DNA from: Gelidibacter japonicus
GTDB taxonomy: Bacteria > Bacteroidota > Bacteroidia > Flavobacteriales > Flavobacteriaceae
Assembly (NCBI RefSeq): GCF_010725055.1
Contig: NZ_BJKB01000009.1
Coordinates: forward strand, 62,001 to 126,000
Reading direction: 5' to 3'
DNA: 64,000 nucleotides
Under the pieces are notes generated by a model that was not told the DNA's origin, did no database searches, and saw nothing but the letters and a program-made list of their open reading frames with translations. Shown here one piece after another: positions 1 through 64,000 of the stretch (the first letter of the stretch is position 1; every line of letters starts with the position of its first letter). The position numbers and the translations under genes are program-made.

Positions 1-1167
1 ATCTATAGATCGAAAAAAATCAACAATAAATGGCAAGAAGCGGAAGAACTGTCCATCAACAGCGACCATTTTTCTACCGCCCATCCGGCATTGAGTCCAA
101 ATGGGACTAAACTTTATTTTTCATCGGACCGACCTGGGGGCTATGGAGAATCAGACCTCTATGTGTCCATTATCAACACCGATGGGAGTATAGGGGAGCC
201 TGTCAATTTGGGACCTGAAATCAATACCAGAGGTAAGGAGACTTTTCCTTTTGTTTCTGCCGACCATGAGCTTTACTTCTCATCTGACGGCCATTTTGGA
301 TTGGGCGGGTTAGATGTTTTCTATATAAAAATTGAAGAAGACGGATTTGGCAATCTGCTGAACGTTGGCGCTCCCATTAATACCTATGCCGATGACTTTG
401 CCTTTGGGATCGACCAGTCCACGCACAGGGGCTTTATAAGCTCTAACCGTTCTGATACGGAAGGTACGTTTGTTTACGATAATATTTATACGTTTTTGGA
501 AACAACACCTATTATTGATGTCTATTTTGCCCAGATTCAGGGCTTGGTAACCGACAAACAGACCGGACTGCCAATTGAAGGCGCCAATATCGTATTGACC
601 GATTCCAACAACAAAATCCATAAGCAGGTTCGCACCAATGCAGAAGGCTTTTATACGGTCGAGACTGATAAGTTTGAAACCTATTTTGTAAAAGCAACAA
701 AAGAAAGATATGATTCCGATGAGTTTCTGTCCAAGGCAAACTTGGAGCATCAGCGCATCGATTTCCAATTGCAAACCAACGAAGTTCCGTTGGTCACTGG
801 AACCGACCTTGCCAAGGTGTTGAACATTCCAATCATCTATTTTGATTTTGATAAATCGAATATTAGACAAGACGCCCAAGTAGAATTGGAGAAGGTTTTG
901 GCTGTACTTGATCAGTACCCTAACATACGATTGGAGATCCGTTCACATACTGACAGTAGAGGAAATGATGCCTATAATAAAGGACTTTCCCAACGTCGTG
1001 CGACCTCAACTTTAAAATATTTGGTCGAAAATGGCATCCCGGAATCGCGATTACAGGCGGTCGGATTCGGAGAAAGCAGATTGGTGAACAATTGTAGCAA
1101 TGGTGTCCCATGTTCCGCTGAAGAGCATCAAAAAAATAGACGTTCAGAATTTATTATTATTGATTAG
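1..1167 (+). CDS. OmpA-family outer-membrane protein with PD40 repeats (5' partial)
   Basis: The reading frame is open to the left edge, so the N-terminus is missing; an internal TTG at 91 is not a real start. Visible domains in order: WD40-like PD40 beta-propeller blades (repeated SPNGTKLYFSSDRPGG-like and LYFSSDGHFGLGG-like motifs), a carboxypeptidase-regulatory-like beta-sandwich (GLVTDKQTGLPIEGANIVL), and a C-terminal OmpA peptidoglycan-binding domain starting at YFDFDKSNI with the expected SHTDSRG and NRRSEF segments. This order matches the PorE/OmpA proteins of Bacteroidota, some of which anchor the T9SS to peptidoglycan, while many paralogues have no known role. The TPR and lipobox expected further upstream would lie outside the window. 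An intrinsic terminator follows at 1214. Confidence 0.85.
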   Translation: MYRSKKINNKWQEAEELSINSDHFSTAHPALSPNGTKLYFSSDRPGGYGESDLYVSIINTDGSIGEPVNLGPEINTRGKETFPFVSADHELYFSSDGHFGLGGLDVFYIKIEEDGFGNLLNVGAPINTYADDFAFGIDQSTHRGFISSNRSDTEGTFVYDNIYTFLETTPIIDVYFAQIQGLVTDKQTGLPIEGANIVLTDSNNKIHKQVRTNAEGFYTVETDKFETYFVKATKERYDSDEFLSKANLEHQRIDFQLQTNEVPLVTGTDLAKVLNIPIIYFDFDKSNIRQDAQVELEKVLAVLDQYPNIRLEIRSHTDSRGNDAYNKGLSQRRATSTLKYLVENGIPESRLQAVGFGESRLVNNCSNGVPCSAEEHQKNRRSEFIIID

Positions 1168-1213
1168 AAAGGGTAATTAAACACTAAATAAAATTTTTGG
1201 AAAACGTCTTAAG

Positions 1214-1243
1214 AAACCGAAGCCTTGTCTTCGGTTTTTTTTT
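1214..1243 (+). terminator. Rho-independent terminator after the OmpA-like gene
   Basis: A perfect 9-bp stem (AAACCGAAG at 1214-1222 with CTTCGGTTT at 1229-1237) encloses a 6-nt loop and runs into nine T residues. It lies 47 bp after the stop codon. Confidence 0.9.
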
Positions 1244-1247
1244 AGTG

Positions 1248-1369
1248 AAACCCAAAACGCAGAAGCGGAGCGCATTGGGTTTTGTTGGTTGAACTAATCC
1301 CGCTTTTGGGCGGGATCCAAACCCAAAACGCAAAAGCGAAGCGCATTGGGTTTTGCTGGTTGAACTAAT
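1248..1369. repeat. Two-copy 51-bp palindromic intergenic repeat
   Basis: Two 51-bp copies (1248-1298 and 1319-1369) differ at only three positions. Each is an imperfect inverted repeat, with AAACCCAAAACGC near the left end and GCGCATTGGGTTT facing it. The 20-bp spacer contains its own CCCGC/GGCGGG hairpin. The block resembles REP-type elements and adds to the termination region upstream of the FUSC gene. Confidence 0.8.
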
Positions 1370-1452
1370 TCTTACCTTATCCTAGCATATTTATTTTTGT
1401 GTTAGATTCGGTTTTGCATAAAACCCTATATTAGCATATAAACCAATTTACC

Positions 1453-3675
1453 TTGAGTACTGTAAGAGTTTTTATTTCCGAGAATTTTAAGGAACTGCTC
1501 CAGTTTATAAAAAGTATTAGTTTTTCAAAAGCCATCCGAGTGGGCATTGCGGTTACTTTACCTGTACTCATAGGCATAGAGCTTGGATATCTTGAAATTG
1601 GATTGGCGCTCAGTTTTGGTGCCTTCTGGAGTTCGCCCAGCGATGTTATTGGCAGCTTCCGTCATAAAAAGTTTGGCATTCTAATGTCGGCGACATTGGT
1701 TATGATTGTCAGTTTCATAAAGGGCTATCTACATTTTGAACTGTGGCTGTTACTTCCGGTTTTGGGATTGATCACTTTTGCCATCGCTTTAATTTCGGTA
1801 TATGGTTTTCGTGCTTCGCTTATCAGTTTTTCGGGTCTTATGGCCTTTGTATTGAGTTTTTCACTCGAATCCGAACTGGAAATTTATCAGTATGCTTTGT
1901 TGTTAGGGACGGGCGGACTTTGGTATTTGCTCCTGTCCAAGCTTTGGTATCGCATTAACCCAAAGGCAGAAACCGAGGAGTTTTTGTCCGAAACTTATTT
2001 GCTTACCGCAGAATTTATAGAAACACGAGGGAAATTGATAGACCCAAATGAGGACCACGAAAAATTACAATCTCAATTACTTAAACTGCAAAGCGATCTA
2101 ACGACAAATCATGAAACCCTCAGGGAGATTTTAATACTTTCAAGAAAGGCGTCCGGTTGGTCCAATTATCAGAATAAACGCTTGTTGATTTTTGCCCAAT
2201 TGATAGAAATGTTGGAAACGGCCATTGCAAATCCGGTGAACTATGATCGGATGGATGCGCTTTTTAACGCACATCCTCAATACGTCAAAAGATTTCAGGA
2301 TTTGATTTTTGAGATGTCTTCTCAATTGCGGATGATTTATGAAGCCGGAAATGACTATAGAAAATTGCCAAAGAACGCAACAATGATTCAATGTTTTGAA
2401 AAGGCAAGACAGGAGGTGGCTTTGCTTCGTGAAACCGAGTATTATGAGGAATATCTTATGCTTCAAAATCTGCTTGAATATCAAGAAAAACAGTCTGATA
2501 AACTTAAAAGAATAAAAAGGCTTTTAGGGGACCATAATATTGCCGAAGCCGATTTTATAGATAGGAAAAAGGCCCAACGCTTTATTGCACCCCAAGATTA
2601 TGATCCTATGCTGTACTTTAGGAGCTTTAGTTTTAAGTCTACCATTTTCAGACATTCGGTGCGGTTGGCGGTTACAGTGATGATTGGTTATGCACTGGGT
2701 TCGATCTTTGCCTTTCAGAATCCATACTCTATCTTGTTGATCATTATCGTCATCATGCGTCCCAGCTACGGACTCACAAGAAACCGAGCGAAGGATCGTA
2801 TGATCGGTACACTTATTGGCGGGGCCATAGCATTTGGTGTGGTTTTTCTGATTCAGGATCCTTATGTGTACGGCATTATGGGCGTTATTTCTTTGGTAAT
2901 TGCAATTTCCTTGGTGCAAAAAAACTATAAGGCTTCGGCGACTTTTATTACGTTGAGTGTGGTCTTTATTTATGCCATTCTTATTCCTGATGTCCTAGAC
3001 TTGATAAAATTCCGCATCTTGGACACGCTTGTTGGAGCGGGACTATCATATGCAGCAATGCTGTGGCTTTGGCCTGCTTGGGAATTTGTTGAAATGAAGG
3101 AAAGTATCCAAAAAAGTGTGAGCGCCAACAAGGATTTTCTCAATAAAATTACTGAATATTATCAACTCAAAGGAAACATTCCAACTTCTTACAATATTGC
3201 GAGAAAACAGGCATTCTTGGAAACCTCCAATCTAAGTTCGGCATTTCAGCGCATGACACAGGAGCCTAAGTCGAAACAAAGGGAAATGGATAAAGTTTAT
3301 GAACTTGTCGTCTTGAACCATAATTTTTTAGCCTCATTGGCTTCCTTAAGTACCTACATAAAGAACTACGACACTACAGAGGCCTCCGAACGTTTTATAA
3401 CTGCAACAAAAAGGATAGAGCTTAACCTGGAGCGTGTCGTACAATGCCTAAAGGATAAAACATGCCAAGGGACGGCAGCGTTGCCTGAAAATGAACTTCT
3501 TTTTGGGGAACAGTTGCCCAATCTCAATTCTTTAGAAATTAGTAATTTGGGATCACAGAATAAAGAAACTGTACGAGGACTTCAGGAGGCCCATCTGGTT
3601 TGGGAACAATTGGAATGGTTGCATTCTATTAGCTGTAAAATGCTCAGATTGGCTGAATCCATGGAGCTGGATTAA
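1453..3675 (+). CDS. FUSC/YccS-family inner-membrane protein
   Basis: A 740-residue protein with two membrane blocks, about residues 25-160 and 400-540, each followed by a long soluble helical segment. This is the duplicated layout of the YccS/YhfK and aromatic-acid-exporter (FUSC) families. The second block contains the typical RPSYGLTRNRAKDRMIGTLIGG stretch of FUSC domains. Members are thought to export aromatic or other organic acids, but the substrate here cannot be told. TTG at 1453 is the only usable start, because an in-frame TAG lies six codons upstream. A TATTTTTG element at 1392-1399 resembles a Bacteroidota -7 box, but no TTG sits at the right distance. Monocistronic. Confidence 0.85.
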   Translation: MSTVRVFISENFKELLQFIKSISFSKAIRVGIAVTLPVLIGIELGYLEIGLALSFGAFWSSPSDVIGSFRHKKFGILMSATLVMIVSFIKGYLHFELWLLLPVLGLITFAIALISVYGFRASLISFSGLMAFVLSFSLESELEIYQYALLLGTGGLWYLLLSKLWYRINPKAETEEFLSETYLLTAEFIETRGKLIDPNEDHEKLQSQLLKLQSDLTTNHETLREILILSRKASGWSNYQNKRLLIFAQLIEMLETAIANPVNYDRMDALFNAHPQYVKRFQDLIFEMSSQLRMIYEAGNDYRKLPKNATMIQCFEKARQEVALLRETEYYEEYLMLQNLLEYQEKQSDKLKRIKRLLGDHNIAEADFIDRKKAQRFIAPQDYDPMLYFRSFSFKSTIFRHSVRLAVTVMIGYALGSIFAFQNPYSILLIIIVIMRPSYGLTRNRAKDRMIGTLIGGAIAFGVVFLIQDPYVYGIMGVISLVIAISLVQKNYKASATFITLSVVFIYAILIPDVLDLIKFRILDTLVGAGLSYAAMLWLWPAWEFVEMKESIQKSVSANKDFLNKITEYYQLKGNIPTSYNIARKQAFLETSNLSSAFQRMTQEPKSKQREMDKVYELVVLNHNFLASLASLSTYIKNYDTTEASERFITATKRIELNLERVVQCLKDKTCQGTAALPENELLFGEQLPNLNSLEISNLGSQNKETVRGLQEAHLVWEQLEWLHSISCKMLRLAESMELD

Positions 3676-3782
3676 TAGCAGGTGGAATTTAGTTCTATTA
3701 ATTTACAATTTAATGAATACTTGTGTTGGTGCACTTAAAATCAAGTTGTAGTGGTGTGCGAATAATGATTTTCGAACTACTT

Positions 3783-3814
3783 TTGCTGGTATCGGTATTA
3801 AACTGTTATTTTTG
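3783..3814 (+). promoter_or_regulatory. Bacteroidota-type promoter of the patatin gene
   Basis: TTG at 3783-3785, a 21-bp spacer, then TATTTTTG at 3807-3814 fits the TTG/TAnnTTTG consensus of the Bacteroidota housekeeping sigma factor. It lies 20 bp before the chosen ATG at 3834. Confidence 0.65.
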
Positions 3815-3833
3815 AAATAGTAACACCTTGCAA

Positions 3834-6173
3834 ATGGCCAAAATCTTACAATCAAAAATCAATCTGAATCTATTCCTATTGCTATTCTGTATGGCATTTT
3901 CACAAGTGGTTTTTGCTCAAGAAAAAAAACCGAAAGTGGCGTTGGTTTTAAGTGGAGGAGGGGCAAAGGGGATTGCGCATATCCGCACGCTTCAAGTATT
4001 GGATTCCTTGAATATTGTTCCAGACTTAATAGTCGGCAACAGTATGGGGAGTATTGTAGGTGGACTTTATGCCATGGGATATTCAGGCGATAGTATTGCA
4101 AGTCTTACAAAAAACGCGAATTGGGAAAGGTTATTGGGTGGAAGAGTGTCGCTTAATAAAGTTGGTGCAGAAGAAAAAAGTGAGTACAATAGGTATTTAA
4201 TAGAATTGGATTTTAAAAACGGCAATATTAATACGGGCCTCTATCTTCTCAATGATCAAAATTTGAGAGAGTTTATTGCTTTCCTTGCTGTTCCAAGTTA
4301 TGAGATAGAGCAGTTTGACGATTTGCCCATACCTTTTAGGGCGGTTGCAACAGATATTATAAATGGGGAGGAGGTGATCTTAGAACAAGGTTCTCTTGCC
4401 ATGGCGATGCGTGCCAGTATGTCAATTCCAGGAGTCTTTTCACCAGTTCGACACGAGAATACGCTTTTGGTAGATGGTGGATTGCTGAATAATTTCCCTG
4501 CAGATATTGCTAAGAATTTAGGTGCAGACATCATCATTGGGAGTGATGTAGGAGACGATCCCAAAACGATTGAGAGCTTAAACAGTATTAGTGCCTTACT
4601 ATTTCAAGGGACTATGATGAATAGTAATAAAAAGCGGCCAGCAAACCGCGAACTTTGTGATATACTCATTGATCATGCTCCTTATTTAACACATTCCACA
4701 TCAGACTTTTTCAAGGCAAATGCTATTTATGAAGAGGGTAAAATGGCTACCAACCAACAAATTGATGCTTTGGTTGCTTTATCAAATAGATTGAAAAAAT
4801 TTAAGCAGCGGAAACATGAACTCCCTGTTACTCGCACTGAATTCGTGTTTGATACTATTGTCTATCAGGACATTAGTCAATCAAACTTGGCACTTGTAAA
4901 AGCCAGAACGGCGATGCAGCCTAATGAAGAATATACGATCCAAGATATTGAAGACGGCTTAGGTAGGGCCATGGGAACTACAATTTTTAAAGACATTGAG
5001 TTCACACGTTTAAGAGATGATGGTCAATTTGGCCTTATTTTAAAAGGTGTTGAAAAATCAAAGCATCAAATCAAAGGTTCGTTGCACTTTGACGGTTATC
5101 GTGGAGCAGGACTGATTGCGAATTATACCGGTAGAAATATTATAGGTCAGGCCTCACGGTCCCTAATTACTTTAGACTTTGCTAAGCAACCAAAAGCAAG
5201 ATTACAATACCAGAAAAATTTTGGTGGAGATAGGGACTGGTGGTGGCGAACCGAAGTTTTTGGTCAAATTCTTGAGCAAAAAATATTTCTTGAAGGAAAA
5301 AATGTCGATGAGGTTAAATTAAATTATCTTGAATTTGACAATCAAGTCAATAGAAACTTAAGTTCATTAAAAAGCTATGCTGGCTTTGGTGTCAAACGTG
5401 AATCCACTCAATTGAAACCTACCATCGATCCAGAAGTTAAAAATAATATATTAAATCTAAAAAAGTATAGGTTCTCAACTTATGAGGTGTATGCTCATTT
5501 TAAATATAGCAATTTGAACGATGTATTATACCCTACAAAAGGTAGTCAGATTCAAGCTGTTTTATCAAGGGCGTTGTCTAATGATATCCAAGTGAGTTAT
5601 ATAGATCCTAATGTCGTGAAGGTTGATGTGCCAAGTAACAACTACACAAAATTGAGTTTCGGATTTCAAGAAAGAGTTTCCTTTAAACCAACTTTAATTG
5701 GAATTTTAAGTCTGAACTCTGGTTTTCTGTTTGAAGATCGTACCCAAGACGACGATTTTCTCTTTTCTACTTTTGGTTATGGTGCAAAGTATTTTTTAGG
5801 CGGAAATATTATCGATCCAAGGAGTGACAATTATACATTTTCTGGTTTAACGGAAAATGAATTGGCCGTCAGTCAATTTTTAAAGTTGGGTCTTGGACTT
5901 CAAATAAAGTCAGTTCGTAACGTGTATTTTATTCCCCATATTGAAATGGCTTCTGTAGGTTATGGAAACTTTGAAGATTATATAACCAATGTCTTTTCAG
6001 CTAAAGGAAGGTGGGAAAATCATGAAGATCCAAGCTTTCTGGCTTCTGTTGGAGCCATGGTTTCTTACAAGTCACTTCTTGGGCCTGTAAATTTTGACGT
6101 CTCATGGGTCAATAGTACCAATAACGTTAGATTTTTTATTGGCATAGGTTTTCCTCTAAATCGTTCTAATTGA
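3834..6173 (+). CDS. Patatin-like phospholipase with C-terminal outer-membrane barrel
   Basis: A 779-residue protein starting at ATG 3834; a TTG two codons earlier is less likely. The signal peptide ends near FSQVVFA-QE. The patatin domain (about residues 33-320) has the oxyanion loop SGGGAKG, the nucleophile elbow GNSMG (Ser70) and the catalytic DGG (Asp214), so the Ser-Asp dyad is intact. A POTRA-like segment (about 335-410) and an Omp85/BamA-like beta-barrel (about 425-779, ending in aromatic-rich strands FFIGIGFPL) follow. The architecture matches PlpD-type secreted phospholipases (type Vd). The likely role is envelope lipid hydrolysis at or beyond the outer membrane. A promoter is visible directly upstream and the gene stands alone. 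Confidence 0.88.
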   Translation: MAKILQSKINLNLFLLLFCMAFSQVVFAQEKKPKVALVLSGGGAKGIAHIRTLQVLDSLNIVPDLIVGNSMGSIVGGLYAMGYSGDSIASLTKNANWERLLGGRVSLNKVGAEEKSEYNRYLIELDFKNGNINTGLYLLNDQNLREFIAFLAVPSYEIEQFDDLPIPFRAVATDIINGEEVILEQGSLAMAMRASMSIPGVFSPVRHENTLLVDGGLLNNFPADIAKNLGADIIIGSDVGDDPKTIESLNSISALLFQGTMMNSNKKRPANRELCDILIDHAPYLTHSTSDFFKANAIYEEGKMATNQQIDALVALSNRLKKFKQRKHELPVTRTEFVFDTIVYQDISQSNLALVKARTAMQPNEEYTIQDIEDGLGRAMGTTIFKDIEFTRLRDDGQFGLILKGVEKSKHQIKGSLHFDGYRGAGLIANYTGRNIIGQASRSLITLDFAKQPKARLQYQKNFGGDRDWWWRTEVFGQILEQKIFLEGKNVDEVKLNYLEFDNQVNRNLSSLKSYAGFGVKRESTQLKPTIDPEVKNNILNLKKYRFSTYEVYAHFKYSNLNDVLYPTKGSQIQAVLSRALSNDIQVSYIDPNVVKVDVPSNNYTKLSFGFQERVSFKPTLIGILSLNSGFLFEDRTQDDDFLFSTFGYGAKYFLGGNIIDPRSDNYTFSGLTENELAVSQFLKLGLGLQIKSVRNVYFIPHIEMASVGYGNFEDYITNVFSAKGRWENHEDPSFLASVGAMVSYKSLLGPVNFDVSWVNSTNNVRFFIGIGFPLNRSN

Positions 6174-6580
6174 TAAGACCGTTGTAACCTTCCTACAAAA
6201 GGAATTGATCACTAATCAGTATCAATTATAATATTAAATTTCTAAAAGTTAATAGGTCATCAGTTTTATCACAGGGGTCGCAAAAGGTTGTACAAAGGTT
6301 GCAATACTTTAATCTCACTAGTGGATTTTGATATCCGTGGCTTACCTTGATCGAAAAAGAAATTTCCTATTTATACCTCGTGAACTTTCCCTCACGTGCT
6401 GGTCGGATGGGCCCTGAGCTTGTTGATTCTATTCGCTTTTTCAAACCTTACGTTGCGGTTAAGTTTTTGTATTGAAATTGTACACTTAAATGAAAATGAG
6501 TTACTAATCCAAACAGGACGAGATTAGTGTCCAATCTATCGACTTAAAAATAAAAGTTTTCAATTGGAATAGGATTAGAC
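6174..6580. other. Intergenic region, convergent genes
   Basis: 407 bp between two convergent genes. No open frame, RNA or convincing hairpin was recognised. A stretch near 6285-6310 with repeated AAAGGTTG words is weakly like Bacteroidota CAAAG-type intergenic repeats, but it is too degraded to call. Confidence 0.4.
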
Positions 6581-7312
6581 CTAAAACTCCGTTTCCTGGC
6601 CCACCAACTTCCAACCTGCACGGGTAACTTCCAGTTTCATGATCAGGCTGGTCACCAAATTTTCCAACAAGTTTTCCTGATTGCCGATAGTTGCTACCTC
6701 AACCTGAATAATGATCTCTTCAGGATTTGTTTCTATAATATCTCTGTTGATCGAACGCAGAAGTAATTGATCATTCGTTTCAATATGACTTAAAACCCAA
6801 AACCGGACGTTTGATTCAATATTTAAAGAACACTGAATGGAGACCTGATAATAGGTTTCTTTAACTTTGGTTTTACGATATGCTGAAAGTTTTGATAATC
6901 GAACACTTATAGGCCTGAGAATCAAATGGGACAAAACGACGGCGGTGGTAGTCACTATTGCTCCTGCAAAAAAGCCCATCCCGGCTAATGTTCCAACCGC
7001 TGCAGAGCACCAAATAGTTGCTGCGGTGTTTAGACCTCTCACTCCAAACCCATCTTTCATTATAACGCCAGCACCTATAAAACCAATGCCTGTGACTATC
7101 TGGGCCGTAACTCTTCCTGGATCTCCTCCCGAAAGACTATGAAGATCTAAAGACAACAGCACATATGATGCCGCACCGATGGCTACCAATGTATTGGTTC
7201 TTAATCCGGCATCTTTTTGCTGCCACTGTCGTTCAAATCCGATAATTCCACCTAACAAAAATGCAGCTCCAATGCGAAAAATGTATTCGGTTATCTCCAC
7301 AGATCCGTTCAT
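6581..7312 (-). CDS. MgtC/SapB-family membrane protein
   Basis: A 243-residue protein. The N-terminal 140 residues form the conserved MgtC membrane domain, with about four helices and the motifs GGIIGFERQ, AGLRTNTLVAIGAA, TGIGFIGAGVIMKD and VRGLNTAATIWCSAAVG. An ACT-like soluble C-terminal domain (about 155-235) follows. MgtC proteins affect growth at low magnesium and modulate ATP synthase or phosphate handling in other bacteria; they are not transporters in the strict sense. The gene is downstream of, and on the same strand as, the MFS gene with about 120 bp between them, so co-transcription is possible but not shown. Confidence 0.88.
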   Translation of the reverse strand: MNGSVEITEYIFRIGAAFLLGGIIGFERQWQQKDAGLRTNTLVAIGAASYVLLSLDLHSLSGGDPGRVTAQIVTGIGFIGAGVIMKDGFGVRGLNTAATIWCSAAVGTLAGMGFFAGAIVTTTAVVLSHLILRPISVRLSKLSAYRKTKVKETYYQVSIQCSLNIESNVRFWVLSHIETNDQLLLRSINRDIIETNPEEIIIQVEVATIGNQENLLENLVTSLIMKLEVTRAGWKLVGQETEF

Positions 7313-7434
7313 ATAATTATTTATTTATTGTTCAAAACCGTTGTCATAAAAGGAATATGACGATGTCATCCATTTTATTTCTAAACACGAAAACCCGGAT
7401 ACAAACATAATCATAAGGTATCATAACTCAAATA

Positions 7435-8607
7435 TCAACTCAACGACTTTTTAGCAAAAAATGAAATAATGATTCCTGGTACGGACAGTGCAATGGCGAG
7501 ATAAATTAAACTCAATGGAGAGTAAATACCGAGCAATAGACCTGCAGCAGAAGATGCAATCATAATGGAAAGGTTAAATACGGAAGATTGAACGGAGGTG
7601 GCCACGTCTTTTGCCGTTTCTACCTGTCTGCTCACTGCTGCCTGTAACAGAGTAACCAATGGTCCAAAGGAAACTCCCCACAAAAAGAAAGCAAAATGCC
7701 CCATGCCAGTTGTTCTCCCGAACATTAGAAAAATAACCATAGAGATGATCAGCAAGGCAAACATGGCTATGGTTAGCAATCTTAAATGCTTATCGGTATA
7801 TTTTATGGCCAACAGTACAGAAATCAAAGAGCCTATACCAAAAAACAATAAGGCACTTTCAACTCCTCCTGCCAACTGAATTTCATCAACCAGACTTGTG
7901 ATATACACATAAACGCCATAGTGCGCTATAACCCCAAGTAGGGTAAGCAGTAGAACAATTAATACTTCTGGTATTTTTAATAGTGCGAAAGGCGATGAGC
8001 TTTTGGTCAATTTTTCTCCTGGAATGGAAGGCAATGCAAAAAAACTGATTAACGCAATTACAATAATAAAGCCTCCAAGTCCAATAAATTCGGTTCGCCA
8101 GCCATAATCATTTCCTATGGAGGTCATGATGGGCATGCCCACACTGATACCCAAGGTTGTTCCTGCCATAATTACGGCGATGGCTTTTCCGTGGTCTTTT
8201 TCATCTACCAAACGCATGCCGTACGCAGCAATCATTGGCCACATGACACCTGCACAAATTCCACCAATTACTCTAAGGATAATAATAATCGTATAATCGT
8301 GAACAAGTCCTGCAATAATATTGGAAATGGCGAATCCACCAAGCAAAATCATCAACAGATATTTACGGTTGACTTGCATGGTTAAAGATATGAGAGGAAT
8401 CGCAAATATTGCCGATGCGATGGCATAATAACCCACTAGATTTCCTGTTTGTACCTCGCTGATATTCAAATCGGCCATCATCAGTGGGAGGACGCCTGAA
8501 GGCATCAACTCGGACAGTATTCCTACGAAGGTCACTGACGACATCAAGATCATGATCAGCCACGGAAAAGCATTTTTGGCCTGTTCTGTAATATGTTGTT
8601 TACTCAT
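7435..8607 (-). CDS. MFS transporter, AraJ/DHA1-like
   Basis: A 390-residue protein with about 12 hydrophobic segments, the usual length for a drug:H+ antiporter-1 type carrier. The loop 2-3 region (RKYLLMILLGG) and the motif around GGICAGVMWPMIAAYG in helix 5 are typical of the family. AraJ/PbuE-like members export sugars, drugs or nucleobases. The cytosine-deaminase-type gene lies 288 bp upstream on the same strand, so a nucleobase or related substrate is a reasonable guess, but an inverted-repeat element sits between them. Confidence 0.82.
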   Translation of the reverse strand: MSKQHITEQAKNAFPWLIMILMSSVTFVGILSELMPSGVLPLMMADLNISEVQTGNLVGYYAIASAIFAIPLISLTMQVNRKYLLMILLGGFAISNIIAGLVHDYTIIIILRVIGGICAGVMWPMIAAYGMRLVDEKDHGKAIAVIMAGTTLGISVGMPIMTSIGNDYGWRTEFIGLGGFIIVIALISFFALPSIPGEKLTKSSSPFALLKIPEVLIVLLLTLLGVIAHYGVYVYITSLVDEIQLAGGVESALLFFGIGSLISVLLAIKYTDKHLRLLTIAMFALLIISMVIFLMFGRTTGMGHFAFFLWGVSFGPLVTLLQAAVSRQVETAKDVATSVQSSVFNLSIMIASSAAGLLLGIYSPLSLIYLAIALSVPGIIISFFAKKSLS

Positions 8608-8704
8608 GTTTTTAATTTAGATGTTATGAAAGTTGCCGAAGCTTTTTATATATTCTGTATCATATCGGTTTTTAACTTTGATGATAAGGCGTCGTGACAA
8701 CTAT

Positions 8705-8816
8705 TTAACCGCAAAGGACAACGCTAAGCGTTCTACGAAGGTCGCAATGTTTATGTAATTATTATTTAAAATTTTGCGTTTCTTGCGCATTTTCTTTACG
8801 ATCTCTTTGCGGTTAA
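8705..8816. repeat. Inverted-repeat (REP/MITE-like) element
   Basis: A 112-bp segment is bounded by perfect 12-bp inverted ends (TTAACCGCAAAG at 8705-8716, CTTTGCGGTTAA at 8805-8816). The interior carries partly complementary GCAAAG/CTTTGCG-like words. This is the form of the CAAAG-rich palindromic repeats scattered between genes in many Bacteroidota. Confidence 0.75.
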
Positions 8817-8895
8817 TTATGATCAGAATACACTTGTATGCAACTAAACTTTTAGTAATCTGACTCTTATGTTTATTTAATTACTTAAAACAAAT

Positions 8896-10143
8896 CTAAA
8901 AGCTCAACGGAACATCATAAGCCATCTCTTTACGACGGAATAAGAAATCACCATTTCTTACCGATGCTAATACATCTACTCTTTTGCGAATCGCTTCATA
9001 AACGGTTGATTCATTAAGAACGATAAAGTTAGCAGCTTTACCTACTTCTAAACCGTAACTGTCATGAATGTTTAAACAACGGGCACCATTGTAGGTGATC
9101 AAATCAAAAACTGTCTCAATCTCTTTTGGAGACATCGTTTGCGCCAAGTGGATGCCATTGTCCAAAATATTCATCATATTCCCATTTCCCATGGGGTACC
9201 ATGGATCGTTGATGGAATCTTGGGCGAACGCCACATTAATTCCAGATTCGATAAATTCTTTCACTCTTGTCAATCCTCTACGCTTTGGGTAAGTATCCTG
9301 ACGTCCTTGTAAATAGGCATTTTCAGTAGGACATGAAATGAAGTTCATCTTACTCTTTTGGAATAAATCCATCATCCTAAAGGCATAGGAATTATCAGCT
9401 GAACCAAACGAACAGGTGTGACTCGCTGTGGTTCTGGTACCATAATCCTCCATAAGGACCAGCGCATTTAATAATTCCACAAAGCGCGAATGGGTATCAT
9501 CAGTTTCATCACAATGCACATCAATCATCTTGTCGTATTTTAAAGCAAGACGGACGATATCGTGCACGGATTTTTCTCCGAATTCTCGTGCGGGTTCGTA
9601 ATGTGGAATTCCTCCCACAACATCAGCTCCCATTTTCAGCGCTTCTTCCACTAATTCAAGTCCGCCCTTATACATGTACATACCTTGCTGTGGGAAAGAA
9701 ACAATCTGAATATCAACGATGTCCTTCAGCTCTTCCTTCATTTCTAACATCGCTTTTAGTGCTGTAAAGTTTGGATCTGTAACGTCAATATGGGTACGGA
9801 TATGTTGTACACCTTGGGAAACTTCATCTTTAATTCCTTTCATCGCCAATCTCTTTACACTTTCTACAGTGAGCGTTTCCTTGAATTTAGGCCATAGTTC
9901 AATGGCTTCAAAGAGGGTACCTGAACCAGCTCCCGCTTGTCCAAGTTCAGATAAGGTATAGACATAATCTAAATGCAAATGCGGATCTACGTAAGGTGGT
10001 AGAACAAGTTTGCCGCCGAGGTCGATTTCTTCTTCACATTTAGGTAAATTAGTCCCGATCTGGGTAATTTTCCCGTGTTCAACTATCATTTCTGTCGCTA
10101 CATCGTTGCGATATATCTTTGCATTAAAGAATTTTTTTTTCAT
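8896..10143 (-). CDS. codA: Cytosine-deaminase-type amidohydrolase
   Basis: A 415-residue metal-dependent hydrolase of the CodA/cytosine deaminase branch. Ligands and catalytic residues are in place: His55 and His57 in DPHLHLD, His210 and Glu213 in HCDETDD, a histidine in ASHTCS, and Asp in AQDSINDPWYPMGNGNM. That last segment aligns with the CodA active-site region. The expected reaction is cytosine to uracil plus ammonia in the cytoplasm, although related enzymes act on isoguanine, creatinine-like or triazine substrates. There is no signal peptide. The possible partner transporter is the downstream MFS gene. Confidence 0.78.
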   Translation of the reverse strand: MKKKFFNAKIYRNDVATEMIVEHGKITQIGTNLPKCEEEIDLGGKLVLPPYVDPHLHLDYVYTLSELGQAGAGSGTLFEAIELWPKFKETLTVESVKRLAMKGIKDEVSQGVQHIRTHIDVTDPNFTALKAMLEMKEELKDIVDIQIVSFPQQGMYMYKGGLELVEEALKMGADVVGGIPHYEPAREFGEKSVHDIVRLALKYDKMIDVHCDETDDTHSRFVELLNALVLMEDYGTRTTASHTCSFGSADNSYAFRMMDLFQKSKMNFISCPTENAYLQGRQDTYPKRRGLTRVKEFIESGINVAFAQDSINDPWYPMGNGNMMNILDNGIHLAQTMSPKEIETVFDLITYNGARCLNIHDSYGLEVGKAANFIVLNESTVYEAIRKRVDVLASVRNGDFLFRRKEMAYDVPLSF

Positions 10144-10589
10144 TGTAAATCTGAATTTAATTAATATTAGTTATAAAAATTGCTGTGTCTACTATAGCCA
10201 CAAATCGGAGACTGGCTCCGAAATGGAGAGGCTTTGACAACTTTTTTAAGATAAGGCTTTATTTCCTTGCTTGAGCTGACATTGGTCATAGAGGAGCAAC
10301 TCTTAACAAAATTTTACCTATTAATAGTCGGTAACTGGCAAAATCAGTTGATGGGATTAAGTAAGCGGAATAGTTCAAGAGTAATCATACCTGATCAATA
10401 ATGGAATTGCTTATCAAAGCCTTGGTTTCGTCACTTCCTGAATGGCATAAAAAAACAGCTTGGGTAATTCCAAGCTGTTTTTGCACTTACAAATTTTAAT
10501 ACGATCCTATTATTTAAAGGATAAAATAAGGAACAAGAAGGGATGCCGTTGTTAGACCGAGGTGCCTTCAGAGTTTTAAAACAAGTGTA
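10144..10589. other. Intergenic region after the CHAT-locus genes
   Basis: 446 bp with no supported gene. It holds a short hairpin (CGGAG/CTCCG at 10206-10220) and the strong terminator at 10449-10482. Confidence 0.5.
10449..10482 (-). terminator. Rho-independent terminator closing the CHAT locus
   Basis: A perfect 13-bp stem (10451-10463 with 10470-10482) has a 6-nt loop and a seven-T tract on the minus strand. It terminates minus-strand transcripts arriving from the CHAT locus, and the symmetry would also work on the other strand. Confidence 0.88.
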
Positions 10590-10814
10590 TCAATTTGTAT
10601 CAAAACATTTATAGGGACCTTTGAACCCGTCAATTATTATTCTTGCAGGAAGATCGCTTTTGAAGAAGGTTCTGTAAATGTTGTTTATAGCAACTATGTC
10701 TGCGATGTTTTTAAGTTGAATATTTATGTTGCCGGCATCGTCCAAATCATGGTCGATACTTTCTGTAATTGCCTTAATGCTGTTTAATTTTACAGGTCCA
10801 TGAACGATCAGGAT
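10590..10814 (-). pseudogene. RidA-like (YjgF/L-PSP) gene remnant
   Basis: An open stretch of 74 codons without a start reads like the middle and C-terminal part of a RidA-family deaminase: VKLNSIKAITESIDHDLDDAG, then VAINNIYRTFF and LPARIIIDGF, matching the family pattern of a NEVYxxFF segment followed by PAR. The N-terminal half is absent (an in-frame TGA is at 10815), and the usual LPKGALVEIE end is replaced by unrelated residues before a TGA. It lies directly after the orphan secreted gene and before the terminator. The match was made by eye, so the family call is moderate. Confidence 0.5.
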
Positions 10815-10827
10815 TCAAAGAAACCAA

Positions 10828-11961
10828 TCAATCCCAATTGTCCATTTCCAATTTGTTCCAGGTTCGGTTATTGATAAAATCGTCTTTGTTAGGGTCATAT
10901 TTATAGTTGTCTGAGCCTACATATTCTCCGTGTGTGTTAATCCAATAATGGTCATTGGTGGGGTCTATCTTATAACGTTCGCCTGTGTTTGGGTCTTTCA
11001 CGTTGGTTTTTCCGAGAATATAATCACTGATGCGTTCTTGGCGCTGTGCATTTGCATCTTGGCTTGCTTCCCATTGTTTGTGGTTCCGTTCCCGTGATGC
11101 CAAATTTGCCTCATATTGTCTTTGGCGTGCTTCCCTTCCTCTTAGGAATGCCGCTTCTCTTTGTGCGTGGGCCTCGTTGCTTTTTCGGATGGTGTATTCC
11201 GTTTGTTGGTTCATAGTACTAATCCACTGTGGGTTGATTTGCCTATTTATCAATCCGTTGAGGTAATCTGTTTTTGCTTCTTCAAAATAAGCCGAGGGAG
11301 CGCCAATGGCACTTCCCGCATATCCCCAATAGATATGATCAGAAGTCTGTTCAACGTAATGATGCAAAACGGTGAGCCACTTTGTGCCGTCCGGATCTAT
11401 CCATTCAATACCTAATGCTTTAATCTGTTTTGGGTTTTGGTCTACCTTAAATAGCAAGGCATCAAAATTTTTGTAAAAATCCGCTATTTGATTCAAGGGA
11501 TAGGTTTTGGTAATTTTTCTGTTGATGGAATTGCCATAGTGCACAAATATTTGGTCTATGACCTGTTCAATACTTAGCGGATATTGCACTTGCATTCCGG
11601 TTGCCTGATATAGCTGAAGCGTAGTTGGGTCATTTGAATAGACATAGTTCATTCCCTTTTCTCCATACACTTTTATGCCGTTTGGGCCGGTATAGGCAAA
11701 TTCGCCATTGGTGTGTTGTTGCCATGTTTCCGGGAATGGCAGCCGCTCTACTACCATGCCGTTGCGAGTGTCTTTCACATAAAAATATTGGAGTCTTTTT
11801 TTTAAATTTTCCATCTGGTTGGACTCTTCTTGGTTTTCAATGCCATTTGTTGCTGTAATTGATTTGTTTGTCGCTATACCGTTATTCGCTTTTGAAGAGG
11901 AAAGACAGAAATGGAAGATTATAGCAAATATGAAAATGACAATTAGTTTAAAATTCTTCAT
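10828..11961 (-). CDS. Secreted protein of unknown function
   Basis: A 377-residue protein with no family recognised. A hydrophobic N-terminal segment (residues 5-22) followed by SSSKANNG suggests a signal peptide. Residues about 60-230 are a mixed region rich in aromatic residues (WQQHTNGEFAYTGPNG, YSNDPTTLQLYQATGMQVQYP). Residues about 245-310 are a highly charged, probably coiled-coil helix with alternating Arg, Glu, Gln and Ala. The C-terminus repeats short GERYKIDPTNDHYW/GSDNYKYDPNKDDF modules like those in proteins annotated as having a peptide-repeat tail. It begins 5 bp after the stop of the T9SS-sorted gene, so the two are almost certainly co-transcribed. Confidence 0.75.
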   Translation of the reverse strand: MKNFKLIVIFIFAIIFHFCLSSSKANNGIATNKSITATNGIENQEESNQMENLKKRLQYFYVKDTRNGMVVERLPFPETWQQHTNGEFAYTGPNGIKVYGEKGMNYVYSNDPTTLQLYQATGMQVQYPLSIEQVIDQIFVHYGNSINRKITKTYPLNQIADFYKNFDALLFKVDQNPKQIKALGIEWIDPDGTKWLTVLHHYVEQTSDHIYWGYAGSAIGAPSAYFEEAKTDYLNGLINRQINPQWISTMNQQTEYTIRKSNEAHAQREAAFLRGREARQRQYEANLASRERNHKQWEASQDANAQRQERISDYILGKTNVKDPNTGERYKIDPTNDHYWINTHGEYVGSDNYKYDPNKDDFINNRTWNKLEMDNWD

Positions 11962-11965
11962 CCTT

Positions 11966-13831
11966 TTAGTTTTTTATAAGTTTCAGCGTTTTTGAAACTC
12001 CTTTTGAAGACACTTTTACAAAATAAATTCCTGCGGAAGTATTTATTTCCTGCTCAATGGTTTTGATTGAAGCGTATTTATTTGAAGAAATTTGCTGCCC
12101 GAGCATATTGTGAATTTGCAAGTTTACATCTGAATAATCCTTTCCAAGATCAATAGTGAAATGACCGCTTGAAGGATTTGGATACATTGCAAGATTGCTC
12201 AAGGTATTGTCTTCGGTCCCCAAAACGATGTTGGTTATTTTTAGAGTAACGTTGGTAGGATTACAGATGACATCAAAAGTATAATCGTGATTGTCGTAAT
12301 GGGCGGTAACGGTAGCGGGAAGGTTGCAAGTGGTAATGCTGTTTGCGGTAAGAATTACAAATTCGTCATTCTGATTTGCTTCATAGTTTAGTGAAACAAG
12401 AATATCCCCGTCCAGACTGGCAGTGCCGTTTACATCAAAAACGTCGTATTCGGTTCCAGCTGTAGGTCCAGATATTTCAGTGGCCAAGATTGCGTTTGCA
12501 GAAGAGCTATAGTTGCCCGCATAGATCAAGGTTCCAAGCATGCCTCCAGGAGAAATGGTGCCATCATAAACTAAATTGTTTTGGATGGCCACAGCTCCGT
12601 TGCCTGTCAACATGCCGTCACCTTCAAAAGTTCCAAAACCAAATTTTAAAAGTCCTGTTTCGGCTATAATTTTTCCGGGTGCCGAATTTGTTACGTTGGC
12701 ATCAATGAAAAAGTTACCTGTACTAGGTTCCTTTTTTATTGTTCCTGAATTATTCAGAGTTACAAATCCATCTTGTCCTGAAATTGCCCCGTCAGATAGT
12801 ATGTTTATAACACCTGACGCAGTATTGGTTAAGGTTGGACTTCCGTAACCAAAATAGTAGGTGCTAGTAGAATTAATATTTATTGAACCTTCATTCTTTA
12901 GAGTAGAATTTCCTCTAATAGACCCAGACCCATCTAAATTCAATACTCCTTTATTTGTGAGTGTTCCTTCCCCTTTAAATTCACCTGATATCCAATTAAA
13001 ATCTCCAGAACCATTAAAGTTTAAAGTTGCCTCTGTACTCGGTGCTACAAGGAGTTTTCCAGCCCAGTTTATAGGTCCGTCTAATTGCCCAGATAGGGTT
13101 CCGTTCAAAGTGAAAGTATGATTAAAATTTAAAACTGCATCATTGGCAACATTGTAAGTGCCGTCAGTAAGTACAGTAGCAGGGTTGTATAAGGTTAAAG
13201 ATCCATTTTCTACGGATACAGTACCGTTATTGTTTTGTAAGGGTATTTCAATTCGATACGCGCCTGAGCCATGGGCTCTTTTTATAAGTCCAGAATTAAT
13301 GATAGTCATTTCTCCCGATTGTTGATATAGACCACCATCTTCTGCGTTTAAATTTATAATGCCAGAGGCCGTATTGTTTAAGGTAGGAGTTCCGTAGCCC
13401 GCATAAATAGTTCCGCTTTGATTTAAATTTATAACCCCGTTATTGATAATGGTCAAGGAACCTCTTACCGATCTTAAGTGAGTAAAAACAATGGTTCCAT
13501 TATTTGTCAAAGTACCGCTACCAATCAATTCGGTATAAGTCATGTCTAAACTTGCATCAGCGTCTATGGAAGAGGCATCTGAAAAAGTAATGTTGCTCGC
13601 TGTTGCTTGGGCATTTCCTTGAAGTGCGAATGATTTAATATTGGCGCCATCAATTATAATATTGCTTCCGGTAGGAATGATAACATCATTGGTAGAACCC
13701 GGAATACCAGAAGGATTCCAGTTTTCGGCAACATTAAAGCTACCACCCAAAGGTCCTATCCAAGTTTTGGTCTGTGCTGAAATAGTCAAGCAAAAAATGC
13801 TCAATACCGAAAAAAATAATAGTCTTTTCAT
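11966..13831 (-). CDS. T9SS-sorted secreted repeat protein (beta-helix-like)
   Basis: A 621-residue protein. The signal peptide (about 1-20, ending ISAQ) is followed by a WIGPLGGSFNVAENWNPSGIPGSTNDVIIP segment like those opening many secreted beta-solenoid proteins. About 400 residues of imperfect repeats follow, built from units such as SGTLTNNGTIVF, NTASGVINI and LNNSGTIKK, and probably form a parallel beta-helix. The C-terminal 75 residues are a type A T9SS sorting domain (MYPNPSSGHFTIDL, IHNMLGQQI, AGIYFVKVSSKGVSKTLKLIKN), which predicts export and surface attachment or release. The repeats carry no catalytic motif. The gene has its own upstream motif at 13906-13932, shared with the sigma gene, plus a hairpin in the leader. 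Confidence 0.88.
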   Translation of the reverse strand: MKRLLFFSVLSIFCLTISAQTKTWIGPLGGSFNVAENWNPSGIPGSTNDVIIPTGSNIIIDGANIKSFALQGNAQATASNITFSDASSIDADASLDMTYTELIGSGTLTNNGTIVFTHLRSVRGSLTIINNGVINLNQSGTIYAGYGTPTLNNTASGIINLNAEDGGLYQQSGEMTIINSGLIKRAHGSGAYRIEIPLQNNNGTVSVENGSLTLYNPATVLTDGTYNVANDAVLNFNHTFTLNGTLSGQLDGPINWAGKLLVAPSTEATLNFNGSGDFNWISGEFKGEGTLTNKGVLNLDGSGSIRGNSTLKNEGSININSTSTYYFGYGSPTLTNTASGVINILSDGAISGQDGFVTLNNSGTIKKEPSTGNFFIDANVTNSAPGKIIAETGLLKFGFGTFEGDGMLTGNGAVAIQNNLVYDGTISPGGMLGTLIYAGNYSSSANAILATEISGPTAGTEYDVFDVNGTASLDGDILVSLNYEANQNDEFVILTANSITTCNLPATVTAHYDNHDYTFDVICNPTNVTLKITNIVLGTEDNTLSNLAMYPNPSSGHFTIDLGKDYSDVNLQIHNMLGQQISSNKYASIKTIEQEINTSAGIYFVKVSSKGVSKTLKLIKN

Positions 13832-13872
13832 AATATTTGGTTTTACGTTAATGGAATATATTTTGAAACTCT

Positions 13873-13886
13873 CAGCAACATTGCTG
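13873..13886. promoter_or_regulatory. Hairpin in the leader of the T9SS-sorted gene
   Basis: CAGCAA, a 2-nt gap and TTGCTG are flanked further out by GAAAC/GTTTC, giving a small stem 42 bp upstream of the start codon. Its function is unknown. Confidence 0.35.
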
Positions 13887-13905
13887 TGGTGGGTTTCTAT
13901 TCAAC

Positions 13906-13932
13906 TAACGGAAGCGTTGAAAAAGGTCATCA
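13906..13932 (-). promoter_or_regulatory. Copy 1 of the shared CHAT-locus upstream motif
   Basis: On the minus strand this 27-bp block begins TGATGACCTTTTT and ends TCCGTTA. The identical outer blocks occur before the sigma gene (19033-19059), and 23 of 27 positions agree. The block lies 75 bp upstream of the T9SS-sorted gene. The arrangement of a TGACC block and a CGTT block about 14 bp apart is compatible with an ECF sigma-factor promoter, which is an inference. Confidence 0.6.
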
Positions 13933-13949
13933 CTGTTTTTTAGAAAAAA

Positions 13950-13984
13950 GAAGAAAGAATAAAGAGGAAAGAATAAAGAGAAAA
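13950..13984. repeat. Degenerate heptameric tract (GAATAAA-type)
   Basis: Five consecutive 7-bp units of the form GARNAAA, including a perfect 14-bp tandem duplication at 13953-13980. It is intergenic, between the CHAT gene and the T9SS-sorted gene. Confidence 0.7.
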
Positions 13985-14101
13985 GACTGGTATCGGAAGG
14001 TTGATGACTGATACGGAATGCTTGCTCTGAAACCTATTCTTGACCACGATCTGAAGTTTTAATGGCAATCACAAAAAAAGCGGAGTCTTATAAAGTTCTG
14101 A

Positions 14102-17100
14102 CTATAAAGACGCTGATTTTTTTCTTTTCAGAATAAAAATAATAAAGAAACCTATTAATAGCACCCCGAAAACCCACCACCAAATTGGATGGATTCCTGT
14201 TTGCAATTCAATGGGAGCGGTGTCGCCAATCAATACCATGCCTGCCCAATATTGGGGCGATACCGTGCGGCCTTTGGCATTGGTAATGAAGTTTAGCTTT
14301 GCATTCCTCAGGGCTTCATCTTTTGCCATTCCTTCAGCGAGATTATCGTAGAAATTTTGAATGATTTTCACACTGCTTTCTTCGTCAATCTGCCAAAGAC
14401 TGGTCAAGATGCTTTCGCTGCCGGCATAGTTGAATGCATGTGCCAAAGAAATCATTCCTTCACCGGGCTGGTAGGTAGGTTTCCCTGTTTCGCAGGCCGT
14501 TAAGATGGCAAGATTTGAACTTAGATTGGTGTTGTAGATCTCGAAAGTGTACAGTGAATTTTCGTCGTAGCTGTCATCCCGCGCGTACTTTTTCGCAAAA
14601 ATAAGACGAGAAAATTCAGGACTTATATTGTTGCTTTCTGCATGTGTGCCAATGTGGATTATTTTGTGCTCACCAGCATTGGCTTCAAAAATCTGTTTCG
14701 TTGAATTTTCATTTAAGAACGATTTTCCATTAAAAATTTTAGAGTAATTTTTAGCCAATTCCACACTACTGGGTTGCGAGAGTAAAGTGAGGTACGCATT
14801 ATCACTATTAACGGAATCTGTAATGGCAATTTTGTATTCGCTTTTCATTTTTTTAGTGAAACCGGGCGCAAAGGCAACAAAATTTTCAGAAAACATTTTG
14901 GGCTTTTTGTTTTCATTTAGTAGCAACAGACTAAAGTTGTACGAAATGGAATGGCTCGCCAGCAAACTATGAGTGGCAAGTTCTTTATAGCTTTTTATTT
15001 TTGATGGGGTTAGGGTTTCAAAACTTAGATTGAAGAGGGCCCCATCTGGAATAATAATAACTTTTTCGTTACTAATGCGGCTGCTCAAAGGTTCCCATAA
15101 TTGCCGATAAAGCTCATAAAGTAAGGTGGACTCTTCATCGAAAGTTATCTTTGGATCGATTAATTTTTCAATGTGATTTTTTACAGATTCGTATTTTAGG
15201 GGAAGAATACTTCGGTTTTTGCTGTCCAATACAATTCCGTACAAACTTTTATCGATAAACAAATAGCGAATTACTGTAGTGTTGGCAGGAATATATTTTT
15301 GTAAATCTTTAAGTGAAACATCCAAAGTGGCATACTTCATTTTGTAATATTTGGGAAAGGCTGTTTTCAAAGAATCTAAAAACGAATTATAAATAGTACT
15401 CGCCTCGAGATAATTTTGAAATGATGTGGTTGAATCTTCACTTAAAGCGCTGAGGTTAACGGCTTCTTTTTTTAACTCGCTTTCCCTTTTTATAACCGCT
15501 TTCGGAACATTTACAATATTGATTTCATCTTGAAGCGTCAGCTTAGAACGAATGGTATAATAAACACTGTTTTCGTGGGTTTCTATAAGATTGGTAAGGT
15601 ATTTTTTGTTTTCGGTTTGGGTGTATAAATCGTAATACAGCTGTTTTGTGAATCTGTAAAGGCCCAAAAAATTTGAATACAGCACATTCACATTGTCGTC
15701 TTTTGAAATCAGGGTTTTCTGTTCCTCAAGAATTTTGAAGGCATCGAACATAGTTTTCAAAAGACTTTTTAGAAAAACAGAATCTTTGGTTGTGTTCTGT
15801 GCGTAAAGTGCTTCCGATTTCGCTAAAATCAACAAAGGCTTGCGGTAGGCCAATTTTAAAGCATCGAGTGTCGTGCTTTTATTTTGGGTGCGGGTATCAA
15901 TATACTCTATTCCTTTTTCGCTCCATTCGATGGCTTTTGGGTAATCGTCAATAGTGTAATACACTTCCGAAAGGTTTAGCATAAGAGCGATGAGATCGCT
16001 ATTGTTTTCACCTCCGTTCATTTTTAAATAATTATAGGCATTTAAAGAAGTGGTTACTGCGGCTTCACTTTTACCGTTTTTCGCCAAAAACGAGCTTTTA
16101 TCCTGTGCAAAACTTAAGTAGGTATCGTCTAAGTTTTCGCCGAGGGCGATTTTGTATAATTTTTCGGCATCGTTGTATGCTTTTTCCGCCTTTTCTATTT
16201 CGCCTTTTCGGTCGTAACAATTCGCCAAATTAGCAGTAGCAATGGCCTGCCAATACACATCAGGACTGGAATCGGCATCGTACATCGCAAGCACTTTCTC
16301 TAAGGAAATAATGGCTTTGTCTGTTTCTTTTAAAGCCATTTGCGATTGGGCCAACAGTATAAGTGCACGTGGAATTTCGGGATCGCCCGGGAGGTACAGT
16401 TGATCGCGATTATTGTAAATGTACGCCATAAGTTTATAGGCCCTATCTACATGGCCAATGTTAGAGTAAAGCGAGCCAAGGTTTGAAACGCCTGTCCATT
16501 TTAGGCGTTTACTGCGCGAAACAATGCGAACGTCATGAGATTCTTTTATGACAAAATTGCAATCCTGAATGAGTTTTTCCAGCGTTTGTAGGGATTCTGA
16601 AATATTGCCGCGAGCCTCCATTACCAGCGCCATATTCAATTTAATGCCCGAAGAGGAATATACTTTATACACCGAATCCCCTTGTATTTTTTGTAAGGTT
16701 TTGATAGCATTTTCAAAGAAGTTTTGGGCACTGTCCAATTTTTGGGACTGCCACATCATTATGCCAAAAAAATTGTAGACGTCAGCGATCTTTTTATAGT
16801 TCTTTATTTCAGATTTTTTGAATTCTGAAAGTGCTTTTTTAGCCTGTTCGTTAGCGTCCAAAAATTTTCCGGATATGTAATAGGAATAGGTTAGCGCATA
16901 ATAAGCTTCGCCAATTTCGTTGTGCGTGGCATCGGGGACGGACCGAATTGTATTTAGTGATTCTTCAGCAGCTTTGAAAGATTCGGTGATGTTTCCCAAT
17001 TCCTCATATAGTTGAGAAAGTCCCGACAATGCTATATGTAGAGCACGTTTGGATGCTCCGAGCGTTTTTAGGTTTTTAAAAAATGCATCGGCTTTTTTGG

Positions 17101-17365
17101 CCGCATCTTTTGGATTGCTTTTTAAGAGTGCAACCTTCCCTACATATACTGTGTATTGCGCCAAGGAATCTATTTGTTTGGCTTGCTTAAAATTTTCAAT
17201 TTGCGTTTGTAGTGCAGCATCAGCCTCTTTCAATTGATTGTTTAATAGGTAAGAGTCTATCAATTTAATGCCGGATAAATTCGCGTCTTGACCGAAGCTA
17301 TTTTGGAAGAAAACTAAAAAAGCAATCAGGATTAAAAGTAAAAAATTGTTGTATTTGGATACCAT
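14102..17365 (-). CDS. Periplasmic TPR-CHAT domain protein (caspase-like), membrane-anchored
   Basis: A 1087-residue protein. It has an N-terminal signal peptide (about 1-25, ending NSFGQ), then many TPR-like helix pairs (about 30-620), then a CHAT domain (about 720-1045) of the caspase/separase fold. The catalytic dyad is present: His about 908 in HIGTHAESN and Cys about 958 in LTACETG, followed by the characteristic GEGMISLAHAF and SLWQIDEESS motifs. One transmembrane helix lies near the C-terminus (about 1060-1078, WWWVFGVLLIGFFIIFIL) with a basic tail. The predicted topology places the TPR and protease domains in the periplasm. CHAT proteins are often proteases switched on by a bound partner; the target here is unknown. 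The gene follows the sigma factor and the TPR membrane protein on the same strand. Confidence 0.88.
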   Translation of the reverse strand: MVSKYNNFLLLILIAFLVFFQNSFGQDANLSGIKLIDSYLLNNQLKEADAALQTQIENFKQAKQIDSLAQYTVYVGKVALLKSNPKDAAKKADAFFKNLKTLGASKRALHIALSGLSQLYEELGNITESFKAAEESLNTIRSVPDATHNEIGEAYYALTYSYYISGKFLDANEQAKKALSEFKKSEIKNYKKIADVYNFFGIMMWQSQKLDSAQNFFENAIKTLQKIQGDSVYKVYSSSGIKLNMALVMEARGNISESLQTLEKLIQDCNFVIKESHDVRIVSRSKRLKWTGVSNLGSLYSNIGHVDRAYKLMAYIYNNRDQLYLPGDPEIPRALILLAQSQMALKETDKAIISLEKVLAMYDADSSPDVYWQAIATANLANCYDRKGEIEKAEKAYNDAEKLYKIALGENLDDTYLSFAQDKSSFLAKNGKSEAAVTTSLNAYNYLKMNGGENNSDLIALMLNLSEVYYTIDDYPKAIEWSEKGIEYIDTRTQNKSTTLDALKLAYRKPLLILAKSEALYAQNTTKDSVFLKSLLKTMFDAFKILEEQKTLISKDDNVNVLYSNFLGLYRFTKQLYYDLYTQTENKKYLTNLIETHENSVYYTIRSKLTLQDEINIVNVPKAVIKRESELKKEAVNLSALSEDSTTSFQNYLEASTIYNSFLDSLKTAFPKYYKMKYATLDVSLKDLQKYIPANTTVIRYLFIDKSLYGIVLDSKNRSILPLKYESVKNHIEKLIDPKITFDEESTLLYELYRQLWEPLSSRISNEKVIIIPDGALFNLSFETLTPSKIKSYKELATHSLLASHSISYNFSLLLLNENKKPKMFSENFVAFAPGFTKKMKSEYKIAITDSVNSDNAYLTLLSQPSSVELAKNYSKIFNGKSFLNENSTKQIFEANAGEHKIIHIGTHAESNNISPEFSRLIFAKKYARDDSYDENSLYTFEIYNTNLSSNLAILTACETGKPTYQPGEGMISLAHAFNYAGSESILTSLWQIDEESSVKIIQNFYDNLAEGMAKDEALRNAKLNFITNAKGRTVSPQYWAGMVLIGDTAPIELQTGIHPIWWWVFGVLLIGFFIIFILKRKKSASL

Positions 17366-17405
17366 ACAATCTTAATTAATATAATCTGAAATAGCACTTG
17401 CAATT

Positions 17406-17431
17406 TATAATCGCGTTGCTGCACGATTATA
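17406..17431. promoter_or_regulatory. Hairpin between TPR and CHAT genes
   Basis: An 8-bp inverted repeat (TATAATCG at 17406-17413, CGATTATA at 17424-17431) has a 10-nt loop and lies in the 141-bp gap just before the CHAT gene. It could be an RNA processing or attenuation structure. It lacks a minus-strand T tract, so it is not a clear terminator. Confidence 0.35.
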
Positions 17432-17506
17432 TTTTTACAGCTGATTTTTTTGTCACAGACCAAAGTCTGAGGTTGTATTTTAATACGTTTAATTTTAGGG
17501 CTTTGT

Positions 17507-18256
17507 TTATTCTTTTAATGCGTTTAACAATTTGTTGTTTCTTTCAGAAGGATGTGCGTTTAACAGGTCTTTGGCTTCTTCAATTTTTCCTAACTTTATT
17601 TTTGCCAAAGCCGTATAATGGGCTGCGTCTTCTATAAAGATACCGTCGTTAAATTTAGTTGCGGGCTCTAAATATTCCAATGATTTTTCAGCATTACCTT
17701 CGGCTAAATAGGCGACACCTAAAAAGTAATTCAACGTATCATTTTCTGTTTTTTCGGGAAGCAGTTTTTGCCACCAGTTAATGGCTTCTTTATATTCTTG
17801 ACGTTTATAAACAACCATTCCTTCGTAAAAATCATATTCGTTTGAGGCACCCATAACAGTTCGCAAACCTGGGTCTGCTTCAAAATGTGAGGCAAAGATT
17901 TTTTCAGGTGAATTACGGCTTTGAAACATCCAAAGAACTCCAAAGGATACAACCAACGCTACGGCAATAGCATACCAAATAAGCTTTGGGTTCATTTTCT
18001 CGGGAGACAAAATATTCACCTTAGTATCATTTTTATCCACTGAAATATGTTCATGAAATTCCTTTATTTTTGATTGCCTGATTCTATCCTCAATCTGTTC
18101 TCTTACTTTCTTTATGTGTGCGATTTTCGCGTCAACGTTGGGAATTTGAGTCAGCTCTTCATTTAACAAAAGTGTTTTATCCGACGCCTTGTTATGATCC
18201 AGATACCGTTCAATTAGATCCCATTCCAATTGCGTTATTTCAATTTGGGGTTTCAT
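17507..18256 (-). CDS. Membrane TPR protein, possible anti-sigma/adaptor
   Basis: A 249-residue protein. The cytoplasmic N-terminal segment (about 1-88) is charged and helical, with no zinc-binding anti-sigma motif. One transmembrane helix follows (about 91-111, IWYAIAVALVVSFGVLWMF), then a periplasmic TPR region (about 120-249; YEGMVVYKRQEYKEAINWWQKLLP and YFLGVAYLAEGNAEKSLEYLEPA are typical units). A single-pass protein with a cytosolic face, encoded directly after an ECF sigma gene, is placed as an anti-sigma factor would be. The sequence itself does not prove this. The periplasmic TPRs could dock to those of the CHAT protein encoded next. Confidence 0.75.
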   Translation of the reverse strand: MKPQIEITQLEWDLIERYLDHNKASDKTLLLNEELTQIPNVDAKIAHIKKVREQIEDRIRQSKIKEFHEHISVDKNDTKVNILSPEKMNPKLIWYAIAVALVVSFGVLWMFQSRNSPEKIFASHFEADPGLRTVMGASNEYDFYEGMVVYKRQEYKEAINWWQKLLPEKTENDTLNYFLGVAYLAEGNAEKSLEYLEPATKFNDGIFIEDAAHYTALAKIKLGKIEEAKDLLNAHPSERNNKLLNALKE

Positions 18257-18273
18257 TTTTAAATTTTATTTTT

Positions 18274-18336
18274 AACTCATAACTCATAACTCATAACTCA
18301 TAACTCATAACTCATAACTCACAACTCATAACTCAC
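18274..18336. repeat. Perfect heptamer tandem repeat, (AACTCAT)n
   Basis: Nine head-to-tail 7-bp units, seven AACTCAT and two AACTCAC, begin directly after the sigma-factor stop codon and end 18 bp before the TPR gene start. On the coding (minus) strand the unit is ATGAGTT, so each perfect junction contains an overlapping start/stop ATGA. Confidence 0.92.
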
Positions 18337-18338
18337 AA

Positions 18339-18917
18339 CTACATACTATCGTCTCCAAGCGCCAATTCCTTCAACTTTTGGATACACCTATATTTTTTAT
18401 TTTTTGCCGAGGCCTCTTCTATATTTAGATTTTCGGCAATAGTTTTCATAGACATTTTATTGAAATAAAACTGAGTTAGTAGGTCTTTGCATGCTTTTCC
18501 TAAGTTCTCAAATGCGATTAAGGTTATGGACATCTGTTCCTCGCTTTTTTCCATTTCGCTGGTTTGCATTGTTTCATCTGCTGCCAGATGATATGATTTT
18601 TCATCTATTGCAATTGTATTTCTTTTGGTCAGATGCCTCGTTTGGTCTATCCATTTATTTTTCGCAGCAGTAAAAAGATAGGCTTCTATCTCTGTCTTGT
18701 TCTTGGGCTTAAATTTTCCCGTACTCAACTTCTTCCAACACGCGAAAAAAGCATCCTGAAAAACATCTTTGGTATTCTCTAAAGTTCCTCCATTTTTAAG
18801 AATATAATATTTGGTTTTCGGGTATTGGGCAATATAAAATTCCCTTATGGCAACTTCTTTATTCGTTAAAAAAGCATCCAAGAGCGTAAATTGACCTAGA
18901 TTTAGAGTTTCTTCCAT
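18339..18917 (-). CDS. ECF-type RNA polymerase sigma factor
   Basis: A 192-residue sigma-70-family protein with only regions 2 and 4, the size of an ECF factor. Region 2 (about 25-95) carries DVFQDAFFACWKKL and EAYLFTAAKNKWIDQTR. Region 4 (about 130-185) carries LGKACKDLLTQFYFNKMSMKTIAENLNIEEASAKNKKYRCIQKLKEL, the helix-turn-helix that reads the -35 element. It heads the minus-strand CHAT locus. A 27-bp motif 116 bp upstream is repeated before the T9SS-sorted gene, which suggests autoregulation. The downstream TPR membrane protein is the obvious candidate regulator. Confidence 0.88.
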   Translation of the reverse strand: MEETLNLGQFTLLDAFLTNKEVAIREFYIAQYPKTKYYILKNGGTLENTKDVFQDAFFACWKKLSTGKFKPKNKTEIEAYLFTAAKNKWIDQTRHLTKRNTIAIDEKSYHLAADETMQTSEMEKSEEQMSITLIAFENLGKACKDLLTQFYFNKMSMKTIAENLNIEEASAKNKKYRCIQKLKELALGDDSM

Positions 18918-19284
18918 AAAAATTGTATGGAAATATACAATTTTTTTTCACTCAATGTTAAGGTTCAATCATAATACAAATCCTGAATAATTTATAAAAA
19001 GTATGCAGGAATCTATACTTTGTTTAATGATATAACGGAGGGTTTCAAAAAGGTCATCAGAAAATTAGCTAGTTTCTGAAGCTAGATTCTAAGTCTGGGT
19101 TTCAGAGGTAAATTCCTCGGCTTCTTCCGAAGTTTTGCGTTTCATCAAAGAATTTTGTGGAAATTAAAATAAGGCTGCGGCTTGTAGAGCTTTGTCCATG
19201 CCATTGGGAATCAAGGTTACCCAACCCGGTCTGAAGCAGTTCAGGGTTTGATGGGTGATAAACTCGTCACCCAGATTTGGGATG
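18918..19284. other. Upstream region of the sigma gene
   Basis: This gap holds the shared upstream motif at 19033-19059. The remainder, about 19080-19280, has higher G+C than its surroundings but no open frame that could be recognised. Confidence 0.4.
19033..19059 (-). promoter_or_regulatory. Copy 2 of the shared CHAT-locus upstream motif
   Basis: Same motif as at 13906-13932, here 116 bp upstream of the sigma gene. TGATGACCTTTTT and TCCGTTA are fully conserved and the four differences all fall in the middle, as expected for a two-block promoter. Confidence 0.6.
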
Positions 19285-19325
19285 AAAAAAAAGAGGCCAT
19301 TTAATAAGTCATTAAACGGCCTCTT
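19285..19325 (-). terminator. Rho-independent terminator of the metal ATPase gene
   Basis: The stem AAGAGGCC...GGCCTCTT continues inward through TTTAAT/ATTAAA with one mismatch (19291-19325). On the minus strand it is followed by an eight-T tract. It lies 10 bp after the ATPase stop. Confidence 0.92.
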
Positions 19326-19335
19326 ATCTTTCAAT

Positions 19336-21255
19336 TTATCGTTCAGGAATAAGCTTTATTTCCTCGAGAGAAGGCACTTCTTTTGGAGGAGTAGATCGTT
19401 TAAAGCGGCTAATTGGGTTAAAGCTGACTAAACGGATGGCGTTAAGGATTACTAAAAGCACGCTCAATTCATGAATCAGCATTCCTGAGGCTAAATTCAC
19501 GTTTTTTGTCAAGACCCCCGCCAACAACAGGGCGACTGTTCCTACTGCAATAAACATGTTTTGTTTCATGTTTCGCACCGTGGTTTTGGCAAGCTTCACA
19601 GCGTGGGTTAACTTATCAAGATTGTCGGCCATCAGGACCACATCTGCTGTCTCCATGGCGATATCGGTTCCTGCTACCCCCATTGCAATTCCAACATCGG
19701 CAGAAGCAATGGCAGGGGCGTCGTTTACGCCATCGCCCAACATGGCGAGTTTGATACCTTTCCCCATACAGGCTTTAACTTTTAGAGCCTTGTCTTCAGG
19801 GAGCAATTCGGCATATATGCGGTCCAAGCCCAATTGTTCGCCCACTATATTGGCAGTATGCTTATTGTCTCCGGTAAGCATTACCAAGTGTTTAATGCCC
19901 GCAGCCCGGAGGTTGTCTATAGTGTCTTTAGCCTTGTCTCTTATGGTATCGGCAATTGAAATAATCCCCAAGACCTTTTTGTCATCGGCAATAAAGACGG
20001 CTGTATTTCCGGCTCTCTCCTGCTGAGTGGCATAAGATTCCACTTCAGTTTCTATTGTGATTTCATTTTGCACAAGTCCCTTTCGATTGCCGATAAAGAG
20101 TGGTCTTCCATCTAAGTTGACTTCAATTCCGCGACCTTTAAGCACATTCACTTCTGTAGGTTTATTGACGAGTTTTAATCCAGTTTTTTCCGCTTTTTTC
20201 ACAATGGCCCTTCCCAAATGATGTTCCGAGATCACTTCCGCTTCGGCAGCCATGAGGAGTAATTCCTCTTCAGTGATACCAAACCCTTTGATGGCGGTAA
20301 CTTCCGGCTTTCCTTTTGTTAAGGTTCCTGTTTTGTCAAATACAAAAGCGTTTAATTTAGCCAGATTCTCCATGACCTCTCCACCTTTGATCAAAATTCC
20401 ATTTCTGGCGGCGTTTCCTATTCCTGCTACAATCGATACAGGAGCGGAAATCACCAAGGCCCCAGGACAAGCAATAACCAGGAAGGTTAGCGCTAAATGG
20501 ACGTCCTGTGTAATCGCCCAGACGAGGACAGAAAGAACCATAATTCCCGGTGTATAAATGGTAGCAAACTTCTCTAAAAACCGTTGGGTCTTTGCTTTCC
20601 CTTCCTGAGCCTCTTCTACCAATTCAATGATTTTGGCGAAGGTGGTATCCTCTCCAACATTTTCTGCTATAACCTCCAGATATCCACTGTCCAAAATACT
20701 GCCGCTGAATACTTGATCATCCAGACCTTTACTTACCGGAATAGATTCACCAGTAATTGCTGCTTCATTCACAGAGGCATTTCCTGTGATAACTCGACCA
20801 TCTATTGGAATCTTTTCTCCAGTTTGAATGATGACCAAATCATTTTTTATAACCTCCTCTGCCATGATTGTGGAGCGTAAGCCATCGCGGACTACAGTTG
20901 CTTCCAACGGCGCCATGTCCATCAAGGATTTAAGTGAAGCACGCGCTTTTTCTAAAGAACGACCTTCCAAAAAGGCCCCAAAAAGAAACAGGAAAGTCAC
21001 CGCTGCCGATTCAACATACTCTCCAATAATCAGCGCACCAATAACCGCTATAGTCACCAAAAGCTCGATACTGAACATTTTTAGTCGTGACGCTTTCCAA
21101 GCTTTTATAAAAGTTGGAACCCCAGCGACTATAGAAGCTGTAATTAAAAGCGCATCCAATAAGAGGCTGTTCCATTTGAACACATAGGTTGCTATTGCAG
21201 CAAGAAGTAAAATTCCTGCTGCATACATTATTCTATTTACTTGTTTAGCTTTCAT
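19336..21255 (-). CDS. Heavy-metal P1B-type ATPase with altered signatures
   Basis: A 639-residue metal-transporting P-type ATPase lacking an N-terminal metal-binding domain. The actuator motif TGES (168-171), phosphorylation site DKTGT (Asp307) and hinge GDGVNDAP are intact, so it should be an active pump. Two family signatures deviate. The membrane metal site reads Cys263-Pro-Gly instead of CPC, and the usual SEHP dipeptide in the nucleotide domain reads SEHH. Overall similarity is to the Zn/Cd/Co export branch (ZosA/CadA-like), but the altered site makes the metal uncertain. It is expected to export metal from the cytoplasm. The preceding gene encodes a free HMA domain 18 bp upstream, probably its metal donor. 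Confidence 0.88.
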   Translation of the reverse strand: MKAKQVNRIMYAAGILLLAAIATYVFKWNSLLLDALLITASIVAGVPTFIKAWKASRLKMFSIELLVTIAVIGALIIGEYVESAAVTFLFLFGAFLEGRSLEKARASLKSLMDMAPLEATVVRDGLRSTIMAEEVIKNDLVIIQTGEKIPIDGRVITGNASVNEAAITGESIPVSKGLDDQVFSGSILDSGYLEVIAENVGEDTTFAKIIELVEEAQEGKAKTQRFLEKFATIYTPGIMVLSVLVWAITQDVHLALTFLVIACPGALVISAPVSIVAGIGNAARNGILIKGGEVMENLAKLNAFVFDKTGTLTKGKPEVTAIKGFGITEEELLLMAAEAEVISEHHLGRAIVKKAEKTGLKLVNKPTEVNVLKGRGIEVNLDGRPLFIGNRKGLVQNEITIETEVESYATQQERAGNTAVFIADDKKVLGIISIADTIRDKAKDTIDNLRAAGIKHLVMLTGDNKHTANIVGEQLGLDRIYAELLPEDKALKVKACMGKGIKLAMLGDGVNDAPAIASADVGIAMGVAGTDIAMETADVVLMADNLDKLTHAVKLAKTTVRNMKQNMFIAVGTVALLLAGVLTKNVNLASGMLIHELSVLLVILNAIRLVSFNPISRFKRSTPPKEVPSLEEIKLIPER

Positions 21256-21273
21256 TATCTTCTATACCTTTTA

Positions 21274-21504
21274 TTAAGAGGTTATTATCGGGAAGCCTAC
21301 TTTTTCTATCACTTCGGCCAAGCGATCGGAAGAAACTTTTTCTTCGTCATATTCTATTTTCACCTTGCTGGAATTAAAAAGCACTTTTGCTTTTTCTACC
21401 CCTGGTTCTTTGTTGAGAACGCCTTCTATCCTAGTAATACAACTTGGGCAGGTTAGGGTTTCCAATTGAAATCTTACGGTTTTTATTTCTTTTATAGTTT
21501 TCAT
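21274..21504 (-). CDS. Stand-alone heavy-metal-associated (HMA) domain protein
   Basis: A 76-residue ferredoxin-like HMA domain with the metal-binding loop LTCPSCITRIEGVL (Cys-x-x-Cys) and the C-terminal VIEKVGFPI strand. It is the size and shape of a soluble metal chaperone, or of the N-terminal domain normally fused to P1B ATPases. It lies 18 bp upstream of the ATPase and probably passes metal to it. Confidence 0.88.
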   Translation of the reverse strand: MKTIKEIKTVRFQLETLTCPSCITRIEGVLNKEPGVEKAKVLFNSSKVKIEYDEEKVSSDRLAEVIEKVGFPIITS

Positions 21505-21533
21505 GTTTTTTCTTATTTACGATTCATATTTAA

Positions 21534-21563
21534 CTACTCATAACTCTGAACTCATCACTAATA
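21534..21563. repeat. Degenerate heptameric tract (ACTCATA-type)
   Basis: Four 7-bp units (ACTCATA, ACTCTGA, ACTCATC, ACTAATA) in register lie between the DUF6448 gene and the HMA gene. They resemble the perfect array at 18274-18336. Confidence 0.6.
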
Positions 21564-21570
21564 CACCTCC

Positions 21571-22197
21571 TTAGTGGGAAATATCCCCGTGTAATATGTG
21601 CTCCAAGGCTTCTAAAGTATGGGTGTATTGGACATAAGCATGTACATACTCACGCCCTTGCTCAACAGAATTATCTTTGGTCTTGTTGAGTTTTGCTACG
21701 GTTGCATAACGCTCCCTTAGCACTTGCTCCAAATGATTGGTGACGGTTTTAATCACTTTTTCAACATCGTTTTCTGCGATGGAGTTGTCTGCCATTTCAA
21801 CCAAAGGAGTCATCGATCCTGCGGGTTTCAAGCCTGTAAAGGACGCGCCTTCCATTTCTCTGTGCAATCTTACAAGGGTTTCCAAGAAATGCTTTTCAAC
21901 TATAGCATATACTTCTTTATCCTCGTTTTTTAAACTATAGGTTTTATGGAACAAAGGAATGATTTCCTTTTCTTGTTGTGGCTCAATCCACTTTAAAACC
22001 AGCTGCACATTATTTTGATCCAATGCTTTTAAGGCATCCTTAATAACCGGGCCGTCATAGGAATCGCAATGTGCAAATCCTGAAATACTGACCAACATAA
22101 ACGCGAATGCCAAAAGAATTGATCGCATGTTGAATTTAAATATCCGTTCTACCTTTAAGGGGTTTGAAACGGTTAATTTTTTTGTTTGAGTTTTCAT
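21571..22197 (-). CDS. DUF6448-family protein
   Basis: A 208-residue protein from ATG 22197; a more upstream ATG at 22245 gives an implausible extension. A hydrophobic segment (RSILLAFAFMLVSISGFA) is followed at once by HCDSYDGPVIKDALKAL, the conserved opening of DUF6448 proteins, so it is probably exported and processed before HCD. The rest is helical with many acidic residues. The C-terminus carries several spaced histidines (HAYVQYTHTLEALEHILHGDISH), which suggests metal binding. Its function is unknown. Sitting upstream of a metal chaperone and a metal ATPase, it may be a periplasmic metal-binding component. Confidence 0.75.
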   Translation of the reverse strand: MKTQTKKLTVSNPLKVERIFKFNMRSILLAFAFMLVSISGFAHCDSYDGPVIKDALKALDQNNVQLVLKWIEPQQEKEIIPLFHKTYSLKNEDKEVYAIVEKHFLETLVRLHREMEGASFTGLKPAGSMTPLVEMADNSIAENDVEKVIKTVTNHLEQVLRERYATVAKLNKTKDNSVEQGREYVHAYVQYTHTLEALEHILHGDISH

Positions 22198-22276
22198 AAT
22201 ATCTGTTTTTAGAATTAATAATCTATTTTGATTTTCTGTAAACAAAACTATGGACTAAATCAAGAGTGTGCGACCT

Positions 22277-22330
22277 ATCTTATAAGATGGCACTGTTTTC
22301 ATGGGGAGTAGACGTCCCACTTTATAAAGT
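22277..22330. promoter_or_regulatory. Paired palindromic operators upstream of the metal operon
   Basis: Two perfect 12-bp palindromes, ATCTTATAAGAT (22277-22288) and ACTTTATAAAGT (22319-22330), share the core TTATAA. Their centres are 42 bp apart, four turns of the helix, and they lie 80-135 bp upstream of the DUF6448 start. Two dimers could bind the same DNA face. The regulator is not identified. Confidence 0.5.
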
Positions 22331-22379
22331 AGTACGTGGAAAGGCTAATCTTTGGAGGTGGAAATGGCTGATTCTTAGA

Positions 22380-23501
22380 TTATCTTTGGGAATCTCTAAA
22401 TTCGCTAGGGGTGGTATTGGTAAACTTTTTGAAAACACGGTTAAAAGCAGATTTAGAGTTAAATCCACTTTCGAAGGCGATGCCAAGTAAGGAATATTTG
22501 TCGAATTCAGGATCTACAATTTTATTCTTGACTTCTTCAACTCTATATTTATTAATAAAATCGAAGAAGTTTTGTCCATATACGTCGTTGATGACCTGCG
22601 AAAGATGATGATGGGGGACATTAAGGCTTTCGGCCAGCTTGGGCAAGGTCAAATCGGGTTCTAAATAGGGCCTTTCAGTTTTAAAATAATCATCTATTTT
22701 ACAGAAACACTGCTCCAAAGCATCATCCTTTAATTTGGAAGGTGGGTTTTCGGTTTCGATAATAGGATCTTTGGCTTCTTTATCACTAAAGTTGACAAAA
22801 ACGCCTATTTGTTTTAAACCAAAATATCCAATTAAGATAATAAATGCCGAAAATGATAGCATGAGACCATTAATGCAAAAACTCATTGAAAATAGATGGA
22901 AAACATGATGGATAACGGCTGAAATGACTAAGGATGTCCATATTATTCCAAAGGCAGGGATCAATCTACCTAACCAATCCAATTCGAAATCCTTGGAAGT
23001 AAAATTGAGGATGGACTCTTTGGTCTTGTGAAACTGTCTTTGGGCCAGAACAAAATATACTGGCCCTGAGAGCGCGGTAATTACGAGAAAAAATAAATAT
23101 AGGATGGGCGTTTCGGCTACAGCGTCGGAATCGTGACCTATCCTAATTCTTTCTGAATAGGCGGGAAAACCTGACGCAATAAACAAGTACAGGATAAATA
23201 CCACGAATGGTAAAAAGTGCAATAGATTTTTGGTTTTAAATCGGGCGTGGTTAAAAGTAAGAGTAGAAACATATAAGTATAAGAAAGGGCCGTTTAACAA
23301 GAACATTGCAACAATAATGCTAGATAAAAAAGGGGTATCGAAGAAGGATTCCATGGAAAAAGCGTAGATGCCTGTGATACTGCCGAGATACAAAAGCCAA
23401 ATACTGAAGATGCGGTCATGCAGAAATTTTGGTTTTTTCTGAAGAAGAAGCACCATGAAAAAGAATGCATTGAAAGAAGCTATAAACAAAATATATTTCA
23501 T
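22380..23501 (-). CDS. Membrane-bound AraC-family regulator
   Basis: A 373-residue protein. About six to seven hydrophobic helices (residues 1-235) are followed by a linker and a C-terminal AraC DNA-binding domain (about 270-373; LPKLAESLNVPHHHLSQVINDVYGQNFFDFINKYRVEEVK, then GIAFESGFNSKSAFNRVFKKFTNTTPSEFR). This layout is common in Bacteroidota, where the membrane part is taken to sense an unknown ligand or the membrane itself. It is upstream of the metal operon on the same strand, 180 bp from the next start codon, so it could control that operon, but this is only positional. Confidence 0.85.
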   Translation of the reverse strand: MKYILFIASFNAFFFMVLLLQKKPKFLHDRIFSIWLLYLGSITGIYAFSMESFFDTPFLSSIIVAMFLLNGPFLYLYVSTLTFNHARFKTKNLLHFLPFVVFILYLFIASGFPAYSERIRIGHDSDAVAETPILYLFFLVITALSGPVYFVLAQRQFHKTKESILNFTSKDFELDWLGRLIPAFGIIWTSLVISAVIHHVFHLFSMSFCINGLMLSFSAFIILIGYFGLKQIGVFVNFSDKEAKDPIIETENPPSKLKDDALEQCFCKIDDYFKTERPYLEPDLTLPKLAESLNVPHHHLSQVINDVYGQNFFDFINKYRVEEVKNKIVDPEFDKYSLLGIAFESGFNSKSAFNRVFKKFTNTTPSEFRDSQR

Positions 23502-23713
23502 CTGCTATATGTTGCTGTTTTTAAGTTTTTACTGATTCAGTGACCAAAATTTACAATTTGAAAAAAATCTTTATAAATAAAGTAAACCTATACTCTTTAA
23601 TGTCTATATGACCATTTTTGCCCTACCATAAATTGAGATAGATTGGCGGCTCTATCTTCTATTATCCGTTGGATATTTACCTAATTATCATTTTCCTAGT
23701 GTATTTAGATACG

Positions 23714-24337
23714 CTATGATGCTGGTTTCTCTGGTTTGTAGATTGTAGGTAAATGCCAATGATATTTCACCGATAATAATCGGAATAAAACTATAATTAC
23801 GAGACAAATAATTTCAACAGGCAGTTTTGGGACACCCAGGTTTAACAAAACGAAAAAAATAATGCCTCCGAGAATACAAGTGGTCGCATAAATTTCTTTT
23901 TTGAAAATAAGCGGGATGTTGCTTAAGGAAACATCTCTTATCACGCCACCAAAACAAGCTGTAATGGTTCCGAGTGAGATACTGATTATGGGATGTAAGT
24001 CAAGTGCAATTCCTGTCTGAATGCCAACCACAGTAAAAAATCCGAGTCCGATAGAATCGAAAAATAATAAAACGTTATGGTAATTTTTTATCACACTTTT
24101 AAAAAACAGGACGGCTATGGTCGTGATCAGCACAACTACCGCCGAGCTCAGGTCGAGCATCCAATTGACGGGAACTTTGCCAATAAGGACATCCCGCAAA
24201 GTACCTCCGCCCAACGCGGTGATAAATGCAATAATAAAAACCCCAAAAACATCGAGTCTTTTTTCCATCGCGGCAAAGGCACCCGCAATGCTAAACGCCG
24301 CAGTGCCGACAATTTCAATAATTCTGAGAGATTCCAA
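23714..24337 (-). CDS. TRIC-type (UPF0126/YadS) cation channel family protein
   Basis: A 207-residue membrane protein made of two repeated three-helix units plus a seventh helix. The glycine motifs GGGTLRDVLIG (first repeat) and GGVIRDVSL (second repeat) are the pore signature of prokaryotic TRIC channels. It probably passes monovalent cations across the inner membrane. It stands alone, with 210 bp to the AraC gene start. Confidence 0.85.
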   Translation of the reverse strand: MESLRIIEIVGTAAFSIAGAFAAMEKRLDVFGVFIIAFITALGGGTLRDVLIGKVPVNWMLDLSSAVVVLITTIAVLFFKSVIKNYHNVLLFFDSIGLGFFTVVGIQTGIALDLHPIISISLGTITACFGGVIRDVSLSNIPLIFKKEIYATTCILGGIIFFVLLNLGVPKLPVEIICLVIIVLFRLLSVKYHWHLPTIYKPEKPAS

Positions 24338-24602
24338 TACTTATTTGGTTTTAGTGTTACGATGCTAATTTACAAAAGCGAAAAGTTCTCGTATTATTCA
24401 AATCTAACTACATGATAAAACTGAATAAACCATGATGGACCAAATAAGGCATATAAAATACAATGTCCAAATTCGGCCACTGAGCCTCCAAGCCATTATT
24501 AAAACCTTCATAGGTCAACTCCAAACCGAAGACAACACTTTTAATCCCTTTTTAAAAAATAAAACTTGATTTCAAGGCAGATAGAATTATGGTTATTGAA
24601 TT

Positions 24603-24908
24603 TTAGCGCCTTTCCAACTGTTTTTGTAATTTATCTTCTACTTCGGTCAACAGCGCATGAAAATCGTCACCATATTCTGAAGCAAAAGGATCATTACCTG
24701 GGATACCTAAACGGATGCTGACCTGTTTTTGTTTGGTGCTTTTGTCTTTTTTATCTTCCAAGTAGATATCTGCCCACTCTATTCTGTCATAAAACCGACT
24801 AAGACGTGAGATTACTTTACGTATCGTATTTTGTACGTCTTCTCCTATGGAGATATCTACCGCCTCAATGTTAATTTTTATTCCGGAAATGTTATCTGTG
24901 TATTTCAT
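24603..24908 (-). CDS. HPF/RaiA-family ribosome hibernation factor (short form)
   Basis: A 101-residue protein of the S30AE/sigma-54 modulation fold: IKINIEAVDISIGEDVQNTIRKVISRLSRFYDRIEWADIYLED, then a QVSIRLGIPGNDPFA strand and a terminal helix. It has the size of the short hibernation factors that bind the ribosomal decoding site in stationary phase. It lacks the C-terminal dimerisation domain of long HPF. Dps, another starvation protein, is the next gene upstream on the same strand, 253 bp away. Confidence 0.85.
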   Translation of the reverse strand: MKYTDNISGIKINIEAVDISIGEDVQNTIRKVISRLSRFYDRIEWADIYLEDKKDKSTKQKQVSIRLGIPGNDPFASEYGDDFHALLTEVEDKLQKQLERR

Positions 24909-25161
24909 AAATATGTTTTTTAATGATTATTTAATATAATGATCGTCCGCAAAGCTTTTCAAATAGGATATAGGATTGTAAGGCCAAAGACAAAGTTAAC
25001 TTTTCTTAAAAGAAGAGTTGTATCAACATTATTTTATCCTCGGCCTCACAATCTTAAGTCCACTTTTCAGTTTCTATAAACTGATGAGTATTTTCTGCTT
25101 TAATTTGATTGCCATTTTTAGTGCGTTCAACAAAAGTTGAATTCACTGTACAGCACTTAAA

Positions 25162-25635
25162 TTATTTTAAATATGCAGAATACATCCAAACCAATTTTTC
25201 TTGTTCACGAATGTAATCGCTCATCAGTGCATTAGTACCTTCGTCTTCTGCATCTGCGGATAATTCCAATATTTCACGTTGTAGGATAATAATGATCTTG
25301 AAGGACTCAAGAGTGTCTTTCATATCCTGAATCCCATCGGCTACTTCAGAACTTTCCTTGATTTTTGCTTCTTTCTGATAGATAGAGAATTTGTGGTTTG
25401 GTGTGTGACCAAGGGTTCGAATTCGTTCTGCTACTTCGTCAATTTTTATAAACAAATCTTCATAAAGTTCTTGGAACTTATCGTGTAATTCGAAGAATTT
25501 ATCTCCTTTAATATTCCAATGGTATCCTCTGACGTTTTGATAAAAGATTGAATAATCTGCCAAAAGTTCATTGAGTTTTTCTGCAAGTACTTTGGATTTT
25601 TGAATGTCCAATCCAATTGAATTTAATTTTGCCAT
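25162..25635 (-). CDS. dps: Dps-family DNA-protecting ferritin
   Basis: A 157-residue four-helix protein with the Dps ferroxidase-site motif NVRGYHWNIKGDKFFELHDKFQELYED (His, His, Asp and Glu ligands between subunits). It is expected to form a dodecamer that oxidises Fe(II) with hydrogen peroxide and coats DNA. It lies 37 bp downstream of the dehydrogenase gene on the same strand, so co-transcription is possible. Catalase, HPF and universal-stress genes in the same stretch support a stress role. Confidence 0.92.
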   Translation of the reverse strand: MAKLNSIGLDIQKSKVLAEKLNELLADYSIFYQNVRGYHWNIKGDKFFELHDKFQELYEDLFIKIDEVAERIRTLGHTPNHKFSIYQKEAKIKESSEVADGIQDMKDTLESFKIIIILQREILELSADAEDEGTNALMSDYIREQEKLVWMYSAYLK

Positions 25636-25671
25636 TTTTATAGTTTTAAAATTTATATTATAATTTAATTA

Positions 25672-26733
25672 TTAACGGTTGATATCAACCAATATTTTTA
25701 CTTCTGAAGGATCTTTGGTAAGTGCCTCAAACCCTTTTTCGACGATCTCATCCAATGAAATCACGCTGGTAATTAATTTTTCTACCGGTAATCTTCCGCT
25801 ACTTATTAAAGCAATCACTTCTGGGAAAATGTTCCGGTAGGCAGCGGTCCCTATGATGGTCAATTCCCTTAGCGTTTGATTTAAGGCATCGTGGGTCACA
25901 CTTTTACCAAAGAGCGCAACCAATATGGCCGTGCCGCCATTGCGTAAGCTGTTGATACCCGTGTCAAACGTAGCTTGAACACCTGCAGCATCGATAAAAA
26001 CATCAACGCCGTGACCTGTAATCTCTTTTATTTTTTGAGTGATGTCTTTGTCCTTGGCGTTAAAAGTGTGGGTGGCTCCAATTTCTTTAGCTTTTTTCAA
26101 TCTGTTTTCTGAAAGGTCTGATACAAAAATTTGGGACGCACCGGCTGCCAATGCCACTTGAACGGTGAGTAAACCAATGGGACCTGCGCCGGTAATCAAT
26201 ACGGTATCTCCCAATTTCATGCCACTGCGTTGGATTGCGTATGCAGCCACTGCCGCAGGCTCTACAATGGCACCTTGTTCAAAGGTCATGGAATCAGGCA
26301 TTTTATGCACCATATAATCCTCAACCACCACATATTTTGCAAACGCTCCGTTAGCCGTGAGACCTATAAACCCCAAAGGCTCGGAAAGATTATATTCGCC
26401 AGTGGAAATAAACGGACTTTCGGGATTCTTAAAAATAGGTTCTACCGTTACTCGGTCGCCTTTTTTTATGTTTTTTACGTTTTTGCCTACTTCTTCAACG
26501 ACGCCCGAAAACTCGTGTCCAAGGGTTGTAGTTCCCTGGTGCCCGTTAAGAGCGTAGGGTTCATCAACCGGGATTAGTTGAGGTCCGTCGTTGTATTCGT
26601 GCAAATCTGATCCGCATATTCCGGTAAACTTTACTGCAATTTTTACCTGATTGTCGTTGGGCGAGGGGATCGCTGTTTCTTCCACTCTAATGTCTTTTGC
26701 TTTATGCCAGCGGGCTGCTTTCATCATCTTCAT
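25672..26733 (-). CDS. Butanediol-dehydrogenase-like MDR alcohol dehydrogenase without structural zinc site
   Basis: A 353-residue zinc-type medium-chain dehydrogenase closest by eye to (R,R)-2,3-butanediol dehydrogenase. Catalytic zinc ligands are present (Cys40 in GICGSDLHEY, His73 and Glu74 in TLGHEFSG). The NAD-binding GAGPIGL motif is intact, and SDLSENR fits a preference for NAD. In the lobe where the four structural-zinc cysteines normally sit (about 102-117), the sequence reads FKNPESPFISTGEYNLSE, so all four cysteines are gone while the flanks align well. The likely reaction is reversible acetoin/2,3-butanediol or a related secondary-alcohol oxidation. It lies 83 bp downstream of the DsbA-family gene. 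Confidence 0.85.
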   Translation of the reverse strand: MKMMKAARWHKAKDIRVEETAIPSPNDNQVKIAVKFTGICGSDLHEYNDGPQLIPVDEPYALNGHQGTTTLGHEFSGVVEEVGKNVKNIKKGDRVTVEPIFKNPESPFISTGEYNLSEPLGFIGLTANGAFAKYVVVEDYMVHKMPDSMTFEQGAIVEPAAVAAYAIQRSGMKLGDTVLITGAGPIGLLTVQVALAAGASQIFVSDLSENRLKKAKEIGATHTFNAKDKDITQKIKEITGHGVDVFIDAAGVQATFDTGINSLRNGGTAILVALFGKSVTHDALNQTLRELTIIGTAAYRNIFPEVIALISSGRLPVEKLITSVISLDEIVEKGFEALTKDPSEVKILVDINR

Positions 26734-26816
26734 AACTTTATTTATTTTTTACATTTTAGCATGTCATAAAATTCCTGAATGACGCCATTTCAGTTCATCA
26801 GTATTTAGCTGATCGA

Positions 26817-27740
26817 TTACTTAATGGTCCAAATTGAACCATTTTTTGTCGTATACTTTTTTAATTTGCCTTTTTCGACAAGTTCATTTAGCTGGTTTTC
26901 GCTTTCGCTTCTTGGAGTTCCTGATAATTCAGAAAACTCTTTTGCGGTGAGCGAAGGATATATTGAGAATAATGTTTCCCAATTTTTACTGTATTCACTT
27001 TTCGTTGCGTTTGGATTCAATTTTAAAATGGCCATTTCATAAAAAGCATAAGGCCTGGTGCCATAAACGATTTCTTGATTGCCAGCATCATCAACAAAAA
27101 ACATGGTTGGAAATCCTCTTACTCCCAATTCTTGTCCTAACTTTAAATCTTCCTGGAATAAGCCCTTGGCTTTACCCTCAAAATCCGTTTTTAATTGTTC
27201 TGCATTTAATCCAACTTTTTTAGCTGCAATGGCCAAGTTTTCCCATTTAGCCATGTTTATCTTTTTTAAAAACATCATTTCGCGCATTTCACGCATGAAT
27301 GAAATAGCCTTTTGGTTATCTTGTAATTGTGCAGCTTTGAATGCAATAGATGAAGGGTAAGAAGAATCCATTGGATCTTCTAACCAAAGATCCCCATCTA
27401 TAGGCATATCGTAATGAATACTCACTTCATCCCAATGACTAGCAACATCTGCAGGAGAACTTATGCCACCGCTATTGTAATTCCAATCCGGTAATAAACC
27501 ACCCATTCTGTAGTCGATTTCAACGGCATCCCCATACTCTAACTTAAGTTTTCGTAGTTGAGGTTCAATTCCCCAACAAGAAGAACAAATTGGATCGGTA
27601 TAATAAATGATTCGGATGGATTTTTTATCTGAAGAAACTTTGTTTCCAGAGGTGCTTTCAGATGTACTATCCGTTGTTTCACACATTCCAGTTTCTATGT
27701 CGCATATAAGTGGATTATTTTTTAAGGTCTCGTTGTTCAT
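26817..27740 (-). CDS. DsbA-family thiol-disulfide protein with C-terminal extension
   Basis: A 307-residue protein with no signal peptide, hence cytoplasmic. The thioredoxin-fold domain (about 42-240) carries the active site Cys52-Ser-Ser-Cys55-Trp, the FrnE-like YRMGGLLPDW segment and the cis-proline loop VRGFPTMFF. Residues about 250-307 look like a small winged-helix-type module (LTAKEFSELSGTPRSESENQLNELVEKGKLKKY). The layout resembles SpxH/YjbH and FrnE-like proteins, which act in redox stress or as adaptors. It is divergent from an HxlR regulator that has an operator in the shared 189-bp gap. Confidence 0.85.
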   Translation of the reverse strand: MNNETLKNNPLICDIETGMCETTDSTSESTSGNKVSSDKKSIRIIYYTDPICSSCWGIEPQLRKLKLEYGDAVEIDYRMGGLLPDWNYNSGGISSPADVASHWDEVSIHYDMPIDGDLWLEDPMDSSYPSSIAFKAAQLQDNQKAISFMREMREMMFLKKINMAKWENLAIAAKKVGLNAEQLKTDFEGKAKGLFQEDLKLGQELGVRGFPTMFFVDDAGNQEIVYGTRPYAFYEMAILKLNPNATKSEYSKNWETLFSIYPSLTAKEFSELSGTPRSESENQLNELVEKGKLKKYTTKNGSIWTIK

Positions 27741-27858
27741 AATTTTAAGTTTTAATAATTTATTTCATTCAATATTTCCTTCTTATTTCTTCGCTGTTGA
27801 CTGATTATTACAAATATACCGAAAATAAGTGTATATTTGATATGTAATTCCTTTTAGA

Positions 27859-27884
27859 AAGTACTTTCCATTAGGAAACTACTT
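27859..27884. promoter_or_regulatory. Candidate HxlR operator in the divergent promoter region
   Basis: An inverted repeat has 11-bp arms, AAGTACTTTCC (27859-27869) and GGAAACTACTT (27874-27884), with one mismatch and a 4-bp centre. A further half-site AGTACTTT lies at 27907-27914. TATATTTG elements face outwards at 27821-27828 (minus) and 27832-27839 (plus), so the repeat would lie over the start region of the HxlR transcript. Confidence 0.6.
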
Positions 27885-27929
27885 CAGGGGATTTCGCATT
27901 TAGTTTAGTACTTTAAAAAAAATGAAACA

Positions 27930-28292
27930 ATGAAAAAGAAATCTGTAATAAACGACACACCCGCTTGTCAAATTAGGATGCAAGCTATCAGTGATACGAT
28001 GGGCATTTTATCTGGAAAATGGAAATTTCATATTTTGGGCACGCTCATAGAAGGCCGTAAACTGGGATTTATGGACTTGTTGAGAGAAATTGACGGCATT
28101 GGCAGTAAAATGCTTTCCAAAGAACTTCAGGACTTGGAAATGAATCACTTGGTCAGCCGAACAGTTATGAATACAAAACCGATAACTGTTGAATATGCTG
28201 TTACCGAATACGGTGCAACACTCGCACCACTTATTGATGAGCTGACAAAGTGGGGCCTTGCCTATAGACAGTCAATTCACGGTTCAAAATGA
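27930..28292 (+). CDS. HxlR-family redox-type transcriptional regulator
   Basis: A 120-residue winged-helix repressor or activator of the HxlR/DUF24 family. The recognition region is GKWKFHILGTLIEGRKLGFMDLLREIDGIGSKMLSKELQDLEMNHLV, followed by the ITVEYAVTEYG wing. The only cysteine is Cys13, placed where HypR/YodB-type regulators keep their redox-sensing thiol. It is therefore a candidate one-cysteine sensor of disulfide or electrophile stress. The divergent gene encodes a CxxC thiol protein, and the operator at 27859-27884 could serve both. Confidence 0.88.
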   Translation: MKKKSVINDTPACQIRMQAISDTMGILSGKWKFHILGTLIEGRKLGFMDLLREIDGIGSKMLSKELQDLEMNHLVSRTVMNTKPITVEYAVTEYGATLAPLIDELTKWGLAYRQSIHGSK

Positions 28293-28345
28293 GAGATTCA
28301 TTGAAATAAAAATAGGCTCAATTATTTGATGTAGAACAAAAGGAC

Positions 28346-28445
28346 TTAAGACTTACGATATTTAGCCCATGGGTAATGGAAATTTATCCGTCAATCATAG
28401 ATTTATAGTCAAAAGTGACTTTGGGCCGAATGCCATAAGTCTTAA
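28346..28445. repeat. 100-bp palindromic element between convergent genes
   Basis: Perfect 10-bp ends (TTAAGACTTA at 28346-28355, TAAGTCTTAA at 28436-28445) continue inward as a mismatched stem that includes GCCCA/TGGGC. It could fold into a long hairpin and act as a two-way terminator, or be a small mobile palindrome. Confidence 0.5.
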
Positions 28446-28455
28446 ATCATCTCTG

Positions 28456-28803
28456 TTAATTTACTTCTTCCGAGGCTGCAAACTCTTCCATTTTTGTAAT
28501 CAAATTGTTTTCAACCGCGTATATTTGAACCCATTTCTGCTTTAGTTCCCTTCCTGATCGTTTAACCCTTTGGTGTTCTCGGCCTAAAACCACTACCATG
28601 TTGCCTTCAACGATAAATTGTTGAGGTTCAAAGTTGATGATTTCAGTTCTTTCCATAATATTGGTGAAAAATGTTCTGACACCTTCCTTTTTTTCAAAAG
28701 TTCCTGCCGGAATAATATGGGTGCCGTGATAAATCCATACGGTATCTTCGGAAACTGTAGCCACGAATTGTTCCACATCACCACTACCAAATGCCGAAAA
28801 CAT
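28456..28803 (-). CDS. SnoaL/NTF2-like protein, apparently 5'-interrupted
   Basis: 115 residues from ATG 28803. The fold is NTF2-like (MFSAFGSGDVEQFVATVSEDTVWIYHG, then EFAASEEV at the end); such proteins bind or isomerise small molecules. An upstream in-frame ATG at 28836, only 8 bp after the YceI stop, would give M-K-N-P-A-K, then TAA, then V-V-D-K-M, and the product would align with the usual N-terminus of this family if the stop were sense. The gene therefore seems to have gained a stop at codon 7 and to rely on the internal ATG, losing part of helix 1. It is probably co-transcribed with the YceI gene. Confidence 0.75.
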   Translation of the reverse strand: MFSAFGSGDVEQFVATVSEDTVWIYHGTHIIPAGTFEKKEGVRTFFTNIMERTEIINFEPQQFIVEGNMVVVLGREHQRVKRSGRELKQKWVQIYAVENNLITKMEEFAASEEVN

Positions 28804-28844
28804 CTTATCGACTACTTATTTTGCTGGATTTTTCATCTATAATA

Positions 28845-29414
28845 TTATTGTTTTGCGAATTGTAAGTGCGCCACAATCTTTACATCTTTTCCAACACCGG
28901 CAGCAGCTGGGTCGTAATTGATATTATAGTCAAATCGATTAATGGTCGTTGTGGCTTTTAAGCCTAATTTTTGGCCTTGGTCACTTGTCACTGTTCCACC
29001 ATAGTGCACATCAAAGATCACATCTTTGGTAACATCTTTTATGGTCAGTTTCCCGTATAATAAATATTCGTTGGGTTTACCTGTGGCTAAAATTTTGGTA
29101 CTTTTAAAAGTCATATTAGGGTATTTTTCTACCTCAAAGAAATCAGGACTTCTCAAGTGATTATCCCTGTTCTCTACGCTTGTATTGATGCTGTTTACTT
29201 TGACGGTAAAATCGAAACTAGCATCGGACAGTGCGTCTCCATTTGTAGTTAAGTTCCCAGTGTATTCCAAAAATTTTCCATTCACAATACTTATTCCCGA
29301 ATGCGATATGTTGAAATTTAATGACGAATGGTAGGGGTCCACCTTCCATTGTGTTTGTGCAAATGCATTGACACTAAAAATCATCATAATCAATAAAATA
29401 AATGCTTTTCTCAT
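28845..29414 (-). CDS. YceI-family periplasmic lipid-binding protein
   Basis: A 189-residue protein with a signal peptide (ending NAFAQ) and a complete YceI lipocalin-like domain. Typical stretches are WKVDPYHSSLNFNISHSGIS, GDALSDASFDFTVKVNSINTSVENRDNHLRSPDFFEVEKYPNMTFKST, GKLTIKDVTKDVIFDV and TTINRFDYNINY. YceI proteins bind polyisoprenoid or similar lipids in the periplasm and are often induced by stress. It lies upstream of the SnoaL gene in the same transcript, and two inverted repeats lie in its upstream region. Confidence 0.92.
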   Translation of the reverse strand: MRKAFILLIMMIFSVNAFAQTQWKVDPYHSSLNFNISHSGISIVNGKFLEYTGNLTTNGDALSDASFDFTVKVNSINTSVENRDNHLRSPDFFEVEKYPNMTFKSTKILATGKPNEYLLYGKLTIKDVTKDVIFDVHYGGTVTSDQGQKLGLKATTTINRFDYNINYDPAAAGVGKDVKIVAHLQFAKQ

Positions 29415-29457
29415 AATTGTTAACGTTTTAGATTGTATTAATACTTCAATATACGGA

Positions 29458-29475
29458 AAGTTACAGTAATAACTT
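29458..29475. promoter_or_regulatory. Inverted repeat just upstream of the YceI gene
   Basis: AAGTTA, 6 bp, TAACTT, centred about 53 bp before the start codon. Candidate operator only. Confidence 0.35.
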
Positions 29476-29572
29476 ACTCTATTAAGTTTTAAAAATTAAA
29501 GATTTTATATCGCAAGACAATCAATAAATTCATTGTTAAATTTTAGGTTTTAATTCTTGTGGCCATAGTGGT

Positions 29573-29591
29573 TTATCGATTCAATCGATAA
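29573..29591. promoter_or_regulatory. Near-perfect 19-bp palindrome upstream of the YceI gene
   Basis: TTATCGATT and AATCGATAA flank a single central C. It lies about 160 bp upstream of the YceI start and 33 bp past the end of the DUF5009 gene, so it could be a distal operator or part of a terminator. There is no T tract. Confidence 0.4.
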
Positions 29592-29623
29592 TTATAGTGC
29601 CAACTAGGAATTGCGAATTATCC

Positions 29624-30802
29624 TTATATTTTTAGTCTTATATTTTGTTTTTCCATGAGTCCTACGATAAAAATGACTAGGAATGAAAAAACTAATGATT
29701 TTAGTATTCCCAATAAGCCTGCGGTAAAAATACTTGGCCACTGAAATCCTGTTAATGCCATGATGGGATATATAAAAAATGGCATGAGATAACAGGTCAA
29801 AGTACTGGTGCCCGCTGGTTTTATAGGTTTTATCCAATTGTATTTGTTCCATCGGTCAACGAGTATATATAAAGTAGCATAAGATATGAAACTAATTCCG
29901 ATGCAAATAGATGTCCAGGACGGAGTAGCCAGGATTTTTGAAATAATAAACTCAATTCTTAAAAACATTCCGAAGCCTATAAAACCTGCCCCCAATAGGA
30001 AAATGATGGCCAGGAACCAATGCTCTTGGCGGACGGTCTTGCTGAGTTTCAAATAGAATACGGTGCAGAGTACCCCTGCCATAACCAGGGCATGATTGGA
30101 AGCGCTGATGACTAATTTAAAAGTTGGAATATCTTTGAAATAACCATTCTCCTGTATATTTAGTAAAAGCAATCCTAAAAATACAAGTACAAGGAGCCAC
30201 TTGTTCTTGCCGTAATAAAGGTAGATAATGCTATTCAGTAAATATGCCCAGCCTATGAGTCCCAATATGCCCCACCATCTTACTTGCATGCTCGTTATCT
30301 GTTCAGAATTTCCACCTTGGTATATCCATGCGAGATAGAGTAATAAAAGTACACCAACGGATTTTAAAGTCCCGACGATTTTTTTATTTATGCGGGGCAG
30401 GCGTGTATAATCCATCCAAACAAGAAAAATCCCCAATGCCATTAAGATCTGCCAGATATTTTTGTTTATAGGCATGGCTTGGTCGTTAATGGCACCATAG
30501 TTAACCATATATAACCCCATTATCAGCAGGGCGATTGTTCTTGCAAAAATATGGGCAAGAATACTGATCTTGGAATCCTTTTTTTTGATTCGGACATTTA
30601 TGGCCAAAGGAATGGACAGACCAACTATAAATAGGAACAATGGGAAAATAACATCCGAAAACCCCATCCCATCCTCTGTGGCAGCCGTATGTCCCAACCA
30701 TTTAGGTATGCCTGTCAATGACCAAATATCGTTAACAAAAATCATAAGAAACATGGTCAGTGCCCTTAATACATCTATGGTTCGGATTCTCATTGTTTTC
30801 AA
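29624..30802 (-). CDS. DUF5009/heparan-glucosaminide-acetyltransferase-like membrane protein
   Basis: A 392-residue, roughly 10-helix membrane protein. It opens with RIRTIDVLRALTMFLMIFVNDIW and FSDVIFPLFLFIVGLSIPLA, the signature of DUF5009/HGSNAT-type membrane acyltransferases in Bacteroidota, and has the usual length. These proteins are thought to acetylate sugars across the membrane, but the substrate is not evident. It is monocistronic, with an inverted repeat (30849-30868) in its upstream region. Confidence 0.8.
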   Translation of the reverse strand: MKTMRIRTIDVLRALTMFLMIFVNDIWSLTGIPKWLGHTAATEDGMGFSDVIFPLFLFIVGLSIPLAINVRIKKKDSKISILAHIFARTIALLIMGLYMVNYGAINDQAMPINKNIWQILMALGIFLVWMDYTRLPRINKKIVGTLKSVGVLLLLYLAWIYQGGNSEQITSMQVRWWGILGLIGWAYLLNSIIYLYYGKNKWLLVLVFLGLLLLNIQENGYFKDIPTFKLVISASNHALVMAGVLCTVFYLKLSKTVRQEHWFLAIIFLLGAGFIGFGMFLRIEFIISKILATPSWTSICIGISFISYATLYILVDRWNKYNWIKPIKPAGTSTLTCYLMPFFIYPIMALTGFQWPSIFTAGLLGILKSLVFSFLVIFIVGLMEKQNIRLKI

Positions 30803-30848
30803 AAGACGGGTGTTAAAGTGACCATATCCTTAAGTTTTATTCATAATA

Positions 30849-30868
30849 AATTATTCCGTCGAATAATT
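30849..30868. promoter_or_regulatory. Inverted repeat upstream of the DUF5009 gene
   Basis: Perfect 8-bp arms AATTATTC and GAATAATT around CGTC, about 50 bp before the start codon. Candidate operator; the protein that binds it is unknown. Confidence 0.4.
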
Positions 30869-31246
30869 AAGAACGATATCGCTTTGCTATAGAGTCTGGA
30901 AAGTAAATATACAAATTACTAGATTTAAAAAATGATCATAAAACTAAATGGACTCAGTCACCTGGCAGTGACAAACTCCATGCTAAAACGTGTTAGTTTT
31001 GCAATTAACAAGAGATGGATAGGAATTCATATATACATTGATTACCTTATTTTTTTTGGACACTTAGATGCGCTATTTTCAATTTTATCAATGCTGCCGA
31101 CACTATTTTGGTTCAATACCTTTATTCAGAATGACAGGAGATGTTGTGTAATTGAAAATAGCTGATAATCATCTTTAATTTATTTGTTAAACCCCATGAA
31201 AAGAAGGAGTTTTGTGAATTCTAAAAATAAATGAAAGTTGGGTTCT
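30869..31246. other. Intergenic region, divergent genes
   Basis: AT-rich, with no supported gene. A 77-codon frame at 30932-31165 lacks any recognisable motif and was not accepted. Confidence 0.4.
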
Positions 31247-31810
31247 ATGGAGCATGAAAAGTTCATTTTCTGTCTTGAAGCAATTCCTGATGTAGATAGT
31301 ACCAATATGACAGAGGTCGTATCTGTATTGGAAAATATTGTGATACAACAGGGTATTGAAAGTATTTATAAGGCTTGTGATACCATTGAGGGATTTGAAG
31401 AAAGCTTGGGTGTGTTGCTATATGAAGATCATAATTTTAAGGATTACGAAATTATTTATCTTATTATGCCCGGCGAGCCCAACAATATCTGCCTGAACGA
31501 CTATTATTATAGTATGGAGGAAATAGCTGAACTCTTTGAAGGAAGGATGAAAGGGAAAGTGATCCATTTTGCAAACAAAAAAATATTGGATCTCACCGAT
31601 GAAGAATCGCAGTATTTTCTTGATGTTACTGGGGCACGTGCCATTTCAGGTTACGGATCTGACTTAAGCGAAATTTCGAGCGTCAGTACTTTGGACCGCG
31701 TTTTTTTTAGCTTGTATCAGGAAAATGATGATCTCAAAGAAGTGGTAGAACTGATGTTTCAAAAACACTATAGTCTCTGTAAATTGCTTGATTTCAGACT
31801 GTATTATTAA
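31247..31810 (+). CDS. DUF6642-like protein
   Basis: 187 residues from ATG 31247; a TTG three codons earlier is possible. The opening EKFIFCLEAIPD, the central DYEIIYLIMPGEPNNICL and the following KVIHFANKKILDL and ARAISGYGSDL resemble, from memory, the DUF6642 family. In that family the equivalents read approximately YLAFHGEP and IHFGSCSTL. If that alignment is right, the His and Cys that would form a caspase/CHAT-like dyad are replaced here and the protein is a non-catalytic member. No signal peptide, cytoplasmic. It stands alone and its function is unknown. Confidence 0.6.
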   Translation: MEHEKFIFCLEAIPDVDSTNMTEVVSVLENIVIQQGIESIYKACDTIEGFEESLGVLLYEDHNFKDYEIIYLIMPGEPNNICLNDYYYSMEEIAELFEGRMKGKVIHFANKKILDLTDEESQYFLDVTGARAISGYGSDLSEISSVSTLDRVFFSLYQENDDLKEVVELMFQKHYSLCKLLDFRLYY

Positions 31811-31892
31811 TCTGCAATAAGGGCAGGTCGCTAAAATCCACTAATGGATATAAAACTTAAAACATTAATCTTCAGAAATTTTAACAATGGAA

Positions 31893-32447
31893 TTACTTCA
31901 CATGAGTCTCAACCCATTTCTCGAAGGCCTTCATAAAACTTTTTAGGAATTCCTTGGTTGAATCGTTGGTTAGTTTTCCTTTGTCATCGAAAAGCGCTGC
32001 AGCATCTCCAATGTATGCTTCTGGCTGGGCCATAGTAGGAACGTTTACGAAAGTTAGAGATTGTCTCAAATGATGATTTGCTCCAAAACCGCTTATGGCA
32101 CCAATGGAAACACTGACAATCGCCGCTGGTTTTCCGTTCCATGAATTTTCTCCATATGGTCGTGAACCTACATCTATCGCATTTTTCAAAACCCCAGGCA
32201 CAGAGCGGTTGTATTCGGGTGTAGCAAAGAGAAGTCCATCTGCAGCTCTAATTTTTTCACGTAAGGCTACCCATTCCTTTGGAGATGTTGCTTCCAGATC
32301 TTCATTAAACATTGGAAGACCTGTTATGTCTAAAAGTTCCATATTAAATGATTCTGGTGCCATTGCCATCAAAGCTTTGGCTGTTTTTAAATTGAAGGAC
32401 TCCTTACGAAGACTTCCTACGATAACTGCGATGTTGTGTTTTTTCAT
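31893..32447 (-). CDS. NADPH-dependent FMN reductase
   Basis: A 184-residue flavodoxin-fold oxidoreductase of the YieF/ChrR/AzoR-like NAD(P)H:FMN reductase group. The FMN phosphate-binding loop GSLRKESFN and the flavin-contacting TPEYNRSVPGVLKNAIDVGSRP are typical. It reduces quinones, chromate or azo compounds in relatives, usually as protection from electrophiles. An inverted repeat at 32488-32506 lies about 50 bp upstream, where a redox repressor would bind. Confidence 0.88.
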   Translation of the reverse strand: MKKHNIAVIVGSLRKESFNLKTAKALMAMAPESFNMELLDITGLPMFNEDLEATSPKEWVALREKIRAADGLLFATPEYNRSVPGVLKNAIDVGSRPYGENSWNGKPAAIVSVSIGAISGFGANHHLRQSLTFVNVPTMAQPEAYIGDAAALFDDKGKLTNDSTKEFLKSFMKAFEKWVETHVK

Positions 32448-32897
32448 AAATTTGATATTATTTTTAATGTTGATAAAATTGATTTCACTTATCTCACTAA
32501 GATAAGAATTTCAATATTCACTAACTTTGTTTTATTATAGTTTATAAGTAGTTTAACATTTGAGGTTTTCGTATAATTTCCACCAGTGTGTATTCTTATA
32601 CCCCAGAGGTTCCTGCCCCATTTCAAACACTACTAAAGTTTGAGAATCAAAAGATAATACCTCTAATATAGGGTCTTTCTCCCGCAATGACAATGACCTA
32701 CATCATTTGGCTTGATTCTTCAAAAAAAATATATTTTGGAAAAGCTGGGCGCCTACCAATTGTAAAGCATCGTTTGGAGGCTGTCTGTGTGTTATTCACC
32801 AGGCCGTAAGGCTTTACCTATATAATGGTCGTCCAAATGAAAGTCATAATCTTGATTGAAAGCTATATTTCCTTCCCAACTTCGACGTTTTCGAATT
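32448..32897. other. Intergenic region between FMN reductase and USP genes
   Basis: 450 bp containing the inverted repeat at 32488-32506. No gene or RNA was recognised in the rest. Confidence 0.4.
32488..32506. promoter_or_regulatory. Inverted repeat upstream of the FMN reductase gene
   Basis: CTTATCT, 5 bp, AGATAAG. The TATCT-N5-AGATA form is typical of MarR/HxlR-type operators, and such regulators often control azoreductase-like genes. Its match to the HxlR site at 27859 is poor, so another regulator is likely. Confidence 0.45.
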
Positions 32898-33716
32898 TTA
32901 TGGTAATATAATTAATGGGGTTTGACCTTCGTAAACTAATTCGTTAATTAAAAATCGACTAAAAAGTTGGTCGGTTAAAATACGTGACCCTTTTTGAACA
33001 ATCAATATCTCGTTAATTTTGTTGTTGATGACTCCCTTTATACCGTCTAATCGATTATTGGCTTCGTAAATAGCAAAGTTTGTAGTAAATCTGTCGGCAT
33101 AAGTTTCTGATAGAGTCTGTAATTTTTCTTTGATAAGAGTGGTGTCTTCATTTGGTTTCGCCAAATGGAAAAACGTTATGCTCGTGTTCTGGTGGTCAAT
33201 GAACTTAAGAAAGTTGTCCAATTGCTGTATGTTCAGGGGTTTCTTATCGCCTACGGCCACAAATATTTTTTCGTGCGAAAATGAATCGATTCCCTTGGGC
33301 ATGGCAACCACTGTGTTTTCTATATTTCCAATGATCCGAAGGGCGACGCTCCCTAAAAATATTTTTTTCAAAATCCCCGTACCTTTTAAACCGATGAAAA
33401 TTAAATTTTCAAACGGTTCTATCAGTAATTCAGGTAAAGTAAGATGAAAATCGATTTCAGAAACATAATAAGCAACTTCAATAGTCTCAGGAATAAGGTC
33501 ATGCGCTAGGATTTTTAATTTCTCAAGTGCGTTGTCATTAGCTTGCTGAACGATATATTCTCTGGCTTCGTTTTCTGCGAATGCCGGTAAAAACGGATGG
33601 GTTTGATGATGCAAAAGAATTTTTGCATTAGCTTCTTGGCTCCAATCACAGGCATACTTTATCAGATTGCTCGAATACTCAGAAAAGTCAATAAGTACTA
33701 TAAACCGTTTATTCAT
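32898..33716 (-). CDS. Universal stress protein, two-domain
   Basis: A 272-residue protein with two UspA-like halves. The first opens with RFIVLIDFSEYSSNLIKYACDWSQEANAKILLHH, a typical Usp first strand and helix, and contains NLIFIGLKGTGILKKIFLGSVALRII, the G-x-x-G-S nucleotide loop variant. The second half (about 145-272) is more divergent. Two-domain Usp proteins are common in Bacteroidota and often sit beside transporters. The CPA2 antiporter gene lies 95 bp away on the same strand, upstream of this gene. Confidence 0.85.
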   Translation of the reverse strand: MNKRFIVLIDFSEYSSNLIKYACDWSQEANAKILLHHQTHPFLPAFAENEAREYIVQQANDNALEKLKILAHDLIPETIEVAYYVSEIDFHLTLPELLIEPFENLIFIGLKGTGILKKIFLGSVALRIIGNIENTVVAMPKGIDSFSHEKIFVAVGDKKPLNIQQLDNFLKFIDHQNTSITFFHLAKPNEDTTLIKEKLQTLSETYADRFTTNFAIYEANNRLDGIKGVINNKINEILIVQKGSRILTDQLFSRFLINELVYEGQTPLIILP

Positions 33717-33811
33717 TTTTTAGATTTTATGTCGTTATAAAGTTGGTACGGACTTCACTATATGTGGAGCTTAAGGCCGCAATGATCGGTGTTCAATCTT
33801 CCGTTGTTGTA

Positions 33812-35785
33812 TTAGTTGATAAGTTTATAAAACTCTTCTACTTTACTCTGATCTCCTTGAATATAAATGATGTCACCTTGTTTTATTATTTCGTCTGGCT
33901 GTACACTTTCCAGTAATTTATCCTTTCTTTTAATGGCTAGTATATTGATGCCATATCTTGCTCTTAGATCCAATTCCCTTAAAGGTTTGCCTAAAAACTT
34001 ATTGCTATCCGATCTCATGCGCAAGCTTTTGATATTGAAATCTGCCAGCTCATTGGTTCTATAGGTTTTCGGGCCTTTTAATTCACCTTTAAATAATTGG
34101 TAATTGTCAGCCCTAACCTTATGGATAAGCTGGACAATATCGCCTTCAGGCACGAGAAAATTGTGCAATATATGTTCGAATATCTGTATGGATGTTTCAA
34201 ATTCTTCTGGAATTACCTCATCAGCACCTAGAGCCAATAATTCAGAAGTCTCTTTAACATATCTCGTTCTTACAACTAAATATAATGAATCAGAAATAGC
34301 GCGTATATTTTTAATGATTTTTTGAGTGTCCGTATTTCCAGAAATGGCAATTACAGCTGCTCTGGCTCTTGAAAGATGGACCGTTTCAAGAATATGGTCA
34401 TTTGTGGCATCACCAAAAATAATTGGCAACCCTTTTGCCTTTTCCCGCTTGACTATTTCGGGATTCGTCTCTATGACTATAAAAGGTATATTGCTAGCAG
34501 TGGCTGCTTTAGCTAAATTGCTGCCATTGATGCCATATCCAATGATCACTAAATGATTTTCTAAATTGGGTTCGACCATTTCTTCGATGCCACTTGAATC
34601 CAATTCCCTCTTAAGTCCTAATCTTTTTTTAACACCCAAAACTTTGTCGGAAATAGTCTCTGAAAACATAATGACAAATGGCGTTAATATCATAGACACA
34701 ATCGACACGGATAAAAAATATTGGTTGGTTTGTGGCGTTAAAAGATGGTACCTAATACCGATCTTAGAAAGGATAAAAGCGAATTCACCAACTTGAAAAA
34801 GCGCCAGGCCGGTTAAGATTGCCGGTTTAGTAGGATATTTAAGAATAGCGACGGCAATGGCCGCAACCGATGATTTTAATAGAAGGACAATAAATACCAA
34901 AAGTAGGATGATAGGAATATTGCTTAGGAAAAAACCAAGATCAAGCAACATACCAACGGATACGAAAAAGAAACTTGTAAAAAGCTCACGAAAAGGAAGG
35001 ATTATACTGGTAGCCTGATGGCTATATTCCGATTCAGAAATAATAAGGCCTGCAATAAAAGCACCTAATGCCAACGATAAGCCTATTTCTGCAGTTAGAA
35101 AAGCAATAGCAAAACAAAGGGTGATCGTGACCAAAAGGAAAAGTTCTTTGCTGTTGGTTTTTGCCACAGCGTGCATCAATCTAGGTACAACATACCGCGC
35201 ACTGATATAAGTGAGCACAACCACAAAGGCCGATTTGACCAATAACAGTAGAATATCTGTGACTACATTGCTCGATTCTCCAGCAATCATTGGGGTAACC
35301 AACATCATTGGCACTACTATGATGTCTTGAAAAATTAGAATTGCCAAAGCGTTTCTTGCGTGTGGAGCCGAAATTTCTTGACGATCTTGTAATGTTTTTA
35401 AAACGATTGCAGTACTTGATAAAGAAAAAAGAAAGCCAACAAATACCGACTCGTTCCAAGAGTTTCCTAAAAAATAGTAAACAAGGCCAGCAACACCTAC
35501 AGTAAGTCCTACCTGTAAAAAACCACCTATAAAAACAGTTTTTTTAATGGAGACCAGTTGTTTAATGGATAATTCCATTCCAATAACAAAGAGTAATAGA
35601 ATTACACCAACCTCCGATAGAATTTCTACTTGCTCTACAGCTTTAATAAGACTTAGCCCATAAGGCCCTATAACGACCCCTGTCAGCAAAAAACCGATTA
35701 TAGAAGGAAGTTTTAAACGCTGAAGCACAAAAACGATAACGACTGAAAATCCGAGAAGTATAAGTATATCTTGTAGTAATGGCAT
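33812..35785 (-). CDS. CPA2 monovalent cation/proton antiporter (KefB/KefC-like)
   Basis: A 657-residue protein. A Na+/H+-exchanger membrane domain (about 1-385, with GIELSIKQL-like helix GMELSIKQLVSIKK and ALGAFIAGLIISES) is followed by an RCK N-terminal nucleotide-binding domain (about 408-530; HLVIIGYGINGSNLAKAA is the Rossmann loop) and an RCK C-terminal (TrkA-C) domain (about 570-657). The arrangement is that of Kef-type K+/H+ antiporters gated by cytoplasmic ligands. The likely role is potassium or pH homeostasis under stress. A 20-bp palindrome lies about 120 bp upstream, and a universal stress gene follows. Confidence 0.9.
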   Translation of the reverse strand: MPLLQDILILLGFSVVIVFVLQRLKLPSIIGFLLTGVVIGPYGLSLIKAVEQVEILSEVGVILLLFVIGMELSIKQLVSIKKTVFIGGFLQVGLTVGVAGLVYYFLGNSWNESVFVGFLFSLSSTAIVLKTLQDRQEISAPHARNALAILIFQDIIVVPMMLVTPMIAGESSNVVTDILLLLVKSAFVVVLTYISARYVVPRLMHAVAKTNSKELFLLVTITLCFAIAFLTAEIGLSLALGAFIAGLIISESEYSHQATSIILPFRELFTSFFFVSVGMLLDLGFFLSNIPIILLLVFIVLLLKSSVAAIAVAILKYPTKPAILTGLALFQVGEFAFILSKIGIRYHLLTPQTNQYFLSVSIVSMILTPFVIMFSETISDKVLGVKKRLGLKRELDSSGIEEMVEPNLENHLVIIGYGINGSNLAKAATASNIPFIVIETNPEIVKREKAKGLPIIFGDATNDHILETVHLSRARAAVIAISGNTDTQKIIKNIRAISDSLYLVVRTRYVKETSELLALGADEVIPEEFETSIQIFEHILHNFLVPEGDIVQLIHKVRADNYQLFKGELKGPKTYRTNELADFNIKSLRMRSDSNKFLGKPLRELDLRARYGINILAIKRKDKLLESVQPDEIIKQGDIIYIQGDQSKVEEFYKLIN

Positions 35786-36316
35786 ACGTTTTAGCTATTC
35801 TTGTATTTAATTTGCATGATCTGATTTTTTCACTTCACCTTCTTTTGACCAGGAAAAAAGAGTTGATAAAGATAAACCAATGACAATTAAATATGGATCG
35901 ATTTGGCACTTAATATGTATTAAGTGTAGTGTTACACCTTTTAAACCGCCTATTTTTTTTGCGAAGACAAGGTGTGATATTAAAAATGCGATGGAAAATG
36001 ATCCGTAGGCAAGGCATAACTGTGAATAAGGAATAATTTTTTTAAGGAAGAAAGTTAAAGAAAGAGCGTAAAAGCACGATATGTTTTCTTATGATCGCTT
36101 AAAAGAGGTTTTCTAATTTTTTATGATTGATTCTACTAGTGGGTTTTAATACCCTGAGGTTCTTGAAAAAAAAATGATCGGTCAGTACCTGGTAGTAAAT
36201 TTTACGCGATACTATTGTACTATGTAAGCAGTAATGGGTCCTAAACAATACGTTTTTGCCGCAACCCAAGCAGCTCTATGCGGTAGAGTTTTCAGTTTGC
36301 CCCGAAAACCCACACC
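35786..36316. other. Intergenic region upstream of the antiporter gene
   Basis: About 530 bp. It holds the palindrome at 35907-35926 and an ACACCTT/AAGGTGT pair around 35934-35975. No open frame was supported. Confidence 0.4.
35907..35926. promoter_or_regulatory. Perfect 20-bp palindrome upstream of the antiporter gene
   Basis: CACTTAATATGTATTAAGTG: 9-bp perfect arms around TG. It lies 122 bp before the antiporter start, a candidate operator. Confidence 0.5.
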
Positions 36317-36341
36317 AAAAAAAGGGGCTGGCACTCGCCCC
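36317..36341 (-). terminator. Rho-independent terminator of the DIP1984 gene
   Basis: GGGGC/GCCCC stem (36324-36328 with 36337-36341), 8-nt loop and a seven-T tract on the minus strand, 20 bp after the stop codon. Confidence 0.78.
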
Positions 36342-36360
36342 GATCATTCCGCCTTTCGGC

Positions 36361-36834
36361 TTAATCCTTTAGCTCTGTGAGCCAATTAATTTCTTGAATC
36401 TTACTGTCAATTTCTCTGAAAGCTCTTCCTGCTTGATCCATTTCACTTTGTAATTTTTTAATGTCAATAGTCGTTTTAAGATTATTATCGCCACTATTAT
36501 CTACTTGCGCGGCATACCTAATATTTCTAAGTTTTTCAGAAAGCATTTTTAAGGAATCTCTTTTAGCAAGTGCTTCCATAAGAGAACCTTCCCCTTCAAC
36601 CTGGGTTTCATTATTGGTTTTATTTATTCTTATGATTATAGATTCTAAATCTTGGATTGCCTTTCTCAGTTGTGCAAGCAATTTATCTGGGTCTTCTTGG
36701 GGAAGTTTATCATCCGATACAATAAGCACGGGTCTGATTCTATTTTGAAGATGTTCTATTTTCTTCATAAGATCCGCTCTTAGCAATAGGCCTTCAGCCA
36801 GTTTGATACTTTTATTTGTGGGTTGTTTTGACAT
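36361..36834 (-). CDS. DIP1984-family (septicolysin-like) helical protein
   Basis: 157 residues from ATG 36834; a TTG five codons upstream is less likely. The sequence KLAEGLLLRADLMKKIEHLQNRI, then EDPDKLLAQLRKAIQDLESIIIRINKTNNETQVEGEGSLMEALAKRDSL and the final REIDSKIQEINWLTEL follow the DIP1984 pattern closely. The protein is almost entirely helical. Family members are annotated septicolysin after one report, but no enzymatic or lytic motif is visible here and the function should be treated as unknown. It lies 145 bp downstream of catalase on the same strand. Confidence 0.85.
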   Translation of the reverse strand: MSKQPTNKSIKLAEGLLLRADLMKKIEHLQNRIRPVLIVSDDKLPQEDPDKLLAQLRKAIQDLESIIIRINKTNNETQVEGEGSLMEALAKRDSLKMLSEKLRNIRYAAQVDNSGDNNLKTTIDIKKLQSEMDQAGRAFREIDSKIQEINWLTELKD

Positions 36835-36978
36835 TTTATATTTTTTCAATTTTGCTTAAAAGTGAAGCTTTTTGATTTTTTTGACACGGCAATAGTAAAA
36901 ATAACATCATCATAAAGAGGTGTTATTATCACATGTTTATGACAATGTTATTTGTATTGCTCTATTATTTCCTGAAAC

Positions 36979-38514
36979 TTATCTGTTGGTAGGCCGTGGT
37001 GCCCATCTATCATAAGGTGTCATATCAAAACTATTGACTTCGTCCATGGTCAAACCAAGTGCTTTTGCTACACCTTGTCCATATTCTGGGTCGGCTTTAA
37101 AACAGTTTCTGATATGGCGGATCTGAATAAACTTTTCTGCGCCACCCACTTGTGCTGCGGTATTGCTGAATAATAATTGTTCTTTTCCATCAGCTTTAAT
37201 AATGCGGAACAAATCGCCAGGCTGAGTGAAATAATCTTCATCATCGTCCCTGAAATTGTGGGCATAAGCTGAGCCATCCAACTCTAAAGGCGGTTCTTTT
37301 GCATCTGGTTGCTCTTGCCACTCACCGTAGCTGTTAGGTTCGTAATGCAAGGTGCCACCGTGGTTGCCATCTACGCGCATGGTTCCATCTCTATGATTGG
37401 AATGATAAGGACACGTTGGTTTGTTTACAGGGATTTGATAATGATTTACTCCCAATCGATAACGTTGGGCGTCTCCGTAAGAAAAAAGTCTTCCTTGGAG
37501 CATTTTATCTGGTGAGAATCCAATTCCTGGAACAACATTTAGTGGATTGAATGCCGCCTGTTCTACATCCTGGAAATAATTTTCTGGATTTCTGTTCAAC
37601 TCAAATTCACCGACTGGAATAAGTGGAAAATCTTTTTTAGACCAGATTTTGGTCAAGTCGAAAGGGTGGAAGCGGTAGGTTTTGGCCTGCTCTTCCGTCA
37701 TGATCTGAACAAACATTTTCCATCTTGGGAAATCGTTTCTTTCAATAGCGTCAAACAAGTCTCTTTGTGATGATTCTCTATCCATTCCGACTACTTTCAT
37801 AGCCTCTTCATCCGACATGTTCTTTATGCCTTGTTGCGTCACAAAGTGGAATTTCACCCAGTGTCTAATATTGTCTTTATTGATAAAACTAAAGGTATGA
37901 CTTCCAAACCCATGCATGTGTCTGTAGCCTTTCGGAATACCTCTATCACTCATTGTAATAGTCACTTGGTGCAGTGATTCAGGAAGCAGTGTCCAAAAAT
38001 CCCAGTTATTATTGGCACTTCTTAAGTTAGTTTTAGGGTCACGTTTTACAGCACGGTTTAAGTCTGGAAACTTCATCGGATCACGAAAGAAAAATACAGG
38101 CGTATTGTTTCCAACCAAATCCCAAATTCCTTCCTCTGTGTAAAACTTCAGTGCAAAACCTCTGATATCCCGTTCGGCATCAGCGGCACCTCGTTCACCG
38201 GCAACAGTCGAAAATCGGCTGAACATTTCTGTTTTTTTACCTACTTCGCTGAAAATTTTGGCTTTGGTGTATTGTGTTATATCGTGAGTAACAGTAAACG
38301 TTCCAAAAGCTCCTGAACCTTTGGCGTGCATTCTTCTTTCAGGAATCACCTCTCGGTCAAAGTTTGCCATTTTCTCAAGAAACCAAGCATCCTGCATTAA
38401 CATTGGCCCACGTGGGCCTGCTGTTTGAACGTTTTGATTATCTCCTACCGGAGCTCCGGTTTGCCTTGTGAGCTTTGAACTTTTATTTTCTTTTTTTGAG
38501 TTTTTATCTTCCAT
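36979..38514 (-). CDS. katA: Haem catalase, small-subunit clade
   Basis: A 511-residue monofunctional catalase. The active-site histidine segment is [16 protein letters not shown], with the asparagine in [14 protein letters not shown]. The proximal haem-ligand tyrosine lies in [14 protein letters not shown], and the conserved [12 protein letters not shown] precedes it. The length and lack of a C-terminal extension fit clade 3, tetrameric, NADPH-binding enzymes. It converts hydrogen peroxide to water and oxygen in the cytoplasm. The N-terminal 30 residues are lysine-rich and poorly conserved. DIP1984 lies downstream on the same strand. Confidence 0.95.
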
Positions 38515-38992
38515 TGGTCTTGGTTTTTAAGATTAATTATTGAGCATATCAAGTTACAATATTTACGCTACTTGTCCGAGGATTTTTAATGGTTTTAACA
38601 GCAGTTTAACCGAAATGAGCAATCATACGATATCGGGAAGAAGGAAGTGGTTTTTTTTGCTTAAAAATGAGAGGTGGTAATCAGCTATAATACTTCTTCT
38701 AGACCTAAGAAAAATACAGCAGACCTGAAATATGATTGTAATGAGAAAAAGCTACTGTATGTGTAGATACTGGATTCTTTGGTGCATTCTGAACATTTCT
38801 TGAAACTTTTATGATGTTGTTGCTCATATATTGGTTATTAGTTTTGGTGGTTAATTGGTTCTTGTTATTGATGTTTTTTATTCTATTAAATTTAGTCATT
38901 AAAAACATCAATATCGTTCTGAGATCGATATATCTCAATTATTTTTTTATTGAAATGGTCCTTTCTTTCTTCCTTTTTTATAATAGTCTATT
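38515..38992. other. Intergenic region upstream of catalase
   Basis: About 480 bp, low complexity toward 38820-38960 (T-rich). No gene, and no PerR- or OxyR-like site, was recognised. Confidence 0.4.
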
Positions 38993-39033
38993 AAAAATTT
39001 CAGGTGGCAAGGATTGTCCTTGCCACCTGAAAT
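38993..39033 (-). terminator. Long-stem terminator of the SDR gene
   Basis: Perfect 17-bp stem (38997-39013 with 39017-39033) and a 3-nt loop, with a short T run on the minus strand. It lies 23 bp after the SDR stop. Confidence 0.85.
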
Positions 39034-39055
39034 AATTACTGTATGTTAGATCAGT

Positions 39056-39814
39056 TTAGATAGCTGTATATCCACCATCAATAACCAATTCACTTCCAGT
39101 CGTAAATTTCGACTCATCCGATATCAGATATAGTATTCCATAGGCGATATCTATAGTTTCACCAATATGTCCGATTGGATGCAAACTGTCCAAATGCTTA
39201 CGGAATCCTGGGTCGTCTTTAGCTAGCTCTTCCACTAATGGCGTCCAAATAAAACCTGGGTGAACAGAGTTCACTCTAATCTTATCTTTGGCATATTGAA
39301 TGGCATCGGTTTTCGACATGACCCGAACAGCTCCTTTGGAAGCGTGGTACGGAGGTAAATCTGCAGCGCCTACGATTCCATAAATAGAAGAAATATTTAC
39401 AATACTTCCGCCACCTGATTTTCTCATATGTGGAACAGCATGTTTGGTACAAAAGAAAACGCCTTTTACATTAATATCCATAACAAGATCCCATTCTTTT
39501 TCGGTCACTTCTGAAGAGGGTTTGTCCGCACCGGCAATTCCAGCATTATTAACGGTTGCGTCAAGTCGGCCAAATTCTTTGACGACTTCAGCGTACACTT
39601 TCTCAACATCTTTTTCTTTTGTCACATCAAGATGCCAGTATTTTGACTTCCCGCCTGATTTTTTTATTTCTTCAACCAACGCCTGACCTTCTTTGTCAAG
39701 AATATCAGTCACGGCTACTTTTGCTCCGTGTTTGGCCAATAATAAACTCGTTTCACGACCAATTCCCAATGCTCCACCTGTGACGACAACAACTTTGTTT
39801 TCTGTTCTTTTCAT
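39056..39814 (-). CDS. Short-chain dehydrogenase/reductase (classical SDR)
   Basis: A 252-residue classical SDR. The cofactor loop is TGGALGIG, with Asp in VTDIL suggesting NAD(H). NNAGIAG, the catalytic serine in SIVNISSIYG and the YHASK motif (Tyr-x-x-x-Lys) are all present, and the C-terminus ends DGGYTAI as usual. Related enzymes oxidise cyclic or secondary alcohols or act as glucose/3-oxoacyl dehydrogenases; the substrate cannot be told. It stands alone with its own terminator. Confidence 0.88.
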   Translation of the reverse strand: MKRTENKVVVVTGGALGIGRETSLLLAKHGAKVAVTDILDKEGQALVEEIKKSGGKSKYWHLDVTKEKDVEKVYAEVVKEFGRLDATVNNAGIAGADKPSSEVTEKEWDLVMDINVKGVFFCTKHAVPHMRKSGGGSIVNISSIYGIVGAADLPPYHASKGAVRVMSKTDAIQYAKDKIRVNSVHPGFIWTPLVEELAKDDPGFRKHLDSLHPIGHIGETIDIAYGILYLISDESKFTTGSELVIDGGYTAI

Positions 39815-40295
39815 AATTTTTATTTTTAGGTTAATTTATAGGAGTTTGAATCCTTTTAATATGATATGTGCTATAATTGTCTGATTTACAGCTTATCCCA
39901 AAGATACTTGGTTAAGAAGTCATATGAAATGACCTGTGTCAGTGAATGCGATCGTATATGTCTGGAATGGTTGTAGACCTTATCTAATTTTCTTGTTTCA
40001 TGTAATAATTGAGTCTTTTGATTGGCTAAGATATCTGGGAGCCAAGTTTTAAGGCCTTGAATGGGTTAATAGATAAAAGGGTGGCGCCACTTTTGGGATG
40101 ACAACAAGGATGGATGCAGACATACTCATGTTGAATGTAATGGTACAGGCGAGTTTGAGATTAAGAATATTTCATTACTTTAGCTGTAAACTGACCTAAT
40201 TAATTAAACTCCTGAAATAGAGTGGGATTTTATGGCCCTTGATAAGTTCAGTTTTTAGCCGAATAATCTAAATAACACAAATACAACACTAAAAA
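39815..40295. other. Intergenic region, divergent genes
   Basis: 481 bp. A 10-bp perfect palindrome GTGGCGCCAC at 40081-40090 is flanked by AAAAGG and TTTTGG. Nothing else was recognised. Confidence 0.4.
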
Positions 40296-40682
40296 ATGCA
40301 AGGATCTAAAAGTAATATGGGGGTTATATCCACATCAGATGGACAGATTACCCTGTTCTATAATTCAAGGTCTCAAAGAGGAAAACAGGCATTGGCGTAT
40401 GCCAGGACACATGGTCTTCCTATAGAGGAAATTGATATTTTAAAAACCCCATTGACCGGAACTCAAATTACCGAATTGGCAAATCGCTTGGGCATTAATA
40501 TCGAAGAAATGGTCAATCAAGAGCATTACAAATACAGAAGAAAATTCACCGCACAATGTTTCGATCCTGAAGATTGGATTACGGTCATTCAGAACCATCC
40601 TGAAATCATGAAACAGCCTATTGCATTACGAGGTAACAGAACTGTTTTAGTGGAAACACCGACGGATATCATTCGGATATGA
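40296..40682 (+). CDS. ArsC/Spx-fold protein lacking the catalytic cysteine
   Basis: A 128-residue protein with the arsenate-reductase-like fold. The first strand-loop TLFYNSRSQRGKQALAYARTHGLPIEEIDILKTPLT corresponds to the ArsC/Spx active-site region, and the later HPEIMKQPIALRGNRTVLVETPTDI matches the conserved RPI strand. Where ArsC and Spx have the redox cysteine (Y-x-x-P-x-C), this protein has Ser26. The only cysteine is far away in QCFDPEDW. It is therefore unlikely to reduce arsenate, and a regulatory role on RNA polymerase like Spx is possible but unproved. It stands alone. Confidence 0.75.
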   Translation: MQGSKSNMGVISTSDGQITLFYNSRSQRGKQALAYARTHGLPIEEIDILKTPLTGTQITELANRLGINIEEMVNQEHYKYRRKFTAQCFDPEDWITVIQNHPEIMKQPIALRGNRTVLVETPTDIIRI

Positions 40683-40827
40683 ATTGATATTTTGTGCAGT
40701 GTTTCCAATAAAACTTTATAAAAGGAAACTACTTGCTTAATGTCCATCTTCAAAGGATTGCCTCATTTCTTATATCTGATATACATCTCTGAAGCTTGAT
40801 TCTGCGAGGGTCACTTTCGTTTTATCC

Positions 40828-43053
40828 TTAAAAAGTATAGATAATACCTACTTTTAAATTGAAGGGAGTACCTGGTGTAAAATGAATTTCATCTACAGGA
40901 AGTGGTTCATTAAATAATCGGGTTTCGGTAGCAAATTGAGCTTCGTTCCATTCGGTGTCGAAAAGATTTTCAATTGACAGACCAAGTGTAATACTTTTGA
41001 ATTTGTAATTGACATTGAAATCGGTTACAAAATAGCCATCTGCAACAATGGAATTATCTTCATTGGCAGGTCTATCATCAATAAAACGATATCTCATACC
41101 TCCAGAAAATCCTTTGAAGTCATTTAATGAAAATCCACCAGCCAATGTAAAATCTGGTGCTAATGGAATATAATCCTCACCTTTTATTTCATCAATTGAA
41201 CGCGCATGTGAATACGTTGCGTCGATATCGGCATAGAGCCATTTATTTAGTTGATAACGCAAGCCCAGATCCACTCCAAATCGCTGAGATTTTCCACTTG
41301 GCTCCACAATTCCGGCATCACCAACATACACAAATTCTTGTTCGGAAAATAAATACCACAGAGCCGAATTCACCACTAATTGAGGCGCAGGCTTATAAAT
41401 AAATCCGAAATCGGCTCCATATGCTCTTGGTAGAATTTTCTCGCCTTCTTTCTTTACCACTACACGAGTGTCATTGGAATGAAACCCAATTCCGGTTTTT
41501 AAAAACCATTGAATATTTTGGGTTGGATGGTATAGGAAATTTAATTTAGGACTTACAATAGCCTTCTGTTCGGCTTGCAGCGAGTAAGTTTCTGTTAATT
41601 GATCTTCATACATAAACTTGAAATAATCCAAACGCAATGCCGGTGCAATGGTGAAATTTCCCAATTCGAAATCGGCATTCACATAGGCAAATAGGTTAGA
41701 TTGGTTGATATCTCCCAATTGTAAATATTCTAGCGTCGTTTTTCGGTTCAAAGTATGTGAGAGTTCAACATCATCAATAATATCATGTCTCAACCCTATG
41801 CCCGATGTGACTGTAGTTTCAATAGAATTCCATTGAAAGTTGTTTTTTATTGAAGCATTAAATCCAAAAATATCTCTATCTTCTTTTTGTTTTATTTGAT
41901 CTCCATTGATAGGATCTTCCAGAAAGAATGTGAAATTGGAATAGAGTTCAAATCCGTAACGGCTATAAAAAACATTCGATTTAAAGCTGGTGTTATCATC
42001 AATAAAGCGACTGTATTCTATATTCAAATTCGATCTTGAGGTGGTACCACCTTCGGTATCGTCAATGGCTCCAAATCTGGTAATGTTGCCATTCAGCACT
42101 TCACGCATTGGAATTTGTCCGGAAGCATCCCATCTACTATCAAGATGAGAAGCGGTGATGGCTAATTTATCATTTCCTTTAAGAAAGGCAGAATATTTTG
42201 CCATTAGGTTGATTCTGTTAAAATTCTGTGGCGACTCAAATGGTCCGTCAGTAGAAATATATTCAAATGCGACATAAGCATTTTGGTCGCTGCTCTTATC
42301 CATAAGATTAAACATGCCTAAAGTCCTAAGTGTGTTGAATTTACCTATTTCTAAGTTCACTGAACTGTTTTCCAGTCTGTCTTTAGTGATAAATGCGGCA
42401 TATCCTGCTGTGGCAAAATCACCACGCTCAGCATTATAAGGACCTTTACCAAAATCGATGATTGCGATGGTTTCAGGAATGACAAAATGAAAATCGCTAT
42501 ATCCTTGGCCATGGGCGTGGGAAACCATATTTACCGGCATGCCATCTACTGAAAGATTAATGTCCGTACCATGGTCTATGTCAAAACCTCTTAAAAATAA
42601 TTGTTCTGCTTTACCGCCACCAGCATGCTGTCCGATGATTAATCCCGGAATTTTTCTTAAAACTTCTTGAGAAGAATTTACTGGACTTGTGTGCAAGTCG
42701 AGTTTTGCAATATGATGCATTGCATTTAAACCTCTGGTTATGACAACTTGGTCTAGCTGCATCGTTTTGCTTTCCAATTGTATCGTCAATCCGGCATCAA
42801 CATCTGTTTGTGTGAGTATAAAAACTTTTTTATGAAAGCCTAACATCCCTACTTCTATTGAGTCTCCTGCTTTACTTTCCTCTAAAGTAAACATTCCGTT
42901 AGCCTTTGTATGCGCGTGTTTGGCACTATTATTATTGTAAACATATACGCCTTCAAGAGGATATTCATTGGAGTCAGTTACGATACCTGTTATATTTTGG
43001 GCGGTTATAATCTTAGTGATGAATAATGTAAATAGTATAAAATTGATTCTCAT
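40828..43053 (-). CDS. TonB-dependent outer-membrane receptor, probably for nickel
   Basis: A 741-residue receptor. Signal peptide, then a carboxypeptidase-regulatory domain (ITGIVTDSNEYPLEGVYVYNNN), a plug (VVITRGLNAMHHIAKLDLHTSPVNSSQEVLRKIPGLIIGQ, DGMPVNMVSHAHGQGYSDFHF) and a 22-strand barrel ending in the aromatic FNLKVGIIYTF. The plug and N-terminus are histidine-rich (SAKHAHTKANG, SHAHGQG), which suggests a metal ligand. It is the last gene downstream of ureABCEFGD and a NiCoT-like permease, so outer-membrane nickel uptake for urease is the best guess. It lies 185 bp from the permease, with a palindrome in the gap. Confidence 0.85.
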   Translation of the reverse strand: MRINFILFTLFITKIITAQNITGIVTDSNEYPLEGVYVYNNNSAKHAHTKANGMFTLEESKAGDSIEVGMLGFHKKVFILTQTDVDAGLTIQLESKTMQLDQVVITRGLNAMHHIAKLDLHTSPVNSSQEVLRKIPGLIIGQHAGGGKAEQLFLRGFDIDHGTDINLSVDGMPVNMVSHAHGQGYSDFHFVIPETIAIIDFGKGPYNAERGDFATAGYAAFITKDRLENSSVNLEIGKFNTLRTLGMFNLMDKSSDQNAYVAFEYISTDGPFESPQNFNRINLMAKYSAFLKGNDKLAITASHLDSRWDASGQIPMREVLNGNITRFGAIDDTEGGTTSRSNLNIEYSRFIDDNTSFKSNVFYSRYGFELYSNFTFFLEDPINGDQIKQKEDRDIFGFNASIKNNFQWNSIETTVTSGIGLRHDIIDDVELSHTLNRKTTLEYLQLGDINQSNLFAYVNADFELGNFTIAPALRLDYFKFMYEDQLTETYSLQAEQKAIVSPKLNFLYHPTQNIQWFLKTGIGFHSNDTRVVVKKEGEKILPRAYGADFGFIYKPAPQLVVNSALWYLFSEQEFVYVGDAGIVEPSGKSQRFGVDLGLRYQLNKWLYADIDATYSHARSIDEIKGEDYIPLAPDFTLAGGFSLNDFKGFSGGMRYRFIDDRPANEDNSIVADGYFVTDFNVNYKFKSITLGLSIENLFDTEWNEAQFATETRLFNEPLPVDEIHFTPGTPFNLKVGIIYTF

Positions 43054-43152
43054 TTCTATGGTAGATTTATAATGTGGATTTCTGTAATTGGGCTGACGTT
43101 ATCGGCAGTGTCAAATGTTTTCTATTAATTTCTCTGTATTATTATCCGAACC

Positions 43153-43170
43153 ATTGACCAATTGGGCAAT
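43153..43170. promoter_or_regulatory. 18-bp palindrome upstream of the TonB receptor
   Basis: ATTGACCAATTGGGCAAT is palindromic except for one mismatched pair. It lies 100 bp before the receptor start and could be a metal-regulator operator. It does not match the E. coli NikR site. Confidence 0.5.
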
Positions 43171-43238
43171 AGCTCTATCCGTATATCTGATATAATGATT
43201 CTGAAATTGAGTATGAATCTACTCTTATACAGATGAAT

Positions 43239-43940
43239 TTACCATCCTAAGAAAACCATTCCTACTCCACATAATGCTATGGAAAGTCCTGAGATTGGTG
43301 TCACATATTTTTCTAACCATTCGGTTTTTATAAAATTGAAGCCATAATATATTAGGACGACGACTAAAACCATAGTTGAAACGGTTGTAAATAGAAAGGT
43401 TGCAATCAATATGAACATATTCAATGTAGATTGTTCCACGGCAGGATAGGTCAGTAATGGAAATAAGACTTCACATGGTCCTAATAGAAAAATTAAAAAG
43501 AGAACCCATGGCGTTACTTTTTTTCTGTTTGACGGATAGGTCATTTGTTTGTGATCGTGCTCAAATACATAAACAGATCCATCGTCATATACATCAAAAT
43601 GCTTATGTCTTTTTTCTTTATAGACCCCATAAAGGCCATACAGAAAATAGAGAAGTCCAAAGATGAGAATGGCCCAACTTGCCAAACCTCCTCTAATTTC
43701 GTTCAATCCATCTATTTTACTCAAGGAAAATCCTAATGCTGCTCCTCCTGAAGCTATTAATACAGAGGCCATAACATGCGCGGAACCGCAAATGATCGTC
43801 CACATGACGATTTTTGGAAGTTTCCATCCCTTTGTTTTTCCTATCGCTATAAAAGGTATATAGTGATCAGGACCTGAAACGGTGTGCAATACACTTACTG
43901 AAACGGCGGTAACCAATAAAATACTTAATTCTGTTTCCAT
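43239..43940 (-). CDS. Nickel permease, UreH/NiCoT-like
   Basis: A 233-residue protein with about six transmembrane helices. The first helix carries HTVSGPDHYIPF, the spaced histidine/aspartate pattern of NiCoT and UreH-type nickel transporters. A histidine-rich loop (KRHKHFDVYDDGSVYVFEHDHKQ) sits in the middle, and LGPCEVLFPLL follows in a later helix. It lies 3 bp after the ureD stop, so it belongs to the urease operon and almost certainly supplies nickel across the inner membrane for the urease active site. Confidence 0.88.
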   Translation of the reverse strand: METELSILLVTAVSVSVLHTVSGPDHYIPFIAIGKTKGWKLPKIVMWTIICGSAHVMASVLIASGGAALGFSLSKIDGLNEIRGGLASWAILIFGLLYFLYGLYGVYKEKRHKHFDVYDDGSVYVFEHDHKQMTYPSNRKKVTPWVLFLIFLLGPCEVLFPLLTYPAVEQSTLNMFILIATFLFTTVSTMVLVVVLIYYGFNFIKTEWLEKYVTPISGLSIALCGVGMVFLGW

Positions 43941-43943
43941 TTG

Positions 43944-44744
43944 TTAATTTATACTTACTTTCTGATTAATTAATTTGTCTTCTGCTATCCGTATTTCAGT
44001 AAATAACTTATAGAGCTGCTCACCTTCATTTCCTAAAACCCTAAGCACATAGGCGTTGTCTAACAACTTGGATATTCCGTAACTGATGCCTTCTTCTGTT
44101 GATAGTCGGTTGGATATGTTGTCCATGCGTTCTTTGACATCAGTTTCGGGAGTTATAAAAAATAAACTTCCTTGATGGGTGTATTCTTCATATTGACCAA
44201 ACTGTCTCAAATCTATCTTCTCAGGAACGATATAGAGATTGTCTTTAAAAATTAAGACGTTCTCTTGATATATTTCTGTAATGGCATGATGCTTTTTAAA
44301 TTGGAACATCTCTTCTTCAGCCATATATTTACGTCCACAGGTTAAAATTTCGCCCCATAATAGGGTGCTAGTGCTTTTGAGATGAATCGTACTCTTAGCG
44401 GTATAACGTGCTCCTTTATGAGGTACGACAGGGTGGGGTACATGGCTAAAATAAGAACTATCGCCAACTGAAATATTCATATGTTGGTTGGTGCCTTTTT
44501 CAGAAATAAAGATGCGCTGATAGGATTGGGTCTGCAAATTCAATGAGGACCCATCTATAACTTCAATATTGATATCGTAAAAATCATCATTTAGGATCCC
44601 AGGTGATGAGGACATGACCATCATCTCCAACAAGGGATTTTTTTTATTTTCCCTTACTTCAACTAAGTTAAAGGGCGGTGTAAAATAGACGTCTTTCAGT
44701 ATCGTTTGCTCCCTTAGTCCTGTTTTTAGGCTGTATTTCTCCAT
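43944..44744 (-). CDS. ureD: Urease accessory protein UreD
   Basis: A 266-residue UreD/UreH scaffold with typical segments LKDVYFTPPFNLVEVR, NLQTQSYQRIF and GARYTAKSTIHLKSTSTLLWGEILTCGR. UreD binds the apo-urease with UreF and UreG and channels nickel into the active site. Its start overlaps the ureG stop by one base (TAATG), showing translational coupling. Confidence 0.93.
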   Translation of the reverse strand: MEKYSLKTGLREQTILKDVYFTPPFNLVEVRENKKNPLLEMMVMSSSPGILNDDFYDINIEVIDGSSLNLQTQSYQRIFISEKGTNQHMNISVGDSSYFSHVPHPVVPHKGARYTAKSTIHLKSTSTLLWGEILTCGRKYMAEEEMFQFKKHHAITEIYQENVLIFKDNLYIVPEKIDLRQFGQYEEYTHQGSLFFITPETDVKERMDNISNRLSTEEGISYGISKLLDNAYVLRVLGNEGEQLYKLFTEIRIAEDKLINQKVSIN

Positions 44745-45385
44745 TATCTTAGTAGTTGAGGTTCTTCAGTTTGCTCCTCCACCAAAGCATAACGCTTTAT
44801 CCATTGGATCACACTGTCTAAACCGTCATCAATCATAAGATTCGTAAATACAAAAGGTTGTCCATTTCGCATTCTGCGTGCATCGTCTTCCATTAGCTTC
44901 AAATCGGCCTTTACATAAGGGGCCAAATCCTTTTTGTTGATTACCAATAAATCGGAACGGGTAATTCCAGGACCGCCTTTACGTGGAATATCGGATCCTG
45001 CAGCTACGGAAATCACAAAAATGGTGACATCGGCAAGGTCAGGACTGAAGGTGGCAGATAAATTATCACCACCACTTTCAATAAATACAATTTCTATATC
45101 AGGATGTCTATTCACGATTTCGTCAACGGCCTCAAGATTCATACTGGCATCTTCTCGAATGGCGGTATGTGGGCATCCTCCCGTTTCCACACCTATAATT
45201 CTATTTGGGTCCAATGACGAGTTGCTTTCAAGATATTTAGCGTCTTCCTTTGTGTAAATATCATTGGTGACGACACCGATGCTATAGTCTTTTGAAATTC
45301 TTCTTGTTAGTTTTTCTATCAAAGCTGTTTTTCCGGATCCTACTGGTCCCGCAACGCCAATCTTTATATATTTTCTTTCTTCCAT
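44744..45385 (-). CDS. ureG: Urease accessory GTPase UreG
   Basis: 213 residues from ATG 45385, which gives the normal UreG length; an upstream ATG at 45478 inside ureF is not used. It carries the P-loop GPVGSGKT, the nickel-binding Cys-Pro-His in [15 protein letters not shown], and the NKKDLAPYV base-recognition motif. UreG hydrolyses GTP to load nickel into urease together with UreE, UreF and UreD. Confidence 0.95.
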
Positions 45386-45408
45386 TAGTGTTTTTATTAT
45401 TGGTTCTT

Positions 45409-46122
45409 TTAAGACATGTATAATCTTGAATAGAGATGCTCGTGCTGCATGCACTTTATGTCTAAAGCTGTATTGCACACCCCATGCAAATCTCTTTCTA
45501 CTTCCATTATTTCTAAAGTCAAGGCTTCGATTAGGCCTTGTACATTATAAATTATTTGTTGACCATCTGTTTGGCCAAGCGGCACAAGCTTTACCGCATT
45601 TGTAACCATAGCCACGGCAGCATTGTAAAGAAATGCACAGGTAGCCTTCTCCTTATTTATTTTTAAAAGTGCTGTAATGATCCCATAAACCACTGAATAA
45701 TGACCCTGCATCTTTTTTTCTTCAATGAGATTGTTGATTTCATTTAGAAAGGGATTATCTAATAATGCAGCATAAATTTTTATAAGTCGCGTGCCCAATT
45801 TCAGACTTGCCTCGCGCACTTCCAGTGGGGCCTTCAAAGCTTGACATTCATTGTCTAATTTCAGGATTTCATCTAAGTTGTTTTGCTCGGTGAATTCAAA
45901 AGCCAATTTTACTGCTAAGCCATCATTATACTTATAGTTGTTTTTCAACATGCTTTCTACAAAATCTTGGGTGGTGGAAGCGTTCTTTACCAGATTCTGC
46001 TGAACGTAGGTTTCCAAGCCGTTTGAATGCGAAAATCCGCCAATGGGCAACGTAGGATCCGTAATATGGAGTATTTCAATAAGTGAACCCAATTCTGTAG
46101 GTTTGGTTGTGTTCTTATTCAT
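45409..46122 (-). CDS. ureF: Urease accessory protein UreF
   Basis: 237 residues from ATG 46122; a TTG 11 codons upstream is less likely. It is helical, with the UreF opening [25 protein letters not shown] and the [12 protein letters not shown] segment near the end. UreF gates UreG GTPase activity in the activation complex. It lies between ureE and ureG on the same strand. Confidence 0.93.
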
Positions 46123-46194
46123 TTGATTTTTTCTTATAAATAATCTGCTGCCCAAAAAATGTGTTTTCTCAGGCAGCAGTATTTAATATGTATG

Positions 46195-46701
46195 CTACTC
46201 TTTAGTTGTTAATTCAAGAATTTTTGAAAATAGAGAACTTCCAGATTTACCGTGTTGATGAGGTTCTACGTTAGCCTTCAACATATTGAGCAATTTGCAA
46301 TGGGTTTTTGTGACCTCGTACCCGGTAGCTATAAGGAGGCGTTCCAAAGGTTTTTCGTAGGGAATAAGCACGTGGTCATCTTGAATAAAAAGCGGCAAGT
46401 GTTTATTTCCTATTTCATAACAAACCGTTCCCATTTCATAAATTGATCTTGGGGTTACTTGAATGGCATCACAAGGCAAAATATTTACAATCACAACCTT
46501 GTCGGGGTCTTCATAAACAATATCACCTTCTTTAAGTCGTGTTCCTTCCTTTAGAAATTTAATGACGATTTCTTGATTTTCTTCCGACCGTTTGCGCATA
46601 ATACGCTTAGTAGTCTCGAACCATTGCAAGTTTAGAACATCTTTAGTTTTATTGCCAATGGGGTATGTTTCTATATTTCCAATTACTTCTTTACAGATCA
46701 T
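46195..46701 (-). CDS. ureE: Urease nickel metallochaperone UreE
   Basis: A 168-residue protein with the UreE N-terminal domain (RKRSEENQEIVIKFLKEGTRLKEGDIVYED) and the C-terminal nickel-binding domain (LLIATGYEVTKTHCKLLNMLKANVEPHQHGKSG). The metal-binding tail is short, ending in one HQH, instead of the histidine-rich tail of Klebsiella UreE. It hands nickel to UreG and lies 25 bp after ureC. Confidence 0.92.
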   Translation of the reverse strand: MICKEVIGNIETYPIGNKTKDVLNLQWFETTKRIMRKRSEENQEIVIKFLKEGTRLKEGDIVYEDPDKVVIVNILPCDAIQVTPRSIYEMGTVCYEIGNKHLPLFIQDDHVLIPYEKPLERLLIATGYEVTKTHCKLLNMLKANVEPHQHGKSGSSLFSKILELTTKE

Positions 46702-46726
46702 ATCTTTATTTTAAGAATCAACACTC

Positions 46727-48454
46727 TTAAAAAAGAAAGTATAGTTGACCTAATGGAACAACCTCAAGAGGCTCACAGGAAATGACTTTTCCGTCTACAG
46801 TTACCTCATAATTCTCTGGGTTTACCTCAATATTTGGACATGCACTGTTGTGAATCATATCTTTTTTACCAACTGTTCTACAACCTTTCACAGGTAATAG
46901 TTCTTTCTTAACACCGTATTTTTCGGCGATTTTGTTGTCAATTCCAGCTTGAGAAACAAAGGTCACAGATGTTTTGTGAACAGCCGAACCCAAAGTCCCG
47001 TACATATTTCGCATTAAAACGGGTTGTGGCGTAGGAATAGCCGCGTTTGGATCTCCCATTTTGCTGGCTGCAATCATCCCTCCTTTGATTACCATTTCGG
47101 GCTTTGCACCAAAAAATGCCGGTTTCCACAATACCAGATCGGCCATTTTACCGGGCTCAATAGACCCCACATATTTTGAAATACCATGCACGAGTGCTGG
47201 ATTTATAGTGTACTTGGCTATGTATCTTTTTGCTCTGAAGTTGTCTGCTTCAATGACTTTATCTTCTTCTAAAAATCCACGTTGCAACTTGTTCTTGTGA
47301 GCGGTCTGCCATGTTCTGATAACAACTTCAGCAACCCTTCCCATTGCTTGTGAGTCTGAACTCATCATACTAATAACGCCCATGTCATGAAGAATATCCT
47401 CTGCGGCCATAGTTTCTTTTCTGATTCTCGAATCTGCGAAAGCGACATCTTCAGGGATGGATTTTTTTAAGTGGTGAGCAACCATGAGCATGTCTAAATG
47501 CTCATCAATAGTATTGACAGTATAGGGCATTGTTGGATTGGTTGAGCTCGGGAGTACATAAGGATGTGATGCAATTTTCATAATATCCGGAGCATGTCCG
47601 CCACCAGCGCCTTCAGTATGGAAAGTATGGATGGTTCTGCCGTTTATAGCCTTAACGGTGTCCTCTAAAAACCCTGCTTCGTTCAAGCTATCGGCATGTA
47701 GAGCAACCTGAATATCATATTCATCTGCTACTTTAAGCGAAGCATCAAGTGCAGCTGGTGTGGCTCCCCAATCTTCATGTACTTTTAATCCTAGTGCTCC
47801 AGCCTCGATTTGTTCTATCAAAGGAGCTGTTGTGCTACAGTTTCCTTTACCAAAAAAACCTATGTTCATTGGGAAATTCTCTGAAGCTTGCATCATTTTC
47901 TCTAAATGCCAAGCGCCAGAGGTTACCAAGGTGGCACTTGTGCCATCTGCGGGTCCGGATCCTCCACCTATCATCGTGGTAACACCACTAAACAAAGCAT
48001 GATCAATTTGTTGTGGACTGATAAAATGGACATGTGTATCTATTGCACCTGCGGTAAGAATATGACCGGCACCAGAATGAACTTCTGTAGATGCGCCTAT
48101 AATCATATTTTCCGTAATACCATCCATGGTATCAGGGTTTCCTGCTTTACCAAGACCCACAATTTTTCCGTCTTTAATTCCTAAATCGCCTTTTACAATA
48201 CCCCAATGATCTAAAACGATGACGTTTAAGATGACAAAATCGAGCACATTCTCATCTCTTGTTCTGGTTGATGATTGTGCCATTCCATCCCTTACATTCT
48301 TGCCGCCTCCAAATGTACTTTCCTCTCCGTAATTATCACTATTGAAATCTTTTTCAATTTGAATAAAAAGTTCAGTGTCTCCCAAGCGTATTTTATCGCC
48401 TACGGTAGGCCCATAAATATTTGCGTATTTTATTCTATCTAGTTTGAAACTCAT
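46727..48454 (-). CDS. ureC: Urease alpha subunit UreC
   Basis: The 575-residue catalytic subunit. The di-nickel ligands are His141 and His143 (DTHVHF), carbamylated Lys224 ([10 protein letters not shown]), His253 ([12 protein letters not shown]), His279 ([13 protein letters not shown]) and Asp367 (SSDSQAMG), so the enzyme should be active. The mobile-flap cysteine normally found in MVCHHL is Ala326 here (MVAHHL). It hydrolyses urea to ammonia and carbamate in the cytoplasm. Its ATG overlaps the ureB stop by 3 bp, and it is followed by ureE. Confidence 0.96.
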
Positions 48455-48825
48455 GCTTTGGTGTTTTTAAAATTTTCAGACTCCATTTTCTTCATCGCTT
48501 TTGCTAGACTCTCTTTTGATGTTGTATCTCCTTGTGTGAGATTATTTGCACCATATGATTTTCTGTTCCCACTGATATCTATTAATTGTACCTCGGTGGC
48601 TTCGCCTGGTTCTAAACGAATTGCGGTTCCTGATAAAATATCCATTCGTTTTCCAAATGCCTTTTTACGATCAAAGGAAATCTCCTTATTGACTTCAAAA
48701 AAATGAAAATGAGACCCCACCTGTACAGGTCGGTCACCAGTATTGATTACTTTTAATGTGATGCTTTCTTGGTTGGCATTACAAACTATTTGTTCTTTTT
48801 TTAAAATATATTCTCCTGGTATCAT
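48451..48825 (-). CDS. ureB: Urease beta subunit UreB
   Basis: A 124-residue beta chain with [29 protein letters not shown] and [17 protein letters not shown], all typical. It is a separate gene, not the fused form of Helicobacter. It is required for assembly of the trimeric (alpha-beta-gamma)3 enzyme. It is translationally coupled to ureC. Confidence 0.95.
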
Positions 48826-48841
48826 AGTATTCTGAGTTTCA

Positions 48842-49144
48842 TTAACGAATAGGGTTGGTTACTGTGACCAACTTTGTCCCATCAGGGAAAGTGGCCTCAA
48901 TTTGCACATCTGTAATCATTTCTGGAACACCTTCCATGACGTCTTCTCTGGTAAGAAATGTGGCACCTAATTGCATCAAATCTGCTACTTTTTTGCCATC
49001 TCTAGCTAATTCATGTAACCGTGCACTTATTAATGCTATGGATTCTGGATAATTTAGCTTTAAGCCTCTTGCTTTTCGCTTTTCAGCAAGTTCACCCGCT
49101 AAAAAAAGCATGAGTTTTTCTGTTTCTCTTGAGGTTAATTTCAT
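48842..49144 (-). CDS. ureA: Urease gamma subunit UreA
   Basis: A 100-residue gamma chain, the normal length: [45 protein letters not shown] and [24 protein letters not shown]-like end are typical. It is the first gene of the urease operon. No clear TAnnTTTG promoter was seen in the 340 bp upstream. Confidence 0.96.
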
Positions 49145-49416
49145 ATTTCTTTTGTTTTCTTAAATATATAAAAACTTATTCACTAATTTATTTCATTATC
49201 TCTAAGTTTTATCATTTTATTTTACACAAATGAAATTAGATGTTGGAGTTATCGAATTTCTAATGAATTGGGGATAAGTACTGTTTTCAAATTCATTTTT
49301 ATATGAGGGGTCAGAACAGGTACATATTACTTAGTCCAACAATTATTAATGCGTCTTGTAAGGTATTACTCCAGTTGAGGGGCTCCAAGATTTACATAAT
49401 TATCCTCATGTTTTTT

Positions 49417-49430
49417 ATGACAATTGTCAT
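49417..49430. promoter_or_regulatory. Perfect 14-bp palindrome upstream of nadA
   Basis: ATGACAATTGTCAT is centred about 64 bp before the nadA start. Candidate operator or activator site. Confidence 0.5.
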
Positions 49431-49473
49431 TTTTTGAAGAAAATGGAATACCTACCTTTTTCGGCTAAAAAAT

Positions 49474-49481
49474 TATTTTTG
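49474..49481 (+). promoter_or_regulatory. -7 box of nadA
   Basis: TATTTTTG lies 5 bp before the nadA ATG, so the transcript would start at or next to the start codon. No TTG is present at the expected -33 position. Confidence 0.45.
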
Positions 49482-49486
49482 ATCTT

Positions 49487-50413
49487 ATGAGTTTAAAAAT
49501 GAGAATCAACGAGTTGAGGGAAGAAAAGAATGCCGTAATTCTCGCACATTACTACCAGTGTGATGAAATTCAAGAAGTTGCGGACTATGTTGGCGATAGT
49601 TTGGGGCTTTCACAAAGAGCCGCTGAAACCGATGCATCTGTTATTGTGTTTGCAGGGGTTCATTTTATGGCAGAAACGGCAAAAATTCTCAATCCAACCA
49701 AAAAAGTATTATTGCCAGACTTAAATGCAGGTTGTTCATTGGCTGATTCTTGTCCACCAGAGGCCTTTTCAAAATTGGTAAAAGCCCACCCCGATCATTT
49801 GGTGATTACCTATATTAATTGTTCTGCAGAAATTAAAGCGATGAGCGACATTGTATGTACCTCCTCCAACGCCGTGAAAATAGTGGAGTCAGCACCTAAG
49901 GATAGGCCCATTATATTTGGGCCGGACAAAAATTTGGGCCGCTACATCAGTAAAAAAACGGGGCGGGATTTATTGCTTTGGGATGGATCCTGTGTGGTTC
50001 ATGAGGCTTTTTCTTTAGATAAGCTCTTGGCTCTTTATAAGGCCTATCCTGGATCAAAAATTATAGCCCATCCCGAATCGGAGGAGCACATTTTGGATCT
50101 TGCAACTTATATTGGTTCTACTGCAGGTATGATTGACTACGTAAAAAACCATCCAAAAGAACGGTTTATTGTTGCCACCGAAGCCGGCATATTGCACAAA
50201 ATGCAGATGGAGGTTCCGAACACGCTTCTTATTCCTGCTCCTGCAGAAGAAGACAACACTTGTGCCTGTAGTGAATGCGCTTTTATGAAAGTAAATACTC
50301 TTCAAAAAGTTTATGATTGTCTCTTAAATGAAACACCACAAATTGAAATTCAAGAGGACATAAGGTTGCGTGCACTACAACCAATTCAAAGAATGTTGGA
50401 ACTATCGAAATAA
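49487..50413 (+). CDS. nadA: Quinolinate synthase NadA
   Basis: A 308-residue [4Fe-4S] enzyme condensing iminoaspartate and dihydroxyacetone phosphate to quinolinate. Typical stretches are [42 protein letters not shown] and [17 protein letters not shown], which supply the cluster cysteines and substrate-binding residues. It is the first gene of a nadA-nadB-DGC operon and the normal length. Confidence 0.96.
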
Positions 50414-50414
50414 A

Positions 50415-52007
50415 ATGGTAAACACAAATTTTCTTGTGATTGGCTCGGGGGTGGCAGGATTGACGTATGCCGTAAAGGTTGCCCAGAGATTTCCCGATAA
50501 GACCGTAGTTATTGTCACTAAAGCAGATGAGCAGGAATCCAACACCAAATATGCCCAAGGCGGGGTGGCAGTAGTATTGGATTTAAAGGAAGATTCTTTT
50601 GAAAAGCATATTCAGGACACTTTGGTGGCTGGAGATGGATTGTGCGATGAGGCCGTGGTTGAAATGGTAATTAAGGAAGGCCCAAAACGACTCAAGGAGT
50701 TAATGCTCTGGGGTGCCAATTTTGATCTTAATGATTCCGGTACACTGGACCTTGGAATTGAGGGTGGACACTCTATAAACCGTGTAGTGCATCATAAGGA
50801 TATTACCGGATTCGAGTTGGAGCGTGTATTGCTGCAACAAGTTCATAAACTGTCCAATGTCACAGTTTTACCCTATCATTTTGCATTGGACCTTATAACT
50901 GAACACCATCTTGATATTCCTGAATCTAAAAACATATCATGCTATGGAGCTTATGTATTGGATCAAAATACAGGAGATATAATGACGATAAAAGCAGATA
51001 GGACCTTACTGGCATCGGGTGGTATTGGTCGTTTATATGGTCATACCACAAATCCAACAATAGCAACTGGCGATGGTATTGCAATGGCCTATAGGGCTAA
51101 AGCTGAAATTAAAGATATGGAGTTTGTCCAATTTCATCCCACCGCCTTATATGACAAAAAGGATGGGCGCTCATTTTTGATCTCTGAAGCGGTCAGAGGG
51201 TTAGGCGCGGTTTTAAGAAATAAAAACGGACATAGATTTATGCCAGACTATGATAAAAGAGCAGAATTGGCTTCAAGGGATATCGTTTCTCAAAGCATTG
51301 ACAACGAGTTGAAAAAAACAGGTGACCCCCATGTCTTTTTAGATTGCACCCACTTAGATATCGACGTTTTCAAAAATCATTTTCCAAATATTTATCAAGA
51401 ATGTTTGACCAACCATATTGATGTTGAAAAAGATTGGATTCCCGTTGTTCCAGCCTCACATTATCTTTGCGGTGGCATAGTTGTGGACAAGAACGGCAAA
51501 ACTTCAGTGACCAATTTATTTGCCTGTGGTGAATGTTCCAGAACAGGTTTGCACGGGGCCAATAGATTGGCATCTAATTCTTTACTGGAAGCTTTGGTTT
51601 GCGCACATAATATATTTGAATACCAAGCAGCGCATCCGGTTGAACCGGTTCATGCCTTTATTCCTGAATGGGATGATGCAGGAACAAGAACGCCCAAGGA
51701 ATATGTTCAGATACACCACAATCTAACCCAGTTGCAGGCACTAATGAGGGATTATGTGGGAATTGTAAGAAGCGATAATCGCTTAAGAAAGGCAGTTCGG
51801 CATCTTGATCTGATTTATAACGAGGTTGAAGAACTTTATAAAGACATGAAAGTTAACACTGCACTATGTGAATTAAGAAACATGGTGAATGTAGCACACT
51901 TAATTATTAGTCAATCCTTGGAACGAAGGCTGAATAAAGGCGGTTATTATAATGTGGACAATGTGCCAGCGGCCGAAAAAGATAGTGTGATAAACGATTG
52001 GATTTAA
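50415..52007 (+). CDS. nadB: L-aspartate oxidase NadB
   Basis: 530 residues from ATG 50415, one base after the nadA stop; an in-frame ATG inside nadA is not used. It has the FAD-binding GSGVAGLTYAVKVA, KYAQGGVAVV, IEGGHSINRVVHHKDITG, MEFVQFHPTALY and the C-terminal helical domain with MRDYVGIVRSDNRL. It oxidises aspartate to iminoaspartate for NadA. Confidence 0.96.
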   Translation: MVNTNFLVIGSGVAGLTYAVKVAQRFPDKTVVIVTKADEQESNTKYAQGGVAVVLDLKEDSFEKHIQDTLVAGDGLCDEAVVEMVIKEGPKRLKELMLWGANFDLNDSGTLDLGIEGGHSINRVVHHKDITGFELERVLLQQVHKLSNVTVLPYHFALDLITEHHLDIPESKNISCYGAYVLDQNTGDIMTIKADRTLLASGGIGRLYGHTTNPTIATGDGIAMAYRAKAEIKDMEFVQFHPTALYDKKDGRSFLISEAVRGLGAVLRNKNGHRFMPDYDKRAELASRDIVSQSIDNELKKTGDPHVFLDCTHLDIDVFKNHFPNIYQECLTNHIDVEKDWIPVVPASHYLCGGIVVDKNGKTSVTNLFACGECSRTGLHGANRLASNSLLEALVCAHNIFEYQAAHPVEPVHAFIPEWDDAGTRTPKEYVQIHHNLTQLQALMRDYVGIVRSDNRLRKAVRHLDLIYNEVEELYKDMKVNTALCELRNMVNVAHLIISQSLERRLNKGGYYNVDNVPAAEKDSVINDWI

Positions 52008-52036
52008 ACATTACAAAAATTCTAAAATTTCTAACC

Positions 52037-52423
52037 ATGGAAAAACAAAAGCAAAAAAATCTACCATTAATATATTCCTGTTCTGGTTGCAGCAATGTGG
52101 CGCAATTGGCGAACGATATTGCCGTGAAAATGAATTATGATGGTATTGCCGAGATGTCCTGTATAGCTGGAGTAGGAGGTAAAGTCAAATCGCTTGTTAA
52201 AACGGCAAAATCAAATAGACCGATAATTGTTATTGACGGATGCCCTCTTCAATGTGCCAAAGAGTGTCTGAAGAACATAGACATCGAGCCTAACGAACAT
52301 ATTATTTTGACCGATTATGATCTAAAAAAAAGATATAATACCCGTTTAAATTTAGAGGATGAAATGGACGTCTTTGAGCAAATCGTAACAAAAACAAAAG
52401 AAATGCATTCAAATCGGCTATAA
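52037..52423 (+). CDS. DGC-type zinc-binding protein
   Basis: 128 residues from ATG 52037. IYSCSGCSNVAQLANDIAVKM, then EMSCIAGVGG and VIDGCPLQCAKECLKN give six cysteines in the pattern of DGC-domain (putative zinc-binding) proteins. The function of the family is unknown. It is third in line after nadA-nadB, 29 bp from nadB, and could protect or service the NadA cluster or bind metal independently. Confidence 0.82.
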   Translation: MEKQKQKNLPLIYSCSGCSNVAQLANDIAVKMNYDGIAEMSCIAGVGGKVKSLVKTAKSNRPIIVIDGCPLQCAKECLKNIDIEPNEHIILTDYDLKKRYNTRLNLEDEMDVFEQIVTKTKEMHSNRL

Positions 52424-52837
52424 AATGAAGTTTTTGTATTATTTAAACTTCCTTGCCTTCATTAGTATGGAAGAAGATTATAATAAAGATAATTTATTCC
52501 AAGTTGAAATGTTTGATCACCTAGCCGAAGATGGCAGAATGTTGTAGTGAAAATGAATGAAATTTCATTTTCATTGAAATGTTACGATGTGAATTATCAT
52601 ATAGCAATTCTAATTGGACTATCGCAAATATCTGTTTTAAGGCCTGCTTTTGCCTATTTTCAATCTGATCCAGTTTTGTCCTCCAACTAATCTGACAACA
52701 GAAGCATTAACGCGCCGGCAGATTTTTTTTTATAGATTAACTACGATTCTTGCTTAAAAACAACATTTAGGATGGATAGCTTTTTGACTTGATCCGTTAG
52801 ATGATCCAATATGATGTCAATGGAATCAGTAAAAAAC

Positions 52838-52872
52838 AAAAAAACCTTGCTAAAATAAATTAGCAAGGTTTT
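52838..52872 (-). terminator. Rho-independent terminator, minus strand
   Basis: A 13-bp perfect stem (52841-52853 with 52860-52872) and 6-nt loop are followed on the minus strand by seven T residues. It closes a minus-strand transcript that would contain the tRNA-like relic. Confidence 0.85.
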
Positions 52873-52880
52873 ACAGTTTT

Positions 52881-52960
52881 GGTGCTTCCACCGTGTGACC
52901 CGACTGGGGTCAGAACCTAAATCCTGAACGCCAGTAGAGCAGGGGTTCTTGCTATATCGT
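52881..52960 (-). other. tRNA-3'-end-like relic
   Basis: On the minus strand, GGTTCTGACCCCAGTCGGGT followed by CACACGG reads like the T-arm and acceptor end of a bacterial tRNA, but no matching 5' acceptor strand or cloverleaf can be drawn. It is followed by a terminator, as tRNA genes often are. It may be a decayed tRNA or an attachment-site remnant. Confidence 0.35.
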
Positions 52961-54041
52961 AATGTCAATGTTGACGAATTGTGAACTCATAACTTAAAAT
53001 AGGTTCAAAAACTTTCGTGATACAAATATAATGATTCTATTTTGTAACTGTCCTTTTTTTGGTGATACCTAAAATTTGAATCAGATCTAAGTAGGAGAAA
53101 TCTGCTCAATTATGTTTACTAAGCATTTTAATCATCCAGAATTGATTTAGATAAAGAAGAACTGCTCCAATTCATGTAATACAATGATTAACAATTGGTT
53201 CTGTGTTTCGATAGTTGTGAGTCTGTGTGTGAGTCTGTTAAAAACAAGAGCTTATGCGTTTCTTTTTTGAGAAATATAAAATTTTAGATATTTACTTGAA
53301 TTATTTGAGTACAAAATATTATATGATTTTGGATTTTCTCTTCATATAAGACAATAAGGTGATTGCCTTAAATTTAATAATAATTGATCATTGTCGTTAA
53401 CTATTTTAAGATTCTTTTGAATAAGTAGTGAATAGAATATATGTTATTACTTTGACTGAACAAGGTGTCGAATTTAGATTCTAAATTACTTTACTTATTA
53501 CCTTCGAATGTGACTGTTTTATTTTAGCACTCTCATGATTGCTAAGGTAGTCAGTTCATGTCTAATATGTTGTTCTCATCTATTGTTAACTCTAACGGAT
53601 TTTTCATTTTAAGGTAAGGAGAGAGTTCGACTCAAATTTAGATGTTATTAAAAAAATGGTATATGCCAAAAAAAATTATTGGTATATTATTGATGGTAAG
53701 ATAAACCTTTCCTTTGCTTAAGAAACTATTGGCAAGGTAAAGTTCCTTTCACTTAGTGGATCGGACAGACTGTACCATAAAGACTGAGTGTGATTTAGTT
53801 GGTAATGGTGGAGAGTAAAACAAAGATTATTGAGGATTCATGTTTATAAATTTTGGAATACTAATTGTTTTTCTGATACTATTAAGCAGATACAGTTTTG
53901 GAAATTATTGGATCCATCAATATGATTTGACTTTCCAAATCATCTACAATGATAATTAAGAAAAATCTATACCATTTTAGTTATTTAAACGAAATGGAAC
54001 GAAATTAAATTATGGATTAAACTTTACATTAAATTTATAAT

Positions 54042-55226
54042 ATGGACTTACTTTCAAAGAGAATTTTAAACATATCTACCTCTGTTACTTTAGCTATGGC
54101 CGCAAAAGCCAGGGAATTACGCGCCGAAGGAAAAGATATTATTGGATTAAGTCTGGGAGAACCAGACTTTAAAACGCCAGAATATATCAAAGATGCTGCC
54201 ATACAAGCCATCAATGACAACTACAGTTCCTATGCCCCAGTAGATGGTTATATCGAACTAAAAGATGCCATTGTCACAAAATTTAAGCGCGACAATGGAT
54301 TGACCTTTAACCATAATCAAATTGTTGTATCTACGGGTGCCAAGCAGTCACTTGCCAATCTTGCTGCGGTATTAATCAATAAAGGTGATGAGGTTATCAT
54401 ACCATGTCCTTATTGGGTAAGTTACGTCGATTTGGTGAAGCTCAACGACGGAGTTCCCGTGGAAGTGCCAACTACCATTGCTACTGATTTTAAGATGACC
54501 CCAGAACAGCTGGAAGCAGCTATCACGCCAAAAACAAAAATGCTTTGGTATAGTTCTCCGTGCAACCCAAGTGGCTCTGTTTATAGTAAAGAAGAATTGC
54601 GCGCCTTAGCAGATGTATTACAAAAATATCCCAGAATTATTGTAGTTTCAGACGAAATTTACGAACACATTAATTTTACTGGTGGCCATGCAAGCATGGC
54701 ACAATTCGAAGACATGTACGACCGTGTAATTACAGTTAATGGTGTTTCAAAGGCTTTCGCGATGACCGGATGGCGTATTGGTTACATTGGTGGCCCTGAA
54801 AAAATTGCCAGAGCATGCAATAAAATGCAAGGACAAATAACGAGTGGTGCCAATTCCATCGCACAGCGTGCTGTTATTACAGCACTGAATGAATCCCCTA
54901 CTAGGGTCCAGTTCATGATTGATGAATTTAAAATTCGTCGTGATTTGGTTCTTGATCTCCTTAGAGATATTGAAGGCTTTAAAACCAACATCCCCGAAGG
55001 AGCGTTTTATGTATTTCCAAATGTGTCTTATTATTTTGGAAAGACATTGAGAGGGAAAACTATCAATAACGCCTCTGATTTTTCATTATATTTACTTGAA
55101 GAAGCACTTGTTGCTACTGTGGATGGCGATGCTTTTGGAAATCCTAATTGTATTCGGCTATCGTATGCGGCCTCGCAAGAACAGATTATTGAAGCAATGG
55201 CACGTATAGCAACTGCAATTAGATAA
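54042..55226 (+). CDS. PLP-dependent aspartate-type aminotransferase (class I)
   Basis: A 394-residue fold-type I aminotransferase of the thermophile-type AspAT (class Ib) group. LGEPDFKTPEYIKDAAIQAI, SYAPVDGYIELKDAI, CPYWVSYVDLVKL, YSSPCNPSGSVYSKEEL, VSDEIYEHI and the PLP lysine in SKAFAMTGWRIG are all present, plus the C-terminal arginine in NCIRLSYA. It transfers the amino group between aspartate (or aromatic amino acids) and 2-oxoglutarate. It stands alone between two gene-poor stretches. Confidence 0.93.
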   Translation: MDLLSKRILNISTSVTLAMAAKARELRAEGKDIIGLSLGEPDFKTPEYIKDAAIQAINDNYSSYAPVDGYIELKDAIVTKFKRDNGLTFNHNQIVVSTGAKQSLANLAAVLINKGDEVIIPCPYWVSYVDLVKLNDGVPVEVPTTIATDFKMTPEQLEAAITPKTKMLWYSSPCNPSGSVYSKEELRALADVLQKYPRIIVVSDEIYEHINFTGGHASMAQFEDMYDRVITVNGVSKAFAMTGWRIGYIGGPEKIARACNKMQGQITSGANSIAQRAVITALNESPTRVQFMIDEFKIRRDLVLDLLRDIEGFKTNIPEGAFYVFPNVSYYFGKTLRGKTINNASDFSLYLLEEALVATVDGDAFGNPNCIRLSYAASQEQIIEAMARIATAIR

Positions 55227-56153
55227 ATATTATATGTTTTGTAATAAATTGAAGGAGTCAAACTGCAATTAATTAGTTTATTTTCAACTCATTACCAATC
55301 CATATTTCAGAATAAAAAAAGTCCTAAAATCTTGTATGTTTTTCCAAAACGAAATATATTTTATGGAGTCTTTTAAGTAAAATAAAACATCAAACAAGTA
55401 ATGGATGTACGAAAAAACTGAAGCGTAACCGCTCATCTATCGATACCTACTGTAGTGATATGTTTAGAAGTAAGTAAATACCAAAAGATCGATGCTTACC
55501 ATTAAACTGTGGTGTTAGAACTTGAGCAGGTTCAGCATTTTACACTTAAGCTTACATTAGGACTTATCAATATGCCAACAATCTTTATTTCCAATCTCTG
55601 GCCTTCAAAGATACTGGAAAGGTTCCAGAAGGAAATATGTGATAGAAAAGGTGTAATGGGCAGTCCTAAAGTCTTCCTTTCATTTTTATTAATCGAACGT
55701 TAAATTTTAAATAAAAGACAAACTGTATTCGGCTGTTAATGTTGAATCCTAATACAATTAAGTTTTATTGAATCAAAAAGATTAAGGATGAATCTTTCAC
55801 TTTATTTAAAGATAAAGTATTGTAATTATAAAAGAGAAGACATTTCATTCAATAATGAAAGTTGAAATTAATCTTGCTAAAAATGAAGAAAGAAGGAGTT
55901 GTAGAAATTATTGTCTCTTGTTAAAATAGGCTCTATTTTAAAGGGTTTTATTCGAAATGCCACATAGTCAAAGATTCTAAAAAATGAGTAAACAAACCAA
56001 ACTTTAATTCTAAGAGTCGTCATATTTAAATGAGTCGCTTAAGTTATTCTGTTCATTATTTCGTAGGTCTCAAGTAGGAGAATTTGAGTTTCATCATCTA
56101 TATTGAGTATATTTGATACTAAAGATCTGTTGTTTAAAAAGGCAATTGATTTT
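55227..56153. other. Gene-poor AT-rich region
   Basis: 927 bp between the aminotransferase and the convergent MocR gene. A 64-codon frame at 55509-55703 has no recognisable motif. No RNA, terminator or repeat stood out. Confidence 0.45.
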
Positions 56154-57662
56154 TTAACTTTCAATAGCCGTAGTCTCTTTCAAATAATTTAAATAAAGTT
56201 TATGCATTCTGTTTAGATTTTTCCTTATTAGAGTTTTATTCACGGAACAATACCCCATAACCAGACCATTTCTTGACTTGTCTTCGATATAATAACTGCT
56301 TAAAGGATGTACATGGATATCGTTTTCTAAAAGATAATTACAGAGTTGAAAATCTTTAACATGATCTTTTAAAATTCCTATAATATGTAACCCTGAATTG
56401 TTAATTTCCAAGTCAATTTCACCCTTAAATAGGGATTCAAAATGTTCAATGAAAGCATCTTTTCGAAGGTTGGAGACTTTCATGACTTGTCTTAAGTGCT
56501 TGTTCAGGTAATCCTGAGATATGAACATGGCCATGATGCTCTGAAGATTTGGGGAAATAAATCTAAAGGTTTGTTTGCTGATCGCGGTTATTGGACTTAT
56601 CATGAATTTTGGAATAATCATATAGCCCAATCTCAAAGATGGATGTAAAAGCTTGTTAAAGGTGCCTAAATAAACTACGCTATCGTTAATGTCTAAACTA
56701 AACATCGATGAAATTGGTTCTTCCCAATTGCTAAACTCATGGTCATAGTCATCTTCTACAATTAAAATGTTCTTGCTTGTAGCATAATCCAATAGTTCTT
56801 GCCGTCTTTTCAGTGACATTCTTTTCCCAGAAGGGTATTGGTTTGACGGAATTACATACAGTAATTTAGTCTCAATATCCTCCAAAGTAGCGATGTTAAA
56901 CTCATCGTCATTGAGGTCAGCCATATGAATTTCCGCCTTAAGGCTTTTAAATAGATTATATGCTTTTTTGTATGTTGGATTTTCAAGAATAACAGAGTTC
57001 CTTGGATTTAAAATTGCTGTAGCAACCAAAGATAAAGAGTGTAGAGAGCCTGAAGTAACAACAATTTGATCTGGGTCACAGTCAATATTCCTATATATTT
57101 TTAAATAATTTGAAATATTTTTTCTTAGGAATTTGATGCCTAGTGAATCCGAATAAGATAACTCAGAGTATTTTATAGACTTCCAGTATTGATTAGAGAG
57201 TTTCTGCCAAACTGCGGCGGGAAAAATATCCAAAGGTGGTAAGCCAGGTCTAAAACAAACTGTTCCTAAATAATTTTCCCCAACATAATATTCTGAGTTT
57301 TGTATAAATGATTTTCCAAGTTTTGAAATTTTCGGATAAATCCCAGGATGTTTTTTTGTAGCTAGCTCTTTATTAGGAACTTTGGAGGTGTTCTCTATTT
57401 TGTTTGTAAAGTACCCCGAGCCCTGTCTGGATACGATAAGTTTTTCAATTAATAATAACTCATAGGCTTTAATCACCGTGCCTCGAGACAAATTTAAATC
57501 ACTGGCTAAGACTCGAGAAGGTGGTAGTTTAAAATTATCCGGTATTTCTTTAGCCAATATAACACTTTTTAATGAATCAAAAAGCTTGTAATAGACACTC
57601 TCGTTTCCTTCTTTTTGTAAAAAACTACCTTTAAATAAAAGATTTTTAAAATTATAATGCAT
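56154..57662 (-). CDS. MocR/PdxR-type regulator (GntR wHTH plus aminotransferase domain)
   Basis: A 502-residue protein. The N-terminal GntR winged helix (about 18-85; LPPSRVLASDLNLSRGTVIKAYELLLIEKLI) is joined to a fold-type I aminotransferase-like domain (about 115-500). YSDSLGIKFLRKNISNYL, VVTSGSLHSLSLVATAIL, VIPSNQYPSGKRMSLKRR, IVEDDYDHEF and the PLP lysine in GTFNKLLHPSLRLGY are all present. MocR proteins use bound PLP, and often an amino-acid adduct, to switch transcription. It is divergent from the hydrolase operon with an 88-bp gap, so that operon is the likely target. Confidence 0.9.
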   Translation of the reverse strand: MHYNFKNLLFKGSFLQKEGNESVYYKLFDSLKSVILAKEIPDNFKLPPSRVLASDLNLSRGTVIKAYELLLIEKLIVSRQGSGYFTNKIENTSKVPNKELATKKHPGIYPKISKLGKSFIQNSEYYVGENYLGTVCFRPGLPPLDIFPAAVWQKLSNQYWKSIKYSELSYSDSLGIKFLRKNISNYLKIYRNIDCDPDQIVVTSGSLHSLSLVATAILNPRNSVILENPTYKKAYNLFKSLKAEIHMADLNDDEFNIATLEDIETKLLYVIPSNQYPSGKRMSLKRRQELLDYATSKNILIVEDDYDHEFSNWEEPISSMFSLDINDSVVYLGTFNKLLHPSLRLGYMIIPKFMISPITAISKQTFRFISPNLQSIMAMFISQDYLNKHLRQVMKVSNLRKDAFIEHFESLFKGEIDLEINNSGLHIIGILKDHVKDFQLCNYLLENDIHVHPLSSYYIEDKSRNGLVMGYCSVNKTLIRKNLNRMHKLYLNYLKETTAIES

Positions 57663-57750
57663 AAGTGGTACACGTTAAAAATAAATATTGGAACATCAAA
57701 TATAGTTAAATATTAGATTACTTTGTTTGGAAGCTTAAATATTAAGAGAC

Positions 57751-58824
57751 ATGAAATTAAAAGTTGTTTTGATAGTTTTAAATTTAATGGTGTCGACCGC
57801 GATGTACTGTCAGACTTTTCCTGAGACGTCATGGAAAATCAATAATGATTCAAAAAATGAAAATTGGGACTCAGAAGGTCTCAAAACATATAGGGATTAC
57901 ATTATAGATAGTACAAAAGTAACTGGATTGGTTGTTGTGCACAAAGGTGAAATCATTTTCCAGTACGGAGATATTACAGAGAATAGCTACATAGCATCTT
58001 GTAGGAAAAGTGTTTTAGCTATGCTTTATGGTAAATATGTAGAGAATGGATCAATAGATCTTAACAAGACGATTGAACAATTGGGTCTTGATGATGTTGA
58101 TGGTCTCTTACCAGAAGAAAAAAAGGCCACAGTTCAGGAAATTATATCTGCGCGATCAGGTGTTTATCACAAAGAAGGCTATCCTGGAGGGATGCAGCAG
58201 TATGCGCCCAAAAGAGGTAGCGTTAAACATGGCAGCTATTGGTTGTATAGTAATTGGGATTTTAACGTGGCAGGATATATTTTTGAGACTGAAACTGGCA
58301 AAAATATATATGATGAAGTAGAGTCTCAACTCGCAAAACCACTGAATATGCAAGATTGGAGCAGGGATCTGCAGAAAAAACAGGGAGATACCACCATTTC
58401 GAAATATTTGGCATATCCAATTTGGTTCTCTACAAGGGATATGGCAAGAGTGGGACTGTTAATGTTAAACAAAGGAAAGTGGAATGGCAAACAAATAATA
58501 TCTGAAAGTTGGGTTGATGAAATGTTGAAAGAAAGAACCAGTTATAAGGAGTTAAATTCAAATGTACCTGTTTACAGGGATTCTGGCGTGGATTACGGCT
58601 ATGGATATATGTGGTGGTTATATCAAAATGTAAAAGACAGTCGCTACAAAGATGCGTATTCCGCTAAAGGGGCAATGGGTCAGAACATCACTGTTTTTCC
58701 GGCAATCGATGTCGTTGTTGCCTTTAAGACCAAATCAGATTATAGAAGAAGAAACTCACGACAAGTTCGCATAGATATTGTGAACAGGGTACCAAGCTAT
58801 TATATCGGACCTGTGAAAAATTGA
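57751..58824 (+). CDS. Secreted S12-family serine hydrolase (beta-lactamase fold), first
   Basis: A 357-residue protein with a signal peptide (about 1-20, ending MYCQ). The penicillin-binding-type catalytic set is Ser83-x-x-Lys86 (IASCRKSVLA), Tyr166-Ser-Asn168 (YSNWDF) and a C-terminal KGAMGQN segment replacing the usual KTG/HxG. Family S12 includes D-Ala-D-Ala carboxypeptidases, D-aminopeptidases and esterases. First gene of the operon; the next gene starts 4 bp after its stop. The substrate is inferred from the operon to be a D-amino-acid peptide or amide. Confidence 0.88.
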   Translation: MKLKVVLIVLNLMVSTAMYCQTFPETSWKINNDSKNENWDSEGLKTYRDYIIDSTKVTGLVVVHKGEIIFQYGDITENSYIASCRKSVLAMLYGKYVENGSIDLNKTIEQLGLDDVDGLLPEEKKATVQEIISARSGVYHKEGYPGGMQQYAPKRGSVKHGSYWLYSNWDFNVAGYIFETETGKNIYDEVESQLAKPLNMQDWSRDLQKKQGDTTISKYLAYPIWFSTRDMARVGLLMLNKGKWNGKQIISESWVDEMLKERTSYKELNSNVPVYRDSGVDYGYGYMWWLYQNVKDSRYKDAYSAKGAMGQNITVFPAIDVVVAFKTKSDYRRRNSRQVRIDIVNRVPSYYIGPVKN

Positions 58825-58828
58825 TAAG

Positions 58829-60502
58829 ATGAGAATATTTTTATTTACTACTTTTCTTGTCTTATACACTTGTACAAATTGTTGGGGTCAATTGAGTCGA
58901 GATCAAATAGCTCAAATTGATAAGCTTTTTGAGGATTGGCAAGCGCCAAATCATCCTGGAGGATCAATAGGAATAATGCAAAATGAGCAAATAGTTTATT
59001 TAAAAGCATACGGCCTCGCTAGTTTAGAATATCAGATTCCAAATAATTCCACAACCCTATTTAACGTGGCATCTGTGTCGAAACAATTTACGGCAATGGG
59101 GATTGTCCTATTGTGCCTTGAAGGAAAAATAGATATTGATGAAAATATTAACACTTATCTTCCAAATATGCCGGAATTTGAATTTCCTGTTACTCTCCGA
59201 CAAATGTTGCACCATACCAGTGGCTTGAGGAGTCTGCATGCAATGCTGGAATTAGCAGGGTGGCGTAAGAATGATTTGAGGACTAATGAAGATTTATATC
59301 GTTTTATGGAAAAACAAAATGATTTAAATTTTAAGCCAAACGATGAGTATTTGTATTGTAATACTGGTTATATGTTGATGTCTCAGATTATAGAGAGCCT
59401 TACCGGTGAAAAATTTTCTATTTGGATGAAAAAAAACATTTTTGACCCACTGGGAATGGTGGATACCTATGTGGAAGATAAATACAATAGAGTCGTATTA
59501 AACAATGCTACTTCTTATTATAGAAATGAAGACACGTTTGAAAAAGCCGTTGAGTATTGGGGATATGTAGGCTCTGGAAATGTTCATACAACAGCGGTTG
59601 ACCTACTCAAATGGCTTTCAAATTTCAGCAAACCACAAATTGGATGGGAAAATGCTTTTAAAATGATGCAAACCGTGGATTTTCTAAACAACGGTTTACC
59701 AAATAATTATGCTTTTGGTGTAAACATTGATAGTTTTCAAAATCATGAAAGGATACAACACGGAGGTTCTATTGGTGGATTTAGAGCGTTTTCAGCAACT
59801 TATCCCAAATCTGAACTGAGTGTTGCCATCTTAACTAATTTCTCTAACTCCAATCCAAAGAAAATTGGAGATGCTATTTCTGAAATAATTATGCCATTTC
59901 AGGAAAGGAGTATGTCTACTCCAGAATCATTACAAACAATACCGATAAAAAGAGATTGGACAAAAGAGAATGTTGACCTTATTCAGGGTAATTATTGGTC
60001 CTCAAGAGATTTATCGAATTTAAATATAAAAATGAAGAATGATTCTCTAAAGGTTGTACGAGACAATAAAGTAGAAGAGAGTTTAATTTTTATAAATGCT
60101 AATGTTTATAGAAATGAAACATCGCCCAATATTTCATATAGGTTTAAAAAAATCGGTAAGGAAATCGCTAGTGTACAAATTATAGAACCGCTGAAGGATA
60201 CGATTAGATTTGAGAAGTATAACAAAATTACACCAACTGTAGAAGAGTTAAAGGAATTTGTAGGAAAATATTACAGTGATGAATTGGAGACTTTTTATGA
60301 TATCTATTATAAGGAGGGTAGTTTATTTAGCCATCAATCACGTCATGGGGATGCTTATGTTGAATGGATTAAGGAAGACGTCCTTAAAGGGCAATATCCT
60401 TTTAGTTTCCTTGAAATACAGAGAAATGACAAGAATCTTATTATTGGATTAAAAGTCAGCAATGGTCGAGTAAAACATGCTTGGTTTAAAAAATTAAATT
60501 AA
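58829..60502 (+). CDS. Secreted S12-family serine hydrolase (beta-lactamase fold), second
   Basis: A 557-residue protein with a signal peptide ending NCWGQ. The catalytic motifs are Ser82-x-x-Lys85 (ASVSKQF), Tyr176-Cys-Asn178 (LYCNTGY) and His311-Gly-Gly (QHGGSIGG), followed by a C-terminal lipocalin-like extension (about 380-557). It is clearly different from the first hydrolase, so this is not a recent duplication. It is probably periplasmic or surface-exposed and processes the same kind of substrate, perhaps at another bond. Confidence 0.88.
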   Translation: MRIFLFTTFLVLYTCTNCWGQLSRDQIAQIDKLFEDWQAPNHPGGSIGIMQNEQIVYLKAYGLASLEYQIPNNSTTLFNVASVSKQFTAMGIVLLCLEGKIDIDENINTYLPNMPEFEFPVTLRQMLHHTSGLRSLHAMLELAGWRKNDLRTNEDLYRFMEKQNDLNFKPNDEYLYCNTGYMLMSQIIESLTGEKFSIWMKKNIFDPLGMVDTYVEDKYNRVVLNNATSYYRNEDTFEKAVEYWGYVGSGNVHTTAVDLLKWLSNFSKPQIGWENAFKMMQTVDFLNNGLPNNYAFGVNIDSFQNHERIQHGGSIGGFRAFSATYPKSELSVAILTNFSNSNPKKIGDAISEIIMPFQERSMSTPESLQTIPIKRDWTKENVDLIQGNYWSSRDLSNLNIKMKNDSLKVVRDNKVEESLIFINANVYRNETSPNISYRFKKIGKEIASVQIIEPLKDTIRFEKYNKITPTVEELKEFVGKYYSDELETFYDIYYKEGSLFSHQSRHGDAYVEWIKEDVLKGQYPFSFLEIQRNDKNLIIGLKVSNGRVKHAWFKKLN

Positions 60503-60561
60503 ATATTTATTTAGAAAAATATTATTCTACTGGCCAAATAACAATTAAATTTATAAACATA

Positions 60562-62163
60562 ATGATAAGAATGAAAATAAAATATTTGATTATCACTTTT
60601 ATAGGAGTAGGTTTCATTTCATGTAATTCGGGGAAAAGACAAAGTTTTGATCTTGTTATCAAAGGAGGGTTAGTTAATATTGGTGACGGATCACCTTCGA
60701 TTCAAGCTGACATAGGAATTAATGCAGATACTATCGCTTACATAGGCCAAATAAATGGAAGCAATTCTCATAAAATAATTGATGCTAAAGATCTTGTGAT
60801 TACTCCTGGTTTTATAGATATGCATGCCCATTTAGATCCAATTTTTAAACATCCAGATGCAAAAAGTAATATAACCCAAGGAATAACTACAGCACTTGGG
60901 GGTCCTGATGGTGGTGGGTTTTGGCCGTTTGATAAATATTTAGATTCAATTTCGAAGGAAGATTTGGGAATTAACGTCGCTTATTTGGTAGGACATAACA
61001 CTGTTAGAAAAAATGTTATGGGAATGGACAATCGTGCACCTACCCAACAGGAGCTCGGCAAAATGAAAGCTATGGTGGAAGAGGCTATGAAAGATGGCGC
61101 ATTTGGAATTTCAACTGGATTAAAATACTTGCCTGGAGCATTTTCGAATGTAGATGAGGTAATTGCTTTGTCTAAGTCTGCAAGTAAATATGGTGGAATT
61201 TATACTTCTCATTTACGGGAGGAGGGCTTGGGTTTGATCGAAGGGGTGGAAGAGGCTATCAAAATTGGAAAGGAAGCAAATATTCCCATTGTATTAACCC
61301 ATCATAAAGTGGTTGGAAAACCCATGTGGGGTTCTAGCGTTAAAACACTAGCGTTGGTTGATGCTGCTCGAGAAAATGGCATCGATGTAATGTTGGACCA
61401 ATATCCTTATGACGCCAGCTATACCAGTATCTCTATATTGATTCCAGCTTGGTGTCGTGCGGGTGGACAAAACGAGTTCCTTAAAAGAGTCGGTAATAAA
61501 AAGCTGAAAGACAGCATATTAAAAGGCATCGAGTATAATATTTTGAATGACCGAGGTGGTGGAGATATTGAGCGGGTGCAATTTGCAAAAGTGGAGTGGG
61601 ACACAACCTTATTAGGTAAAACCTTAAAGTTTTGGGCTGAAAGAGAAGGTTTGGAACCTACCCCGAGTAATGGCGCAAAGTTAGTTTTAACAGCACAGGT
61701 TAACGGAGGTGCGTCGGCCATTTTTCATGCGATGAATGAAGAAGATTTGAAACGAATTTTAAAACATCCGCAAACAATGATTGGGTCTGACGGACGTCTA
61801 ACTGCTCCAGGAGAAGCCTGGCCTCATCCACGCTGGTATGGCACTTTTCCGAGAGTTTTGGGACGATATGTTAGAGACTTGAAAGTTATAGATTTGCCTA
61901 CTGCAATCAAAAAAATGACTTCTATGCCTGCCGACAGATTAAACCTAGCGAAACGAGGACGATTAAAGGTTGGAAATTATGCAGATATAGTAGTTTTTAA
62001 TCCTGAAACAATTATGGATAAATCTACATTTTTAAATCCGCACCAATATTCAGTAGGAATTGAATACGTCATGGTAAATGGGGTTTTAACTATAGATAAA
62101 GGTGAGTTTACTTCAAATAGAGCAGGGAAAGTACTTCGAGGTGCGGCTTACAGTAAAGAGTAG
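60562..62163 (+). CDS. N-acyl-D-amino-acid deacylase (D-aminoacylase) lipoprotein
   Basis: A 533-residue amidohydrolase. The lipobox GFISC makes Cys21 the lipidated residue, so the enzyme is membrane-anchored in the periplasm. The metal motif is DMHAHLDP (Asp86, His88, His90), with GISTGLKYLPGAFSNVDE, SHLREEG, LTHHKVVG, DQYPY and GSDGRLTAPGEAWPHPR, all typical of D-aminoacylases and N-acyl-D-Glu/Asp deacylases. It releases free D-amino acids from N-acyl forms. 59 bp after the second hydrolase. Confidence 0.9.
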   Translation: MIRMKIKYLIITFIGVGFISCNSGKRQSFDLVIKGGLVNIGDGSPSIQADIGINADTIAYIGQINGSNSHKIIDAKDLVITPGFIDMHAHLDPIFKHPDAKSNITQGITTALGGPDGGGFWPFDKYLDSISKEDLGINVAYLVGHNTVRKNVMGMDNRAPTQQELGKMKAMVEEAMKDGAFGISTGLKYLPGAFSNVDEVIALSKSASKYGGIYTSHLREEGLGLIEGVEEAIKIGKEANIPIVLTHHKVVGKPMWGSSVKTLALVDAARENGIDVMLDQYPYDASYTSISILIPAWCRAGGQNEFLKRVGNKKLKDSILKGIEYNILNDRGGGDIERVQFAKVEWDTTLLGKTLKFWAEREGLEPTPSNGAKLVLTAQVNGGASAIFHAMNEEDLKRILKHPQTMIGSDGRLTAPGEAWPHPRWYGTFPRVLGRYVRDLKVIDLPTAIKKMTSMPADRLNLAKRGRLKVGNYADIVVFNPETIMDKSTFLNPHQYSVGIEYVMVNGVLTIDKGEFTSNRAGKVLRGAAYSKE

Positions 62164-62254
62164 AAGAATATTTTTCATAAGAAAAAATAATTAGAATTCA
62201 ATCACGAAGCTTACTTGTAATAAGAACACCTTTTTTGAGGTTAAAAAATATATT

Positions 62255-63010
62255 ATGATTGGAATTGTTGGAGGGATAGGGCCTTATGCGGGAATAGACC
62301 TATTAAATAAAATTTATAGTAACACCTTGGCCGAAAAGGATCAAGATTATCTCAGTGTCATATTATTGTCATTACCTTCAAGTATTGAGGATAGAACTGA
62401 ATTTCTTTTGGGAGAAGTTACAAAAAACCCTGGTTATAGTATCGCAAAGATTATTCTAAGACTAGAGGCTTTAGGAGCGGTGGTTGCAGGGATTCCTTGT
62501 AATACTGCTCATTCGGATGAGATTTTCTCTTTGATTTTGAACGAGCTTAAAAAGGGAAGAAGTCAAATTAAAATACTTAATATGATTTATGAAACCATTG
62601 ACTTTATAAAGGTTCAATATTCTCATTTTTCTAAAATAGGAGTACTTTCAACAACTGGAACGTACAAATATGGAATTTATTCCAAAGAATTAGAGAATAA
62701 TGGATTTATCGCTATTGAACCAAGTTTGGAGATACAAGAGAAATTTGTGCACCCTGCCATTTATGACCCTAATTACGGGATAAAGATGAATACTAACCCT
62801 TTTCACCAAAAAGTAAAGGAAAACTTGGATTTTGCCATTAGTTATCTTAAAGATAAAGGTGCTGAGGCAGTTATTTTGGGCTGTTCTGAAATACCGCTAG
62901 TTATTACAACAGAAAATATCAAAGGTCTGACCGTTATAAATCCTACAAACGTTTTGGCAAGACGATTAATCCAATACCTCAATCCTGAAAAATTAAAACC
63001 CTTTAAATGA
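62255..63010 (+). CDS. Aspartate/glutamate-type amino-acid racemase
   Basis: A 251-residue cytoplasmic protein of the PLP-independent Asp/Glu racemase family. The two catalytic cysteines are in GIPCNTAHSDEI and LGCSEIPLVIT, and the N-terminus has the GIVGGIGPYAG motif. Both acid/base cysteines being present supports true racemisation. It would convert the released D-amino acid to its L form for catabolism. It has no signal peptide, unlike its neighbours, so a transporter must bring the D-amino acid in. Confidence 0.88.
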   Translation: MIGIVGGIGPYAGIDLLNKIYSNTLAEKDQDYLSVILLSLPSSIEDRTEFLLGEVTKNPGYSIAKIILRLEALGAVVAGIPCNTAHSDEIFSLILNELKKGRSQIKILNMIYETIDFIKVQYSHFSKIGVLSTTGTYKYGIYSKELENNGFIAIEPSLEIQEKFVHPAIYDPNYGIKMNTNPFHQKVKENLDFAISYLKDKGAEAVILGCSEIPLVITTENIKGLTVINPTNVLARRLIQYLNPEKLKPFK

Positions 63011-63011
63011 G

Positions 63012-64000
63012 ATGACAAAAAGAATATTGATTTTGACTTTAATCTTTGGTCTGTCTCTCCAAAGTGTGGCACAAGAGCGATACAGGGCTCGTGAACTAGG
63101 TATTAAACCCGGGATTTTGACTCCTGGAAAATATAATGCTATAACCGATGTGGTTGGGGTTTCTGTGGGGCATAAAACTTTGAACATTGGGGATTCCATT
63201 CTTACTGGCGTAACAGTGATACTTCCTCATCAAGAAAATATATTTCAGAAAAAAGTGCCTGCTGGAATCTTTGTTGGTAACGGCTTTGGGAAATCCGTAG
63301 GAACCACTCAAATAGAAGAGTTGGGAAAGATTGAAACCCCAATTGCATTGACAAACACACTAAGTGCCTTTACAGTATCAAATGCCCTTATTGATTATAC
63401 ATTAAGTGTTCCAGAAAATTCAGGAATAAGGTCTGTCAACCCGGTAGTAGGAGAAACAAATGATGGATGGTTAAATGATATTAGAGGTCAACACGTAAGT
63501 ATCGCCGATGTGTTGGAGGCAATAAATAATGCCTCCTATAAAGAAGTGTTGGAAGGAAACGTTGGTGCGGGCACCGGAACAAGAGCATTCGGCTTCAAAG
63601 GTGGTATAGGAACTTCTTCACGTATTCTGCCCAAGAATAAAGGAGGATATACAGTTGGCGTTTTGGTGCAGACCAATTTTGGTGGAATATTAAGGATTAA
63701 CGGTGCTCCAGTTGGCAAAGAACTGAATAATTATTACATGGCAAATGACGTTCCCTATGTGGTTGATGGGTCATGCATGATCATTATTGCGACGGATGCA
63801 CCACTTTCGAGTAGAAATTTGCAACGCTTGGCGAATCGCTCTTTTTTAACTTTTGGAACCGTCGGCTCATTTTCCTCCAATGGGAGTGGAGATTATAGTA
63901 TTGCTTTTAGCACTTATAAGGAGAGCAGAGTTCTTCGCAAATCTAAATCGATAACACACAAGACGTCTCGAGTTCTAAATGATTTTATGTCTCCTTTATT
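63012..64000 (+). CDS. Secreted P1-family (DmpA/BapA) aminopeptidase, 3' partial
   Basis: The start ATG is one base after the racemase stop, and the frame is open through the window end (329 codons visible). A signal peptide (about 1-20, ending SVAQE) precedes ARELGIKPGILTPGKYNAITDVVGVSVGH, the opening of P1 peptidases. NTLSAFTVSNALIDY, GAGTGTRAFGFKGGIGTSSR and QTNFGGILRINGAPVG follow. The Ser after GIGTS is the expected N-terminal nucleophile made by self-cleavage. Relatives hydrolyse N-terminal D- or beta-amino acids from peptides (DmpA, BapA), which fits the operon. Confidence 0.9.
   Translation, partial: MTKRILILTLIFGLSLQSVAQERYRARELGIKPGILTPGKYNAITDVVGVSVGHKTLNIGDSILTGVTVILPHQENIFQKKVPAGIFVGNGFGKSVGTTQIEELGKIETPIALTNTLSAFTVSNALIDYTLSVPENSGIRSVNPVVGETNDGWLNDIRGQHVSIADVLEAINNASYKEVLEGNVGAGTGTRAFGFKGGIGTSSRILPKNKGGYTVGVLVQTNFGGILRINGAPVGKELNNYYMANDVPYVVDGSCMIIIATDAPLSSRNLQRLANRSFLTFGTVGSFSSNGSGDYSIAFSTYKESRVLRKSKSITHKTSRVLNDFMSPL

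What the first reader, a model, noticed from the sequence alone, without database searches (positions are those of the whole stretch)
10590..18917. ECF sigma / membrane TPR / TPR-CHAT protease / secreted T9SS protein locus
Seen: a minus-strand series of sigma factor, single-pass TPR protein, a 1087-residue signal-peptide TPR-CHAT protein with intact His908/Cys958 and a C-terminal membrane anchor, a T9SS-sorted repeat protein and an orphan secreted protein, ending in a strong terminator. Known: CHAT is a caspase-like protease fold, often activated by a partner through TPRs; ECF factors are often freed by proteolysis of a membrane anti-sigma. Inference: the CHAT protein may cleave the TPR membrane protein across its periplasmic TPRs, releasing the sigma factor, which then turns on the secreted protein pair. 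I know of no characterised system of this make-up.
Basis: partly seen in the sequence, partly recalled or inferred. Interest (0 to 1): 0.72.

Follow-up and report, generated by a model that had tools for sequence, protein, structure and literature searches.

The report
Caspase-like protease paired with sigma switch
Relatives of Flavobacterium carry a conserved three-gene set (a gene-switching sigma factor, a membrane protein that probably holds it inactive, and a membrane-anchored caspase-like protease) that looks like a signalling route in which the protease cuts the membrane protein outside the inner membrane to free the switch.

Summary
The five genes are as described. The first three (ECF sigma SIG, single-pass TPR protein, TPR-CHAT protease) form a conserved module. 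In 249 evenly drawn genomes of the family, close CHAT and TPR relatives occur in 31 and 36 genomes, 30 shared (Fisher p 1e-31); 30 of 33 CHAT genes have the TPR gene within 500 bp. The TPR protein's cytosolic end is anti-sigma-like: 23 of 44 members weakly match an NCBI anti-sigma model, 0 of 40 control segments. All 167 CHAT ORFs examined keep the catalytic His and Cys. The best solved fold match is Csx29, which cuts a sigma inhibitor in type III-E CRISPR; separase and the anti-sigma DdvA also match. A juxtamembrane motif (DPGLxTxM) in the TPR protein scores lowest in the five TPR proteins lacking a close CHAT partner, mildly so in one, while their other regions look normal; these five are one clade. 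Best reading: CHAT is a periplasmic site-1 protease for the anti-sigma. Cleavage itself is inferred. The two secreted proteins are frequent, not universal, companions.

The parts
18339..18917 (-). SIG: ECF sigma factor, 192 aa
   Evidence: TIGR02937 4.1e-20, Sigma70_r2 above cut-off; its five best hits in the genome lie within 4 kb of the five CHAT genes
17507..18256 (-). TPR anti-sigma-like protein, 249 aa: cytosolic helical domain, one TM helix, periplasmic TPRs
   Evidence: model pLDDT 86; N-terminal domain of the family matches NCBIfam anti-sigma NF052375 below cut-off in 23 of 44 members, not in this one
18047..18232 (-). Putative anti-sigma domain, residues 9-70
   Evidence: three helices in the model; family-level matches
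17927..17983 (-). TM helix of the TPR protein, residues 92-110
   Evidence: hydropathy, helix 90-112
17852..17887 (-). Juxtamembrane periplasmic motif HFEADPGLRTVM, residues 124-135: candidate CHAT recognition or cleavage site
   Evidence: D128, G130, M135 in 46 of 46 CHAT-linked members; region scores below all 46 in 5 of 5 members without the close CHAT partner
14102..17365 (-). Membrane TPR-CHAT protease, 1087 aa
   Evidence: PF12770 2e-41; model pLDDT 85; fold matches Csx29 and separase
14642..14644 (-). His908 codon of the catalytic dyad
   Evidence: H in 50 of 50 and in all 167 CHAT ORFs examined
14492..14494 (-). Cys958 codon of the catalytic dyad
   Evidence: C in 50 of 50 and in all 167 CHAT ORFs examined
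14129..14185 (-). C-terminal TM helix of the CHAT protein, residues 1061-1079, followed by a basic tail
   Evidence: last 12 residues net positive in 49 of 50 family members
11966..13831 (-). T9SS-sorted repeat protein, 621 aa: companion, possible target
   Evidence: TIGR04183 1.2e-12; its best paralogue in the genome (31% over residues 270-608) lies beside the other full-length triad
10828..11961 (-). Secreted 377-aa protein of unknown family: companion, possible target or CHAT partner
   Evidence: homologues near 21 of 45 same-strand triads and beside CHAT genes lacking a local SIG-TPR pair in 4 Aequorivita loci
18930..18940 (-). Promoter-like TTGTATATTTC upstream of SIG
   Evidence: same element upstream of 8 of 45 SIG genes
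10449..10478 (-). Terminator-like hairpin after the last gene
   Evidence: read; not listed by the scan

Best explanation
The core is a three-protein transmembrane signalling module. SIG is an ECF sigma factor. The TPR protein is its membrane anti-sigma: a cytosolic helical domain binds SIG, one helix crosses the inner membrane, and TPRs sit in the periplasm. The TPR-CHAT protein is exported, anchored in the inner membrane by its C-terminal helix, and acts in the periplasm as a site-1 protease. On a signal sensed through its long TPR solenoid it docks on the anti-sigma and recognises, and probably cuts, the short DPGLxTxM stretch between membrane and TPRs. The stub would then be removed by general proteases (a site-2 M50 protease, then cytosolic ones), freeing SIG. 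Likely targets are surface and secreted proteins, often encoded beside the module. Shown: conserved linkage, co-inheritance, intact dyad, predicted fold, and a worse motif in one clade without the close CHAT partner. Inferred: topology, sigma binding, cleavage, signal, site-2 step, regulon.
Against: No cleavage or binding was observed. The five TPR proteins lacking the close CHAT partner form one clade (support 0.92), so this is one loss at best; three of five also lack a nearby SIG, three of the genomes keep other CHAT proteins, and the least changed one (L181, z -2.3) scores only just below the worst linked member (1.74 against 1.82). The anti-sigma matches are all below the curated cut-off, and this window's own TPR protein has none. 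Flank charge favours N-in in only 30 of 49 members. In a second group the CHAT gene is convergent, so not co-transcribed, and the DPGLxTxM motif is not kept there. A more distant same-strand triad lacks the motif although its CHAT dyad is present (L205). 23 of 40 CHAT loci of the wider phylum have no sigma gene in the stretch fetched. No cargo promoter was found. M50 proteases are in all 14 control genomes too, so their presence here is no specific support.
Confidence: 0.55

Rival explanations
1. The CHAT protease is an output, not the activator: SIG-TPR responds to another protease or to a conformational signal and controls CHAT and the secreted proteins, and CHAT matures or degrades the secreted proteins.
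For: In five Aequorivita loci CHAT sits with the 377-aa protein and/or a T9SS protein and without a local SIG-TPR pair, which lies elsewhere in the genome. The 377-aa family is near 21 of 45 triads. The convergent arrangement allows separate expression.
Against: It does not explain why the TPR juxtamembrane motif is worst where the close CHAT partner is gone and normal where CHAT is in trans, nor the 24 of 45 triads without the 377-aa family near. No shared cargo promoter found.
Confidence: 0.22
2. CHAT and the TPR protein form a stable sensor complex and the motif is a docking site; the switch is conformational, with proteolysis dispensable or directed at a third protein.
For: TPRs are binding modules (general knowledge); the motif evidence fits docking as well as cutting. 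Cas7-11-Csx29 binds uncleavable Csx30 with or without target RNA (PMC10028731, passages).
Against: His and Cys are kept in all 167 CHAT ORFs examined.
Confidence: 0.13
3. The triads are stress or defence switches like DdvS/DdvA of Myxococcus, whose sigma controls an antiphage island; the secreted proteins are incidental.
For: DdvA shares the TPR-CHAT-like fold; DdvS controls an antiphage island (PMC12288465, one passage); 4 of 32 CHAT domains match BovA models of PADLOC (best 6.7e-6).
Against: The most frequent neighbour families look secreted or are housekeeping genes by my reading of their N-termini, though no defence search was made of the neighbours. Of the five window proteins only the 377-aa one has PADLOC matches, weak ones to ZorA over its coiled part (0.0013).
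Confidence: 0.1

Closest known systems
Craspase (type III-E CRISPR: Cas7-11, Csx29 TPR-CHAT, Csx30, CASP-sigma)
   Different: Csx29 is bound to an RNA-guided effector and triggered by RNA; here CHAT has a signal peptide and membrane anchor by hydropathy, the inhibitor is a membrane TPR protein, and no other gene of 1087 aa or more is in the window
DdvA/DdvS of Myxococcus xanthus (PDB 8rot, 8rw5)
   Different: In DdvA one chain carries the anti-sigma role and the TPR-CHAT-like part; here they are two proteins. Whether DdvA is proteolytic was not learnt here; the structure's paper was not seen
RseA/DegS/RseP and RsiW-type regulated proteolysis (details recalled; mentioned in PMC10028731, passages)
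   Same: Membrane anti-sigma cut outside the membrane near its TM helix
   Different: Site-1 proteases there are not caspase-like (recalled); the TPR ectodomain and a dedicated adjacent protease gene are different
ECF54 group (review PMC8999054, one section read)
   Same: CHAT-domain proteins noted in the gene neighbourhood of an ECF group, with proteolytic control proposed
   Different: Proposed there without an anti-sigma factor; here a membrane anti-sigma-like protein is adjacent. Whether SIG belongs to ECF54 was not tested
Separase
   Different: Eukaryotic, cuts cohesin (PMC9729208, passages); no sigma link

Membership tests
Type III-E CRISPR Craspase | TPR-CHAT fold with His-Cys dyad | tested here: met
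Type III-E CRISPR Craspase | Cas7-11 effector gene alongside | tested here: not met
   No ORF larger than the CHAT gene in the window list (size of Cas7-11 recalled); no CRISPR search was made in other loci
Type III-E CRISPR Craspase | ECF sigma and sigma inhibitor in the locus | tested here: inconclusive
   Sigma factor met; inhibitor only by weak family-level profile matches
ECF sigma factors | Match to the ECF superfamily model above cut-off | tested here: met
   TIGR02937 72 bits against 42.9; Pfam region 4 models are below cut-off
Membrane anti-sigma factors | Cytosolic anti-sigma domain | tested here: inconclusive
   NF052375 in 23 of 44 relatives, sub-cut-off, 0 of 40 controls, none for the window's own member
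Membrane anti-sigma factors | Gene directly downstream of its sigma gene | tested here: met
   Window: 82 bases between SIG and TPR. 78 of 80 ORFs with the domain, but the profile was made from these same loci
Membrane anti-sigma factors | Binds and inhibits the sigma factor | not testable with these tools
   no complex prediction or bench test available
DdvA-type anti-sigma factors | Anti-sigma function and TPR-CHAT-like part in one chain | tested here: not met
   Two separate proteins here; 0 ORFs with both profiles among the ORFs of L031-L161
CHAT proteases (separase-like) | CHAT domain with His-Cys dyad | tested here: met
   PF12770 142.8 bits against 24; H and C in 50 of 50
CHAT proteases (separase-like) | Proteolytic activity | not testable with these tools
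   needs a bench assay
T9SS cargo (621-aa protein) | Type A sorting domain above cut-off | tested here: met
   TIGR04183 47.6 bits against 23

The most novel reading that the evidence does not exclude
A widespread, undescribed regulated-proteolysis pathway in Bacteroidota in which a membrane-anchored caspase/separase-like TPR-CHAT protease is the dedicated periplasmic site-1 protease of a TPR anti-sigma factor, cutting at a conserved DPGLxTxM stretch. Together with DdvA (same chain) and Csx29/Csx30 (RNA-triggered) it would show TPR-CHAT proteases as a recurring class of ECF sigma activators, with the CRISPR version one specialised case.
Probability: 0.45. Interest if true: 0.82.

Novelty: new variant of a known kind. 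Interest (0 to 1): 0.64.

Why it matters
If right, it adds a caspase-like site-1 protease class to transmembrane sigma-factor signalling, gives a testable substrate motif, and supplies a non-CRISPR setting for the puzzling link between the Craspase protease and a sigma factor. It also predicts a control route for secreted surface proteins in Bacteroidota.

Tried and rejected
Chance neighbourhood: rejected. Dead protease: rejected; 176 domain hits in 167 ORFs (165 distinct proteins) all trace to proteins with both residues: 162 hits hold both, 5 proteins hold them on two separate hits, 4 hits are extra pieces of proteins whose other piece holds both. L205 looked dead by a simple text pattern but keeps both. 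Fusion of anti-sigma domain and CHAT in one ORF: none in L031-L161. Shared promoter of SIG and cargo genes: not found; the element upstream of 8 of 45 SIG genes resembles the housekeeping Bacteroidetes consensus (recalled) and precedes only three other ORFs of at least 120 aa in those loci, one of them a CHAT gene. RNA element: none at Rfam gathering scores in 9000-21500. Single-sequence search of the solved structures with the CHAT domain: only a chance match; the profile was needed. A profile of the whole CHAT protein listed only TPR and kinesin-light-chain-like proteins among the 60 shown of 66. Fold search with the TPR model listed TPR domains; its N-terminal domain was barely tested there, and its profile found no convincing solved relative. 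Pfam matches of the N-terminal domains were scattered: Nif11 in 8, zf-HC2 in 3, RskA_N in 1 of 44. No complex of SIG, TPR and CHAT could be predicted.

Limits of the counts. Close and second groups were split by me at the gap in score (CHAT 1133 against 525 bits, TPR 237 against 143 bits). One search scored only 3 first-look candidates a genome and only 11, so gene counts there are lower bounds. The 80 loci are the best kept of 568. For the trees I dropped two duplicate loci (L042, L065) and six loose ones (L062, L106, L108, L110, L117, L119), and used 8 of the 17 sigma-bearing loci. and one search used 45 same-strand loci (gap up to 500, L065 dropped as a duplicate). Housekeeping neighbours also recur there (an Era-like GTPase in 11 loci), so shared species history inflates neighbour counts.

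Papers. Passages only: PMC10028731, PMC9729208, PMC4374960, PMC12288465, PMC8103513, PMC8999054 (passages; one whole section). PMC11089037 and PMC7712824 in listings only. PMC7826278 is not held. That no paper describes the triad rests and 92 of this library alone; DdvA was sought.

Full report
What is there. Domain searches agree.

The core is conserved. The genome has five CHAT genes. A search with SIG gives ten sigma hits, and the best five lie within 4 kb of the five CHAT genes. The 80 best of 568 named loci found by CHAT similarity include 45 with SIG-TPR upstream on the same strand with a gap of at most 300 bases, 10 with a pair elsewhere in the locus, and 25 with none, among them contig ends and distant CHAT proteins. 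Counting only CHAT scores above 600 with at least 1.5 kb held upstream, and gaps up to 500, it is 45 of 53. An even draw of 249 family genomes gives 33 close CHAT genes in 31 genomes and 37 close TPR genes in 36, 30 genomes shared; 30 of 33 CHAT genes have TPR within 500 bp, all on the same strand. A second group is convergent: 26 of 39 have TPR within 500 bp, 25 of them on the opposite strand. Of 18 further stretches fetched round weaker TPR hits, 17 hold a CHAT gene; the exception, L188, is a 10-kb contig. In 40 CHAT loci, mostly the best match of each family across the phylum, 17 have an ECF sigma in the fetched 13-19 kb and 23 have none. Trees of SIG, TPR and CHAT over 67 chosen triads agree (r 0.87-0.89); this partly reflects shared species history.

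What the TPR protein is. The model (pLDDT 86) shows three cytosolic helices, a TM helix and TPRs. Scanned one by one, 23 of 44 N-terminal domains match NCBIfam anti-sigma model NF052375 at E up to 1 (best 5e-5), against 0 of 40 helical control segments of the same length from CHAT (p 8e-9). All matches are below the curated cut-off and the window's own protein is not among them. 78 of 80 ORFs with this domain have a sigma gene directly upstream, though the profile was made from these same loci.

A natural experiment. Of four regions of the TPR protein the stretch between membrane and TPRs is on average the best conserved, though one TPR block (171-180) is higher still: D128, G130 and M135 are in 46 of 46 CHAT-linked members. 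Five members come from genomes without the close CHAT partner (two have no CHAT at all, three have other CHAT types). In all five this stretch scores lower than in any of the 46 linked members (z -2.3 to -5.2; L181 only just), while the anti-sigma domain, TM and TPRs lie between z -1.3 and +1.2. In six members whose CHAT lies elsewhere in the genome the motif is intact (z -0.3 to -1.0), although their other regions are somewhat worse than average (z -0.6 to -1.9); two pairs of the six are over 90% identical. The five form one clade, as do the six, so this is one contrast, not eleven. Three of the five also have no SIG nearby, so general relaxation is possible, but it is confined to this stretch, and two with SIG kept (L181 mildly, L185 strongly) show it.

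Mechanism. The simplest reading is a dedicated periplasmic site-1 protease for an anti-sigma. A cut at the motif would leave a stub of about 20 residues outside the membrane, the kind of product site-2 proteases take (recalled); the genome has two M50 proteases, as control genomes also do. In Craspase the cut in Csx30 lies between residues 427 and 429, and deleting M427 stops it (PMC10028731, passages); another paper reports a cut after L407 for the other system (PMC9729208, passage). The invariant M135 is suggestive only.

Companions. A family of the 377-aa protein is near 21 of 45 same-strand triads (20 of 22 members upstream, 21 of 22 on the same strand), a T9SS repeat family near 11, and two further families of secreted look, about 260 and 830 aa, near 14 and 9. 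The 621-aa protein's best paralogue in the genome lies beside the other full-length triad. In four Aequorivita loci the 377-aa protein sits beside CHAT without local SIG-TPR. Of seven genomes with a CHAT locus lacking the pair that I checked, five have a close SIG-TPR pair elsewhere, one incomplete MAG (L050) has only a distant pair, and one (L097, CHAT fragment) has no TPR match. So these secreted proteins may be CHAT partners as well as, or instead of, sigma targets.

Verdict. A real, widespread module, not described in the papers searched; a new variant of protease-controlled sigma signalling, with cleavage still to be shown.

Noticed in passing
18273-18345: A 7-base tandem repeat (TAACTCA, 10.3 copies) fills the gap between SIG and TPR; a four-copy core of it occurs at four other places in the genome. 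It could vary in length and tune SIG-TPR coupling.
   Followed up: partly
10591-10799: Probable decayed 3' end of a RidA-like gene between the last module gene and an amidohydrolase gene (PF01042 0.002, below cut-off).
   Followed up: partly
18930-18940 and SIG genes of other loci: TTGTATnTTTC upstream of 8 of 45 SIG genes and of this one; in 7 of the 8 a TTTG starts 20-21 bases before it.
   Followed up: partly
L047, L049, L051, L069, L091: Aequorivita CHAT genes beside a T9SS and/or the 377-aa protein but without SIG-TPR nearby; the pair lies elsewhere in each genome.
   Followed up: yes
L116:972-18354: Six CHAT ORFs in tandem, the first partial, in one Bacteroidia MAG.
   Followed up: no
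L048, L053, L058, L085: Two full-length CHAT genes in one triad locus.
   Followed up: no
L097:10001-10645: A 214-aa CHAT end in a genome without a TPR match: perhaps a remnant after loss of the module.
   Followed up: no
L205:4090-8735: A more distant same-strand triad (SIG 29 bits, TPR 98, CHAT 473) whose TPR protein lacks the DPGL motif although the CHAT dyad is present.
   Followed up: partly
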